Source: Antedon mediterranea (lineage: Eukaryota > Echinodermata > Crinoidea > Comatulida > Antedonidae). Taken from it: DNA of 64,000 nt. Shown one piece after another: positions 1 through 64,000 of this stretch (its first letter is position 1; each line of letters opens with the position of its first letter). The notes under the pieces were generated by a model. It was not told where the DNA came from and ran no database searches. It saw only the letters and a list, made by a program, of their open reading frames with translations. The position numbers and the translations under genes are program-made. The stretch lies in assembly GCF_964355755.1 (NCBI RefSeq), contig NC_092676.1, positions 29,337,871 through 29,401,870 on the forward strand, in the 5' to 3' direction.

Positions 1-1735
1 TGAATATTGAAGATATTGCAGACAAATTTATATTTAGAATTGAAATTATATGAAGGATAGGGAACAGATATGTGGCTAACCATTAAATTAATTTATTTTA
101 TCGTGCATAACATCCAAGGTAGTTCACCGCTGGGTAAAAACTCAACTCGCAATAAACTCATCTCATTATTAAATACTGGGGAATGATCTGTAAATTATTA
201 TTCATGGAAAAAAAATATTCCTTCTTGAAATAAATTAAACTGCAGCAACTTGTAGTTAGCTTTAAATAGTTATACAGGTACTGTATAATGTGTACAAGTA
301 AAATATCCACTCTATCTATCTTAAATATTATAAATTACCAATGTATTTTTTTCTTGGTGTAAAGCTGTTTCAATATCCTATTGACTGGGAATAACTCCCA
401 GTAGGATTAATAGCATTCATTAATCTCTTTTAATCTCATCAACTGACATCTCCAAGGATTAAGAACGTTCATAAAAGGAATCAAACCTTTATCCTTATGC
501 ATAAAATAGTGTCTTTATAGGTGTAGTGTCTCAACAGTGATATAAACCTTCAACACTACTCACAGAACATGAAGAAAAGACAAGAATGTCTTTCACCACT
601 TTATATAATAATAGAAAGAATTTTATCAGTTGGGGAGATTTTTATCTTAGAGACTTTTAATCAACTTCTTTATTGTTCAACCGTAGATTCAAAAGAAATT
701 GATTTCCCCAACAGCCATGCATTATATATTTCCTTTTTTCAGGTAATGAGTTTTTATTTAAGATCAATATTTAGCTGTTTCCTTTTACGTTTGTTGTTGT
801 AATCTTTATCTAACTATTGTGAGGACGTTAACAAACTGGTAATAGTTATTTTTCTGCTTTCTTTTATTCCATTGTTGCTACTTGGGTCAGATTCCGTGCA
901 TTGGTTATTGATTTCGATATGAAGATATTTTGTTATTGTGATTGCCAAAAATCTCCTATTATACTTTATTAGTAACAAGTTTTGACATTTGGCATTTATG
1001 AGGGTGGTTGGGTAGGTTGTTCCGCCTATGGCAGATAAAGTTATCCCTTACAAATTTCTGTAAATTTTTTTTTAATGGACAGATACTATGACTTTATAAA
1101 AGGTCGTACCATCAACCATTAGAACTGTACTTCGGTAGTACAGCTGTTGTTAGAGCTATCCTCTTGAAACATAAAGTTGAATAAGTAAATAAAAGATGTA
1201 AAAACTAATAGTAATTTCTCCTAATTGCTAAAAGTAAAAGCAAATATATTAAAGAGATTTACTGCAAAGTGATTCTGTTTTGTCACAATAGCAAAAGGTC
1301 CTATATTAGTTTTAGTTTGCTTGCTCTGTAGGATGAGATCGCAAGACCTTTGTAAGTTTTGTTGGAACCACTTAGGATTAGGAGATAATGCTAATAAATG
1401 AAAGTAAGTAGATCTCTACGAGTTTACACAGGTTGATCAAAGAATATTGTATCTTTACTTTGGAGTCTGTTGGCTAAGTACTTATTAGTCTAAGTACTTG
1501 GTTTAAAACCTTACTATAATTCATATAGATATATATGATTGTTTGAACATCATAGTTTTATCTGAGTGGATGAAACCATGGAGCAAATTATTTCTTCATG
1601 ATGAAACTGTCTATTCATAACATTTTTTTTGGTTATCCAAAAAAAAGTGATGAATACTATACAGAGATCCAGATGACCCTTTATACTAATGAAACTAACT
1701 GTTATAGTAAAATAGAGTAGTTTAGTACAATAGTA

Positions 1736-1762
1736 AGTAGTAGTAGTAGTAGTAGTAGTATA
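1736..1762. repeat. (AGT)n microsatellite
   Basis: About nine consecutive AGT triplets, followed by an imperfect TATAATAGTAGT extension. It lies in non-coding DNA. Confidence 0.9.
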
Positions 1763-4700
1763 TAATAGTAGTATACTTGGTCTTTTTTTAGTTTTATCTG
1801 AGTTGATAAGCTATCTCCTAAAGAAGAACCTTTAAAATAACAACTGTATATTTTTTGCTTGATATTGAGCAAACAGAATATTTCAATAACCCTCAATATT
1901 TCTAAAATTAATATTTATCTTGGATGAATTTGCTTGAAGCTTCTAACAAACTATTGTCCATCGTATTTACCGTTCATTTTATAAATGCTTGGTTGATTTT
2001 AACACATGTCTTTTGGAAACAATATTAATTTCAACATAATCAGCTTGTTGAATGCTAATTTAATAGCTATATAAGATTACATTATTAAATATGTGAAGAG
2101 TAACAGCAAAATTAATTTGTTCTCTGTCTGTCTGGTAACTTATGACATCTGCTTTGACTTGTGAGCATTGATAGGAACGTTTAAAGCCATTCTTAGTGAC
2201 AGCACTTGTAAATAGGACTACCATAAGAATTGTTTTAAACCAAATAGTAAATATCTTTCATAAATTATTCATTTTCCTTGCTTTCAATTGTCAAAAGATT
2301 GTTTTTACACCTTTTGTTACGATAGTATCAAATATAATTTTACATCATTTCATTGTAAAAATAACATTTTCTCACCATTGTTACTATTACATTGATTGTC
2401 TTTTATTATTCTTTGTTGACTTTAACGATTCTACTTGAATAACAACTAAATTACCGATAATAATGACTTGTCTCGGGTTACATATATAGCGCCATCATGG
2501 CAAATTAATGAGAACGTTTTGTCCATGCTGACTTTTTTACAGTATTGTCTTGTTATCATAGAAGCAGGTGTGTTAAAAATACTAAATAATAATAGTGTAA
2601 AAAGAATTACTAAAGAAAGTTAGAAAGAATCAATTTTTAATTTAAGATTTTGTTACAATAATTTGTAAGGTTCTATTCAAAATGAATAACACTCAAAACT
2701 AGGAACAACACTAGATTAGTAAAATTACGCTTGTTTCAGCAACTTATAGCACCCATGAAAGAGTCCAACCGGTTATGCCTAAACCAAACCTTTACTGATA
2801 AAAGTAGAGGCTTAGGAAACTGTAGAACACCATTAGAAACACTGAAGTAATATTGTACAAAGCTTTTTAAACAGGCTTTTGTTACTCTTGCCTGGGGGTA
2901 GGAGACCATTTTACACCCCTTTGATGATGAGTGTGAATGCAACAAGTTTTCAAACCTACCTGTTGTTATTAGATATAGGTGTTCTTGTAGAAAAGTCAAC
3001 AATATTGTTGAGATTTTGATGGACAGAGAATTATAGCATGTAAAGTAGGCCGCTCATGCTGTGGGAAAGAAATGTACTTTTTTTACACATTTCTTCTTAA
3101 TCTTAAAACAATAGACGACAATAAAGATGTGGAAGCCATCAATTATGCAATGTTAACTGTTAACTAATATCTGCAGAATCTAGAATTTAGAATGCATTTA
3201 AGATAATAGCAAGCTTTCGTTTCAGAACGGTAGACGATTGGAGACGGTAATTCAATATTTATTTTCCGCAGTCGTAGTCTATTATTGTCTATAAACGAAA
3301 GCTTTACTATTATTAAAACTACAATTATGAATTTATGAACCATAAACCTCAATTGATTGAAAGTATTATAAAAATAACATTATATTTGAATAACTTATCT
3401 AGACTTATTTAAAATAACATAGAACGATAGTTGTTGGGCGTGATAGAAACATTCACATAAAACATTCAAATCTTTAATTAGATTACCAAGATGAAAGTAT
3501 TTAGAGTTTACGAGACACTGTTTCATTAGTTACTCCATCATTTTGCTAACGAAAAGAAAATATTTTGATTACTTTTTTTTATCAATAATTGATAGACAGT
3601 TAGTGTAATGTTGATTTCCACATCCACAAGAAAACGAAAGAGTTAAAATTATCAATTTGTCTGGAGAATTTTGATGAACCTGTTTCAAACCAAAGGATGA
3701 TGCGGCAAAATGTTGATAGGAAATGAATGATTCAAGTTAGGCCCCCATCAGGTTCAAGGCTTGGCTCATCCTTACCCCAAGAGATGTAGTATTTCTACGC
3801 AACTAACACTAACTGTAGAGGGCAGCATATCACAACCTGTATACTATAAGATCTTTTATTATACATTTTATTAGAAAATGAATTAAATTCATTCATTATA
3901 TCATAGCATTAATAGAATATCTGATAATTCATCATTTTGAATGGAATATTTCCAAAAGGTTTTTTTTTCTGTAAAATATAGACAGGTTGTTTTTAACTGA
4001 AAATTATGCGTAATTTATTTCACTTACCACATGTTTCTTTTAGTCATTTCAATTCAAGGCTGTCCATTTTTTTTTTTCTAGTTTTGTTAAAAACATTTTT
4101 TCCCGTCTAAATCTGAAAATAAACATTGCAACATCTTGGTTCTTTGTTCTCTTTATGATTCTCTTTGTTGTGTGTGAATCCATTATGACATGAGCAGGAT
4201 TACCAACATCAATGTGTCAATTGTTTGCACATTAATTACATAGAAGTTTGCAGACATTACTACCAAATGTGATCAAACACGCATTTAAAAGGATCAACAA
4301 TATTGACAAATGTTACACATGGTTCAATTATAAATGGATTATAACGCTTAAAGATGAGATAACTATAATAATGTGTGTTTAATAAATATAATGGCATTTA
4401 TGGTTAGGATTTATTTAAACTCTTACTTCTTGGTGTGATTCTTGAGTTTTGAAGTAAAATTATTAAGTTCTTTTTTTGGGGAATGTTTGTTAAAAATACT
4501 AAGTTGGCATTTATGGTTTATTTAAACTCTTACTTCTTCTTGGTATGATTCTTTTGGAATTTGATTGTATTTTTTTAACATGAAAGTTATTAAATTCTTT
4601 TTTGGGGAATGTTTGTTTGTGGAAATGTTGATGTTAGACTGATAGTTGGTTATTATTAGTTAAGCTAAGAATCTAAAACATGGGCCTAGGCTATAGAAAT

Positions 4701-5071
4701 AATACGCTCCATTTACAGATAATAACAACACAGCAAGGCAATTTGTTTCCTCTGCGGACCTGATCAAAATATCTGACTGTGTTATCTTTGGAAGTTTCAA
4801 ATTTACATGACCAGATGTTTGTAGACTTTCTGGTCCAGACGTCTTCCAAGTTTGCATTCCTTGGCGGCAGCTAAAACAACAAGTGTGTCCTCGTGGCTTG
4901 AGATGAAGCAACCGATCTTCTTACGACATCTTGACTGCCGAACATTGATATCAATTACATCATTATCAGACATTGTCATATAGTTAGATTTATAACAGTA
5001 CATGAAATATGGTTTTAAAATCTTTTGGATTTATATTGAATGAATGTTCATAAATTTGCATTAAAACATTC

Positions 5072-5197
5072 TTTAAGCTCTGTCTACACTATCAAACTAG
5101 TTTGACAAAAAAGGTATGATGTGCCCAAATATGGTGGTGGTGGGCACATCACATACTTTTGTCAAACTAGTTTAATAGTGTAGACAGAGCTTAAAGA
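5072..5197. mobile_element. MITE family A copy 1 (TA-flanked hairpin element)
   Basis: Near-perfect palindromic element. The left arm CTCTGTCTACACTATCAAAC is mirrored by the right arm, and the centre contains 'gtgcccaaatatggtggtgg'. The ends read TTTAAGCTCTG and CAGAGCTTAAA, which fits a TA target duplication and a Tc1/mariner-like non-autonomous origin. This is the reference copy for at least ten others in the window. It has no coding capacity. Confidence 0.85.
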
Positions 5198-6067
5198 ATT
5201 TTGTGACTGTTTCTGGGTGTCTGAATATTGATATCAAATTGCTGGGTTGCGTTGAGTTACCCAACATGTTTACAATCATATTTAACAGGAAATGATTTAT
5301 CAAAATTATGAAATAATGCAAATAATGAATACATATCAGGAGATTAACAAGATCAACGTATGTGGTTGATTTAATGTAAACAACGTGCCATTGTCGTACG
5401 TCGCAAATAAAATCACGATTATGCCTCAAACTTCTCTGATTGGCTGGTTAGATAATTTCAAAGAATGTTATTCCTGATTGGTGTATTTGTCTACCAACCA
5501 ACTGTTCAGTTTGCACCTGGATTTTTCTGCGTGGATATCAAGTTTAAGGCGATCGTATGTGCAATACCGCCCCCTACTGTGAACTGTCCTGTTCTTGCCT
5601 TTTGATGTCGTCGTAGTTAACAAGATCTTTCACAGCCTTTACTATCTTAGTCTCTGAACAGGTGTCATTTTCTTCAGTCCCCCTTTGGTTACTTTCATGT
5701 TTATATCAATTTTGTTGCTTTTTTCATGGCCTAAAATCTGTTGTGTTGTTTTCCATAAATGTAATGGTTATCTTTATTTATTTATAACAAATATACTTTA
5801 TCATTAAATTATAGACTAAAGTTCTTAATCATAAAATACAATATCACATAAGTTGATCATAACTGTACTGTACATCCAACACATTTATTTAACAATCAAA
5901 AATACTATTTGTTATTAAACAGAATGTATTATATAACATCTAAATAAATTCCTGTCATTTGATTGGATGGTTGTGGGTCACATGGCGTGTCACTGTTTAA
6001 CAATTGTCAAAATTTACAGAATGTAAAAATATTGATGGTTAAATGTAATTTATTTTTTATTTTACAG

Positions 6068-7562
6068 TTTTGGTCAAAACGGCATGTACCTAGAAGCTGA
6101 AATAAATGATGTCATAGATATAATCTGCCCGCACACGAACGACACGGACGAAGACCGCTACAAGGCGCAATACCACACGTTTATACAAGTGCCGTATGTA
6201 AGCTATGAAAGCTGTAATGTAACTAAAGCTAACAAGACAGAAAAATTTCTTTTGAAATGCAATAGACCATTTGATGAAAATAAATATACGTTATTATTCC
6301 AATCATGGACGCCATACCCACGTGGAACTAGGTTCGTGGCTGGACAATCTTATTATTATATTAGTAAGTATGCAAATTATTCTCTTTACAATTCTATGCA
6401 AATTATAACAGGTTTCAGGAGTTTTGAATTGGGGTGGGAGTGTGTCAGGGCCTATTGAATTGGGGTGGGGGTGTGTCAGGGCCTATTGAATTGGGGTGGG
6501 GGCGTGTCAGGGCCTATTGAATTGGGGTGGGGGCGTGTCAGGGCCTAAAAATGTTAAAATGCCTCATGATGCTCAATGATTATTGCATTATATCTACAGT
6601 AGTTTGTTTTTCTTTAATATTACTACTTATTTTTTTGTTTTTTATAGCAACTGCAAATGGTTCACCTGACGGAATAGACCAAACTGAAGGAGGCTTATGT
6701 GAGACACATAATATGCGACTTGAAGTACATATAATAGACCCAAGTAAATATCCTATTTTGAATTATTTAGTTTAAATCATTGATCTGTAAAGCAATAAAA
6801 TCAGCACCTTAAAGCTCTGTCTACACTATCAAAATTGTACCCAAATATGGTAGTGATATGACATCATCATGTCCATATATGGGTACATCACTTTTTTTCA
6901 CATAAAGTTTGATACTGTAGACAATTAAAAAAAAAAATGTATGTTCCAAGTTCCAATCAAAAATCATAATTATGTCAAATTTATTTATATTTCAGGTCCA
7001 CCTGTGCCAAGAGTAACGACGACACAACGACCAAAAGACACAACAACAAGTCCACTTGTGCATACTACGACAAGAAAATCTGTAGAAAGGACCAAACGAC
7101 CACCACCTACAGGTATGTTTAAATCATTATAGCTTGTTTCTCACTTGGACGTAATATGCGCAATATGAGTTAGCCAATCACAAGCAACTGTTTGAATGAT
7201 CCATCGCATTGTGATTGCTCAAATAATTAGTGTTGTGTTTACATCCATGTGTTCCTAGTGATGACCAACAAAATATTTATTTATTTTCAGCTTTCAACAA
7301 TTTTTTTTTTAAATTTTTACCCTTATGCCATTTAGTTTAAATTTCTACTTTTAAATAAATTATAAATAAAAATAAACAAATCACATACGCTCTATTCATT
7401 TTAAAATTATGTTTATTTTCAGTTAAACCTAAACCTACGGACAAAATAGGAAATAAAAATGGATACGACAAACAGACTGAAACAGGTTCAGCGTGTCGAT
7501 ACCAAATGTCATCATTGCTGCTGCTAGCCTCCTGCCTCATAGCTAGAGTCAGATGGCACTAG
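6068..7562 (+). CDS. Ephrin, GPI-anchored type (3' four exons, 5' incomplete)
   Basis: Cell-surface ligand for Eph receptor tyrosine kinases. Exons are 6068-6363, 6648-6743, 6996-7112 and 7423-7562 (stop TAG at 7560). All junctions are GT-AG and the phases agree. The first two exons encode the ephrin receptor-binding domain: the 'DIICPH' motif, the 'YESCN' and 'LLKCNRPF' cysteine segments, 'SWTPYPRGTRF', 'GQSYYYI', then, across the junction, 'TTANGSPDGIDQTEGGLC'. NDT, NVT and NKT are potential N-glycosylation sites. Next comes a Thr/Pro-rich stalk (TTTQRP, DTTTSP, HTTTRK). The protein ends with a short hydrophobic tail, SSLLLLASCLIA, followed by basic RVRWH, as in a GPI-attachment signal. There is no cytoplasmic tail or PDZ ligand as in ephrin-B. 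The signal-peptide exon is missing, because exon 6068 begins with the third base of a split codon. The family call is secure. The GPI call is inferred from the tail. Confidence 0.93.
6426..6549 (+). repeat. 31-bp tandem repeat, about 4 copies
   Basis: The unit starts gaattggggtgggggtgtgt and recurs at 6426, 6457, 6488 and 6519 with single-base changes. It lies in the ephrin intron between 6363 and 6648 and makes up almost half of it. The G-rich strand is the coding strand. Confidence 0.9.
6808..6927. mobile_element. MITE family A copy 2
   Basis: Same arms as the copy near 5.1 kb (AAAGCTCTGTCTACACTATC at the left, AGTTTGATACTGTAGAC at the right) and the same centre with 'tgacatcatcatgtccata'. 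It sits in the ephrin intron between exons 6743 and 6996. The right end is degraded. Confidence 0.85.
7131..7262. mobile_element. MITE family B, degenerate copy
   Basis: Divergent relative of the TTGGTTCCCA...TGGGAACCAA hairpin family. It retains 'agccaatcacaagc', 'gatccatcgcattgtgattg' and worn ends (cttgtttctcacttgg, catgtgttccta). It lies in the last ephrin intron. Confidence 0.55.
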
Positions 7563-9665
7563 TCTCTGCAATCCAGACACTTTTGTATAAAGACTGTAAA
7601 TTATTGTAAAATTATACTTAGTGGAAACTTATTTTGTAAGAAAAGTGCCTAATCTAATGTCACATGTTTTTTTAAACAAATTTGATTTATTGTAATCCAC
7701 ATACAAAGCTTCTTATTTTAAAATCAAGTTGTTCATTTTTTAAGTATATGATCGAGTGTAGTACTCTATACAGCACTTACACGTGGAGTTATACTCTATT
7801 CATGGACCTATCAGTTATATGTACATGCTCTATTGAAGTAAACATGTATTTATTATCAATGTCTTCTCTCTGAATTTAGTCTAGGGGGTGGGATTATAAT
7901 ATTCAAACATGGGATTATACTCGGTCATATATATAAATGAACTAAACGCTGCACTTTTCTTGCAAGACATGCCACAACAAGAGAGATATATCATTTTGTA
8001 TGAAACATAAATTTTATTGTATTAATAAACTGCTACTATATATTGATGTTTGAGAGAAAACAAGAAAATCGCTGAGTGGACATTTTCTACTTTTGTAGAC
8101 GTCATTTCTGTTTTAAAACAAAATCTCAATTTTTACTGAGATTTTCATAACAGAAAGGCATTTGTAATAAGTTTGGTGATTTGTTTTTTAATTTTGTCTT
8201 GGTAATGTGTTTTTAATTTTCATATTTTAAGTTGAATCTGTATGTTTACAATGCTGCTTTTTATAATATACAATGTTGTCTAAATATTAATCACTGTCCA
8301 TGGATTAAGCACCAACTTAATGTTACCCAGCATGCATTGCATTCAATTATGTAAAGTAATATTAATTCCCTTGTTTCGTACTTAGGATAAGAAAGTGTAA
8401 CACCTACTATCTGTTTTTCTTTCCACCGACGACGTTTTTACACTTGTATTATTTATTTTAATTTTATTTGCATCATTGTCTAATTTTCGTTAGGTCATCA
8501 AAAGTTTAAGCAAACATAGATTATAAACAGGGTGTGACAGAAAGCATTATTAAAACTAAGCTGCTTAGTTATAGCATTTGATTTGAAGTCTGCAAAACAA
8601 ATAGTTATTCAAAATACAATTATGGATCGTTCTTTCATAATGGTTAATTTGGTGCACAATAGTTTTAAGAAGATGTATATGTAAGGATAATTTATTTAAT
8701 GTTTGTATATACTAGCTTCGGAAGCATTCTACTAATAAAATATAAAATAAGATTTTTGTTTAACGATTTTAATATTTGTACACAATTATTTTCAGTTTTT
8801 CTATTATTAGAAGATTTGAAAGATTCTTATAATTGTCTGTTTTCTAAGCAAACCCTAAACAATGATTATTTTAAGAAGAGTTTCTAATTTTTTGAGTTGA
8901 TCCCAGAAATAGCATCATGAATAAAATAATGATATTGACGATCGAATCTGGACAAAGAAATAAAATTAAGGCAAAATTTACTTACATTTAAGTTGTAGAA
9001 TCATGTTGAACCATAAGACTAATTTGTTTAAAACTCATTTTATTCAAAGCCAATTAAATGTTAATTTAGAAACCATATATTTTATAAAATAATTGAATTT
9101 AGAAAAGACTGATTTCATTAATAGTTCTTATCTTAAGTTTTAGCAATATACCATTTTAACTAAGAGTAATGTTTGAAAATATTATAGACATGCAAGAAAA
9201 TTACTAATTCTTTTTAAATGTTGGATAAAAACATTTTTTTATTTGAATTTAACATTATCTATTTTTTTAACCGATTGGTCAATTAGTCCATGTAACAAAA
9301 ACTATTTTCCTTTCACGTTCAAGTTCAATAAATAGATATGTATTAAAATGTTGCTGACACATTTTTTGTGTCGATTTTGGATAAACAATAATAAAATATC
9401 CATGGTAACAAAGTTCTGAAAATATATGTTGGTTTAAAAAGTACAAAGAAATTGTAATTAATATTAAGATCTTTCAGAAAAGTTGTAATAATTTATATTC
9501 TTGTATGGACGTCTAATGTTTGTTTAAACTCCTAACAAAGTTTTTAAAAAGACGAACGTACAAATTTTTTGGTTGAAGAAGGTATTACGACAAAAAATTA
9601 AAAAAATACTTTTATGATAATGATGTATCTTGGGTAGTTTTATTTGTGTGCATTACTATTATTTA
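7563..9665. other. Ephrin 3'UTR and downstream AT-rich spacer
   Basis: The ephrin 3'UTR starts after the stop codon at 7562. A canonical AATAAA at 8024-8029 is the first clear poly(A) signal candidate, about 460 bp downstream. Another AATAAA is near 8920. I see no coding exon in the rest of this AT-rich stretch. Confidence 0.5.
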
Positions 9666-9666
9666 T

Positions 9667-9793
9667 TTGGTTCCCATAGTGCCGCACGGGCGCAGACGCA
9701 ACGCACGCGAATTGACCAATGACAAGCGATTTGAATAATCCATCGCTTGTGATTGGTCAAATTGCTTGCATTTGCGTCCAATGGGAACCAAGC
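9667..9793. mobile_element. MITE family B, best-preserved copy
   Basis: Inverted-repeat element. The left arm TTGGTTCCCATAGTG and right arm CCAATGGGAACCAAG are complementary. The inner arms 'attgaccaatgacaagcgat' and 'atcgcttgtgattggtcaa' also pair, so nearly the whole unit can fold into a hairpin. Other copies are near 7.13, 11.04 and 16.61 kb. Confidence 0.8.
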
Positions 9794-10283
9794 TTTCATA
9801 TTAACTAAACTAACGACGTTTGTGAATGGTGATGATGTGATGACGACAGTCGTGACGATTCAACAAAAAAACAAATGCCAATTTTAAAGAATTAAGCGTC
9901 TGGAAAAACAGAAGATAAAAATAGTACAAGATAAAAAAAAACTGTCGGATTAAATACACCTTCAAAAAATAATGCATCATTTGTGACCGTAACAACAGGC
10001 GCGTGTGTGAATTACACAGATCATTGACGACGACGCGAGATGGGTGCTCCGTCGCCGCCGAGTTCAAATTGATGAATTTACAAGATTTTAGACTCCGTGA
10101 CTGAGCCGAGGGACTGTTCTGAAGTCGTTAGCATTAGAATAGATATTTTACAATCCCAAACAATGTTTCCTCCTGATTTCAAATTCCCCAGCCAGTACAA
10201 TCCCAATAATATTCGTGTCGCCATGTTGGAGCTACATTTTCTTAATAAAAAAAATCATGGTTCTAACATCTGCGACAAGTTCG

Positions 10284-10472
10284 CATTAAGACCAATCTAC
10301 ACATAGACAAGCGGTAATGGTAACAAAAATAATGTAGAATCTATGTTATTTACCATTTACACAAACCGCGGAGTGCTCAGGATAGATAGGCCTACAGATT
10401 CTACGTGGAACAAGCTACGCTGTTTTTCCGCTTACCGTTACCGCTTGTGTCTGTGTAAATCGACCTTTAATT
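10284..10472. mobile_element. TTAA-flanked TIR element (189 bp)
   Basis: Imperfect terminal inverted repeats of about 36 bp. The left end TTAAGACCAATCTACACATA pairs with the right end ending in GTGTAAATCGACCTTTAA, and GACAAGCGGTAATGGTAA pairs with TTACCGTTACCGCTTGTG. TTAA at both ends suggests a TTAA target site. It has no coding capacity. Confidence 0.7.
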
Positions 10473-11038
10473 ATATTTCACCCAGCCTCTATACCAATTA
10501 TCATAACTAAAGTAAGTTAATATATATATATTAAGAAAGGTGCTTAATGTCGCAATTTTAATCTGAACCATAATCAGGCCAACTTTTTTTTCAGCTCTAT
10601 TTTAATTATGTAATAAAAACAGAAATCAATACTCGTGAATAGGCTGAACAAAGCCTGTATTATTGTGATCATCGGTATGACTCAGTCACGGCAGCAACTG
10701 GGAAGGGTTTATTACCTATTGTCGCATCATTAGGCATTATACCGTCTGTAGACTTCGATTAAATTAATGTTAATTTTGATGGAGGAAATTACAGAGAGGT
10801 ATTTTACATAGGCCATGATTGAAAGTAAATGAAGCGATGCGTTTAATAATTAAACGCACTCGTTTCAAGGTCATAGTTGGTTACCAGTATTAATTGAATA
10901 GGCAGGTTTGAATTTTAAATTGTATGGAGCATACGTGCGCGCGAAGCCGTTCCGTTTCTAGGCATACGTACGTTGACGTCAAACGTCCTACTCACGTCGA
11001 ATGCGTCACGTCATATTATTAACTGCAGCTCACTAAAG

Positions 11039-11200
11039 CGTGGTTCCCACTAGAGATGCAACGCAAGCCAGTTGACCAATGACAAGCTACTGTTCGAATA
11101 TCCATTTTATATTTGTATGTACTGTACTTTTGAAAAGGCCAACAGAATTGAATTGAATTGAATTGAATTGAATAATCCATTTACGTTGCGTTAAGAAGAA
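11039..11200. mobile_element. MITE family B copy interrupted by a GAATT-tailed insertion
   Basis: The left arm 'tggttcccactagagatgca' and inner arm 'gaccaatgacaagc' match family B. At about 11095 the element is interrupted by roughly 80 bp ending in (GAATT)n at 11144-11173. The sequence 'gaatatccat' before the insert and 'gaataatccat' after it look like a target-site duplication, so this is probably the 3' end of a retroposon. Confidence 0.6.
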
Positions 11201-12134
11201 TAGGGCTGATAATTATGACGTCATATAAATTCGATAGCCTTATTCTTTTATTGTATCGATTTTTGCTCGGAACGGGACCTTTAAGTTTGGGTCCCACACG
11301 CAACGCAAGGACAACGTAAATGATTTGACCAATCTTATTATAATTATTAAAATTATCGCAATAAACACTATTATGTTATTGTAGTTCCAATAGTCCTGAT
11401 TGTGTATCCACAAATTCGATTTTTCTTTATAGAACTGTCACCGTTTTCATTTTTATATAATAACACATCATTAGTAGAATTATATTTACAAAAGTATCTA
11501 TTAAGAAAAGTGTAAAGTCGGTCGAACTTTGATCGCTAATCAACATCAGCCTCATATTATAAGAATCATTGCCTGCATAAACAAGGCTGTTGATACGAGG
11601 CATCATTACGTGATACGACGAGGCCCTAATATAACATCATTAACCGAATTAAATGTCGTTACGTCGATATCTAACGAGCCATAAACGAACGCCCATTCAC
11701 AGAAAATGTTCTCTATTGTAAAAATGTAGGTCTGTAGTTATAACACATTACTATTGTTTCCAGGGGACTATTGAATATACAATAGCTAGCTTTGAAGTGA
11801 TATTCGATCACAAAAAATCACAATGTCTTATCATATAATAGTATCGTATCCATACGACAATTATACGGCCAAAATGATGGTGTTATTCGTAAAACAATGG
11901 TTAATTTTTCCTGATATCATCACAGATCATCACAAGTTGACAATATCGGAGGTAATTTATCGGTAATCAAACCAAACACATTTGTTAATAACGGGAAGAG
12001 TTCACCAGTTTACTTTACTTCTTTTAACGTATACGAACTATATCCTACGAAGAATGCTGCAATATGGAAGAACTAACATTTCATATTGACATTCCATATC
12101 CTTGTTGACCTCTCTCCGGATTTTTACCCTCCCT

Positions 12135-12302
12135 GAAAGGGCCTTTCACACTGAATCGAACGCCAAAGATGTTTCGTTTTCACGACGCTTCACGCGGCTA
12201 TGCGCCAATCGATGTGCGATCAAACCGAAATATTGACGTTCGATTGGATTTACCGGCGCCGGAACGGAACCGTGCAAGAACAGGTGTGAAAGACCCTTTA
12301 AC
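12135..12302. mobile_element. MITE family C (TIR AAAGGGCCTTTCACAC)
   Basis: The left end 'aaagggcctttcacac' pairs with the right end 'gtgtgaaagaccctttaa'. The inside is also partly palindromic. A second, shorter member with 'gtctttcacacc' and 'ggtgtgaaggacc' lies near 49.06 kb. A 102-codon minus-strand frame and a 69-codon plus-strand frame cross it and are not treated as genes. Confidence 0.7.
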
Positions 12303-14520
12303 CATGGAAGAAATGAATACCTCCATTTATGTAGACCCGCCCTCGCCTGAATATCCATCCCTCCCATCATCACCCTAGATTTTGAAAGAGAATCAACTTT
12401 TGTTTTCAAATTGAACGATTTACTGATTGCAGAGACACTAACAGATATTTCCAATAAAAAATAACCAGGTTTATATCTTCATCGAAAGTGACGTAACTCA
12501 CTACCTAGTCTATTCTTCCAAAGTGTAACACTGAATTTGTTTGACGGACCGTAAAGTCTTAAGTATACGTATCTTTTTAAAAACCCGCGTTTTGATAACA
12601 CAGTGGCGCCTAAGCCAAAGCCTATTCTACAAACATGACATTGGATATATACTAAATATATACGCTGAATTACTTTTTATAAACTATACCGTACTCATTC
12701 CATTATTAAAGGGATGTGCCTACCACACACGTTGGTTAATTAAAAAGAACAATAGTGATATTATGCCTATACTACCTACTGACGATATGTTTTACACGGA
12801 TGCTCGATTACGTCATACGCGTCTGCGCGCGTAAATGCGTAATTACGTGGCCCCAACTTCAACTTTGTTCCTGAAGACGCCTTTCAAATTTCTGCTTTGG
12901 TAAAGAATTTTACCATGAACACAAGACATTAATAAGCGTGCGAAATTCTTTGGTCGGAAATTGGTACGTTGGTGACCAGCTGAATGACTGGAGGAAACAA
13001 TGCTAATGACAAGGGTAGAGTTTTAAAACATCCCTGTGGGTCATCTTCAAAATCTCTCACATCATGGTCCTGGACACGCCGTCGTTTCTGGGTCTGGTGT
13101 TATCAATTTCAGTTCAAATATATTGCCCGAGGATTGGCGCTAAAACGGCGCGCTCAAGTAGACAGATAAATGTTGCCTCGTCGCGTCTGGCTGCTGCTGC
13201 TTTGGTTGGTCTCGCCTTAACCAAACACGATATTACACAAAGAATTAAAATATTAGGTAAACAACATTTGCCTTCAAGTTAACAAACCGATAAATATATG
13301 CATGTTTTGTATTAATATTCTACAAAAGTATCCCGGCAGGCAATGTCCATTTAACTAGAAAATATTATCATTGATATAAATGAGAATAACTATTATGCAA
13401 AAGAATCGCAGTAATTAATCGTAATTAAGAGTGATAGTGTTTATATTCAATCACTCTTATTTTCTATGGCCGTCATGTTCCCAAATAAAACAAAATTTAA
13501 GAACTGTAATACAAAAAAAAACGGCCACGACTAGCAGTTATCATGTTTACAATTAACCATAGTCAATTTTCTATTGACTATGAATTAACAACATGGACTA
13601 TTTTCGGCGTAGTAAAATTAGCTTCAATGACTTTGGACCAATCAGATCATTTGATTGATGCGTGGAAGTCAGACGATAATTTTTAATAAATTAGACATCG
13701 GCATCAAAATTGTACTTCAAAAAGAAAGGCAAAAAGTGAGTATAATGTACCGAGAAGAGAAGGTCTATATATATACACGTATAAATACAACTTATGGAAT
13801 TAATATACATAATTTACTGGGTAATTATGGTGGAAGAAGTGGTATAATTAACTTGATATCTAGGCCTATCTATGATTCGCTAAGTAGGCCTATCCACTCC
13901 ATCTTCGACGCGCATGCTTAACCTATACCAGTGCCGGCGGCGAACTTTTTTCTGAGTTAAGCCTAGGCCACGTTTGTTGACTTTGTTTTGCCACATACAT
14001 CAAAAGGTACCATGACATATATAGGCCCCTAACAATTAAAAACAAGCAAATACTAGTTAAATATTTGTCATTGATTAATATGTGACATAAGTTCAGATCC
14101 AGTGGATCGATGCTAGGCCTTACTTGCATCCCCAAGTGACATCAATAGGTAAGCCTAGCGAATGATTATTGACCGTATATTTTGACACAGCTATTTATTT
14201 TGTTTAAAGAGACGATTATGTTCGAACAAGCATCACAAAAACATGAAATTAATTTAAGACTGCTGATGAATTATGACAAAATCAATCTGCAAATTTTTAC
14301 AAATTATATTGGTTTGTGACCGGAATATAAAATTGCTGTCATTACAATATTTCTTATTCACAACATCACTCACTTAGCACATAACATTTTATAAAATTAC
14401 CCAATGGCCTTTGGGAAATATTATTTATGGTATGATCTAAAAATGTTGCAGGGTTTTATGTCAGCTATTAAAAATTGATTTTATATTCCAAGCCTAAATG
14501 ACATTGAGCATGCATCAAGC
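12303..14520. other. CpG-richer intergenic segment with no supported gene
   Basis: This segment has more CpG and fewer homopolymer runs than its surroundings, especially around 12.5-13.3 kb. A frame at 13064-13282 and a short leucine-rich frame at 13170-13220 begin with hydrophobic residues. I found no downstream exon on the plus strand that either could join. It might be an unlinked promoter or first exon, but nothing proves this. Confidence 0.35.
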
Positions 14521-14521
14521 T

Positions 14522-14669
14522 CAAAGCTCTGTCTACACTATCAAACTATTTTGTACCCAAATATTGTAGCGGTATGCCCAAATATGGTAGTGATATGACA
14601 TCATCATGTCCATATATGGGCACATCACATCACATTTTGTCATAAAGTTTGATAGTGTAGACAAAGCAG
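14522..14669. mobile_element. MITE family A copy 3
   Basis: Arms AAGCTCTGTCTACACTATCA and TTGATAGTGTAGACAAAGC, with the conserved 'atggtagtgatatgacatca' centre. It lies 72 bp before another copy in the same orientation. Confidence 0.85.
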
Positions 14670-14738
14670 CTTCAGACACACAGTGCTAGTTCCAGTAGAA
14701 CCAATCCTTGGGGAACTTTCCTGTGAAACACACTACAG

Positions 14739-14877
14739 CTAAATCTCTGTCTACACTATCAAACTATTTTACAAAAAGTTTGATGAATGGTAGTGAAATG
14801 CTCAAATATGGTAGTGATATGACCTCATCATGTCCAAATTTTTCTGTTATTTTTTTGATAGTGTAGACAGTGCTTTA
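14739..14877. mobile_element. MITE family A copy 4
   Basis: Arms TCTCTGTCTACACTATCAAA and TTGATAGTGTAGACAGTGCT around the usual centre. It is paired closely with the preceding copy. Confidence 0.85.
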
Positions 14878-14954
14878 CACATATTCAGGGGACAACTCTT
14901 TTAACTTAATGGAGTAACCTGGCATATAGAATCCCAGGTCCATATAATATGGTA

Positions 14955-15080
14955 TCGTGTGAAATACTTTATTGATGTTTTTAATTGTGCTTTTGGTGTT
15001 TAATATTTTATAAACTCTTTTAGTGTGATTTTCCATTTTGTATTGTTTGTTGTATATATGGAATTTTTATTCTAAAATAA
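14955..15080 (+). repeat. Retroposon 3'-end fragment
   Basis: The segment ending 'ggaatttttattctaaaata' matches another at 43935-44022 that ends in a (ATCA)n tail. Both contain 'tagtgtgattttcc' and 'tgtattgtttg', in the same order. The shared 3' end with a short tandem tail suggests a LINE/SINE 3' terminus, family unknown. Confidence 0.5.
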
Positions 15081-15395
15081 TGGCCGAGCGGTTAAGACAG
15101 TGGAACCGTAATTACGTAGCCATAACATCGGCAGGGGTTCGAGGCTCACTCACTCCATGGTTTTGGTGGTAGAACGAGTCTTCTCGGATAAGGACTATAA
15201 ACCGTAGGTCCAATGTACACAAATAGCTCGTGTGCACGTTAAAGAACCTAGTACATCTTTCGAGACGAGTAGGGGGTTACCCCGGTGTATTACTACATCA
15301 CAGCCACTGATCACCAACTGGGCCCTCTGGGAGACCAGTCTTTGACTGAAGAGGTTACCCAGTATAAATATTTATTTCATTCAATCAATCAATCA
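15081..15395 (+). mobile_element. tRNA-derived SINE, family S1
   Basis: The 5' part has a Pol III A box (TGGCCGAGCGGTTAAGAC, resembling tRNA-Leu/Ser) and a B box (GGTTCGAGGC) about 45 bp later. A tRNA-unrelated body follows, with a 3' end 'cccagtataaatatttattt' and an (AATC)n tail. A minus-strand relative lies at 52.9-53.2 kb. Without a matching acceptor stem it is not a functional tRNA gene. Confidence 0.8.
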
Positions 15396-16610
15396 ATTTA
15401 ATATATAAAAACAGTAACCACCTTTTTTTTTTCTGGAAAAATTTATTTGTTTAAATGTCTGAGTTACCAATAATTCACTGGTCATTGTTAATAACATATA
15501 AGTTTATAGAGTCACATATTAGTGTGTTTATTACCAATTAAACTGTTAATTTTCTTAAATTTATTTAAACATTGGTTCTGCTATGATTGGTAAAAATGTA
15601 TCCCACTAATTGTTTTACACAATAGAGGGCGGTAGACTATATTACTGTTGCACCAACATTGGAGTTTTATTATATTAACCAATTTCTCTCTTTTTTTTTA
15701 GGAAAAGCTTAAAAACAAACATATTACATACTCTATGAGGATGCCTACAAATGACCTCATGAGCACCTAGACAATATAAGGTGAGTTTTTAATTCTTTTA
15801 AATTGAGTGCAGTATTTTTTTAAATATAAATATTTGGTTACACTACTGTGTGTATATTAAGTCTATACTTAAAAAGTAATAATACACTAAAGATTACTTA
15901 AAAAGTAATATTTGAGAGAAAAATGTCCCTACTATTATAACACTGTATACACTATACAGAGATCCAGATGTATCTTTACACTAATTATAAAACTGTGTTT
16001 TGGACATGTGGTATTTGGGAGCTTTTTATTTGCTATGACCATGGAGAAATAAGTTAGGATTTCTCCATGCTATGACATATGCATAGGTGTGTCCGTAATC
16101 ATTTTCTGGACCTAGAATCAAAACAACTGTCAATCAACCAACAAATCACCTCTCATTGTCTCTGCATGCGTACAATAAAGTAACATGACATAACCTAAAT
16201 CTAAAATCAGAAGCTCGCCTCTGCATGCGTACAATAAAGTAACATCCTACTGTGAAACAATTTAACTAAAATCGATGATTAGCAATTAAATTTATGTAAC
16301 TAATAGTTTCAATGTGATAAGACTTGTAGTAAGCTTACAATACAAGGAATGTTTCAACAACAAAAGTTACCTAATTTTAGAATTGAATCTTCTTCAAACA
16401 TTTTTTTTTTCAAACAAAATTTACAACTAGTTTTATCTCATTATTATTACCCTGTGTCAAAATGTTGTTTTTGAAAAATATAGCACCAACATATCAAACA
16501 AAACTGCAGCTAATTTATAGTAGGTTATGATTTCACCCCCAGTTTGCCATCTCAAAATGTTCAGTCTACATTCACCTATGTAACAATCCATTCAATTTTG
16601 GCACACTTAA

Positions 16611-16754
16611 GCTTGGTTCCCACTTGGATACAAGCAAAGACGTATGTACACTGCAAGTTATTTGACCAATCATCTGAAATGTCGCTTGTGATTGGTCGAC
16701 TCATTTGCGTTGTGCATACATCATTGCTTTGTTTCCAATGAAAACCAAGTTTTC
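16611..16754. mobile_element. MITE family B copy
   Basis: Ends 'cttggttcccacttggat' and 'tccaatgaaaaccaag' and inner arms 'tttgaccaatcatc' and 'cttgtgattggtcg' define another hairpin copy. Confidence 0.75.
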
Positions 16755-17091
16755 ATATACATCATTATTAAGGAAAACTAGAATTAGTTCTTCCCAAAAA
16801 GTAAATTAGTTGCGCATGTTTAAGTTTATGTTTTCAAAGCATATAGCTTACAATAAATAACATATAGTTAGTCTTATAAGCATTTGTTTTACAGTAGTTG
16901 AAACTTATTATTGTAGCAATGAATCATAACATAAGTTATACTTTCATATTTAACCCTGATTCTTACGGAATCTAAACCTACCTACTAAACCTAAAGATCT
17001 TAGAATTTTAACTAGATGGGATTTTTAATACTAACTTATTGGTGGAGTAACTAAATGCAAGAAAACAAACCAGCCAGTGATGTTGGTAGTC

Positions 17092-17217
17092 TAGTGGCTC
17101 GTTCAGACTGATTTATTTACCTGGGTAAGTTGCTGGCCTACCACCCACCAAAGTTGGTGATAACTGCCGCATGAAACCAACTTACCCGAGGTAAATAACT
17201 AAGTCTGAATGGGCTCT
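17092..17217. mobile_element. TIR element with GGTAAGTTG arms
   Basis: The left arm 'ttcagactgatttatttacc' followed by 'tgggtaagttg' is mirrored by 'caacttacccgaggtaaata' and 'agtctgaa'. Flanking 'tctagtgg' and 'tctatgtg' resemble an imperfect 8-bp target duplication, so a hAT-like origin is possible. I found no second copy. Confidence 0.6.
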
Positions 17218-18055
17218 ATGTGCAAGCTATCTACCTATATCCTTTTATATAGGTAGGATCTCGCAATATGAAATAGACAATATGTAAAGTAGTGCCTTAA
17301 CTCATCTCATTAATTATACTAATTAACAAACAGGTGGAGAAATTAGATGCAGGTAATTTCCATTTTGTATTGTGGTATTCAGCTCTTATCGGTAATAACA
17401 TTTTTTTTTAATGAGAATATCAGCAAAGTATTTGTCCCAACAAATATTTTAGTTATTTGAAAGACGTTTAAAAACATTTAATGTTACTATGTTAATAAAT
17501 GTACAATATTATCAATGCAAAACAGTTACTACTGATACTAAAATAAAGGATAAGATGAATGGATATTTTTTTGATTTTTTAAAATACTTCTTTTTTTCTT
17601 AAAATACAATTTCTTTAAGGAGAAAATAAGACAATATGCTAATCCTTTATACATAAAAACAAAAATGAATAAAGCATTGTAAGAAATACTATATTCATCT
17701 TGCCAGTATTAAAACAAATGTTACATCGTCTTTAAAAAAATACATTTTAATTAATGCACATTTTGTTGTTTTAACATTAAAAATAGTTATGCTGTAGTCT
17801 TAAAAAATACATACTTAATGCACATGTTTTACATTTGTTTTTTTGTTGCTAGGATACCAAAAAAACACTTAAGTTTATTACTTAGTATCATGCACTTAAT
17901 TAAATGATTGAAAGGTCCCAAAACATCCTGACGATGTAGTCGGCATGACTCCCTATCCTTCCCGATTCCAAGCGGCATTTCCCATTAGCCCACGGAATCA
18001 TGTTATCAGCACACTATTCAGATTGTGATTGCATTCCAGAATCTGTACCTCCTCC
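17218..18055. other. Intergenic DNA and probable MOB3 3'UTR
   Basis: AT-rich, no coding exon. On the minus strand, TTTATT at 17874-17879 reads AATAAA about 180 nt after the MOB3 stop and is a plausible poly(A) signal. Confidence 0.45.
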
Positions 18056-21000
18056 TCAGTGGCAGATTCTCTCAGTAAGGTCCTTCTGCAATTAAAATTA
18101 CATTTTCATTTAAAAAAAACCCAATTTGTACCACTTACTGCAAAACCAGAATTAAAAGAACGGCCATTTTTGCAACATAAAAAACTAAAGTACATGTAAA
18201 TACTATAACAAAATCGTGTCAATTCATCATGGGCACAACCTTGGTAACAGTAACAAGATCGCATTGTGGGCTTAGCGGCATGAAACTTTAGCGAATTTCA
18301 ATCACTCGCAAAAGTTTAATGTGTATAAAAGTTTAGTACTAGGCTTATGTATCAAGGTATGGAGTGTGGCTATATTTGTTGAGCATTGGAATTTACTTGG
18401 TCATACAGCATAATATTGGTATGATACAAAGTGTTATTATACGTACCAATGGCTCTAGCTCCTTTCTGTCTACCAGTTTGAACTCAACAATGAAGTAGTA
18501 ATAATGCTTGTAACATGTGTTGATATGTGCCTCCTGTAGGAAACAAAGAAATTAGTGAATGTATATAAGTGGTTCTTAGCCCCTAAGACCAGTGGTTCTT
18601 AGCCTCTAAGACCAGTGGTTCTTAGCTTCCAAGGCACTTTTTAAATGTTAACTAAGATCTACCTACAAGGTGAGAGTGCCAAGTGAATGAATGATGTCCA
18701 GACACATTTTATTGCTGGTTAAATTTGTTTGTTGATATATGGTTTTGAGGCGCTTTGTTGCCATAGAAATGAAATAAAAATAAGGACAGTGATTCTTAGC
18801 CTCAAACTAAGCCCAGACAGTTCTTATCAGATCAATATATACATTAACTCAATTTGCTTCTATACAGTAGTACCCTATTTCAGCTTGATGGGTCATACTG
18901 GTATAATAAAGACATTGGAAAATACTTACAGCGCCGATTGTGGTGAGAGTATCAAAATGGTGTATGTACACATGTACAAAAACACGGAATAGACGAGATA
19001 GGATCTTCTTGCAGGTTGGTAAAAACTTATCTGGGAAAGGAACATCTATGAGCAAAAAAAAAAAATATAAATATTTTATAGGTTTATCCAGTTTAGTTAC
19101 CATGAAATTAATATTTTATAATTCTGGTTATATGAGCTGAAAACTAATGAGTCTTATCTGAACTTTCATATCTGAATATTAACTTATTATTTTTAACATA
19201 AATATTACTATACAACTTCCTTGTTGAATTATTATATACATGAGTAAGCCTACTTTACTCGCATAAAAAAACCAGGCTGATATTTATGATTTTACTATAA
19301 TAATTGTAGATATTTCAATTAACATTTTAAAATCATGAAACATAGTGGAACTCCTCCTTTCAAATGACACCCTATGAAGTGGACACTTTCCCATAGAAAG
19401 AATGAGGGTCAATACCGGTATATTTTTAAAAAAATAAATGCAATTGCAAAATCTTAACATCTTATTTTAATCTTATAGGAATTCATGTATGTTATTCATT
19501 TTATGTAAGTATTTCTATGTGGAGAGCCTCTCGAAGGTTCTTTTTATTTATAACTTTTAGGTGATCCTGCCTCATTGATTTATTTTTGTACTGTTTTTAT
19601 GTCTTACTTTGTACTGTATTTGAAATTTGGCGAAATTAAATAAATGATATGATAAATACAGTAGTAGAGGAGGCAGTTTGTTAGCTCACAAATGTGTCCC
19701 CCTAATAGGGGTTTATCTACTGTATAATGATTAACAAATTGTTATTAAAGCAAGAGTTGTTTATATTAGACTTAGCCAGGGACTAATATGTAATAAATCA
19801 TGCATTATTACAACCATCATAACAGCTGACATGCATAAACGATGATTTGCTATTTAAATGTGGAAACACAGGAAGAACATACTGTAATCATCTTTTTATA
19901 GTTAGCTAGCTAATTATGTTCTTATGATCCACATATAAATTAAAAGGAAGCATTATGTGAATTGAAGCTATGGCATGTTACTAAAAAGGGTGTGGTAACC
20001 TGCTAAGTATGTACTTAGATATCTTGCATTCTTGTTTTATTTGTTGTTTTATATTTATCTTATTTGCTTGAATAGATAATAAATACAGATTTGAAGAGTT
20101 ATCTAAAATAGCAGATAAGACTAAGAGGAGATATATAATATCCAAATTTAGGATAGAGTCTGATTAATACTCTCCTACTTTTATTATTTTATATTTCATA
20201 CCTATCAAACCAATTACAAGATTTCATAATTTATCGTGCTTATAAACTAAGCCTAATTTGAGTGAGTTACAACCTTAGCACTTTGTTAGAATTGAACCCT
20301 GGACCTTGGGATTGGAAGGCAACCCTAACCCTAACCACCAAGCTACAGTTCCACTACAGCATGTTAACCCCCAGGGTTCATACATACAAAACGCCAGTGT
20401 TTAATCTTCTATTAACTAAAAGTCGTGGTTAGTCATGTTTTGGGTCACATTCTATAGTCACTGTACAGATAGGCTGCGACATCAGTACTTCTATGAATGG
20501 ATGGCTAGTTGGTGACAAGAACACTAGTTGGTCATACCCAGTGCCGTTTTGATTTTACGATCATTCAGGAAACCACCTCATGACGTCACATTCTATAGTC
20601 ACTGTACAGATAGGCTGCCTTACCTTACTGTATTGTAGCTGTAGTGGAACTGTAGCTTGGTGGTTAACATGCTTGCCTTCCAATCCCAAGGTCCAGGGTT
20701 CAATTCTAACAAAGTGCCAATATCAGTACTTCTATGAATGGATGGCTAGTTGGTGACAAGAACGCCAGTTGGTCATACCCAGTACCGTTTTGATTTTACT
20801 ATCATTCGGGAAACCACCTCACGAAGTGTGTGTAAACTTACCAGGATCTACAGGGAATACATTCTCATCATTGATTATCATCTCAATCCAATCCATCAGG
20901 TTTGCTATGTATTTGTTGGCTGGGAGTTTGGTTGGTTTCTTGTATTTATTGCCATCACACCACATATACTCATATCTAAATAAACAACAGCATTCATTTA

Positions 21001-24000
21001 TTGCCATACAAATACAGTAAAATAGTCCAATGTCTAACACCGAACAAAATAAGATGATCATAAGATGCATCATTTCTTTGTGTACAGTAGCTATTTTTTG
21101 GCTCCTTTTAACATATTGTACTGTTTATATGATGTGAATAAAGTTGAAAGGTTAATTGAAGAATCTGGGACGAAAATGTGGTCATAACTAATTTAGACAT
21201 ACGCAATGGGTATACAGTATACAGGCACAGATTTAGGCGGGGGATAAACAGGTGTCGGCCCACTAAAATTTAACATAACAAAATCCTAGATCCTACCCCT
21301 GGTGGAATAACATTGTTATATAATGCAAGATTACATCAAAAGAAATTCTTATAATGACCTCTAATTTAATGAATTTATAAACATAGCATTTTGATTATTA
21401 TGATAATACTTCATATACATTACTCATTAACAAAAGGCCAACAAAAAGGAGTTCAAAATCAAACATTAATGCTGGTTTACATAAATGTATACTCCAAATC
21501 ACTTGATTTGAAATTAATCTGTATTCATTTGTTGTATCATGGCAGAAATATAATTTATTCCTCCATTGATTTTAACACTCTTTTAAGCTCTGTCTACACT
21601 ATCAAACTAGTTTGACAAAAAGTGTGATGTGCCCAAATATTATGGTATTCATATGACATCATAATGTCTATGGTATTCATATGACATCATAATGTCTATA
21701 TATAAGCACATTACATTTTGTTGCCACATACAGTTTGATAGTGTAGACAGAGCTTAACAGTAAAACTAAAAGGAAGTTTAAATAATTTATTTACTTAAAA
21801 AGTGCTGGGTTTTGTGAAAAGGACCAAACCCAAGAAAACAGCCACACAATGCAATTTCTGTATGAATATCAATGCATGAATGCTTTTCTATTTAACATCA
21901 TAACATCATTGTAAAGTGCAGTACATGTCTGCATAGAGATATATCATATCAAAGAAATATTATATTTCTATGACGTCTGTGTATTTTCACATATCAGACA
22001 AAAATCAACATGGCTTCTATCCAAAATTGAATTTACATTATTTTTATTTATGTGAATTAGTTTGACTTACTTTGGGCCTCCAGACATTATAGGGCACGAC
22101 TCGTCTGTGCAGTAGTCACATATCGTACCATATATCAGATTAATACGGTTAAAGAAATCAACAACTGAAAACAAAAACACTCAAGAAATTATTTTGAGAA
22201 TAAAAATTGTTTGCTACAAAGCCTGCCGCATACACATGTAACTGTAAATTGGTCTTTGCATACTGGGATGTTGTAAAGCAAGTCATTAAAAAATGCTCTC
22301 TGCTGAAGTCATAAATAATTATTAAGAGAAATTAGAGAAATATTTAAATTTATTTTATTTATAAATCAAATATTTTTTTTTTAATGCTTCTGCTGCTGTT
22401 ATTTATAGCGATATCTCCATGATATAGACATTTTTTAATGAAGAATGCCATATTTTTAAACCCAGCGATGAATTGAATCAGTACTTACCATGCACAGCCA
22501 TCCAGTCATTAAAATCTTCCTCTGCTGGTAGAGCTACACAGCTCTTTAGGTCTAGACCTGAATTCAACGAAGCCTCTGCCTTCTTGTGAAGCTCATATCG
22601 CATAGTACCTTGCTGGAACTTTTTCTTTGGCCTAAATGTCTAATATAAAAATAAATAATTAAATTAAAATAAAAAAAATGTGGACCAAATATATAAAAAG
22701 TGTGGTACTGAGTGTAAGGTACAGTATTTTATCGGTTTATAAGGATTATATTGCTTTCTAGTTCCACTTTTTTAGTGTAGCAAAGGTAGCATACAAATAA
22801 TTACCAAAATTAATTTACTTTGCTATAAATTGTGACCTCATTAGATTTTTGACAACCAGCAAAGGTTGCTCAGGTTGTTATCTAGTACTATAAAGTAAAT
22901 TTTTATCCCTGATGATACTTAATATTTATTCAAAAAGACATTCTTTTATGTATTGTCTGTCAATATCATAATCTTGTATTTTATGGCAGCATATGTTGAT
23001 AGCGACCCTGGTCTGAAGGTGATAAACTAGATAAAATTACACCTATTATTAAACCAGATAGGAAAACGGAAGACATAGACTAGCTTGTACCATTTCCCTT
23101 TTACTTCCTGTTTAAAATTGATGCTACAGTACAGGTACAGAAAATTACTTTGAACATGGCCCACAGGAACTCCTTCCAGGTATATTATAAATCCTGTATA
23201 TTCCACATTCATGTCTCATCACCTAAAACAACTACTGTACAGTAACTAAGAAATTTAGATATTACTATAGTACTAGTTCTAGCCAACGAAAAAAAAAAAA
23301 ATACTGTAGTACTGTTAAAAAATTACATTTAGTTTTCATTCATATACTGACAGTACTGTACCTAAGAAATTTAGATATCAGTAGTAGTACTCCTACTGTA
23401 AAACTAGAAACTTACTGAATATATTTTCACTAATAATATCCTCTCTAGGTCATCTATACAGTAATGTACAAGGTTTAATTGGAGTTACAGTATGAACTAA
23501 CTACAACGGTGGATTTGACAGACTCTCCTCCACTCTGGTGGAAGTTGAGTCGGTGGAAGTGGAATCGGTGACATGTGCTGGTGCATTTATTTTTTATTCC
23601 TGGGCTTACTGTATTCCTTAGAATTGTATCTGGTTTAAAATTGATATGGTTTTTAAATGAATAAAAAACCGTTTGTGAGCGTGTGCCATCGATGTAAAGG
23701 TGTATTCAGGTTTATAATATTTTGTGGTTTGGAAACAGGACATGTATAACAGTGTTTTCTATCGAATTAAAATGGATTTTCAAAATTCAAAACCAATTTA
23801 AAGCACAGTATGAAAAGAAAATGTATTATACCATTTATTATACCATGGCTGCATGTTTTTTTATTATATAAACCTGAATAAATAAATAAATAATACATAA
23901 TTAGAACCAAGCATTAATGTTAGGTCGAATAAAAGGCCAATGACCTTTGACCTGGATTTCACCTGAAACCGGCCCGAATTAGTAAAGGAAGTGTTCAAAT

Positions 24001-27000
24001 ATGGTACTGTAGCTTATACCAGGATGTTAAAACTACCATCATATTGTAGTATGTTATGTGATTGTAGTTTATAAAACCTTAAAATGTCAAAAATTACAGT
24101 AATGGAAAAAATAAATTAATTTAAAATTTAGTGAACTTAAAATAATCAATGTTTAAGATTAATATACTAAAACAATACAAATACAGGAACATGTAGTATA
24201 CTGTAGTAGAACAAATATTTAAGTTTAAACTTAAAGTTCAAAGCCTGTAAATGGTTATTTTTTACTTTACTAATACTTTGTCAACATATTTATCAACCTG
24301 TAATCACGATATAAATATTAATTAAACAAATATATGCCAGGCTAAGTTACACTATCATTAGATGGGTACTATCAACTACCAAATGACATACACATATTTG
24401 ACAGTGCTGTTTTACCAAATATTTTAGTTTAAAGGGTGGAGCTGTGAAGCTACAGTACAGGACAGAATTATTGCAAAAATCCCAACGCATTCAACACGTT
24501 GTCGTTGCGTTGTGTTTGCGTTGCGTTGAACGGCTTTCAACGTTTAGTTGTTTATTCAACGAAAGTCATTATCAGCATGTCAAGTAAACAATTAGTTATT
24601 TCAACGCTAGCTGCTGCAGCACTAGACTGGCCGATTGCACCGTTGCACGCCTGAACGATCAGTAACAACAACAGGCAAAATACCTATCGGCAGTCACTAC
24701 CAGATATTTTAATATAAATAAAATATATATGAAGCTTAGATATATTTTTAAGTATTGAACGGACAGTTACCAAATAAAACACACAGTGATATTTCCCAGT
24801 GTTTAGTGAAGGAAAACATCGAATAATAAGGTCGATGCCAAGTCTAACAGTTAACACTGTACTGTAGGCCTTCCGGGGGAAAACACGATCTCACGTCGTA
24901 AAATCAAACAACGTGGAAATTACTGACATCAACACATGAGGCCGCCACCCTGGTTTCCTCAAGAAAAACACCACGTGTGTTATGACGTATTTAACGATCG
25001 TTAATGACGACGAAGTAATTAATTTTATTTAGGCCTACATTTTTTAGCTGTTCGAGATTCAAGAGTTAAGTTAAAATATTGTTTCTCTATTTTGGTTTTT
25101 ATTTTATAATTGTCCCATTGTTTGTTGTAATGTAATTTGAAAGAACTAAAAAATTTGACGTGTCCGACACCCATGAACCAATTTAAATCTTTATAAATCG
25201 AACAACATTACATTTTTAAGTACAAAAAGCGTTTTGAATACGTTAACAATAGAGCGTGTTGAATGTATTGAACCCGTTGACCGTTCCTTGACGACGTTAA
25301 ACAATTGAATCCCATAGCGTTGAACGCGTTGAAAACGTTGCGCGTTTTGAAAAGCATCACGCTGTAAACTGATTAAAATGTTGGCTGTTCGCTCGCATAT
25401 TCTCGCAACTCCCATCCCATTCATACAGTTTCAGGAGGAGGCCAATATAATTATATTAAGAAACAAAACAATAGTATGTTAAAGAGAAAACGCCTAAACC
25501 TCGCCTGTAATAATATATTGTCTTGCATCAGAATAAAGTGGTTCTTTATTCTGAATTGTTTGGTTATTCAAATATTTGTGGGTTACACCTTGGCGTGAAT
25601 AATATGGTATGGCACAGGTTTTGATTTTAAAGAAAACGCCTAACATTGCCTATTGTCATCAAATTGGTCATTCCTATTTCTTGGTTATTATATTTAACGC
25701 TTTTCTCTGCATGGGTTACGTTAGGCATCACAATAATTAATTTATAATATAATACATGATAATGATATATTTATGGATAATAATAAAACTAAACGATTTT
25801 TTCCCTTTTAATTACGCGTTATTTCATAATGAATGAACTCTTCACCTTTCGATCAGTTCGTCCCTCACGTCACGAAAAGCATGCGTGAAAAAGACGACGA
25901 CCATGCTGGATCGTTATGTTGGTGGTGTATTGTTGCCTTCCATGGCGGCGGGTGTAGGCTACGTTGTTTTTATAAATAATCGAGAAAAATGTAGTACAGT
26001 ACTGCGAAGTTTTTAGTTTGGAAATAATTAATTACGATGTGACCTAGCCTCCAAGATTCACCGCCGCCTTAACTTTGGTATTTAATACTCCAGTTAATAT
26101 AGGCACACAGTAATTGAGGACATGACCACTACTTTTAACTGCGATGGCAGACGCGGCTCATATACACACGGGGCCTACTCGTTAGTAGTAGGCCTAGCCT
26201 AGTGTAATATATTAAGCTAGGTTTCCGCGGAAAAATACACATTATGTTTGTTTTCTTAAATATTTGTAATACTGTATTTTATACTATTACTACTACTACT
26301 AATACACACTGGCAATCTGTAAATACCATACGAATCCGATTGTTCGTTATTTCAACGCAAACTCAACGCAACACATTGTGTTGGTTGAATAAACAGTTCA
26401 ACGAACTCAACACTTTCAACGCCAACGGACAACGCAGTTTCAACGCGTTGTCAACACTTTAACAATGCGTTGAATGCGTTCAAAATCTGCAATAATTCTG
26501 TCCGGTACTGTAAGTAAAGGAATACCAGAAACTTTGGTAAAGACTAACTGGTCTATTGGTACAAACAATTTATAGGCCCTTTGTATTTGTAGGCCCTAGT
26601 CTATATAAGACAAAAATACAGTGCGCTGTAAATACTAAAATTGTCCTTTTCTTGTGGTTTATAAATTAATTTGTGAATAAAAATAATTTCTGTACAGTCC
26701 GGATTGACATTAATTGATGCCATGATGGATGAACAATTCTGGGCGCTACTGCAGTTTTGCACCACACTATTATATCTTCGATTTCTCACCTACATTTTTT
26801 CTCACACTCGCATCATACAATTTTGGGCCATTATGTAATATGTTCACATGATTAAGCCACCGTTAAATTACATTTATCAATATAAAAAATGCCTTTCAAA
26901 ACAGCTCCTTTTCCGCGAATACTTCGATCGAACTGTGGCCATTTTAGAATCAGAAAATTGCCAGAAATCAATGTATGTTTTATTTATGATTTTATTTTTA

Positions 27001-28049
27001 AACTGCAGTGTGGTTTTATAAAAAGAACCTGCTGTACATATCAAAACGGCAACGATATAAGTCCGTACATATAACATTTTCTTTTTTTAGCAATTGACAG
27101 TTTTAAAAATCATAAACCATATTTTAATTTCAATATGTAAAACACATATCTAAAATCATCATCATCATAGCAAATATTGTTATCTGTATTAAAAAATGAT
27201 TTGTTTTTGTTTTAGTGAATGTATTGATTAGTGACCGAGATAATTTTCTTTGATACAGGCCCTATTTATTAATATGAATAATAATAGTAGTAATGAAATA
27301 TTAATTTAACCTCTATTACGCCAGTTAAAAGTAAATACATGTTTAAATCGGATTTTATAACCTTCTATAGTTTCTAATATTTTTTGGGAAAATGAAGCAT
27401 ACATTCTGGCAATTAATTGTTAAATATAACATGGCGAACATTTCGCAGTGTGTTTACAGCGAGTTCAGTATCGTTTAAAATGTTTTGAAAACTATTGTTA
27501 TTTAAAAAAAATTACTTCGTAAGTGGTCGAATCGTATAAACATGTTATATAATATTATGTTGTGAGTGTGAAAAAGGAAAGTTTAGGTGAGAAATTGATG
27601 ATATGACTTGAGGTGCAAAACTGCAGTAGCGCCTAATTCTGAGGCTAAAATGTTTTATTCAATTATTTTATTTATTTACCTAATTTATAGGCCAACTAAT
27701 GTAGTGTAAATGAAATAGTGATGAAATACTAAATATACATTAACATTTCCCTAAAAATTGGGTGGTGAAATAAGTATTAAGTACTGGTTTAGATACAGCT
27801 AAGTTAGGCCTCCTCTCTTCCTGTTGACAAAGCCTCATTCGTTGATGAACTCTCGCGACACAAATCGATATTTATTACTGGTAGCCTAGCTTTCTAGACT
27901 GTGGTGATTACCTATTTTGACAACAGAAAATCTTTCAAATGAATGGTATATTGCATTCCCCTTTTTCACAAAAGTGTAGCTAAATAATATCTTATTGTAT
28001 TTGAATAATCCCTTACCTTTTCCTTTGAGAAGAATTTACCGAAATCCAT
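18056..28049 (-). CDS. MOB3: MOB kinase activator 3 (complete, 7 exons, 214 aa)
   Basis: Adaptor of the MOB/phocein family, which binds NDR/MST-type kinases. Minus-strand exons: 28049-28017, 22639-22489, 22164-22071, 20975-20842, 19045-18930, 18533-18447, 18085-18056; all GT-AG and phase-consistent. The start [11 protein letters not shown] is followed by [20 protein letters not shown], typical of MOB3 rather than MOB1, MOB2 or phocein. The zinc site is intact: C80 and C85 in 'CTDESC', H162 and H167 in 'HVYIHHFD'. 'GDPKYEYMW'-like and '[10 protein letters not shown]' segments and the C-terminus ERICH also fit MOB3, and the length matches. Intron 1 is 5.4 kb and full of transposon remnants; the others are 0.4-2.3 kb. 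The JmjC gene lies upstream on the same strand, its 3' end 1.15 kb away. Vertebrate paralogue (A, B or C) cannot be assigned. The family identification is very secure. Confidence 0.96.
18569..18633. repeat. 23-bp minisatellite, 3 copies
   Basis: Three near-identical units of 'agtggttcttagcccctaag' plus ACC. They lie in the MOB3 intron just upstream (minus sense) of exon 6. Confidence 0.8.
19495..19656 (+). repeat. Retroposon 3'-end fragment, family R
   Basis: This segment and 30905-31045 share 'gtactgtatttgaaatttgg' and 'cgaaat' and end in 'aaatgatatgataa'. The preceding 'gagagcctctcgaaggttc' matches 'gaaagcctctcaacga' in the other copy. The shared body and simple-repeat tail suggest a LINE or SINE 3' end. 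No ORF. Confidence 0.55.
20265..20375 (-). mobile_element. tRNA-derived SINE S4, minus-strand copy
   Basis: Read on the minus strand it has an A-box-like 'tagcttggtggtta' and a B-box-like 'ccagggttcaattc'. A plus-strand copy is at 20632-20722, and others at about 47.58 and 48.78 kb. The internal 'ccctaaccctaacc' belongs to this element and is not telomeric. Confidence 0.65.
20449..20822 (+). repeat. Tandem duplication of about 135 bp, one copy interrupted by SINE S4
   Basis: The segment from 'cattctatagtcactgtaca' to 'ggaaaccacctca' occurs at 20449-20582 and again at 20587-20822. The second copy is identical in order but split after 'gataggctgc' by about 100 bp containing a SINE. The duplication stops 20 bp short of MOB3 exon 4. 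Confidence 0.8.
20632..20722 (+). mobile_element. tRNA-derived SINE S4, plus-strand copy
   Basis: Contains 'gtagcttggtggttaacatg' (A-box region) and 'ggtccagggttcaattc' (B box). It lies inside the second copy of the local duplication and is absent from the first, so it is younger than the duplication. Confidence 0.7.
21583..21757. mobile_element. MITE family A copy 5, with internal duplication
   Basis: Intact arms AAGCTCTGTCTACACTATCA and AGTTTGATAGTGTAGACAGA, with AGCTTAA at the end. The centre has a 30-bp tandem duplication starting 'tatggtattcatatgacatc', which makes it longer than other copies. It lies in a MOB3 intron. Confidence 0.85.
24453..26510. mobile_element. 2.06-kb foldback-type TIR element
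   Basis: The outer ends are inverted: TACAGTACAGGACAGAATTA at the left and TAATTCTGTCCGGTACTGTA at the right. Each end has a TA that can be read as the target duplication. Long arms continue inward as dense arrays of CAACGCATT / GCGTTGAA-like words (24480-24600 and 26330-26480), with a third cluster at 25245-25350. No transposase domain is visible; the 77-codon minus-strand frame inside is not recognisable. It sits in MOB3 intron 1. The ends are visible in the sequence; the superfamily is inferred. Confidence 0.75.
26732..27636. mobile_element. TIR element of about 0.9 kb
   Basis: The left arm GGCGCTACTGCAGTTTTGCA at about 26741 and the right arm TGCAAAACTGCAGTAGCGCC ending at about 27632 are exact inverted repeats. 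Weaker homology continues inward to 'gatttctcaccta' and 'taggtgagaaatt'. It lies in MOB3 intron 1. No coding frame is recognised. Confidence 0.7.
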
Positions 28050-29199
28050 GATTTACTTTGTGTATATTTCGTTTATTTTTTCCGTCGCGCTATGAAACCA
28101 ACTGATGGTAAACTTCCTTGAAAATTGTTATATTGAGGGCGCTAAACAAGTTTTGATAAAGTATGGAACGCCATCAGCTACAAAGTTCAATTAACATTTG
28201 GATGCAGAAAATATTAATTATTTTACCTTCATTGTCTTTATTAAACAACAATCTAAAATGACAATGAAAAAATACAATGAACTACACCTTAAAAATATAA
28301 TCAAACATTATAAAAAATATTGTGGAATAAATTTATGTTAAATAGAGGTCCATATTAAATATAAAAAATTACAGTAAAAAAAGTGAGCAAAACTATTATG
28401 ACAAAAAACTTATCTAAAAAATAGTCTTACAATATATAAATTATGTGGATTAACATATGAAATATTTTATTACAAATTTGTGAACCATCAAGATTTAATT
28501 ATAAACATCTTGCTTTCAGTATCAAATGGAATGTTAAAGCAAGCATAATTCAATTTAATTTATTAATCTTTACATAATATACAAAAATACTGTCACATAA
28601 AGGTGAAAAACATCAAGTAAAAAACAGTATTATAACACTATAACAAACAATGGAAGAATAATAAATAATTATTTCAAAAGAGTAATACAAATTATTACTT
28701 GTGTATACAAAATCCCAAATGGATTAAATGGAATGTTTTGATATTATTTAATAAGTTTTGTTAAGCATGACAACTATATTTACAATGTTAATATAAGTTT
28801 AGTGAGGACGATCAAAGCATATTGATCGAAACGTCGAGAAACTCAACAGTTCTTTTCAGAACTAACTTACGTGGTGTACCGCAAACTTATATCAACATTT
28901 GATTTCGCAATGCAAACCTTCAAACAATATAATATTTACAATATTTCTTCTTTTTATTCAGATTAGACATAAATGATTGAAAATAGTGGAAATAGGTTTT
29001 TAGTATTCAAAAAGGAGTGGAAGGCAGCATCAGCTCTAGAGAATGGAGAGAGAGTTGGTTGAGGTGAAACAGGTAACAGATCAGACAGTTAATATACTTT
29101 ATCTCACATAACAAAACATAAAATATTAACAAAAGGTGGAGTGAACAACTATAAACAAAAGTGCTTTAATTTTTAATGTTTAAAAAAAACAAAAATCTT
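28050..29199. other. Region between MOB3 start and JmjC stop
   Basis: It must contain the MOB3 promoter and 5'UTR and the 3'UTR of the upstream JmjC gene. TTTATT at 28953-28958, read as AATAAA on the minus strand, is a candidate poly(A) signal. A Penelope-like fragment lies at 28795-28925. The rest is AT-rich with no coding signal. Confidence 0.5.
28795..28925 (+). mobile_element. Penelope-like element terminal fragment, copy 1
   Basis: Contains GATCAAAGCATATTGATCGA then AACGTCGAGAAACTC. A perfect stem GATCAA/TTGATC is flanked by TGAGGAC and GAAAC. A second small hairpin follows (GTTCT TTTC AGAAC). The layout resembles the CTGANGA-stem-GAAAC core reported for hammerhead motifs in Penelope-like elements. 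A copy lies at 37757-37860. The family call is inference from this core; no reverse transcriptase is present. Confidence 0.45.
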
Positions 29200-32100
29200 T
29201 TAAAGTTCCTCCTTCTTTGTTTGATCAATTTTCTCCTTTTCTAAATATTGCAAAAGTTCTTCCTAAAAAACACAAATATTTTATAGAAATCAAGACTATA
29301 AAATTGTTATTTGAGGTTTGTTTTAGTAAATTAATTGTAAATATTAAATATTAAAACATATATTAATATCAGTTGTATTGTAATACAATCATAGCATTAC
29401 ATACCCTTAGTTTTTGCCCATTTTCCATCAGTAATATATCTTGAATAACATTGCTATTAAATTCTACTTTATCTTCTATTGTTTCAATTTGCTGAAATAA
29501 AATAAAATCTAAGACTTTATTTAATCTGAAATTATTATAATGCAAATACAGGCATAGTAATGAATTAAATGATTATCATGTACAGACAACTCTCCCAATA
29601 TACCGGACTCTCTGAAACCCGAAAACAAACAGTCCCAAAATCATGTTTACCATTAAAAACACATTCTGAATACCAGACTTTCCAGAAAACCAGACATATT
29701 TGGCCAGCCCTGGTGTCCAGTATTGGGACAGTTTACTGTACTACAGTGAATTACTAAAACTCACATCAATTATATCTTCTTTAACAAGAACTCCATCATT
29801 ATTGTTATCCATAAGACGAAAAATCTGAAATAAAAAAAATCTCATAGATGATTGATATCAAGTTTCATTGGAAAATTTAAATATCAAGTTGGAGGCTAAA
29901 AAATATTCATTCTGACTAAAGCAGTCAAAACATAGTTGAATGATGGTTGATTTACAATTGACTAAAGAATAATGAAGATACTTTAAATAATAGAGTACAT
30001 CAATGGCCCTTCATACTTACATTTTCAATGATCCTGTCACATTCATCAGTCCACGTTAGTGATGTTAGACTAGGATAGGTCTTAAAATATTCCGTCAAAT
30101 TAGAAAGCGAAAATTGCCCACCGGCCATGACAAGTGAAATCATGTCACTACTGTATAAAAGTAAACAAAGAATGGTATTAAATTAAATAAACTACTGCAT
30201 TAATAATTGTTGAATGATTTGGCTTAATATTTGTAAAAAGAAACATTTTGGCACATATGGCATGTCATAACTGTACTTGAGCTGAAATTGAAATACCCAT
30301 TGGTTGTGCTACGTAAAGCTCTGTCTACACTATCAAAGTTTATGTGACAAAAAAATGTGATGCGCCTGTATAATGGACATGATGATGTCATAATATTACC
30401 ATATTTGAGCATATCACTACCATATTTGTGCATACTTTTTTGTCAAACTAGGTTGATAGTGTTGACAGAGCTTTAAAAGAAACTAGAGACTAGTATCAAG
30501 TCTGAATAAGACCATGTATTTACTTACGCAGGATCCTGGATCTCAATATCAGCTTCTAATTCATCTTTTAACGTTACATCAGCTAATGACATTTCTAGAT
30601 CTGGTGATCCACAGTTTGTAGGAGTCGGTAACATTTTGGCATCATGGGCCCACCATAGATTAACAGCTAAATTTCTATGGTATGAATTGACTTGATGAAA
30701 CCTAAATTAAAAAATAAAAATCATTTTTCTTTTTTTTAAAATTTTAAACAATAACTTGTGGTGTACCCTCGACCCACTCATCAATTCAATTAATCCAACA
30801 TTTATTGAGTTAAGAATAACTGGGACCCTCATAAGTTAGAAGCAACAGCTTGTCTCTTGAGGGCCCCTACAATACATGAAATGCTTTTTATGTGTCACTG
30901 TGTAATTCATTTATGTAAGTGGAAAGCCTCTCAACGATTAATTTTATTTATTATAAATTTTAGGCGATCCTGCCTTTTGTACTGCTTTATTTCTTACTTT
31001 GTACTGTATTTGAAATTTGGCGAAATAAATGATATGATAAGATGAAAAAACAAAGGAAAACGATTGAATATTAAATATTGTTACCATTTGTATGGAATAA
31101 ATATGCAATCTCCTGCTGACATCTCAGCATAATGGAACTCAACTTGAGTCAAACCGGGGTACTTAAGTAAATCTACCTCATCTATGTCAACCGATGAATA
31201 ACCACCCAGAAATTTGTCAAGAGTTACCTGAATAAAAAAAATGAATGAAATATGAACAAATGAAATAATAAAGGAAATGATTAAATCAATAAAGCCTTGT
31301 CTACACTAAAAATAAAAGTGATATGCCCATATATAGACATGATGATGTCATATCACTACCATATTTGGCAATATCACTACCATATTTGACAATATCACTT
31401 CCATATTTAGGCACATAACACTTTTTTTTGGCAAACTAGTTTGGTAGTGTAAACAGAGCTTGAGGAGAGAAGAATAAATATTTTGAAATAATTACGAATG
31501 AAAGAGTGAATGAACAAATTAATAAATAAATAAATGAAATTATAAAGAGATGAATAATTACAAATATATTGATTGAATGAATGATACAACAAACCGAATC
31601 TATAACTTGCATTTTCTCTATATTTATAATCTATAAAAATAATTTCTTTCTTGCCACTATATAAACAGTTTATGTTATCAACGTCATCGTTATGTAATAC
31701 TGACTTGGTTCCGCCATTGCTAATCCACATGACCTAAAAAAAAGAATATTGGCCAATCAGAATAACGAACATCAGATGAAATGTTTATTATTGTATATTA
31801 TTTATTATTAATATATCTGATTTATTTGTATTAAGATGGATCTCAATCTCTCTCTCAATTAAGGATTGTACAATTTTGATTGTGCAACAGGAAAATATAT
31901 ACACACAGCATTGTCATTTTTTCAATAAATTGAAAAATAATGTTTTACCAGGGCCGTAAAATTGAAATTCTTAATTTTCACTACCCACCTGTTTCACTAC
32001 CCACAATTCCCCTGTAAAAAATCATCATATTTTTAATAATTATAATAATTATATTTTAAGCATCTTTGCATCATCTCTTTTTAACCTCTTGCTTTGGCCT

Positions 32101-34382
32101 TCTTTATATTATGTTAAATTTACAAAAAATATCAAATGGTATTATTTTTAGCCCATCCTTCCTCTTCACTCAATCCACATATTGTTACAGTAACTCTTTC
32201 CTTCTACTTTGTATCCTACAATTCAGTGATAATTTCATAATTTATTATTATTTTATATTTTTAAATTATCTTTTATATGAGAAATGTAACTTACTGTAGC
32301 CACTAATTTCTTGAGAACCTCTTGGCAAATCAGACTTTTTGGAACGGGAACATCTTTTCTAAAATGATAAAAATTAATAACACACTGTTTATGTTCTTTA
32401 TTATTCAACAGAATGATTAGTAGACTTGAATGCTAGAAACCAAAAGTGCTGGTTCGAGCTGCAGACTTTGTCTTGATGTGACATGTTATCTTGGATAAGG
32501 TAGGAATAAATGAACTACCTAACACAGCAGAACAGTGATGTGACATGTTATCTTGGATAAGGTAGGAATAAGTGAACTACCTAACACATAGCATCTTTGA
32601 AAAAGAGCAGAAGTTTCTTAACAGTTTCTAATATTTATTAAGGCCTTCGATGAAAATTGCTTGAAATGAAGAGGGGTATTAGAGAGGGGTATTAGAGAGG
32701 GGTATTGGAGAGGGGTATTAGAGAGGGGTATTGGAGAGGGGTATTAGAGAGGGGTATTGGAGAGGGGTATTAGAGAGGGGTATTGGAGAGGGGTATTAGA
32801 GAGGGGTGTAGAGGGGGGTATTAGAGAGGGGTATTAGAGAGGGGTATTGGAGAGGGGTATTAGAGAGGGGTATTGGAGAGGGGTATTAGAGAGGGGTATT
32901 GGAGAGGGGTATTAGAGAGGGGTGTAGAGGGGGGTATTAGAGAGGGGTATTAGAGAGGGGTATTGGAGAGGGGTATTAGAGAGGGGTATTGGAGAGGGGT
33001 ATTAGAGAGAGGTATTGGAGAGGGGTATTAGAGAGGGGTATTAGAGAGGGGTATTGGAGAGGGGTATTAGAGAGGGGTATTGGAGAGGGGTATTAGAGAG
33101 GGGTATTGGAGAGGGGTATTAGAGAGGGGTATTGGAGAGGGGTATTAGAGAGGGGTATTGGAGAGGGGTATTAGAAAGGAGTATTGGAGAGGGGTGTAGA
33201 GGGGGGTATTGGAGAGGGGTATTAGAGAGGGGTGTAGAGAGGGGTATTAGAGAGGGGTATTGGAGAGGGGTATTAGAGAGGGGTGTAGAGGGGTATTAGA
33301 GAGGGGTATTAGAGAGGGGTGTAGAGGGGGTTTATTTTATATATTTCACATACATCCAGCAGCGATATCGCCAATTACAGGATGACTTAAGACTCAAATA
33401 TAAATACATAAGATTAAAATATATATAACAATTACTTATATAGAGAGGGGTGTGTATAGAGGGTTGTAGAATCTTGCAAAGAGCGGCCTAAGTTAATCTA
33501 ATATTCAACTCTACCTTAAATGTGTTGGCACGTCCGTGACTAAATAGATATCTTCATTTTTGTATCTGTTAAAAAACTCTGTTAGAGACATATCCATTGA
33601 TGGATCTAATCTATTTTCTTTCTTGTTATATTCAACATCTACAATGGTTGACAATGAATCTGGTAAATCAGCTAGGTAGTTATCTGTCCAATACTGGAAT
33701 GCATTCGCTGTTTTAGCAACACCTGAAATTGTTTGTATTTTTATTAATGCTGATAGATAACATTTTGGGCTCAAATATTACTATTTTCACTTTATTATTA
33801 TAAAAAAAAACACATAAATAAAATTACAGATCATGGCCAAAGGCCAAATTGACTGTAAGTTTTACAACAATATTAAAATATATAACTTCACTAAATAAGA
33901 TTCAGTATAGCAAAAAAAATGGCAAAACACACAAGATTACTAAAAGGAGAGCCAGGTGTGAGAGAAGATTAATTGGGTTTATAAGGAATGATAATTTTAG
34001 GATTAGGAAAATTCTTGGCAATTTAATAGAATTAACTTTATTATTTATAAAAAAGTCAATATACATTTATTAATTTATCTAAAAATCTCATATAAAGAAA
34101 CAAAACAATACTTTTACCTTTAAAAACGACTGGTTTGGAAGCGTAAACGTAATTAGCAAAGAAATCAATCGGTGACAAGTATTGATGCACGACATCTATT
34201 GGTAGCTTGTCTTTTGCTGACCCCAAAGGTTTTAGGTGACCTGCTGGTCCTGCCAAATCATTTTTCGAACCTGTCTGTTCATGCGATTCTTGAGAACAAC
34301 ATTCACAGGTGAATATGGAAATGAATATGCAAATGAGAGAAATATTGATGATGGCAGTATGCAGCAGCAGCATTTTAATCAT
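29200..34382 (-). CDS. Secretory-pathway JmjC oxygenase with EF-hand and KEEL tail (10 coding exons, 438 aa)
   Basis: Probably an ER-lumen Fe(II)/2-oxoglutarate oxygenase. Exons (minus): 34382-34118, 33722-33515, 32358-32295, 31733-31611, 31227-31085, 30701-30528, 30150-30021, 29824-29765, 29491-29405, 29262-29200. All phases agree. All introns are GT-AG except 31610-31228, which must start with GC. A hydrophobic signal peptide occupies residues about 4-28. The JmjC metal triad is present: H193 and D195 in 'LHNDDVDN', H270 in 'WFHQVNSYHRNLAVNLWW', preceded by 'SAGDCIFIPYKW'. An EF-hand loop lies at residues 375-386 (DNNNDGVLVKED). The C-terminal KEEL resembles a KDEL-type retention signal. 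The first Met follows a splice acceptor (TTTCTTTAG), so a 5'UTR exon lies upstream. Substrate unknown; orthology to a named human JMJD gene cannot be fixed by eye. Confidence 0.88.
30314..30476. mobile_element. MITE family A copy 6
   Basis: TAAAGCTCTGTCTACACTAT at one end and TAGTGTTGACAGAGCTTTAA at the other. The centre carries two copies of 'accatattt'. It lies in the JmjC gene intron between exons 6 and 7. Confidence 0.85.
30905..31045 (+). repeat. Retroposon 3'-end fragment, family R, copy 2
   Basis: Shares 'ggcgatcctgcc', 'tttcttactttgtactgtat' and 'ttgaaatttggcgaaataaa' with 19495-19656 and ends in a GATAAGATG tail. It lies in JmjC gene intron 5. Confidence 0.55.
31288..31463. mobile_element. 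MITE family A copy 7
   Basis: Diverged arms (AAGCCTTGTCTACACTA and TAGTGTAAACAGAGCTT), with three tandem 'tatcactaccatatttgrca'-like words in the centre. It is in the same intron as the GC-AG boundary of the JmjC gene. Confidence 0.8.
32669..33331 (+). repeat. 13-bp G-rich minisatellite with 26-bp higher-order pattern
   Basis: About 50 monomers of AGAGGGGTATTRG. The variable base alternates A and G through most of the array, giving a 26-bp dimer as the real unit, interrupted by short 'gtgtagagggg' variants. It lies in JmjC gene intron 2 (32359-33514), with the G-rich strand antisense to the gene. Confidence 0.95.
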
Positions 34383-35017
34383 GAATCTAAAGAAAAAAGA
34401 AATATGTACATTGTAAAGGATGTGTGACAAAGCTAAAATTAAAAAAAAAAGAAAAAAGATCCCCAACAAAATTTGAGATGTTAAACATATGGTACAACAT
34501 TGTGTCAACACATGGCCGTGTCAACATTATCTTATCGTATGTATTGTCATGGCCCTGGTACCTGGTGATGACTGGCCTAAAAATGTCCTTCTTTCTTCTC
34601 ATCATTTCCTGCTGGTTCATTGGACAACAAGGATAGAAATGTTAGCACCAGTTTTCAGTAAATGAGTTTTCTTTCATTTTGATGTTACAGTATGGTGGTG
34701 ACTGAGATCCACTCAATCACTGACAGCCCTTACACGTTAGCCTACTTACTAATAAACCTACTACTACTATACTTACTTGATAGATAGTGATGAGAATGAA
34801 AGATTAATCTCAGACTCTAGTATTATTGTATCTCGTATATTCTCTTCCTCCTTCCTATGTAATTATGCAGTTCAGTTTGGCAGCATGAATATAATTTACT
34901 TTATAATAATAATTCAACAGTATTTTATCTAATTTAATCGTCTGCTTTTTTTATGCAGAATATCAACCACATCAATCAAAATGTATTGTGTTCTTTCTTG
35001 TTCACTCATGCATATCA
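34383..35017. other. 5' flank of the JmjC gene
   Basis: Should hold the 5'UTR intron and promoter of the JmjC gene. The minus strand has a pyrimidine tract and AG immediately before the coding exon, so transcription starts further upstream. I could not place the first exon. The open frames here are short and unlike any family I know. Confidence 0.4.
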
Positions 35018-35130
35018 AATTTGAGGTATATTCAGAGCGTCATTCTGGCGACTGGAGCATCCTCTACGTCTATACGGAGCGCCATTTATGCCTTTATTAA
35101 CTTCAATAATAGAAATAACTATGGTAACTG

Positions 35131-35859
35131 ATCAAGTGGCACCCGATTTAGCACCAGGGTAGCACAGAGTGATATAACATTTTAATATCGTTTCGTAAGT
35201 TAATACACTGTGCTCAAGTGGATCCAATTTGGCGCCAGTGGATCACAGTGATATAAAATAGAAATAAAAGTCACTACACATTTTAATATCTTTTCGTATG
35301 TTAACATTGTGCTCAAGTGGACCCAATTTGGCCCCAGTGGAGCACAGTGATATAAAATAGAAATAAGTCACTGAATGTTAATATCTTTTCGTGTGTTAAT
35401 ACACTGTGCTCAAGTGGATCCAATTTGGCGCCAGTGGATCACAGTGATATAAAATAGAAATAAAGTCACTACATTTTAATATCTTTTCGTATGTTATTAC
35501 ATTGTGCTCAAGTGGACCCAATTTGGCGCCAGTGGATCACAGTGATATAAAATAGAAATAAAAGTCACTACATTTTAATATCTTTTCGTATGTTAACATT
35601 GTGCTCAAGTGGACCCAATTTGGCCCCAGTGGAGCACAGTGATATAAAATAGAAATAAGTCACTGAATGTTAATATCTTTTCGTATGTTAATACACTGTG
35701 CTCAAGTGGATCCAATTTGGCGCCAGTGGATCACAGTGATATAAAATAGAAATAAAGTCACTACATTTTAATATCTTTTCGTATGTTATTACATTGTGCT
35801 CAAGTGGACCCAATTTGGCCCCAGTGGAGCACAGTGATATAAAATAGAAATAAAGTCAC
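35131..35859 (+). repeat. 97-98-bp satellite array, about 7.5 copies
   Basis: Units start with 'tgctcaagtggatccaattt' at 35211, 35310, 35407, 35505, 35602, 35699 and 35797, with a degenerate unit at 35131. Variants (GATCC/GCGCC versus GACCC/GCCCC) repeat with a period of three units (about 292 bp), suggesting higher-order amplification. A leftover unit at about 36474-36525 lies beyond an inserted element. Confidence 0.92.
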
Positions 35860-36462
35860 TTAAAAGGCCATGAGGTACGGGCAAAAAATTTCTATTGATC
35901 ATACATTCCAAATAATTATCGATCTATAGTTTCCCCTATGTTTCATAATTGGGATTTTATTTGTGTTACACGAGCTTGTTGAAAATAAGCACTGTCTTAT
36001 CAGTGGGGGGATAGTTCAAATTACACAGTAAAATCTCTATTCTTTTGTACACAAATTTTGTAAATAGAGAGGCATTTTAAAAAGCTACGAAAAATAAACA
36101 GTGTGGTAAAAAATTTTATCAGATGACTAAGTATGTAATATAACTTGAAAATTACATTTCTGGAACTTTTATTCAACTTCAAATTTTTATTTTCATGCTT
36201 TAGCAAAAATTATCCACCGTATATCCACCCTCTTTTTTCACCTTCTAGGGAGTCACCAGACATGTTATTACATTAGGTTAACTACCTAACTACTGAAAAA
36301 AGGTCTTCCTGGTTTTTATGGAAGAATTTTGCAAAATTTTGTATTTGGCCATGTTAAGGGAAATTCATGTTTTTTCGTCTTGATTTCTGTTACAAATATT
36401 TGATTTATGTACAATTAACCAAATATTATATTTAAAATTCATGCCTGTACCTCAGCTTTAAG
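35860..36462 (+). mobile_element. 603-bp TTAA-ended element, copy 1
   Basis: The ends are imperfect inverted repeats: TTAAAAGGCCATGAGGTACG and GTACCTCAGCTTTAA. The body is highly similar to the reverse complement of 50701-51245. It interrupts the satellite array, since satellite sequence resumes right after it, so it is younger than the array. No coding capacity. Confidence 0.8.
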
Positions 36463-36924
36463 ATTCAATCTTTCGTATGTTAATACACCGTGCTCAAGTG
36501 GAACCAATTTGACGCCAGTGGTAGGTAGAGCACAAATAGTCAAAAACATCGAGATACTTCTGAAAATACTTCAAACATAATATTTCAAACTTCCAGGTAT
36601 ATAGGTTACTCCATAAAAATTAGTTTCAAGTCATATCAATGATTTTAATAATTTGCGTTTCAATCTAAGATCACCGAAGAGTGCACCTATTCATTAAAAT
36701 ATGACATTAAATATTAAGTTGACCGCGAATGACTAACAATGCCATCTTCCCCACTACACCTGCAGAACCATATTGCATAACAACGCACGACATTCCAAAC
36801 CGTTTCGTACACCTGAGATGAAAATATAAAATTCAATTTCTTTTAAAATTGAGGGCGGCAAACATGAAATTTACGAGATCGAATACAGGTTGAAAAAAAA
36901 ATTGAATAAAAAAAAAGATGTTAA

Positions 36925-37165
36925 ATGTGCTCTCCCTGCCTCAGCACCAGGCCATGCCACAGCCTTTTGGGGTCGTTTCCAGCACATCACCAGATGCATT
37001 GATGTTGTCGCCTCATGATGTGTGGTGGAAAGGGGGACGTATAATCTGTGAACCCCAAACACAGTGGCCGCATGCCTTTAACTCTATTCCACCGACCAGC
37101 GTGGGAATCGAACCCACAACATACGTGTTGGCGACTGAGCTAACTGATCATTTTGGTTTTAACAA
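36925..37165 (-). mobile_element. tRNA-derived SINE, family S3
   Basis: On the minus strand, 'cagttagctcagtcgccaac' forms the A-box region and 'gtgggttcgattcccac' a perfect B-box/T-arm hairpin. The body continues to an oligo(A)/T-rich end near 36.9 kb. The lack of a pairing acceptor stem argues against a real tRNA gene. Confidence 0.7.
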
Positions 37166-37250
37166 GGTTAATGTGATATTTATGATGAAATGATGAATTA
37201 CGTAATACACGTATAAATAGACTATTATCAGCTGTTCAGTCATGTACTAC

Positions 37251-37386
37251 TTTGTGGCCTAACGGGTAATGCTCAGCTTTGGGTGCTCTCAGCTCTAGTA
37301 GATTGGGTTCAAACCTCTACGGATATTTTTTTTTTACTAAAAAAAAATAAATTAAAAAAAAAAAAATAAATAAATAAATAAAATAA
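37251..37386 (+). mobile_element. Short tRNA-derived SINE S2 with A-rich tail
   Basis: A box 'tggcctaacgggtaatgc' and B box 'gggttcaaacct' about 40 bp apart. A T-run and then a long A-rich tail with (AAAT)n follow. It lies inside the 3-kb composite element. Confidence 0.7.
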
Positions 37387-37756
37387 TGAATATTGTTTTT
37401 CTTTTATTTTGAAAGAGAGATATTTTGAGGGTTGTAAATGTCAGGCCTAAACAAGTGGACCTTTTTTTAAAATCAGAAACAAAGTTGCATGGCATTATTT
37501 TTTATTAAATAGACTGCCATAAAACATCGAAAAGAAGATCATGCGCTCCTTCATTTTTAGTACTCTTGGATGGGCTTCTTTTCCACATGGAGTTCTTTTC
37601 GAGATTACTTTTGCAAACTAAAAGAGGAGAGCTGATAGGTTCCCGGCCGGAAAATGTTTTATTTACATGATTTGAACAATCTTCTAATGTAAAAATTAAC
37701 AAAATCAACATTTTAACTTTTTACTCTGCTAAGAGGAACACAAAGGATATTATTCC

Positions 37757-37862
37757 TGAGTACGATCAAAGCATATTAATCGAAACGTCGAGAAACTCAA
37801 TAGTTCTTTTCAGAACTAATATACGTGGTGTACCGCAATATCAACAAATGATTTTTTTTCTT
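37757..37862 (+). mobile_element. Penelope-like element terminal fragment, copy 2
   Basis: CTGAGTACGATCAAAGCATA then TTAATCGAAACGTCGAGAAA, followed by the same TTCTTTTCAGAA hairpin and 'acgtggtgtaccgcaa' as the copy at 28.8 kb. One stem base differs. This copy keeps the leading CTGA that copy 1 has lost. Confidence 0.45.
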
Positions 37863-38064
37863 AAATTTATTAAAATTTAGTAACTTTATTTCTATATACC
37901 ACTGTGCTCAACTGACATACAAAAATATATTAAAATTCAGTGACTGGACCAGTTACCGTAGTACTATTTCTATTTCTGAAGTAAATAAAGGCATAAATGG
38001 CGCTCCGTAGAGAAGTAGAGAATGCTCCATCGTCAGAATGACGTTCTGAATATGCCTCCAAATT

Positions 38065-38188
38065 TTACGTTGCGGATGTGACGCCCTCCTCGCTAAATTT
38101 CGGATTGATTCGGATTTTCACTTTGCGCACGCGCTCTAAAGAAAGTTTTGGACAACTCGTCGACGACACCAGCAGCAAGACACAGAAA
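38065..38188 (+). promoter_or_regulatory. SRRM1 5'UTR and core promoter region
   Basis: Between the right TIR of the composite element and the SRRM1 ATG lie only about 125 bp, with several CpGs ('gcgcacgcgctct', 'cgtcgacgac'). No TATA box is evident. The transcription start cannot be placed. The sequence 'agcaagacacagaaaatg' surrounds the start codon. Confidence 0.45.
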
Positions 38189-41100
38189 ATGTCCGATGCA
38201 GGTTTTTTTCGAGTTAGTATTTGTATATTTCTCCATTAAATGCTATAAATATAATTTGGTGAACTTACTAAAGAGTTCTTGAAAGTTTATTGCTAGGATT
38301 TTATTTATTTATTGCTTATATTAGCGATTAAAATAATACGTTTTCGGTATTGCAAAAATAGGCCGGCCAGATCAGCAGCTGCAGTCACTCTCACATACAT
38401 TTTACCGTTTAGGCCCAGGCCTACTACTAATTGATAGGCCTAGGCCCTAGTTTTAGGCTAGCTAGATGGGCTTGTATCGTGATACCAGCGCACAAAATTT
38501 GGCTTGCCCGGCTTAGATAATTTGCAAGCAGAGGAGAGATCCAGCAATAAATTCAATCTAGAATTGTCTGATTAAAATAATTATGAATAAGCCTAACTAG
38601 GCTAGGCTAGTAGTAGTAGGCTAGCCCCTCCCTGGCTGGGCCCTACCTGAGGCTCAGTCTCTAGGCTAGAGTCTATAGGCCTAGCTAGTTAGGCTAGGCC
38701 TATATTGATAAATCTATATTAATTAGGCTTTAGTACTAGTAGGCCTAGTCAGTAAGAATAAAAGAAAGGTAAAAAAGCTAAACCTAAAAATGTACATCAG
38801 TATTTTTGTGTATGATAAATAAACCTACCTTCTTATTGTATTTGTATTACAGGGTACAAGTGCAGACCAGGATAACCGGTTTGCAAACAAACAGAAAAAG
38901 CTAATGAAGCAAATGAAATTTTCCGACATTTTGGAAAAGAAAGTGAGCATTCTTTTTTATTTTTGACAAGAACTGCAATCAAATGATAATAAAACCAAAC
39001 AAGTGTTGTACAGTATTCGATTTGGAACTTCTGTAGTCAACATAGATTTGTTGAGTACTTTTTGCATTTGAACTGTAAATTGTAAACTGAGTGTGGTCAA
39101 CAGAAAATCATTTTAATAGAAAATGTTAAAAAATGCAAGCTTTTTTTGTTGACAACAATCTCAATGCTCAAAATACTTGGTTAAATAAGTACTCAACGGA
39201 AAAACTATACTCAACAGTAAACTCCCAATTGTATACAACAAATGTAATTAACACTTTTCAAAAACAACTATGACAAACAACGTACCATTTAGCTTATATG
39301 AGTTATAACATTACTAAATGTAAGCTGGTGCTGTGAATACAACCACAAGTGTTTCAAAGTTGACGATGGCATGTCAGTTAGTCAACTATTTTAGGGAGGT
39401 TGACACTGAATCTGTTTATTCGTTAATGAGTTAACTAGTTCTAATTCGGTATTTAAATTTTGTGTGTGTTCATTGACATTAAAATGATACATAGTTTTTT
39501 TGATATTTTAAAAACCTTTCATATCGATTTTAAGTCCATTAATCTTAAAAAAATGTCTTGGTTTTTTGTAATTTTGTTGTGAAGGTGCAAATGAGCAAGG
39601 TGAACCTGGATACAATCAAGCCATGGATCACAAAGAAAATTACAGAAATCTTAGATGTAGAAGATGAAGTATTAATTGGATTCATATTCAACCAACTTGA
39701 AGAAGAGGTGATTAAACTTTCATTAACAATTTATAGCTAACGTCGACCAAAGTTAAATTATTAACATAATTTAATAATAGTTTATAGCACTGATATTGTT
39801 GCAAAATTTTAAACAAGCAATGGATTTGATTTAGAAATCAAAATAAATACCATTTTCATTAACAAGATTTATATTCAAGTTTTGAATTTAGCAATCATTT
39901 CAGTATAGTATTTTTTATAATAAAGGAAGTGGATTTTTGTTTTAAAAAAAATTGATTTTTGAATTTATGCCTCAAAGATGAGTCAAGGTAAGATGTTAAT
40001 TAATACATGAATCATAAACATTTGTTCAAATTATGTAAAATTAAATTTGCTATCCTTGTACAGTACAGTATTCACAAGGTTTGCTATTAGCAACAGGTAA
40101 GTATGCTTTTTTTTAAAGTTCATTCTTCCAAAACCAAACTCTGAAATAAAGAAATTATCATAAGAAGTATTAGATATTCGACAAGGTTTATTGCAAATAT
40201 CATGCGCAACGCATTGTGGGAAGGGTTTGGCAGTGGCATTGTGAAAAAAAGGTAAAGGTATTTGCGATAAACTTTATGACCCCAACTTTCTTTTAAAGTG
40301 CATTATTCAACGAGACATTTGTCATGGCTGGTGTTTTAAGCATTGACTTTGTGCATAGATTAAAGTAAGTTTATTGTGTAAGTTCTGGTAGAAGCCTGAT
40401 TATTATGTGGTAAGTAGGATGACATAGACTTGTAAATAGTAAGTGGTGTAAAGTGCTCTACCTGTTTAAATAAAATCTGCTCGATACCTACAGTACAGAA
40501 TTTACTGTAGATTGCAGATGCAGTACTGTATGCACTGCAGAATTACTGTACATTATCTACTGCAGAATTACTGTACAGCCTGTACTGCAGAATTACTGTA
40601 CATCATCTACTGCAGAATTACTGTACAGCCTGTACTGCAGAATTACTGTACATTATCTACTGCAGAATTACTGTACAGCCTGTACTGCAGAATTACTGTA
40701 CATTATCTACTGCAGAATTACTGTACAGCCTGTACTGCAGAATTACTGTACATTATCTACTGCAGAATTACTGTACAGCCTGTACTGCAGAATTACTGTA
40801 CATTAACTACTGCAGAATTACTGTACATTATGTACTGCAGAATTACTGTACAGCCTGTACTGCAGAATTACCGTACATTATCTACTGCAGAATTACTGTA
40901 CTGCAGAATTACTGTACATTATGTACAGCAGAATTACTGTACAGCCTGTACTGCAGAATTACTGTACAGCCTGTACTGCAGAATTACTGTACAGCGTGTA
41001 CTGCAGAATTATTGTACATTATCTACTGCAGAATTACTGTACATTATCTACTGCAGAATTACTGTACATTATGTAGTGCAGAATTACTGTACATTATGTA

Positions 41101-44100
41101 CTGCAGAATTACTGTACAGCCTGTACTGCAGAATTACTGTACATTAACTACTGCAGAATTACTGTACAGCCTGTACTGCAGAATTACTGTACATTATCTA
41201 CTGCAGAATTACTGTACATTATGTACTGCAGAATTACTGTACAGCCTGTACTGCAGAATTACTGTACATTATATACTGCAGAATTACTGTACAGCCTGTA
41301 CTGCAGAATTACTGTACATTAACTACTGCAGAATTACTGTACAGCCTGTACTGCAGAATTACTGTACATTAACTACTGCAGAATTACTGTACAGCCTGTA
41401 CTGCAGAATTACTGTACATTGTCATTATGTAGTGCAGAATTACTGTACATTATCTACTGCAGAATTACTGTACTGCAGAATTACTGTACTGCAGAATTAC
41501 TGTACTGCAGAATTACTGTACATTAACTACTGCAGAATTACTGTACATTATGTAGTGCAGAATTACTGTACATTATCTACTGCAGAATTACTGTACTGCA
41601 GAATTACTGTACATTATGTACTGCAGAATTACTGTACAGCCTGCACTGTAGCTTGCGGGTACATTATGTACTGCAGAATTACTGTACTGCAGAATTACTG
41701 TACATTATGTACTGCAGAATTACTGTACAGCCTGTACTGTAGCTTGCGGGTACATTATGTACTGCAGAATTACTGTTTAGCTTTTACTGTAGGATTACTG
41801 TACTTGTTGCAGGTACAGTATATAAATATACTGTAAGTTGCAGGTATGTAAAACATACAGAATATATAATATTCAGGTTTAGGTAAGTAATTAACTCTTG
41901 TATTCTCAGTTACAAATTCTGGTATGTATGTTTCCATTACATTATACTGTACATAACAAAAATCACAATTTGACACAAATATCTTTTTGCTACTTAAGTT
42001 TTGTAGCAGAATTGGACCATCATTTTACAATTGGATTCAATTCAAAGAACATTAATTCACGTCCAAAAGATATTTCCTGTCTTTGACTATTTGTTTTATG
42101 GATACGATGGTAAGTTGATAACTATATTTAAAGTAACAAAAATCCACTTCTTCCAACGATGTATCAGTGCTTTCTAATTGTTAGGAATTAATTATGAATA
42201 TAAACTGTTTTCATCTTATAAAATGTTTTTTGGGAGAGAGAATATTTTTCCAGATTTTACCACTAAAGAGATTCACTGTTCTATTTTATTTGTAATGTCA
42301 ACATAAACAAATATTACCTGAAAAATGTTAGACAGAAAGAAAATTGTAATATGTATTTTTGCATTCAAATTTGGGTGACGATTTTTTAAAATTTTTGGCA
42401 GAAAGTACTAAACTAAAAAATGGCACTCTGGTGTAATAATCTTACCTGGTCTTTTCATGATAAATATGAAATAAAAATTTAAATCAATTATAAATTAAAT
42501 ACAAGTACATAAATGAAGTAAAACATATTTTAGAAATTAATTTTTACAAAAAAAGAAATTTCTAGAATAAATTGACGATATGCCACTGATTATAAATGTT
42601 TCATCTCCCGATTCAGATAAAATGTTAAAATTATCTCAGGGAAATCGTTGGCACACGTCGCGTCTTTACCAGAGGAATCACACGGCAGCAGCCGATTTAA
42701 CGTACGGATGTCCACGCAGTCGCTAGTCACAGGCATAAACGCTGAGTGGTTTGTACAATAAGTGAGGATACTAGTCTCAGTGCATGTAAATTGAGAAGGG
42801 TTAAATATCATACTGGTACTAGGTAGTGATCACTGGTAAATTTTAAAGGTTTAAATCAATGGTGATATAGTGATCATCGCTTTAAAAATTACGATAAATT
42901 TAAGGGTTTTTTTTTTTAAATAAAAATTGTAAGCAGGGATTGTGATCTGTAACTAATTCACTTACACCTGACAAAGTAAAGGCAAAATTTTAGAAATCGA
43001 TAGCTTAATGAAAAATAAATGTATAGATTTTGGTGGCAACTACTCAGAATTACTCCTTTCCCATATTATCAAACCTTATTTGTGAAAGAGTAGGTGATTA
43101 GGCCCAAAATTAATTAATTTTCAATGTTGAGTTTAAGGTGTGTTTGGCAATCATAAAATAGTTTTTGTATAAAAATAGTCAAATAAGGTTTGATAATCAG
43201 TCAGTCATAAAACTCTGATGATGTTGCAGAAAACAAGGTATGTCATTGACCCTGTGATTCTGACCTGTCATTAGGAAGATTAGTATACTATTGAAGTTTC
43301 ATAATTGAAGCTAAATGTTTTTCTCCATGATTTTTTAATTCACTTACTGTAGTAATCCTTTTTTTTTTTTTGTGTATAAAGAATAATCATTTTGGGAGAT
43401 AATTCTTATGTTGTGTAGCAGCAGTGTTTAATATCCATTTTTTTTATTTAGGTTCCAAATCCAAAAACAATGCAGATCAATTTGACTGGTTTTTTAAACG
43501 CGAAGAATGCCAATAAGTTCATGGAAGCGCTCTGGGAGCTGTTACTGAGTGCTCAGGATAACATTGCTGGTATTCCAGCTGCCTTCCTTGAGCAGAAGAA
43601 AGAAGAAATCAAGAAGCGGCAGGTAGGACTTTAATACTTTAAACTATGTGCTAATTGTTGATGTAAAGTTTGCGATACACTGGGTATATATTTCTGAAAA
43701 GAAGTGTTAGAGTGTCTTATCATTTCAATCAATATACTTTGATCTTCCTCGGATGTACTAATTTTTCTCAATATTTGAATAGTAAGTGGATATCTGCAAT
43801 TAATATTATGAAAGGTAAATAAGGACAAATATAACCACTCTCCATATAATAAAGATTTAAAATGATGGGGTATTTCCAAACAACTATCTGTTACGATCTT
43901 CAAATCTCTTCACTAAATGGGAAGAAATTCTATTTTAGTGTGATTTTCCGTTTTCTTTCAAGTATTGTTTGTTTTGTATATGGAATTTTTATTCTGAAAT
44001 AAAGTGATCAATCAATCAAACACAATGTAAATTTAAAGGTCTGTCTACACTATCAAACTAGTTTCACAAAAAAGTGTGATATACACAAATATGGTAGTGA

Positions 44101-47100
44101 ATATAACATCATCATCTCCATATATGGGCACATCACATTGTTTTGTCACATAAAGTTTGATAGTTACTTAAATAATTTGATGCAGATGGAACAAGAACAG
44201 ATTCAAGCAAGTTTAAAGAAGCAGCAAGATAAAGATAAGGAACGACACAAGAGGTCAAAGGATGATGGAGATAAAAATGAAGATGATGGCAAAGCTAATG
44301 GTGATGCTGATTCAGAATCTAAGTGAGTAGATTTGATGTTTGTTTTGATTGCTGAAAAGAACAGTTCTCTTTGAAACCAGTTTCAACCGATATTGGATTC
44401 AATAAGTAACCAAATTCAATAACTTGTATTATAATCATGGCTGCAAATTAAGGGGTATTTGGTCGCATTTGCGACCTAATTTTTCTGATTGCGACTAAAG
44501 AAACAGAATAGAAGATCGTCTGCTTGTGCGAGTTGTTTCAAATTGAAGTCAGGTGTGTTTTCCCTTTTTCAAACACTGTGTTGTAATTTAATCTCTCTAC
44601 TACGGAAGGCTCAGGAGTTTCCACTAGTCACCGCCGCCGCAAAGGAGTCCGGTTCATTCAAGCGTACAAAGCCCCTAAACATTTTACACTCGTTGTGATT
44701 GGAAGTTCGTCCATTTATTGCATGCTGCCTTACCCAATCACACAAAAGGACACTGAACACACAGCACAGTGTGACGCGCGGACGACACAAACCTCGTGGA
44801 AAATCACCTCCGTTTTAAAGAAGGAATATAATTATAAAAACAATTGTACCGCCGTACACAGAAGTTAGCCAGGGCGGGCGCGGTAGATACAAAGGATTGT
44901 CGCCGCGCAGTCATCAGCATTTTTTAGGCAGTATAATGGTTATATCATGATTACTAAATAATGTAATAATGATATATATAATAATATCTATTCATTATAT
45001 AGATTAAACAGCAGTATTGTTTATCAGTAGATTTAATACTTTATTCCAGATTCTGATTATCGAAAATTATATATCAGAGAAAATACCGCAACTTTTCCTA
45101 CGAAGTAGCTTCGTAAATAAAACAGGCTACGTTGTTGGCTTTGTAGGTTACATTGTTTGGCTTCGTAAACCTCAAACAACTTCACGATGTTCTTAGTAAG
45201 TAACAAGGTGTGAAAATTATTATTTAATGTGTTATTTTTGACTGGCGGAGGAGGACCAATTTGTACATTACTAAGAAATATATACTATAATAGTTTTTAT
45301 TCGTAATGTTTCATTCGTGTGTTTTTTTACTCTCAATGGCGAAGATCCAACACAATGAACTATGCCAACTAATAAAAATAATATAGCGAACGTCCAGTCA
45401 ATCCAGAAACATGCAAACAAAAAGATCGTAAACAATTCATTCTAAATATAGTATCAGAACGTTCAATCGGTCGCTCAAAAAGACTGCCGACAGAAGACCG
45501 TAATTAATACAGACCTAGTTTTTTGGTCACATGTCATGAAACGTGATACTCTGTTTTACCACCGCAAACCTCTCGCATGTTTTTTTTACTCGGTACGAGG
45601 GGGATGGCACAAAACAGTGTACCTGAATTTTGCGTCACATGAAACGTAATACAGCTCGTAAACTGTTCCCACGGTTCACACGTTTTTCCCCTCCAAATTC
45701 TGGTCGGGTCTTTTGTCGTAATAATAATTTACAAAGGCCTATGTTAAATCTTAACATGGAATATATATTTATTTTGCATATATTTTGTTGGTGTCCTAGC
45801 CAAGGTGTTGTTGTTTTTATAATTCGCTAAACCAAGGTAGGATTGAATCATGTAGGCCGCCGAAACTCTCTCTGCGTGAGCTGAGGGCATCGGGCCCGAT
45901 GTCCTGCCAAATTAGGACAACCGATGTGTAGGGCGCCTACAAAAATTAACGGCTAGGATTTTAATTAGCCAACAATACATGTTTGTTTCCATTGTTCATG
46001 CTCCTAAAGGCGATGACATTGGTGTTTACAAATTACTAACCCTACGAACCACCCTACGATCCGACGCGTAGATATTATCATAAACAATACATCGTAGGCA
46101 TGGCAACGAAAAATACTTTGGAAATTATAGGATATGTTTAGCGAACAATGACCTCCGATCTATTTACGCGTAGGCTACGAAAGGTTACGCGTATATACAA
46201 AGCAGTAATTTCTTTCTGTACCGTAAAAAGAATAGATCTTGCGTGAATATAAGTGTGCATAACCCAAATTAATTGAATTCTTCAGTGCGGAATTTTTATG
46301 TGCTCAGAAATCGATTGAAACAACCTATAATTACTCAGAAATCCCCCCCCCCCCAAAGCGGGGCCATTGGCGGCCCCCTGACCCCCAGCCTAAGGTTGTA
46401 TTTCATTTTTATACACCCCCCTTCCCCCCCCCCCCACTAAACTCAAAACGGATCTGCGCGGATGGGGTTTGAGGGAAGGGGGTTAGTTGTCGATGAAAAG
46501 GTGCTACTAAAAAAATTGGTGGTGCTACCAAAAATTATTATGAGCCATCATACAAATTTGATAGTGCTACCAAGTAAAAAAGTTAATTTGCAGCCCTGAT
46601 AATTCATTTAAATATTTATCACTTTTTATTATTTTAATGATTCTACTAAGGTACAAAACATATCTCAAAATTGTAAGATTTTGACAATAAAGTTGACTTG
46701 TATCTTTCCTTCTTTTCAAATCAATTATTTATTTTCTTTCAAAATCAGGGCTGAATATAAAACTACAGGTACTATAATGCCAAGACCAGCCAAATGGGAC
46801 TGGGATCCACCAAAGAAAGATGGCGACGATGGTGATGGTAAAGAGAAGTCTAGATCAAGATCTCCTGCATCTCCCAAGGCTCCGGTCCTAAAGGGCACTC
46901 CTTCCCCTCCGCCTGTAGGCCAAATTAAACGAAAAGCAAGGTATGTCTCCCTTTTAACAAGTGTTTTGAGTAAACCTCTTTGTTTTTCTGAAGTGTCCTT
47001 TTGAAACGAGAGAATTGCAGAGGAAGTAATGGTTAAATAAAAGAGCACATGTTAAACTGACCCATTAAATTAGCCCATGGAATTTTTCCCCCTTTTTGGT

Positions 47101-50100
47101 AATAAAGAACCACTCTATATTAAAAACAAAATATCATGGCTTGTATGGCAGGTTTAGGTAGTGGTGCTCATACCATTGTGTTTTTGGTCATGATGAAGCC
47201 AAGATTAGAACCCAACCAGCACCAAGTGTGTCTCTGTCATAATAATTAAAAGATGAATATTTCATTTTCAGGTCAGATGCGGAGAGTGATGATGCAACCA
47301 CAAAACGTTCAAGAAACAGAAAGCGCAGAAGCTCCAGTTCAAGCTCCTCAAGTTCATCTCGTAGTTCATCCAGAGGTCGCGATAAACGTAAACATAGGAC
47401 AAAATCTAGGCAAGTACTGCTACTATTTCTGCCATGAATATATTTAGTTTACCAGTGCACCAATAAAAATCAAGTAGAGTTTTTTAAATATTTTATACAC
47501 ATCCACCAGTGAGTAACCCACCAATTACCGGATGAATACCATGCTTATAAACTAAGTCTCATTTGAGTATTAAGGAGTGAGGTTGAAAGAGTTACAACCC
47601 TGCACTAGGCCAGGATTGAACCCAGGACCTTGGGATTGGAAGGCAAACTTGGTGGTTTATGAGAATTATTAATTGGTTTATGATAATTAATGAGTAGATT
47701 TATTTGTTTAAACAGGTCACCTAGAAGGAGATCCTCAAGAAGATCTCCAAGACGATCACGTAGTCCGAGAAGATCTCGAAGTCCAAGACGATCACCACGT
47801 CGCAGAAAATCTCCTAGATTTCGAACTAGGACACCGCCAAGAAGGAGATCCCCTCGAAGATCTCCCCGCAGGCGTTCACCGCCAAGACGACGATCGCCAC
47901 CTAGAAGACGATCCCCATCTCCCAGAAGACGGTCTCCACACAGGAGGCCTTCACCATCACGAAGGCGTAGTCCCTCGCCTCGTAGACGGGTTCCTTCTCC
48001 AAGAAGGCGACCGTCTCCACGTCGTAGACCCGTTAGGAGCTCACCTGACAGCCCGTCACCAGTTAGAAGAAAGAAGAAATCACCACCAGTTAAAAAGTAA
48101 GCTAATCAGGCTCATGCTATATCTTGATTATATTTGTTCTATTTTTAGAATATAGTGACGCAATAAGAATTTCAAATTCTTTGCCCATATTTTCTGAGAG
48201 TAAACAATATATATAGCTGCAGTTGCGTGAGCAAATTTGAGTTGGTGTTTACCGACCAACATTTTGAGCTATAAAGTTGCATTGCACGCGACTACGAAGA
48301 TTTCAGTTTTGTGCAATATTTATTTATTACACTACTGTTTTCTTTTCAATAGAAGGTCAAGGTCATCTGACTCGGATTCCTCTGCATCTGGGTCCGAATC
48401 CTCGAGCAGTTCCCGATCTCCATCGCCAAAACCTAAGAAGTTTGTAGACCGGAAGCCATCACCAAGCTCCTCAGACGATTCCGATGCTCCTCCACAAACT
48501 ATAAAAACTGAACCAAAGTCCCCTTCACCACCTCCGGCTCATTATAAACAGAAGTTGGAGAAACAGAATGAGAAAGACAAAGTGGAAGCTAAGGTAAATT
48601 CTGGTTTTTTGTTTATATATTTAGGCAAATTGCCAAGGATAATCATAAGCGAATTCATTACTATCCCTTTCAAAAGACAAACATATACACAAGATGCTCT
48701 CTACTTAAACAAAGTCTTATTACGCGTCTTTGTGAGTGGAGTTATAAATTTCCATTGTCATTAGAAACAATCGGACACTGACAGGACTTCAACCCAGGAC
48801 CCTTGGATTGGTAGCCAAGCATCATAACCACCCCATTCTGATTTTTATGTCTAGACTATATATATGTGAATTTAGATATACTGTAGTATGCTCCGTTTTG
48901 TTTACAAATACAGTTAAATGAATCAAATTGTTTCTTAATTAGAGCATATTTCTAAACGCATTTCAGTTGTAAAATTATACTTGATGATAGTGCAGAACAA
49001 TTATAAAATATTACTGTGTTAATGGGTTTATGAAAAAAACCCACCTCTGTTACGAGTCTTTCACACCTACTCTGTCTCAATGTTTCGTTTTCATGGCGCG
49101 TCATGCAGCTTGTACCAACCTTTTTACTTGATATGGACTGGAGTCGTATGGCAGCAGGTGTGAAGGACCTTTAAAGCCTTGTCTACACTAACAAATTTTA
49201 TGTGTCGCAAACGTTTGATGTGCCAATATATGGTAGTGCGATGCTTAAATATGGTAGTGATATGACATCATCATGGGCACATCAGAATCTTTTTTTTTGA
49301 TAGTGAAGGCTTTACAAACTTATTTTAAGTTACCAATACAATTGAAGTAAAATAATTATATTTTAATTATATATTTATTGATAATACTGTATTGGGATTT
49401 CTTGTTTTATATTTAGTCCTGATATGATTTCATTTGGATCCTAATATTATAACAAAATTAAAAAATTCTCTTCTGTTTTATTTAGGCAAATGAAAGTGCT
49501 AAGAAAACTAAAGCACAAAGTGACAGCGATTCTAGTAGTACTGATGTTGAGAAAAAAAAGGCACCATCTCCCAAGAAGAGCAGATTCCCCCAAAGGGTCT
49601 ACAGACGCCATTCATCAAGCTCATCCTCCGACAGCGATGATGATGAAAAACCAAGTAAAAATCGTAAAGCCAGGAAGTCAAAATCATCAAGTCGATCTGC
49701 TTCACCGTCTAGACGAAAGAGACCTGGAGCCAGGGGGCATGACGCGTAAGTTAATTTGAGTAGTTTAAACTTGATACTGTATTTGTTTATTGTTTCTCTG
49801 CACAAACACAATGTGTCACAATAAAAAAACAAAGTTACATCAGTAAAAAAAGTGTGCAGAAGGAGGCTAAAAGGAGTTAGGAGACAGTAATAATACTTGT
49901 TTCTAAACAATTTTTGTTTGAAGTATTAATTTATATATTTTTTATTTAATAAATTCAGTAAGCCCCGATCAAGGAGTCCTAGAAAACGAAGTCCACGAAA
50001 AAGAACTCCAACTCCTCCAAGACGGCGCTATTCTCCAGTCAGAACAAGACATTCTCCCGTTTACAGACCTAGACGTCGTAGCCCAATGATACAACGTTAC

Positions 50101-52479
50101 AGGCGACCTGATCCATACTATAGAAGGAGTCCGTCTCATGATAGAAGTCGAAGGTATTCACCAGACAGACGCAGGAGGAGTCCCACCCCAGAAAAGCGCC
50201 GCAGAAGAAGTCCTTCCCCACAAAGAAGAGCATTTCAAGATAAAGATCGCCGTGAATCGCCTGAAAAAAGTAAGCGATCACCAAGTCCGAGGAGAAGATC
50301 AGGATCTGGGCGTAGAAGCAGCCCTCACCAACACAGATCTCCAGTAAAAAAGCAGAAGAGTCCTTCACCAGTGATCAGACATCAAAGACAATCCAGCAGT
50401 AGTCCGGAACCTCCACCAATTCAGAAAAAGCAACGTTCACCATCGGTTGAACTAGAAGAAACTAAATTACCAGAAAAAAAGAAGAAAGGTTCAGAAAAGA
50501 GGGCAGAGAAAGTAAAGAGGCAAAAAATGTCGTCACCAGAAGCAGATTCTAGCAGTCCAGATCAGAGGAATGATTCCGATATCGAGGATTTACAGACTCC
50601 AAGTAAAAAGAAGAAAAGGACAGCAGAAGGTGCTTCACCAAAGGTATGGTGATGATTAAATGCAAAATATGGCACTAACTGGCCATTATCTAAGTGGGTC
50701 TTTAAAGCTCAGGTACAGGCATGAATTTTAAATATAAAATTTGGTTAATTGTACATAAATCAAATATTTGTAACAGAAATCAAGATGAAAAAACATGAAT
50801 TTCCCCCTTAATATGGTCAAATACAAAATTTGGCAAAATTCTTCTATAAAAACCAGGAAGACTTTTTTTCAGTAGTTAGGCAGTTAACCTAATGTAATAA
50901 CATGTCTGGTGACTCCCTAGCAGGTGAAAAAAAGATGGTAGATATACGGTGGATAATTTTTGCTATAGCATGAAAATAAAAATCTGAAGTTGAATAAAAA
51001 TATCAGAAATGTAATATTTTTCATAGCTTTTTAAAATGCCTCTCTATTTACAAAATTTGTGTACAAAAGAATAGAGATTTTACTGTGTAATTTGAACTAT
51101 CCCCCCACTGATAAGAAAGTGCTTATTTTCAACAAGCTCGTGTAACACAAAGAAAATCCAAAAACTATGAAACATAGTAGAAACTATAGATCGATAATTA
51201 TTGGAATGTATGATCAATAGAAATTTTTGGCACCTGGCCTTTAAGTTCATGAAAGACTTCCTAATATGGGACCCTGAGTTTGCCAAAACAAGATTAGTAC
51301 ACCGATGTGCCAGATAATTGTCGTATTTGATTGGGACTTTTACCGTTGAGTACTTATTTAATGGAGTATTGTGAGCGTTGAGATTGTTCTTAACAGAAAA
51401 GCTTGCGTTTTCAAAGTTTTCTATTCGAATGACGTTCTGTTGAGCACAAATTTACAATTCGAATACAAAAAGTACTCAACAAATCTTTATGTTGACAACG
51501 AAAGTTCCAATTCGAATACAACAAGTGTTTCTATCTAAAAAAAATCTGGAATACTTTATTACCATTAAAAACATATACTACACCACTTTCCTGTGCTGTA
51601 AGTTGCATTGTATGCAATTGTTTGCTGAATTTATCAACTGCTTTCATTTATACTGCATGTCTATTTTTTCCTCTAAGGTTGCATCGGAAAAGAAGAAAGA
51701 TAAGAAAAAGCACAAGAAACATAAGAAACACAAAAAGCATAAAAAACACAAGAAGTCCAAGAAAGCGCAACTAGCAGGTGTAAGTATGAGTACATGAAAT
51801 TAGTATTACTCTACAGAAATGAATTATTTTTTATAGCCAACCTACTTCCTAAATATAACTTAACCTACCCTCTAAATAATCGCTACTATGAAAAAAAAAA
51901 CATTGATTAAAGATAACAATAGGGTTTAAACACAATTGCGGCAAAAAACCGTTATGCAACCTATTTCTCCAAGCTTACATAGCGCTCTCTATAATGCCTA
52001 AATCTCATGAATTATTCGTGATTTTTGCAAAAGATGTCGAAAATCAAATTGCATTGTACCTCGTCGTTAAAATGACTCATACGAGTACGCAATAGTGAAA
52101 CCCCTCCTTTGGGACACCACTATTAAGGTGTGAAACATTTAACACTACCGCCAACCCTCATTCAGACAACACTTTATTGGGCCCAGAAAATGTATTTAAC
52201 CTAATCCCTCCTTTCCCACCCACCCATTGTTTCATTATTATAACTGATGCATTTTTTTCCTGCCATTTGCCACCACGGTTGGAGTTGTTTTGATTGGCAA
52301 TAAAGAATCAGAATTTAACCACAGACCATGATTTTACATTTCTGTAGGATTCAGACAGTGATGGGGACAACTTAGAAAATTTGGAAATGCAACTGCGAGA
52401 AAAAGCGTTGCAATCGATGAAACGAGCAAGGGAACAGACAGCACCCGATGAGGAGGGTTCTTCATCATCATCGTCGTAA
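38189..52479 (+). CDS. SRRM1: SRRM1, serine/arginine repetitive matrix protein 1 (complete, 13 coding exons, 891 aa)
   Basis: Nuclear splicing co-activator that bridges SR proteins, the exon-junction complex and 3'-end processing. Exons: 38189-38212, 38853-38942, 39585-39707, 43452-43622, 44186-44322, 46749-46940, 47272-47409, 47716-48096, 48353-48593, 49486-49745, 49959-50643, 51678-51779, 52348-52479. MSDAGFFRGTSADQDNRF and the PWI domain (P51-W52-I53, then 'INLTGFLNAKNA' and 'NIAGIPAAFLEQKK') match the family almost residue for residue. Long RS/RSP and acidic-serine tracts fill about 250-800, then a (KKH)n lysine tract (about 820-842) and a conserved tail with 'LREKALQSMKRAREQ'. Human SRRM1 is about the same length. 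All introns are GT-AG except 47410-47715, which must use GC-AG. Intron 3 holds a 1.3-kb minisatellite and intron 5 a hAT-like element. No truncation. Confidence 0.97.
39001..39246. mobile_element. TIR element D, copy 1
   Basis: The ends 'agtgttgtacagtattcgat' and 'ccaattgtatacaaca' are inverted. The whole unit matches the reverse complement of 51317-51530 ('gttgagtactt', 'aagcttgc', 'attgagattgtt'). It lies in SRRM1 intron 2. Confidence 0.65.
40510..41800 (+). repeat. 25-bp minisatellite, about 50 copies
   Basis: The unit is 'ctgcagaattactgtacatt' plus ATCTA, alternating with a version ending in CAGCCTGTA. Some units shrink to a 16-bp core. Since 25 is not a multiple of 3, the same peptide repeats over 75 bp and long stop-free frames arise by chance. 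It lies entirely in SRRM1 intron 3 (39708-43451). CTGCAG and TACTGTA are small palindromes in each unit. Confidence 0.95.
43935..44022 (+). repeat. Retroposon 3'-end fragment with (ATCA)n tail
   Basis: Matches 14955-15080 over 'tagtgtgattttcc', 'tattgtttg' and 'ggaatttttattct' and ends in GATCAATCAATCAA. It lies in SRRM1 intron 4, immediately before a family A MITE. Confidence 0.5.
44033..44165. mobile_element. MITE family A copy 8, ending about 20 nt before SRRM1 exon 5
   Basis: The left arm TCTGTCTACACTATCAAACT is intact. The right arm stops after 'cataaagtttgatag', losing the outer 15 or so bases. The remaining 20 nt before the acceptor (GATGCAG at 44179-44185) are host sequence, so the element makes up the branch-point region of intron 4. 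Confidence 0.85.
44436..46602. mobile_element. hAT-like TIR element, about 2.2 kb, non-autonomous
   Basis: The left end CATGGCTGCAAATTAA and right end TTAATTTGCAGCCCTG are inverted and match the CAGGGCTGCAAATTAA style of hAT termini. The right side has 'ttggtagcac'-type motifs also typical of these elements. Flanks 'ataatca' and 'ataattca' may be a worn 8-bp duplication. The interior contains C-tracts at about 46345 and 46420. No transposase reading frame or BED finger is recognised. It lies in SRRM1 intron 5. Confidence 0.65.
47575..47658 (-). mobile_element. SINE S4 fragment
   Basis: Contains 'ccaggattgaacccaggacc' and 'ttgggattggaaggcaaac', the reverse complement of the S4 B-box and anticodon-arm region. 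It lies in SRRM1 intron 7, the GC-AG intron. A shorter relative is at 48780-48835 in intron 9. Confidence 0.6.
49054..49174. mobile_element. MITE family C copy 2
   Basis: 'gagtctttcacacc' at the left and 'ggtgtgaaggacctttaaa' at the right. 'tgtttcgttttca' is shared with the copy at 12.1 kb. It abuts a family A MITE on its right. SRRM1 intron 9. Confidence 0.65.
49172..49314. mobile_element. MITE family A copy 9
   Basis: TTAAAGCCTTGTCTACACTA at the left, 'tttgatagtgaaggcttta' at the right, with the usual 'atggtagtgatatgacatca' core. SRRM1 intron 9. Confidence 0.8.
50701..51245 (-). mobile_element. TTAA-ended element, copy 2 (545 bp)
   Basis: Reverse-complement copy of 35860-36462, with ends TTTAAAGCTCAGGTACAGGC and GGCACCTGGCCTTTAA. 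It is about 60 bp shorter because of internal deletions. It lies in SRRM1 intron 11, next to a TIR element D copy. Confidence 0.8.
51317..51531. mobile_element. TIR element D, copy 2
   Basis: The ends 'ttgtcgtatttgattgggac' and 'gttccaattcgaatacaaca' are inverted. The interior matches the inverted copy in SRRM1 intron 2. It lies in SRRM1 intron 11. Confidence 0.65.
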
Positions 52480-52900
52480 ATGTGGACATGGTGGGAGTTG
52501 GTTTATTGTTAGGTTGTTTTGTAAAGCTTATAGCATTGTAACAGTTTTGATCAATAACAAATAAACAAGAAATAAATGTTCATTTAACCGAATATCTTCA
52601 CTTTCTATGAACATTTTAATCAAGTATAAATTACCTTCTGTATTAGAATTTTAAAAATTGTGCATTTAAGATTGAAATTGGTATTATTATTACGAGAAAG
52701 GTTGACCCAAAAATATAACCCTCCCAATACACCAGCAGCACAAACTATTCCTTGGTATGCTTGTGCTATTTTATATTGTAATTTAAATTTTGTTGAATTC
52801 TCTGCACATGTTGAAATAAAATGTAGTAGACAAAGGACAATGACAGGCGTTTTATTTTCAAATGATTCGATTGTGCAAGCCGGCCCCATAAAAAGGTCCA
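52480..52900 (+). terminator. SRRM1 3'UTR with poly(A) signals
   Basis: Two AATAAA hexamers at 52560-52565 and 52571-52576 lie about 85 nt after the stop codon. They fit a short 3'UTR. No other coding signal is present up to the SINEs. Confidence 0.65.
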
Positions 52901-53215
52901 ATCCCGTAGCAGTGTGTGGACACTGGGGTAACCCCCTACTCATCACAAGGTGGTTTAAAGTGCACATAGTCCTTATACAAGAATATTTATACTGGGTAGC
53001 CTCTTCAGTCTAAAACTGTTTTCCTTGAGGGCCCAGTGTATAAATTAAATAATAAGTTTGTGACAGTGTGTGTACTAGTGTACTACTGTAGGTTGTTTAA
53101 AAAGTGCATATGAGCTACGGTTTATAGTCCTTATTCGAGAAGGCCACCAGAACCATGGAGTGAGCCTTGTCGGTGTTATAGGTACGGGTCTATCTAATGC
53201 GCTTGGCCATTATAT
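52900..53215 (-). mobile_element. tRNA-derived SINE S1, two overlapping partial copies
   Basis: On the minus strand the A box 'tggccaagcgcattaga' lies near 53205, and the body continues to 'ctgaagaggctacccagtat' and 'aaatatt' at about 52980. A second partial body ('gatgagtagggggttacccc') follows to 52900. It matches the plus-strand element at 15081. Confidence 0.7.
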
Positions 53216-53604
53216 AAGACTCTTGTTTGTATAGAGCAAACCCATATGTGCCATGTTTTTAATTTGAAGGTTAAATACACCGGCCTTGTATGCGATGCAG
53301 GACTCGCTGCATCACAAAATGTGTCCACATTGCCACAAACTGTGTACAAGCATCTGCTCGCTATTACATTTTTTTTTTATTATTAAACTTTAATGCAACT
53401 GCATGGCCCAGAGTTGATTAGCTCTGAGGTCAATGTATTACCAGCATGTAAGCAATCCCACTCCACCTGTTGGGAAAGGAGTTGAGGAATACCCATGAAG
53501 TAAATATTTTAGTTTAGTAAATATCTTCTAATTATCTGCTTTCCATGGACATTAATTTGATTCTGGATATTGTTGCTAAATGATGAGATTTTATTCTTGA
53601 TAAA

Positions 53605-54725
53605 TTACATTGGGCTCAAAATAGCGCTGGATTTGGTTCTTGATGGAAGTTATATAATGAACTGGCATCTCTGCATTTAGACAGAAAATTACAATTCAAT
53701 GCAATATAGAGCTCAATTTGGTTCTTGATGAAGTTATATAAGGAACTGGAGTATTTGCTATTGAATGCAATATAGAGCTCAATTTGGTTCTTGATGAAGT
53801 TATATAAGGAACTAGAGTATTTGCTATTGAATGCAATATAGAGCTCAATTTGGTTCTTGATGAAGTTATATAAGGAACTGGAGTATTTGCTATTGAATGC
53901 AATATAGAGCTCAATTTGGTTCTTGATGAAGTTATATAAGGAACTGGAGTCTTTGCTATTAACGCAATATAGAGCTCAATTTGGTTCTTGATGAAGTTAT
54001 ATAAGGAACTGGAGTCTTTGCTATTAATGCAATATAGAGCTCAATTTGGTTCTTGATGAAGTTATATAAGGAACTGGAGTATTTGCTATTGAATGCAATA
54101 TAGAGCTCAATTTGGTTCTTGATGATGTTATATAAGGAACTGGAGTCTTTGCTATTAACGCAATATAGAGCTCAATTTGGTTCTTGATGATGTTATATAA
54201 GGAACTGGAGTCTTTGCTATTAACGCAATATAGAGCTCAATTTGGTTCTTGATGATGTTATATAAGGAACTGGAGTCTTTGCTATTAACGCAATATAGAG
54301 CTCAATTTGGTTCTTGATGATGTTATATAAGGAACTGGAGTCTTTGCTATTAACGCAATATAGAGCTCAATTTGGTTCTTGATGGAAGTTATACAATGAA
54401 CTGGAATCTTTGCTATTAACGCAATATAGAACTAAATTTGGTTCTTGATATAGTTATTTAAAAGTCTTTACAATTGGCTCTTATCTGGAAAGAAAATTGC
54501 AATTCAACGTTGTGATATAGAGCTCAATTTGGTTCTTGAATAACGATCTTTAAGGAAACTGAAGCATTTACATTTAGCACTTAACTGGAAAGAAAATTGT
54601 AATTCAACATATTGAGCTGAATTTTGTTCTTGATAAAGTTCTACATTTGGCTCTTATTCGAACAGAAAATTGCAATTCAACGTAATATAGAGCTCAATTT
54701 GGTTCTTGATAAAGTTGCTTAAGAT
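53605..54725 (+). repeat. 66-bp satellite array
   Basis: Around 11 good units containing 'gagctcaatttggttcttga' (for example at 53709, 53775, 53841 and 53907), flanked by degenerate units on both sides. Later units switch from 'gaagtt' and 'gagtat' to 'gatgtt' and 'gagtct', so two subfamilies are arranged in blocks. It lies between the SRRM1 3' end and the hnRNP Q/R 3'UTR. Confidence 0.92.
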
Positions 54726-56493
54726 TTAGAAGAATTTTCCATATGAATTTTAAAACTTCAGGTCAACATATTAAAGAAACCAATTTGGTTTCTTTGTCTT
54801 GTTAAAATACAGCTCTGTTAATCCAATTATTTAGTATCCATTGGTGGCAGTTGTTAAATCATCTAGGTTGAGCAGTCATCAATTTAGAAATATTTTTAAG
54901 GTGCCGTTCAGAATTATCCAGTGATTGTCAATTCCAAGATATTTGAGAATATAAATAATTTTCAGCAATTATAAAATTCTTGCCAATTTTCAGTTAAAAA
55001 AAAAAATTCAACGTAGCATTACTATGGAATGTTTTCAACAATGGCACCAAATTAAATCTTCAAAGCACAACAGCTGTCATAAATTTCTTTAAAAATCTCA
55101 ATTTAGAGACTTCATTTCTGTTTGGTTCCAAATTAGGAATATTAATAAATCGTTATTATAATGTTGATGCATCCACTGTCCAATCACACCTGTTGATGAG
55201 TTGCGTGTCCATGGCAATCGTCCGTCCATCCAATCATTCATCTCTGGCCACTGGTACCTGTAGACTTGGATCTGTGTTTTATTTTTAACACAAGCCAACA
55301 TCAAGGGTAACCAAAAAGCTTATCAATTGGATTTGTCCTCAAATTATTTCAGCAATTTCCTCTGGAGTTTTTTTTTTTCTCCTCACATTTTAGTTCTTTA
55401 TCCAAAATATATGGCATTAGTCTTGCAATTGTTAATAATATCCATTAATGATCATGAAATCTGTTTCTGAAAGTTACAATCTTACCTGAACAAATACAAA
55501 ACAATTTTACTAGTCTAAATTTGAAAATGGAGCACATACAAATTGATTGCCCATTTTTACAGACAAATTTTGACATGCACGATTTTTGTGTGTCTTTATA
55601 TATCCAACAGGATTAGGGTAGAATTCCAGTTGGCTCGGTATTTAAGGGGAAGGGAGGAAAAAAAAGAAAGGGATAGTGTTAGTACAAACATATAACATAG
55701 CAGGCAAATACTATAACACTGCAAATGATTTTAAGCTAAAATCTAATGTTTATATGATTCACATGACGAAAACAAATTTTATCTGCTTTGTATGAAATTT
55801 GTTCCATTTTTTTGTCAAACAAATAATTGAAATAGACACATTGAAAAGAAAACAAATTGAGACGTTTGTAAATTTTGTATTCTAGCAAAGCAGATTTCAC
55901 TACCTAAGTTTTATTCACCAATTTGACAACTTTACAATTTTTTTGACATTATTAACGAGAAAAAGAGCCAAAAATGTTGAAACATCAAACTACTTTTTAT
56001 TTTTACAACTAAATTTTACTTTCACTAAATTTTGATAAAATGAGTCTAAAATTAAAGCGCTGTTCTTTTAAAATTACTACATTTTTATGACCACATCTAG
56101 TCACAATCGGTATCTTTTTCAAACATTAAGAAATCGGATACGAGTTCAAAATAGTTTTTCATAGAAAAAAAATAATATATAAACACTTAAAAATGGTACG
56201 ACTATACTAAAATGGCATTTAGCCAACTAAATTTGAGTTCATGGAAGCTATTTATATTATAAATTCAGCAAATTGAATATCGACGATTCTGATGTTAACA
56301 AAATTTGAAATCATTAAAATCCTTTTTAAAGAGTTCTTGTTGAAAAAACGTTCCTCAATGATTCTGGGTTTATTTACATGGCAATGATTGGGAACACTAA
56401 ATACAGCTCACAAGTATAGAAAAATGTCATTATGGGTATGTAGAAACTTCAAAGTCCAGTGTTCAGACATACATTCATCCATAGACTATACAA
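54726..56493 (-). other. Probable long 3'UTR of hnRNP Q/R and spacer
   Basis: AT-rich, with long T-runs on both strands and no coding exon. The 3'UTR of the minus-strand hnRNP gene must start at 56493. I could not choose a poly(A) site with confidence. Confidence 0.4.
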
Positions 56494-59400
56494 CTAACTC
56501 CATCCACCCGAGTACGAGTCTTTGTACCAGTAGTCATTGCCACCAAGTGGCTGTTGGGCAATTGGTTGGGCACCCCATTGTGCTCCTGTTCTACCCCTTT
56601 TGGGATCCCCAGATGGTTGGCCATCATACTTGCGCTTTCCTGAAACATTGGCACCACCTCGCCCACCTCTTCCTCCACCACGCCCCCTCCCTCTCTGACC
56701 TCCACGCCCACCTGCCCCTCGACCTCCACGTCCTCTCATTCCACCGCCTCCTCCACCACCCATACCTCCTCTACCCCCACGCATTCCACCACGTCCTCCT
56801 TCCATACCACCGCCTCTACCTCCACGACCTCGCCCATATCCACCACCACCGCCGCTGCCATATCCTCCCCCAAATTCATAACCCCGATCGTAGTAGTAGT
56901 CATCGGCGGCCCATGGATCATCATACCCACCACGGTAGTCGTTACCATAATACTCCTCGTATCCACCACCAAAATAGTTATAGCCTCCACCGCCGCCTCC
57001 TCCTCCACCACCACCCATGAAGGAAGAAGGTCTTCCACGCATTCCTTGGCCACCTCCTCGTCCTCTGAATGGAACAGGTCCATAATCAAAGAAGGGTTTT
57101 CTTCCATACCCTCTGCAAAACAAAAAAGATATTGTTTAAAATAATATACAGACGCATGTTTTTAAGGGCATGTAGCTTTAGCACCAGAGTTGTTTTGCCA
57201 CAAACATGTAATGATGCATGATTTTGTTTAGTTTAAAATACACTATCAAACTTTATGTGAAATGTGGTGTGCCCATATATGGTAGTGATATACCTAAATA
57301 AAGTAGTCATTATGACATCATCATGTCCATATATGGGCACAACACATGTTTATGTAATAACAAAGTTTGATAGTGTAACCTTTATATTTTGATAGTAATA
57401 GTAGTAATTATACATCATTGTGTCCATATATGGGCACATCACATGTTTACGTAATAACATAAAGTTTGATAGTGAAATCTTCATATATTATATTTTACCT
57501 TTGTTTGTCCATATGCATCTTCATCTGCCTTTCTTTCTTTTTGTCTTTATCCTGAGGTGGTTTAGCAAGTGACACTTCTAAGGTGCTGCCTTCAAATGTA
57601 TTATTGTTCATTTCATTAATGGCTTTTTCAGCTGAATCACGGTCTTTGTAATGCACAAAACAGTAATCTTTTATTTTCTTGACGCGCTCAATATCGCCAA
57701 ATTCTTTAAACTTTTCTTGGATCCTTTCCTCGGAGGCTTCAGCAGTTAAGTTCCTGACATAGACAACTTTAACCTACAAAGATAAAATATAGAAAATGTT
57801 TAGGTTAATAATTTTTAATATAGCAGCTATTTTAGGTGATCTGAAAGATTAGATAAGCAAAACACAGGCCTTGTCTTTTAAAAATTATAGGTGTGCTACA
57901 AATTGCACTCCTCAATACATTCTGCTGTAGGTCTGCTGTTTGTATTTTGGTGTGTAGATGTTTACCAAAATTAAGCGTGTTGTAAATCGCACTCCTCAGG
58001 GGCAGTTTAGGAGTGTGTTAGGTGAGTGATCGCGCTCACTCAAAAGACTGATAACAAAATATCTTGAATATACTGACCTTTGACATTGTTTCTTCATCAG
58101 GTTGGGGTTGTGGGTCGGCCCAATCAACTGTGATGTCCACGCCATTCCAAACCTTAACACGCCCTGTTGAAAGCTTCCTCTTGGCAGTTGACGCCGCTTG
58201 GTGGGTTTCGTATTCAAGGAAAGCAAATCCACGGTTTTTCTTTCGATCTTCCGTCAGATATATTACAACTTCTCGTAAACCAGCTATGTTAAAAACAAAA
58301 TGTGATTATTTACCAATTATGTAACAATATACGATAGGTTTGGAAGATTTGCAGCACAGGTTTCAACAACGCAACTTGTTGAAACCAGCTTCATCAGAAA
58401 TTATTTATTAAACTTGTCTTAACCTCAAGAATAGGTCATTATTTTTACCTGGTAAACAAATTCCAACTGACTTTGACAACAAAATGACTTACGTGCATGT
58501 TTTTCAAATTCTTCCTTGATCTCCGCCTCAGTCTTATTCTTAGGAATTGACCCTACGTACAGTGTTACATTCGGTGTCGAATGTTTCACACACATAGCCT
58601 TGTTCCCCTTTAATACATGATCATTTAGCTGGGAAAATAGTACCAAATCACAAACGTAATTCTTTGTTCCAATATTACCCCAAAACATACTAAATCATAC
58701 AACAATTTTGACTAATGTTCAAGATTTTCATTATCGTGATTGCAAAATCTGATAAGCAAAAGAACAATAGCCTTGTCCAGAATAGATTTAGTACATTTTC
58801 TTGGGGGTTTGTTCACATCATATTAAACTTACGTGCATGTTGGCTAAACTCCTCCATAATATCTTCCCTTGTCTTGGATTTTGGTATGGGTGCAACATAC
58901 AACTTGCAATTAGCCACCGATCGAGTGACACCAATCTTTCGATTCGGCTGGATTTCCAAGTCGTTAAGCTGTTAAGTTAAGTTTGTAGAATTTTGTGTTT
59001 TTGTTTTTTTTGGTCCGAATACATACAATGGCCAATTATGGAATATAACATTCATTAAAATTTTGACTAGCGGTGACATACAAATCAGATATGCATTAGG
59101 AGATGGACTGCAGTGCAATATGTGAAAATCCGAAGCACACCCCAAAAATTCTACGGTAACAAGATTTTAGCCAACTGCATAAGATGTAAGAAAAACACTG
59201 ATATCAGACTACCTGCACTCAAATTACCTCTTCACTTCTAAAACATTAGTCAAATCATTAAAATTAGTTTCTTAACACCCTTAGACACTATTTTTTTAAT
59301 TGAAGGAGATGGCTTAAAGTGCAGATTAGCCTGATTTTAAAGCATTCAACAGACTTGCAAGCATGCAAAAACAAAAGAAAACATGCAAGATTGTTAACAG

Positions 59401-61242
59401 GTTTATAAAGCTCTGTCAACACTATTAAACTAGTTTACAAACAAAAAGTGTGATAAATATGGTAGTGATATGACATCACCTCCATATATGAGCATATCAC
59501 ATTTTTTGTCACATGAAGTTTGATAGTGTGGACAGAGCTTTAGAAAGTAGATGGATATAATTATCCTAAACAAAAACAAAATCGTGCATTTAGAATATTA
59601 CAGCCAAAACAATATTGGAATAATTCTTGCACATTTAAAGTTTATTTACAATGTATATAAATAGGGTGGATTCAAACCTATTAGACAACAATTTTACCAC
59701 TTTCAAAGGGTACTTGTACAATTAATATGCAATCCCAAAACCTATTTCAGAAGACAACACCCAAGTATTAATTGTGAACACTCCCACTTTGAGGAAACGC
59801 CTTAATATTTATTTTCAAAGACATACCTCAGACACAGCTTTCTTTGCACCATCTTTGTCACAGAAAGATACAAAAGCGTAACCTCTGTTGTTTTGCGTGT
59901 TTGGATCAATCATTAACCTCATGTCCCAGATTCTGCCGCATTTCTCAAACAACGGGACAAGATCATACTCAAAAACATCTCGTGGAAGCTTACCAACAAA
60001 TAACTGCGAAAACAAAATAATTCTGTAGTTTTAAAATATATCTTATTATTAAACAGGATGAATAACTCAAATCATAGATCATACTCAAAAACATCCTGTG
60101 AAAGTTTACCAACGAATAATTGAAAACAAAATAATAGTTCGAAAATCTATTGCAATATTAACAAGGATGAAAAACCAGAGAAAAGATAAGAGTTAAAACG
60201 AATTGTAAAAACTGGAGACAAAGAAACAAAGACCATGACAGAACTATGACAATCAAGAGATAAAGATTACAATGACAGATGCCAGCAAGAACGACAAAAG
60301 AAAACAATTGATAATTAGATAGAATTGAATAATAGCAACAAAGAAATCAAAATAATGAAGTCAGCAACAAAGCAAAGCTTTTGCATATGTTTAAGTACCT
60401 CTGTGTTGGCTGGAGCTGGTCCTTCCCAGTCAGGTGGTGGCCCTCCATATTTTCGTTGTCCCGTCGTTACATCTAGTGAATAACCCGTACTGGCTAATAA
60501 TTCCTGTAAAATACAAATGTTTTTGTTACGTAACCACAGATGTAAGTAGGTCATATCATTTGAAGACTGAACTTAAATAACCGAGTACAAAAGCGATTGT
60601 GAGGCTGTGTGTTTAAATTATACATTCACAAAATGTACAGAACATAAATTAAATTAGTTTATGTACCTGAACTTTAGCTTCATCTGGACCCATTTTGTCG
60701 GCTCCGGATTGCGCCCCTTTCATTTTTCGTTGCCTGTATGTTTTGATGACACCACAAAGGAATGCACTTTTATTATTTACATGAGTTAAGTCACTGTCTG
60801 AAAACTGTTTTAAAACACCAACAGCATCTGTTTCGTTTAGTTCTCTAAGAGCGTCTAATGCACGTTCATCAAGTTCTTCCTCTTGTAGCATCCCTGCAAG
60901 AAAAATTAATTTTATTTCTAAATTGAAGTGATTTAATAATCAATTAGAATTAGTTATGGCATAATTAATACAAAGAATAGCGGGCTTTCATTTTAAGAGG
61001 ATTGTTTTTCTAAATTGGGAAATGTCTGGTAATATAATGCCATAAGTACCATTGGAAAAGAATTTGTCCATCTCCTCTGCAACTTTCTGGGGGTAACCCA
61101 TCCCAAGAAATTTATCATAGTTCTCTGTTTTTGCTACTGGGTCTTCAGGTTCTTGTGATTCCTGCGTCTCCATTGGTTCTTCTTGTTCTGCTACTTCATC
61201 TACATTTTCCTCCTTGACGACATCTCCATTTGTTTCAGACAT
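56494..61242 (-). CDS. SYNCRIP: hnRNP Q/R (SYNCRIP-like) RNA-binding protein (complete, 645 aa per isoform)
   Basis: Pre-mRNA and mRNA-binding protein of the hnRNP Q/R family, acting in splicing, mRNA transport and stability. Minus-strand exons: 61242-61050, 60893-60667, 60503-60399, 60003-59827, one of 58968-58833 or 58628-58493, 58283-58078, 57773-57499, 57112-56494. The acidic N-terminal domain (residues 1 to about 170) is followed by three RRMs: RRM1 with RNP2 LFVGKL (176-181) and RNP1 RGYAFVSF (215-222); RRM2 with LYVAPI or LYVGSI and RNP1 RGFAFLEY (297-304); RRM3 with VYVRNL (352-357) and KDYCFVHY (383-390). A glycine/arginine/tyrosine-rich RGG tail (about 440-645) ends in YSGGWS. Length and domain order match vertebrate SYNCRIP and hnRNP R. 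A single invertebrate gene may be equally related to both, so the symbol is a family label. Confidence 0.96.
57236..57478. mobile_element. MITE family A copy 10 plus partial duplicate
   Basis: A copy with trimmed ends (ACACTATCAAACTTTATG to AAAGTTTGATAGTGTAAC) is followed at about 57405-57476 by a second right half ('gtccatatatgggcacatca' to 'agtttgatagtg'). It is in hnRNP Q/R intron 7, ending about 20 nt past exon 7's donor. Confidence 0.8.
58493..58628 (-). CDS. hnRNP Q/R alternative exon 5b
   Basis: A 136-nt exon encoding LNDHVLKGNKAMCVKHSTPN and then TLYVGSIPKNKTEAEIKEEF. It has the same start phase (0), end phase (1), length and domain position as the exon at 58833-58968, with 21 of 45 residues identical. 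It keeps the RRM2 RNP2 (LYVGSI) but has a changed linker where the family usually reads 'GV..SVAN'. Acceptor TTTTCCCAG and donor GTAAGT are sound. Splicing it after exon 5a would give CCT AAA TGA, an immediate stop. Confidence 0.88.
58833..58968 (-). CDS. hnRNP Q/R alternative exon 5a (canonical version)
   Basis: A 136-nt exon encoding LNDLEIQPNRKIGVTRSVAN, then KLYVAPIPKSKTREDIMEEF. It has the family-typical linker (EI.P.K.IGV..SVAN) and RRM2 start. Acceptor AACTTAACAG is weak in pyrimidines; donor GTAAGT is strong. It is separated from exon 5b by a 204-nt intron. Confidence 0.9.
59405..59545. mobile_element. MITE family A copy 11
   Basis: TAAAGCTCTGTCAACACTAT and AGTTTGATAGTGTGGACAGA, then GCTTTA, with a shortened centre. 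It lies in the hnRNP Q/R intron between exon 4 and exon 5a. Confidence 0.85.
60078..60136 (-). pseudogene. Degenerate duplicate of hnRNP Q/R exon 4 start
   Basis: On the minus strand this reads LFVGKLSQDVFEYD-like codons preceded by the same 'attttgttttc' as the true exon. It is about 85-90% identical to 59961-60020 at a distance of about 118 bp. The acceptor AG of the true exon ('ttttcgcag') is replaced by 'ttttcaatt', so this copy cannot splice, and homology stops after the first 14 or so codons. Confidence 0.75.
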
Positions 61243-61809
61243 CTATTAATTATTATATATAGAAAAAAACATATATATATAATTTGTGCTGTTCAATTTA
61301 AGAATGTTTATAGGTGTAGGCTAGATCAAATAATTTAGCCTGCGATGTCCTAGTGGTAGGACAGCCGCGGTAGCCACAGCGCACACAAAACTACGATTTG
61401 CTTGCTGGGATAGGCCTAGATTCGGGCCTAGATTTCTTTGTTCTCTCGTCGCGTGTTTATGCCAGGCAGGCTAGCATTTTATTTAACACAGTTCGAGTCG
61501 TCTAATAAAATCTCTTTCAGAGCACATATCTGAGGCTGAATACAAGTTTTATTTAACATATTGATAAACTGCAGTGCAAACAATTATGGAAAATGGCTTA
61601 TTACCGCATTAAAAACAACAGGAAATCAACTGAATTAACCAATTTATTATCACGGAAAAATCTAAAATCGATTTAGGCCATGCCTGGCGTTTTAATCATT
61701 CATTACTAAAAAATATAAACACCAAAAATCGATATTAAAAACAATAAGTTAAGAGCCAAAAAGCCATACAAATATATCGCAAGACAAAATAAAAACAAAA
61801 AAACTTTAC

Positions 61810-61940
61810 CTTGGAGATTATCGTTTAGAATTTTAACCCAAAAATGACCGCTAATTTTGAAAAATGTTACAACTTTGAAACAGAATTGTAGATAGAACAA
61901 GCTATGGAGAAAGGTGGTGTAGAGAGCCGCGTCGTGGGGA
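61810..61940 (-). other. Putative 5'UTR exon of hnRNP Q/R
   Basis: The ATG at 61242 follows directly on a possible acceptor (TTAATAG after a TTTTTTTCT tract), so the 5'UTR is probably split. On the minus strand a good donor, CCAAG|GTAAAG, ends at 61810, preceded by C- and CpG-rich sequence ('cacgacgcggctct') that could be the promoter edge. The start of the exon is not determined. Confidence 0.4.
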
Positions 61941-63830
61941 GGATTAAGGTAGCGTCAGCTCTCATAGACGGGTTTCATGGCCTCACTTGATTGGTTAAAA
62001 TGCATAATTGTTTCGCGGGCTATCCTAATATGGGTATGACATATCCATATTTGGGATTTACTTTTAACAGATTCCTTAGCTTTTATTAATCTTTTTGTGA
62101 GGCGGTCATCACCCTTTTGTTCAAAATACACAAAACTGTACAATAAAACGCCCTGCTATATAAATACGACATCGGACCAGGGAGGTGTCGGACAATACTT
62201 TTGTTGTTAAATCTTGTTATTCATGTACTGCTTTAAAAAAAAAAATGTAAGCATTTAATACTGCAGCAGCAGATCTACTATTTTTACAAACAGAGTAGAC
62301 TAGCAGCAATGAAGCATTGTGTAAAAGAATCATTATTCTTTACTCCATGTTATAGGCCTATTTGAATTTAGGTATCTTTATTTTTATAAAGTAAAATTTC
62401 GACAGTTCTTTTTTTAAAATTCTATAAGCATGTATAACACCAATCCGTCAGCCGTCTGGAAAGAAGAAATAATTGATTATTTAATTTGAAAATAAACATT
62501 AATTAAATGATTAGGCCATGGAGGATTTCTTTTCCCGACACACATCAGACTCGCCTTCCAATGTATTAGGTACACTGCTGGCATCGGTTTTACATAGACA
62601 TATGTTATTTTCAATCTTCTTAAAATGTATCTCACAAAAACATGAAAAATGAAGATTAATAAAAAAGACTTTGAATAGGCCATTTGGCAGTTTTAATAAA
62701 GGTAATAATCACTTCCGTAGAAAAAACCTTAACAAAGATTTTATAAATAAAAATTCTGCATGCTTTCGACATCGAGAAATAAGTTCTCTGAACGTCTTTT
62801 GTTTGTAAATGTTTATAAATTTCTGAAAACTCTGAAATTTAACACAAGATGAAGACAGATTGTATCACATAGGCCTAAGCACCGTAAGGATTTTTTTCAT
62901 CATGTGCGGCGTCCGACTGATGTTTGTATATAAGATAAGATAAGATAAATCTTTATTGTCATGAACACAACAAGGCGAACATGAATTAATATGCATTAAT
63001 TATGTCATTTGTACAATATGCCTACCACTTTACATTACCATAACACTAACAGCGGCGTTTATTTTTATATTTTTATTATATTTATTCTGTGTAGGCCTAT
63101 TTGTTTTTTACGATTTGACGTTAAACGAAAAAATAACTAATGTTTTCTGTTTGATTTCAATACGTCACACCACGATTATTCTTTATTTATTCTGGAGTAT
63201 TGGAGAGCCACTTTGATAGTGCTTGCACTGTTGGCAATCCTCGGGGTACTCCATCCACACTTGTTTTGATAATCATGTTAGTTCTTTCTGTTTGTATACC
63301 TGAAAATTGAATAAATAAATAAATGTAGACCTAAAAGAGAACAATTTATTCAGTATACTTTTGCAAAACATGTATAGTAAATAACAGAGGCGTTTCTATG
63401 TATTTAGTGTATTTATTTATACTGTGTATTTGTTGTTTTTTTACGATGTGACGTTAAAACAAAAAATAACAATTGTTTTCTATTTATTAAATGAATGAAG
63501 AACGTGTTGTACATATTAATTTTTGATTTAACGATTTCAACTTTTGAATCAACAAATCTATATAATAATAATGACCCTAAGTTTAACATCTATGGTGGTA
63601 TGAGAACAAAAAAGTATTTTGATAATTTCACCAGGGCGTTAAATACCATGGAGGAAAAATGGTTATACCTTCCTGATTTGACACTGTACTGTAATTACAT
63701 AACAAGGAGAGCAGGAGAGAAGAACAAAATGCACTCAATACAATTGACAGAGCGCCCTCTCCTTAATAGATATTCATAAATATTTATGAGGTAGATATGA
63801 CACGCGAACCATAAACATAAATAGGCCACC
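61941..63830. other. Distal intergenic DNA without a supported gene
   Basis: Contains a GATAA-type simple tail (62930-62960), a probable retroposon 3' end ending in (AATA)n at about 63185-63330, and AT-rich filler. A 94-codon plus-strand frame (63495-63779) starts with a hydrophobic stretch but has no homology I recognise and no supporting context. Confidence 0.4.
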
Positions 63831-63914
63831 ATGGCAACATCGCGCTTCAACGACAGATTCACTGTGGCCGATTTGTGTGGAAAGGAGGCGGAGAAGTTTT
63901 TATGTCACACATGA
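63831..63914 (+). CDS. Possible start of a further gene, or short ORF (27 codons)
   Basis: GCCACCATGG is a perfect Kozak context, rare in this AT-rich DNA. The frame MATSRFNDRFTVADLCGKEA continues to a TGA at 63912. The composition (CpG, balanced codons) looks more genic than the surroundings. It may be a first coding exon spliced to something beyond the window, although no strong GT donor precedes the stop, or a small upstream ORF. Confidence 0.3.
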   Translation: MATSRFNDRFTVADLCGKEAEKFLCHT

Positions 63915-64000
63915 CTGGAAATCAAACTTTAAAAACTCGGTTTTAACCACAAAACTTGCATTTTAGTTTTTTACCATCGACTTTATTATCAAGTCGTAAT

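Follow-up and report, generated by a model that had tools for sequence, protein, structure and literature searches.

The hnRNP Q/R gene

The window analysed here, a stretch of 64,000 nucleotides from the genome of the crinoid Antedon mediterranea (contig NC_092676.1), carries on its minus strand, from 61242 to 56494, a gene that on the evidence of its sequence is a genuine hnRNP Q/R orthologue; the borders were taken from the sequence and checked by joining the exons. An earlier sequence-only reading had named the gene as hnRNP Q/R, and this identification was borne out by profile searches. Against the NCBIfam profile TIGR01648 ("hnRNP-R, Q"), with its curated cut-off of 317.85 bits, the two proteins that the gene could encode, isoform A and isoform B, score 427.7 and 406.5 bits, respectively. 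The acidic domain PF18360 (hnRNP_Q_AcD, NURR) is present at 88.3 and 88.4 bits in the two isoforms (cut-off 26), and three RRM_1 stretches were found in each. To our knowledge, the N-terminal acidic (NURR) domain is absent from A1CF, RBM47 and DND1.

All coding exons lie on the minus strand, and an upstream non-coding first exon is likely. Exon E2 (61050-61242) contains the start codon and the first part of the acidic domain, E3 (60667-60893) the remainder of that domain, and E4 (60399-60503) an extension preceding RRM1. RRM1 is encoded as far as alpha2 by E5 (59827-60003), which ends in phase 0 and is followed by intron 5 (58969-59826, 858 nt). Then come two consecutive 136-nt exons running from phase 0 to phase 1, exon A (58833-58968; LNDLEIQPNRKIGVTRSVANCKLYVAPIPKSKTREDIMEEFSQHA) and exon B (58493-58628; LNDHVLKGNKAMCVKHSTPNVTLYVGSIPKNKTEAEIKEEFEKHA), which are separated by the A-B intron (58629-58832, 204 nt, GT-AG) and followed by another GT-AG intron of 209 nt (58284-58492). 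E7 (58078-58283) starts in phase 1 and encodes the rest of RRM2, E8 (57499-57773) encodes RRM3, and E9 (56494-57112) supplies a C-terminus that is Gly/Arg-rich by reading, along with the stop codon. Intron 4 also holds a decaying partial copy of the start of E5 and its 3' splice region (60135-60076, minus strand), in which 54 of 62 nt are identical, the acceptor AG is lost, and 13 of 15 residues are alike before a stop codon is reached; by this pattern it is a failed exon duplication within the hnRNP Q/R gene.

A candidate pair of mutually exclusive exons

The peptides encoded by A and B align over 45 residues without gaps, with 21 identical. This similarity is not due to chance, since the BLOSUM62 sum of the alignment is 101, against a mean of -35 (SD 13) and a maximum of 27 for 100,000 shuffled versions of B. 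Both exons are bordered by ag upstream and gt downstream, and they have a common donor, CAC/gtaagt. When the exons were joined, a full protein was obtained from single inclusion only, with a length of 645 aa for isoform A and for isoform B alike. With both exons included, the frame reads CCT AAA TGA (...HAPK-stop) and ends after 281 residues, at nt 846 of a joined coding sequence in which the last junction lies at nt 1455. With both skipped, the frame is broken and ends after 240 residues (...SELVYEKL-stop), at nt 723, where the last junction lies at nt 1183. It is an established rule that a stop codon upstream of the last junction is expected to trigger nonsense-mediated decay (NMD), and since both stops are so placed, the both-exon and neither-exon transcripts are predicted NMD targets. 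The sequence-only reading had already given the coordinates, lengths, phases and 21/45 identity of the pair, as well as the TGA codon on double inclusion, the frame break on double skipping and the restriction of full protein to single inclusion, and each of these was reproduced. We thus have adjacent homologous exons of equal phase that yield no full protein when both are included or both are skipped, as is looked for in mutually exclusive exons, and we think it probable that A and B constitute a mutually exclusive, tandem-duplicated coding exon pair in this hnRNP Q/R orthologue.

In genome searches, A and B each had three matches, namely A, B and one paralogue at C7:25413969; no third copy of the exon was found in these searches, which weak matches may escape, or in the gene region. 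A search with exon E8 in collections of genome and viral contigs that contain no animal genomes confirmed no relative. The paralogue (G000:C7:25413630-25414328), which we take to be an hnRNP-R-like family member of the A1CF/RBM46/RBM47 type, has the homologous residues, but unlike in A/B they lie inside one long open frame in which a second copy was not found.

The swapped residues and RNA contact

Alignment with solved relatives shows that the exon covers the end of RRM1 (the alpha2-beta4 loop and beta4), the short linker, and beta1-alpha1 of RRM2, where the names of the structural elements follow knowledge of the fold and PMC9537309. It had been proposed that the linker and RRM2 beta1 change while the RRM cores persist. 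Both of these elements are indeed swapped, but the alignment adds the RRM1 alpha2-beta4 loop, RRM1 beta4 and RRM2 alpha1 to the list, and the persistence of the cores has to be given up, as RRM1 beta4, RRM2 beta1 (with RNP2) and alpha1 are parts of both cores. In three blocks delimited by eye, A and B are identical at 6/17 positions (residues 1-17), 1/4 (18-21) and 14/24 (22-45), so that the end of RRM1 and the linker are the most altered, while the start of RRM2 retains LYV..IPK.KT. Isoform A has the RRM1 end T-R-S-V, which is more hnRNP R-like, and an unusual RNP2, LYVAPIP; isoform B has the changed RRM1 end K-H-S-T and an RNP2, LYVGSIP, resembling that of hnRNP Q.

In the structure of DND1 with RNA, contacts come from L130 and C132 in beta4 and from R133, S134, T135 and K137 in the linker (PMC9537309). 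The residues aligned with these six in A/B are G/C, T/K, R/H, S/S, V/T and N/N, respectively. That four of the six RNA-contacting positions within the exon differ between A and B makes two RNA-binding specificities from one gene plausible. By analogy with DND1, RRM1 beta4 and the linker would belong to the RNA-reading surface, so RNA affinity or sequence preference is what would most likely be tuned, and we would expect such an alteration to act chiefly through the end of RRM1 and the linker. Three points argue against this RNA-binding part of the proposal: the linker sequence TEK is peculiar to DND1 within its family and the RRM2 sheet of DND1 faces away from the RNA (PMC9537309), and only one high-confidence RNA-linked peptide of Syncrip lies in RRM2 (PMC5827114).

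The explanation that we prefer can be stated as follows. The two proteins would have in common the acidic domain, most of RRM1 and RRM2, RRM3 and the RGG tail. The differences between them would lie in RRM1 beta4, in the short linker that connects RRM1 to RRM2, and in RRM2 beta1-alpha1. Besides RNA preference, the switch would most likely also tune the relative set of RRM1 and RRM2. In its fullest and more tentative form, to which we give somewhat less than an even chance, the switch would rewire the seam at which RRM1 and RRM2 read RNA, creating two readers with different preferred motifs, depending on tissue or stage.

Possible means of enforcing single use

Under the preferred explanation, transcripts with both exons or neither would be removed by NMD, and the copy would be chosen by a regulator or by splice-site competition; we can guess that the A:B ratio may be set by a regulator or by looping-out of A. 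Steric exclusion by a short intron is unlikely, as the A-B intron measures 204 nt, and there is no sign of U2/U12 incompatibility, with gtaagt (U2 type) at both donors. A structural cause of exclusion is an optional feature of mutually exclusive exons; the length of this intron, the matching donors and the want of strong docking-selector pairing count against the preferred explanation. The 40 nt upstream of acceptor A are A-rich, with a pyrimidine fraction of 0.35, where the remaining seven introns have 0.53-0.65; the 20 nt closest to the acceptor, at 0.55, fall within the range of the others (0.50-0.80). A weak acceptor A is therefore only suggested, because the 40-nt measure stands apart and the 20-nt measure does not.

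The possibility that base-pairing between introns selects the exon, also raised by the sequence-only reading, was examined by duplex energy and by a search for inverted repeats. Docking-selector pairing was assessed by duplex energy against 60 shuffles that preserved composition only, and no comparison of four stood out: a duplex as strong was reached in 4/60 shuffles when the A-B intron was paired with the last 400 nt of intron 5 and in 10/60 when it was paired with all of intron 5; for the intron after B, the figures were 38/60 against intron 5 and 32/60 against the A-B intron. What does favour pairing is a 13-nt perfect complement on the minus strand between intron 5 (59254-59242) and the A-B intron (58719-58707), whose 18-nt arms form a duplex of -18.0; pairing of these arms would loop out A and favour B, thereby acting as a simple selector. 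A run as long occurred in 4/150 dinucleotide shuffles of that intron pair and in 6/150 over three pairs, a marginal result noticed post hoc, which we treat as a weak lead. No comparable run favouring A was found, the longest between the A-B intron and the intron after B being 7 nt, which was matched by 150/150 shuffles. That pairing of this kind picks the exon, as a particular version of the preferred explanation, thus seems unlikely to us.

Other features of these introns can be listed briefly. Inverted repeats in 58284-59826 amount to four pairs, a MITE-like palindrome and three pairs of 14-18 nt; the palindrome and one pair lie within intron 5, one pair lies within the A-B intron, and one, which includes the 13-nt complement, joins intron 5 and the A-B intron. 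The palindrome (59402-59546) is a repeat with many genome copies: a first look gave 4,587 candidates, and among 40 scored, 39 were other copies, 82-87% identical in the orientation of the query. By eye, a similar palindrome appears to be present in intron 8 near 57460-57230. Between the introns following A and B no homology was seen, the longest exact match being 10 bases. Upstream of A, intron 5 contains two TGCATG motifs 20 nt apart (59387-59362, minus strand), TGCATG being the RBFOX motif, and none of the remaining seven introns that separate coding exons contains GCATG; the pair is a lead only as a regulator site.

Age and constraint of the two copies

The identity of A and B by codon position is 29/45, 29/45 and 14/45 for positions 1, 2 and 3, so that positions 1 and 2 taken together (58/90) are better conserved than position 3 (14/45; Fisher p 0.0004). 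We compared this with a drift simulation, crude in that it used single-site changes, one drifting copy and an intron-like base composition, in which that copy was mutated neutrally until its third positions had diverged to the observed extent (n = 20,000). An open frame was retained in 675/20,000 runs, the splice dinucleotides in 303/20,000 and both in 8/20,000, while the BLOSUM sum of 101 was reached in 0/20,000, the best being 74. The codon-position pattern and the simulation together indicate that A and B split long ago and have been under protein selection for much of that time, with B as an old, protein-constrained copy. Such a pair is probably functional, which does not in itself prove present-day use of both copies.

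Isoform B also appears to be a competent part of the RRMs, as its RRM_1 score (160.1 bits) is above that of isoform A (152.4 bits). With the family profile TIGR01648, isoform B falls 21 bits below isoform A, and this counts against the explanation that we prefer. Among relatives, hnRNP Q (6kor, 14/25 each), fly Syp (6es4, 6/19 each), 2dis (12/26 each) and DND1 (11/45 each) do not distinguish A from B in nearness, and A is closer than B to hnRNP R (9ejy, 9/20 vs 4/20) and to the paralogue in the same genome (21/45 vs 17/45). These residues are too few to support a tree by which A and B might be dated.

These data bear on two other explanations of the pair. In the first, only one copy would be the regular exon, with the other acting mainly as a poison exon, whereby joining both lowers the amount of protein via NMD. 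The stop 281 residues into the double-inclusion product, upstream of the last junction, would serve this purpose, and NMD autoregulation has been described for RNA-binding proteins (PMC6547761). However, a poison exon needs no open, RRM-like frame of 45 residues in the correct phase, the pattern of substitution indicates protein constraint, and isoform B is full-length and above the family cut-off; we therefore regard a mainly poison role as improbable. In the second, one of the exons is a relic in decay that no transcript includes, for which the partial E5 copy in the same gene sets a precedent, but this is very improbable given that frame, splice dinucleotides and RRM features were kept while the third positions diverged, and that none of the 20,000 crude neutral simulations matched.

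Relation to known exon switches

The nearest parallel to the A/B pair is the splicing factor U2AF1 of vertebrates, whose duplicated exons Ab and 3 (U2AF35a/b) code for a stretch of an RRM-like domain with its RNP2 motif; a transcript that has both of them, or lacks both, carries stop codons and is reduced by NMD (PMC5224494). Tandem duplication, an RNP2-bearing RRM segment and stops in the both and neither forms are thus shared with A/B. The protein family is different, the U2AF1 exons differ at seven residues as against 24/45 here, and the A/B region (58284-59826) has four pairs of inverted repeats that give no hint of being active.

Within the family itself, vertebrate hnRNP Q/SYNCRIP, hnRNP R and fly Syp have the same acidic (NURR) domain and RRMs (PMC5827114 and PMC6125337), and the RGG box found here is as in human Q3 and R1. 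The vertebrate isoforms described in the portions of these and other papers that could be consulted differ elsewhere, or by other means, than A and B: human hnRNP Q2 is without residues 302-336 (PMC6125337) or, in another account, has a change at "exon 7" that leaves RRM2 shortened (PMC11230530), Q1 differs from the others in its C-terminus, and the nine zebrafish syncrip transcripts are of the A5SS, A3SS, SE and AFL types, not mutually exclusive exons (PMC9304896). In fly, the splicing of Syp was altered on depletion of 11 RNA-binding proteins (PMC4617972). Read-based criteria for mutually exclusive exons are given in PMC5740500, where 60% of human clusters contain exons with a length not divisible by three; SYNCRIP is absent from the main text of that paper and HNRNP occurs in its reference list only, and HNRNP, SYNCRIP, A1CF and RBM47 are all absent from the main text of PMC9741552. 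A search over open-access literature, with supplements and most subscription papers outside its reach, showed no report of this exon pair in SYNCRIP or HNRNPR among the titles and starts of abstracts listed. A/B would thus be a further case of an already known type of splicing switch, in a gene for which no earlier report was found; this does not establish its absence from print.

Familiar examples of mutually exclusive exons serve to tune channels and muscle proteins. If the preferred explanation is true, the A/B pair would tune an ancient and general RNA-binding regulator at the place where the DND1 structure shows tandem RRMs holding RNA, and would provide, beside U2AF1, another splicing-related protein with an RNP2-bearing segment swapped by NMD-guarded exons. 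The 24 substitutions between A and B are apparently compatible with the fold, and so they offer a natural set for asking which residues set the RNA preference of hnRNP Q/R.

The adjoining gene

An SRRM1-like gene adjoins the hnRNP Q/R gene on the plus strand. Of the genome's three PWI-domain matches, the best two lie in it, at 39609-39707 and 43449-43562, and Arg/Ser-rich frames occur within 47690-50652. HNRNPR and SRRM1 are likewise close together on human chromosome 1. At 40512-41836 on the plus strand, a short repeat (YCRITVHYLLQNYCT...), which is probably tandem, makes up long frames that overlap; because these frames separate one half of the PWI match from the other, they likely lie in an intron of the SRRM1-like gene.
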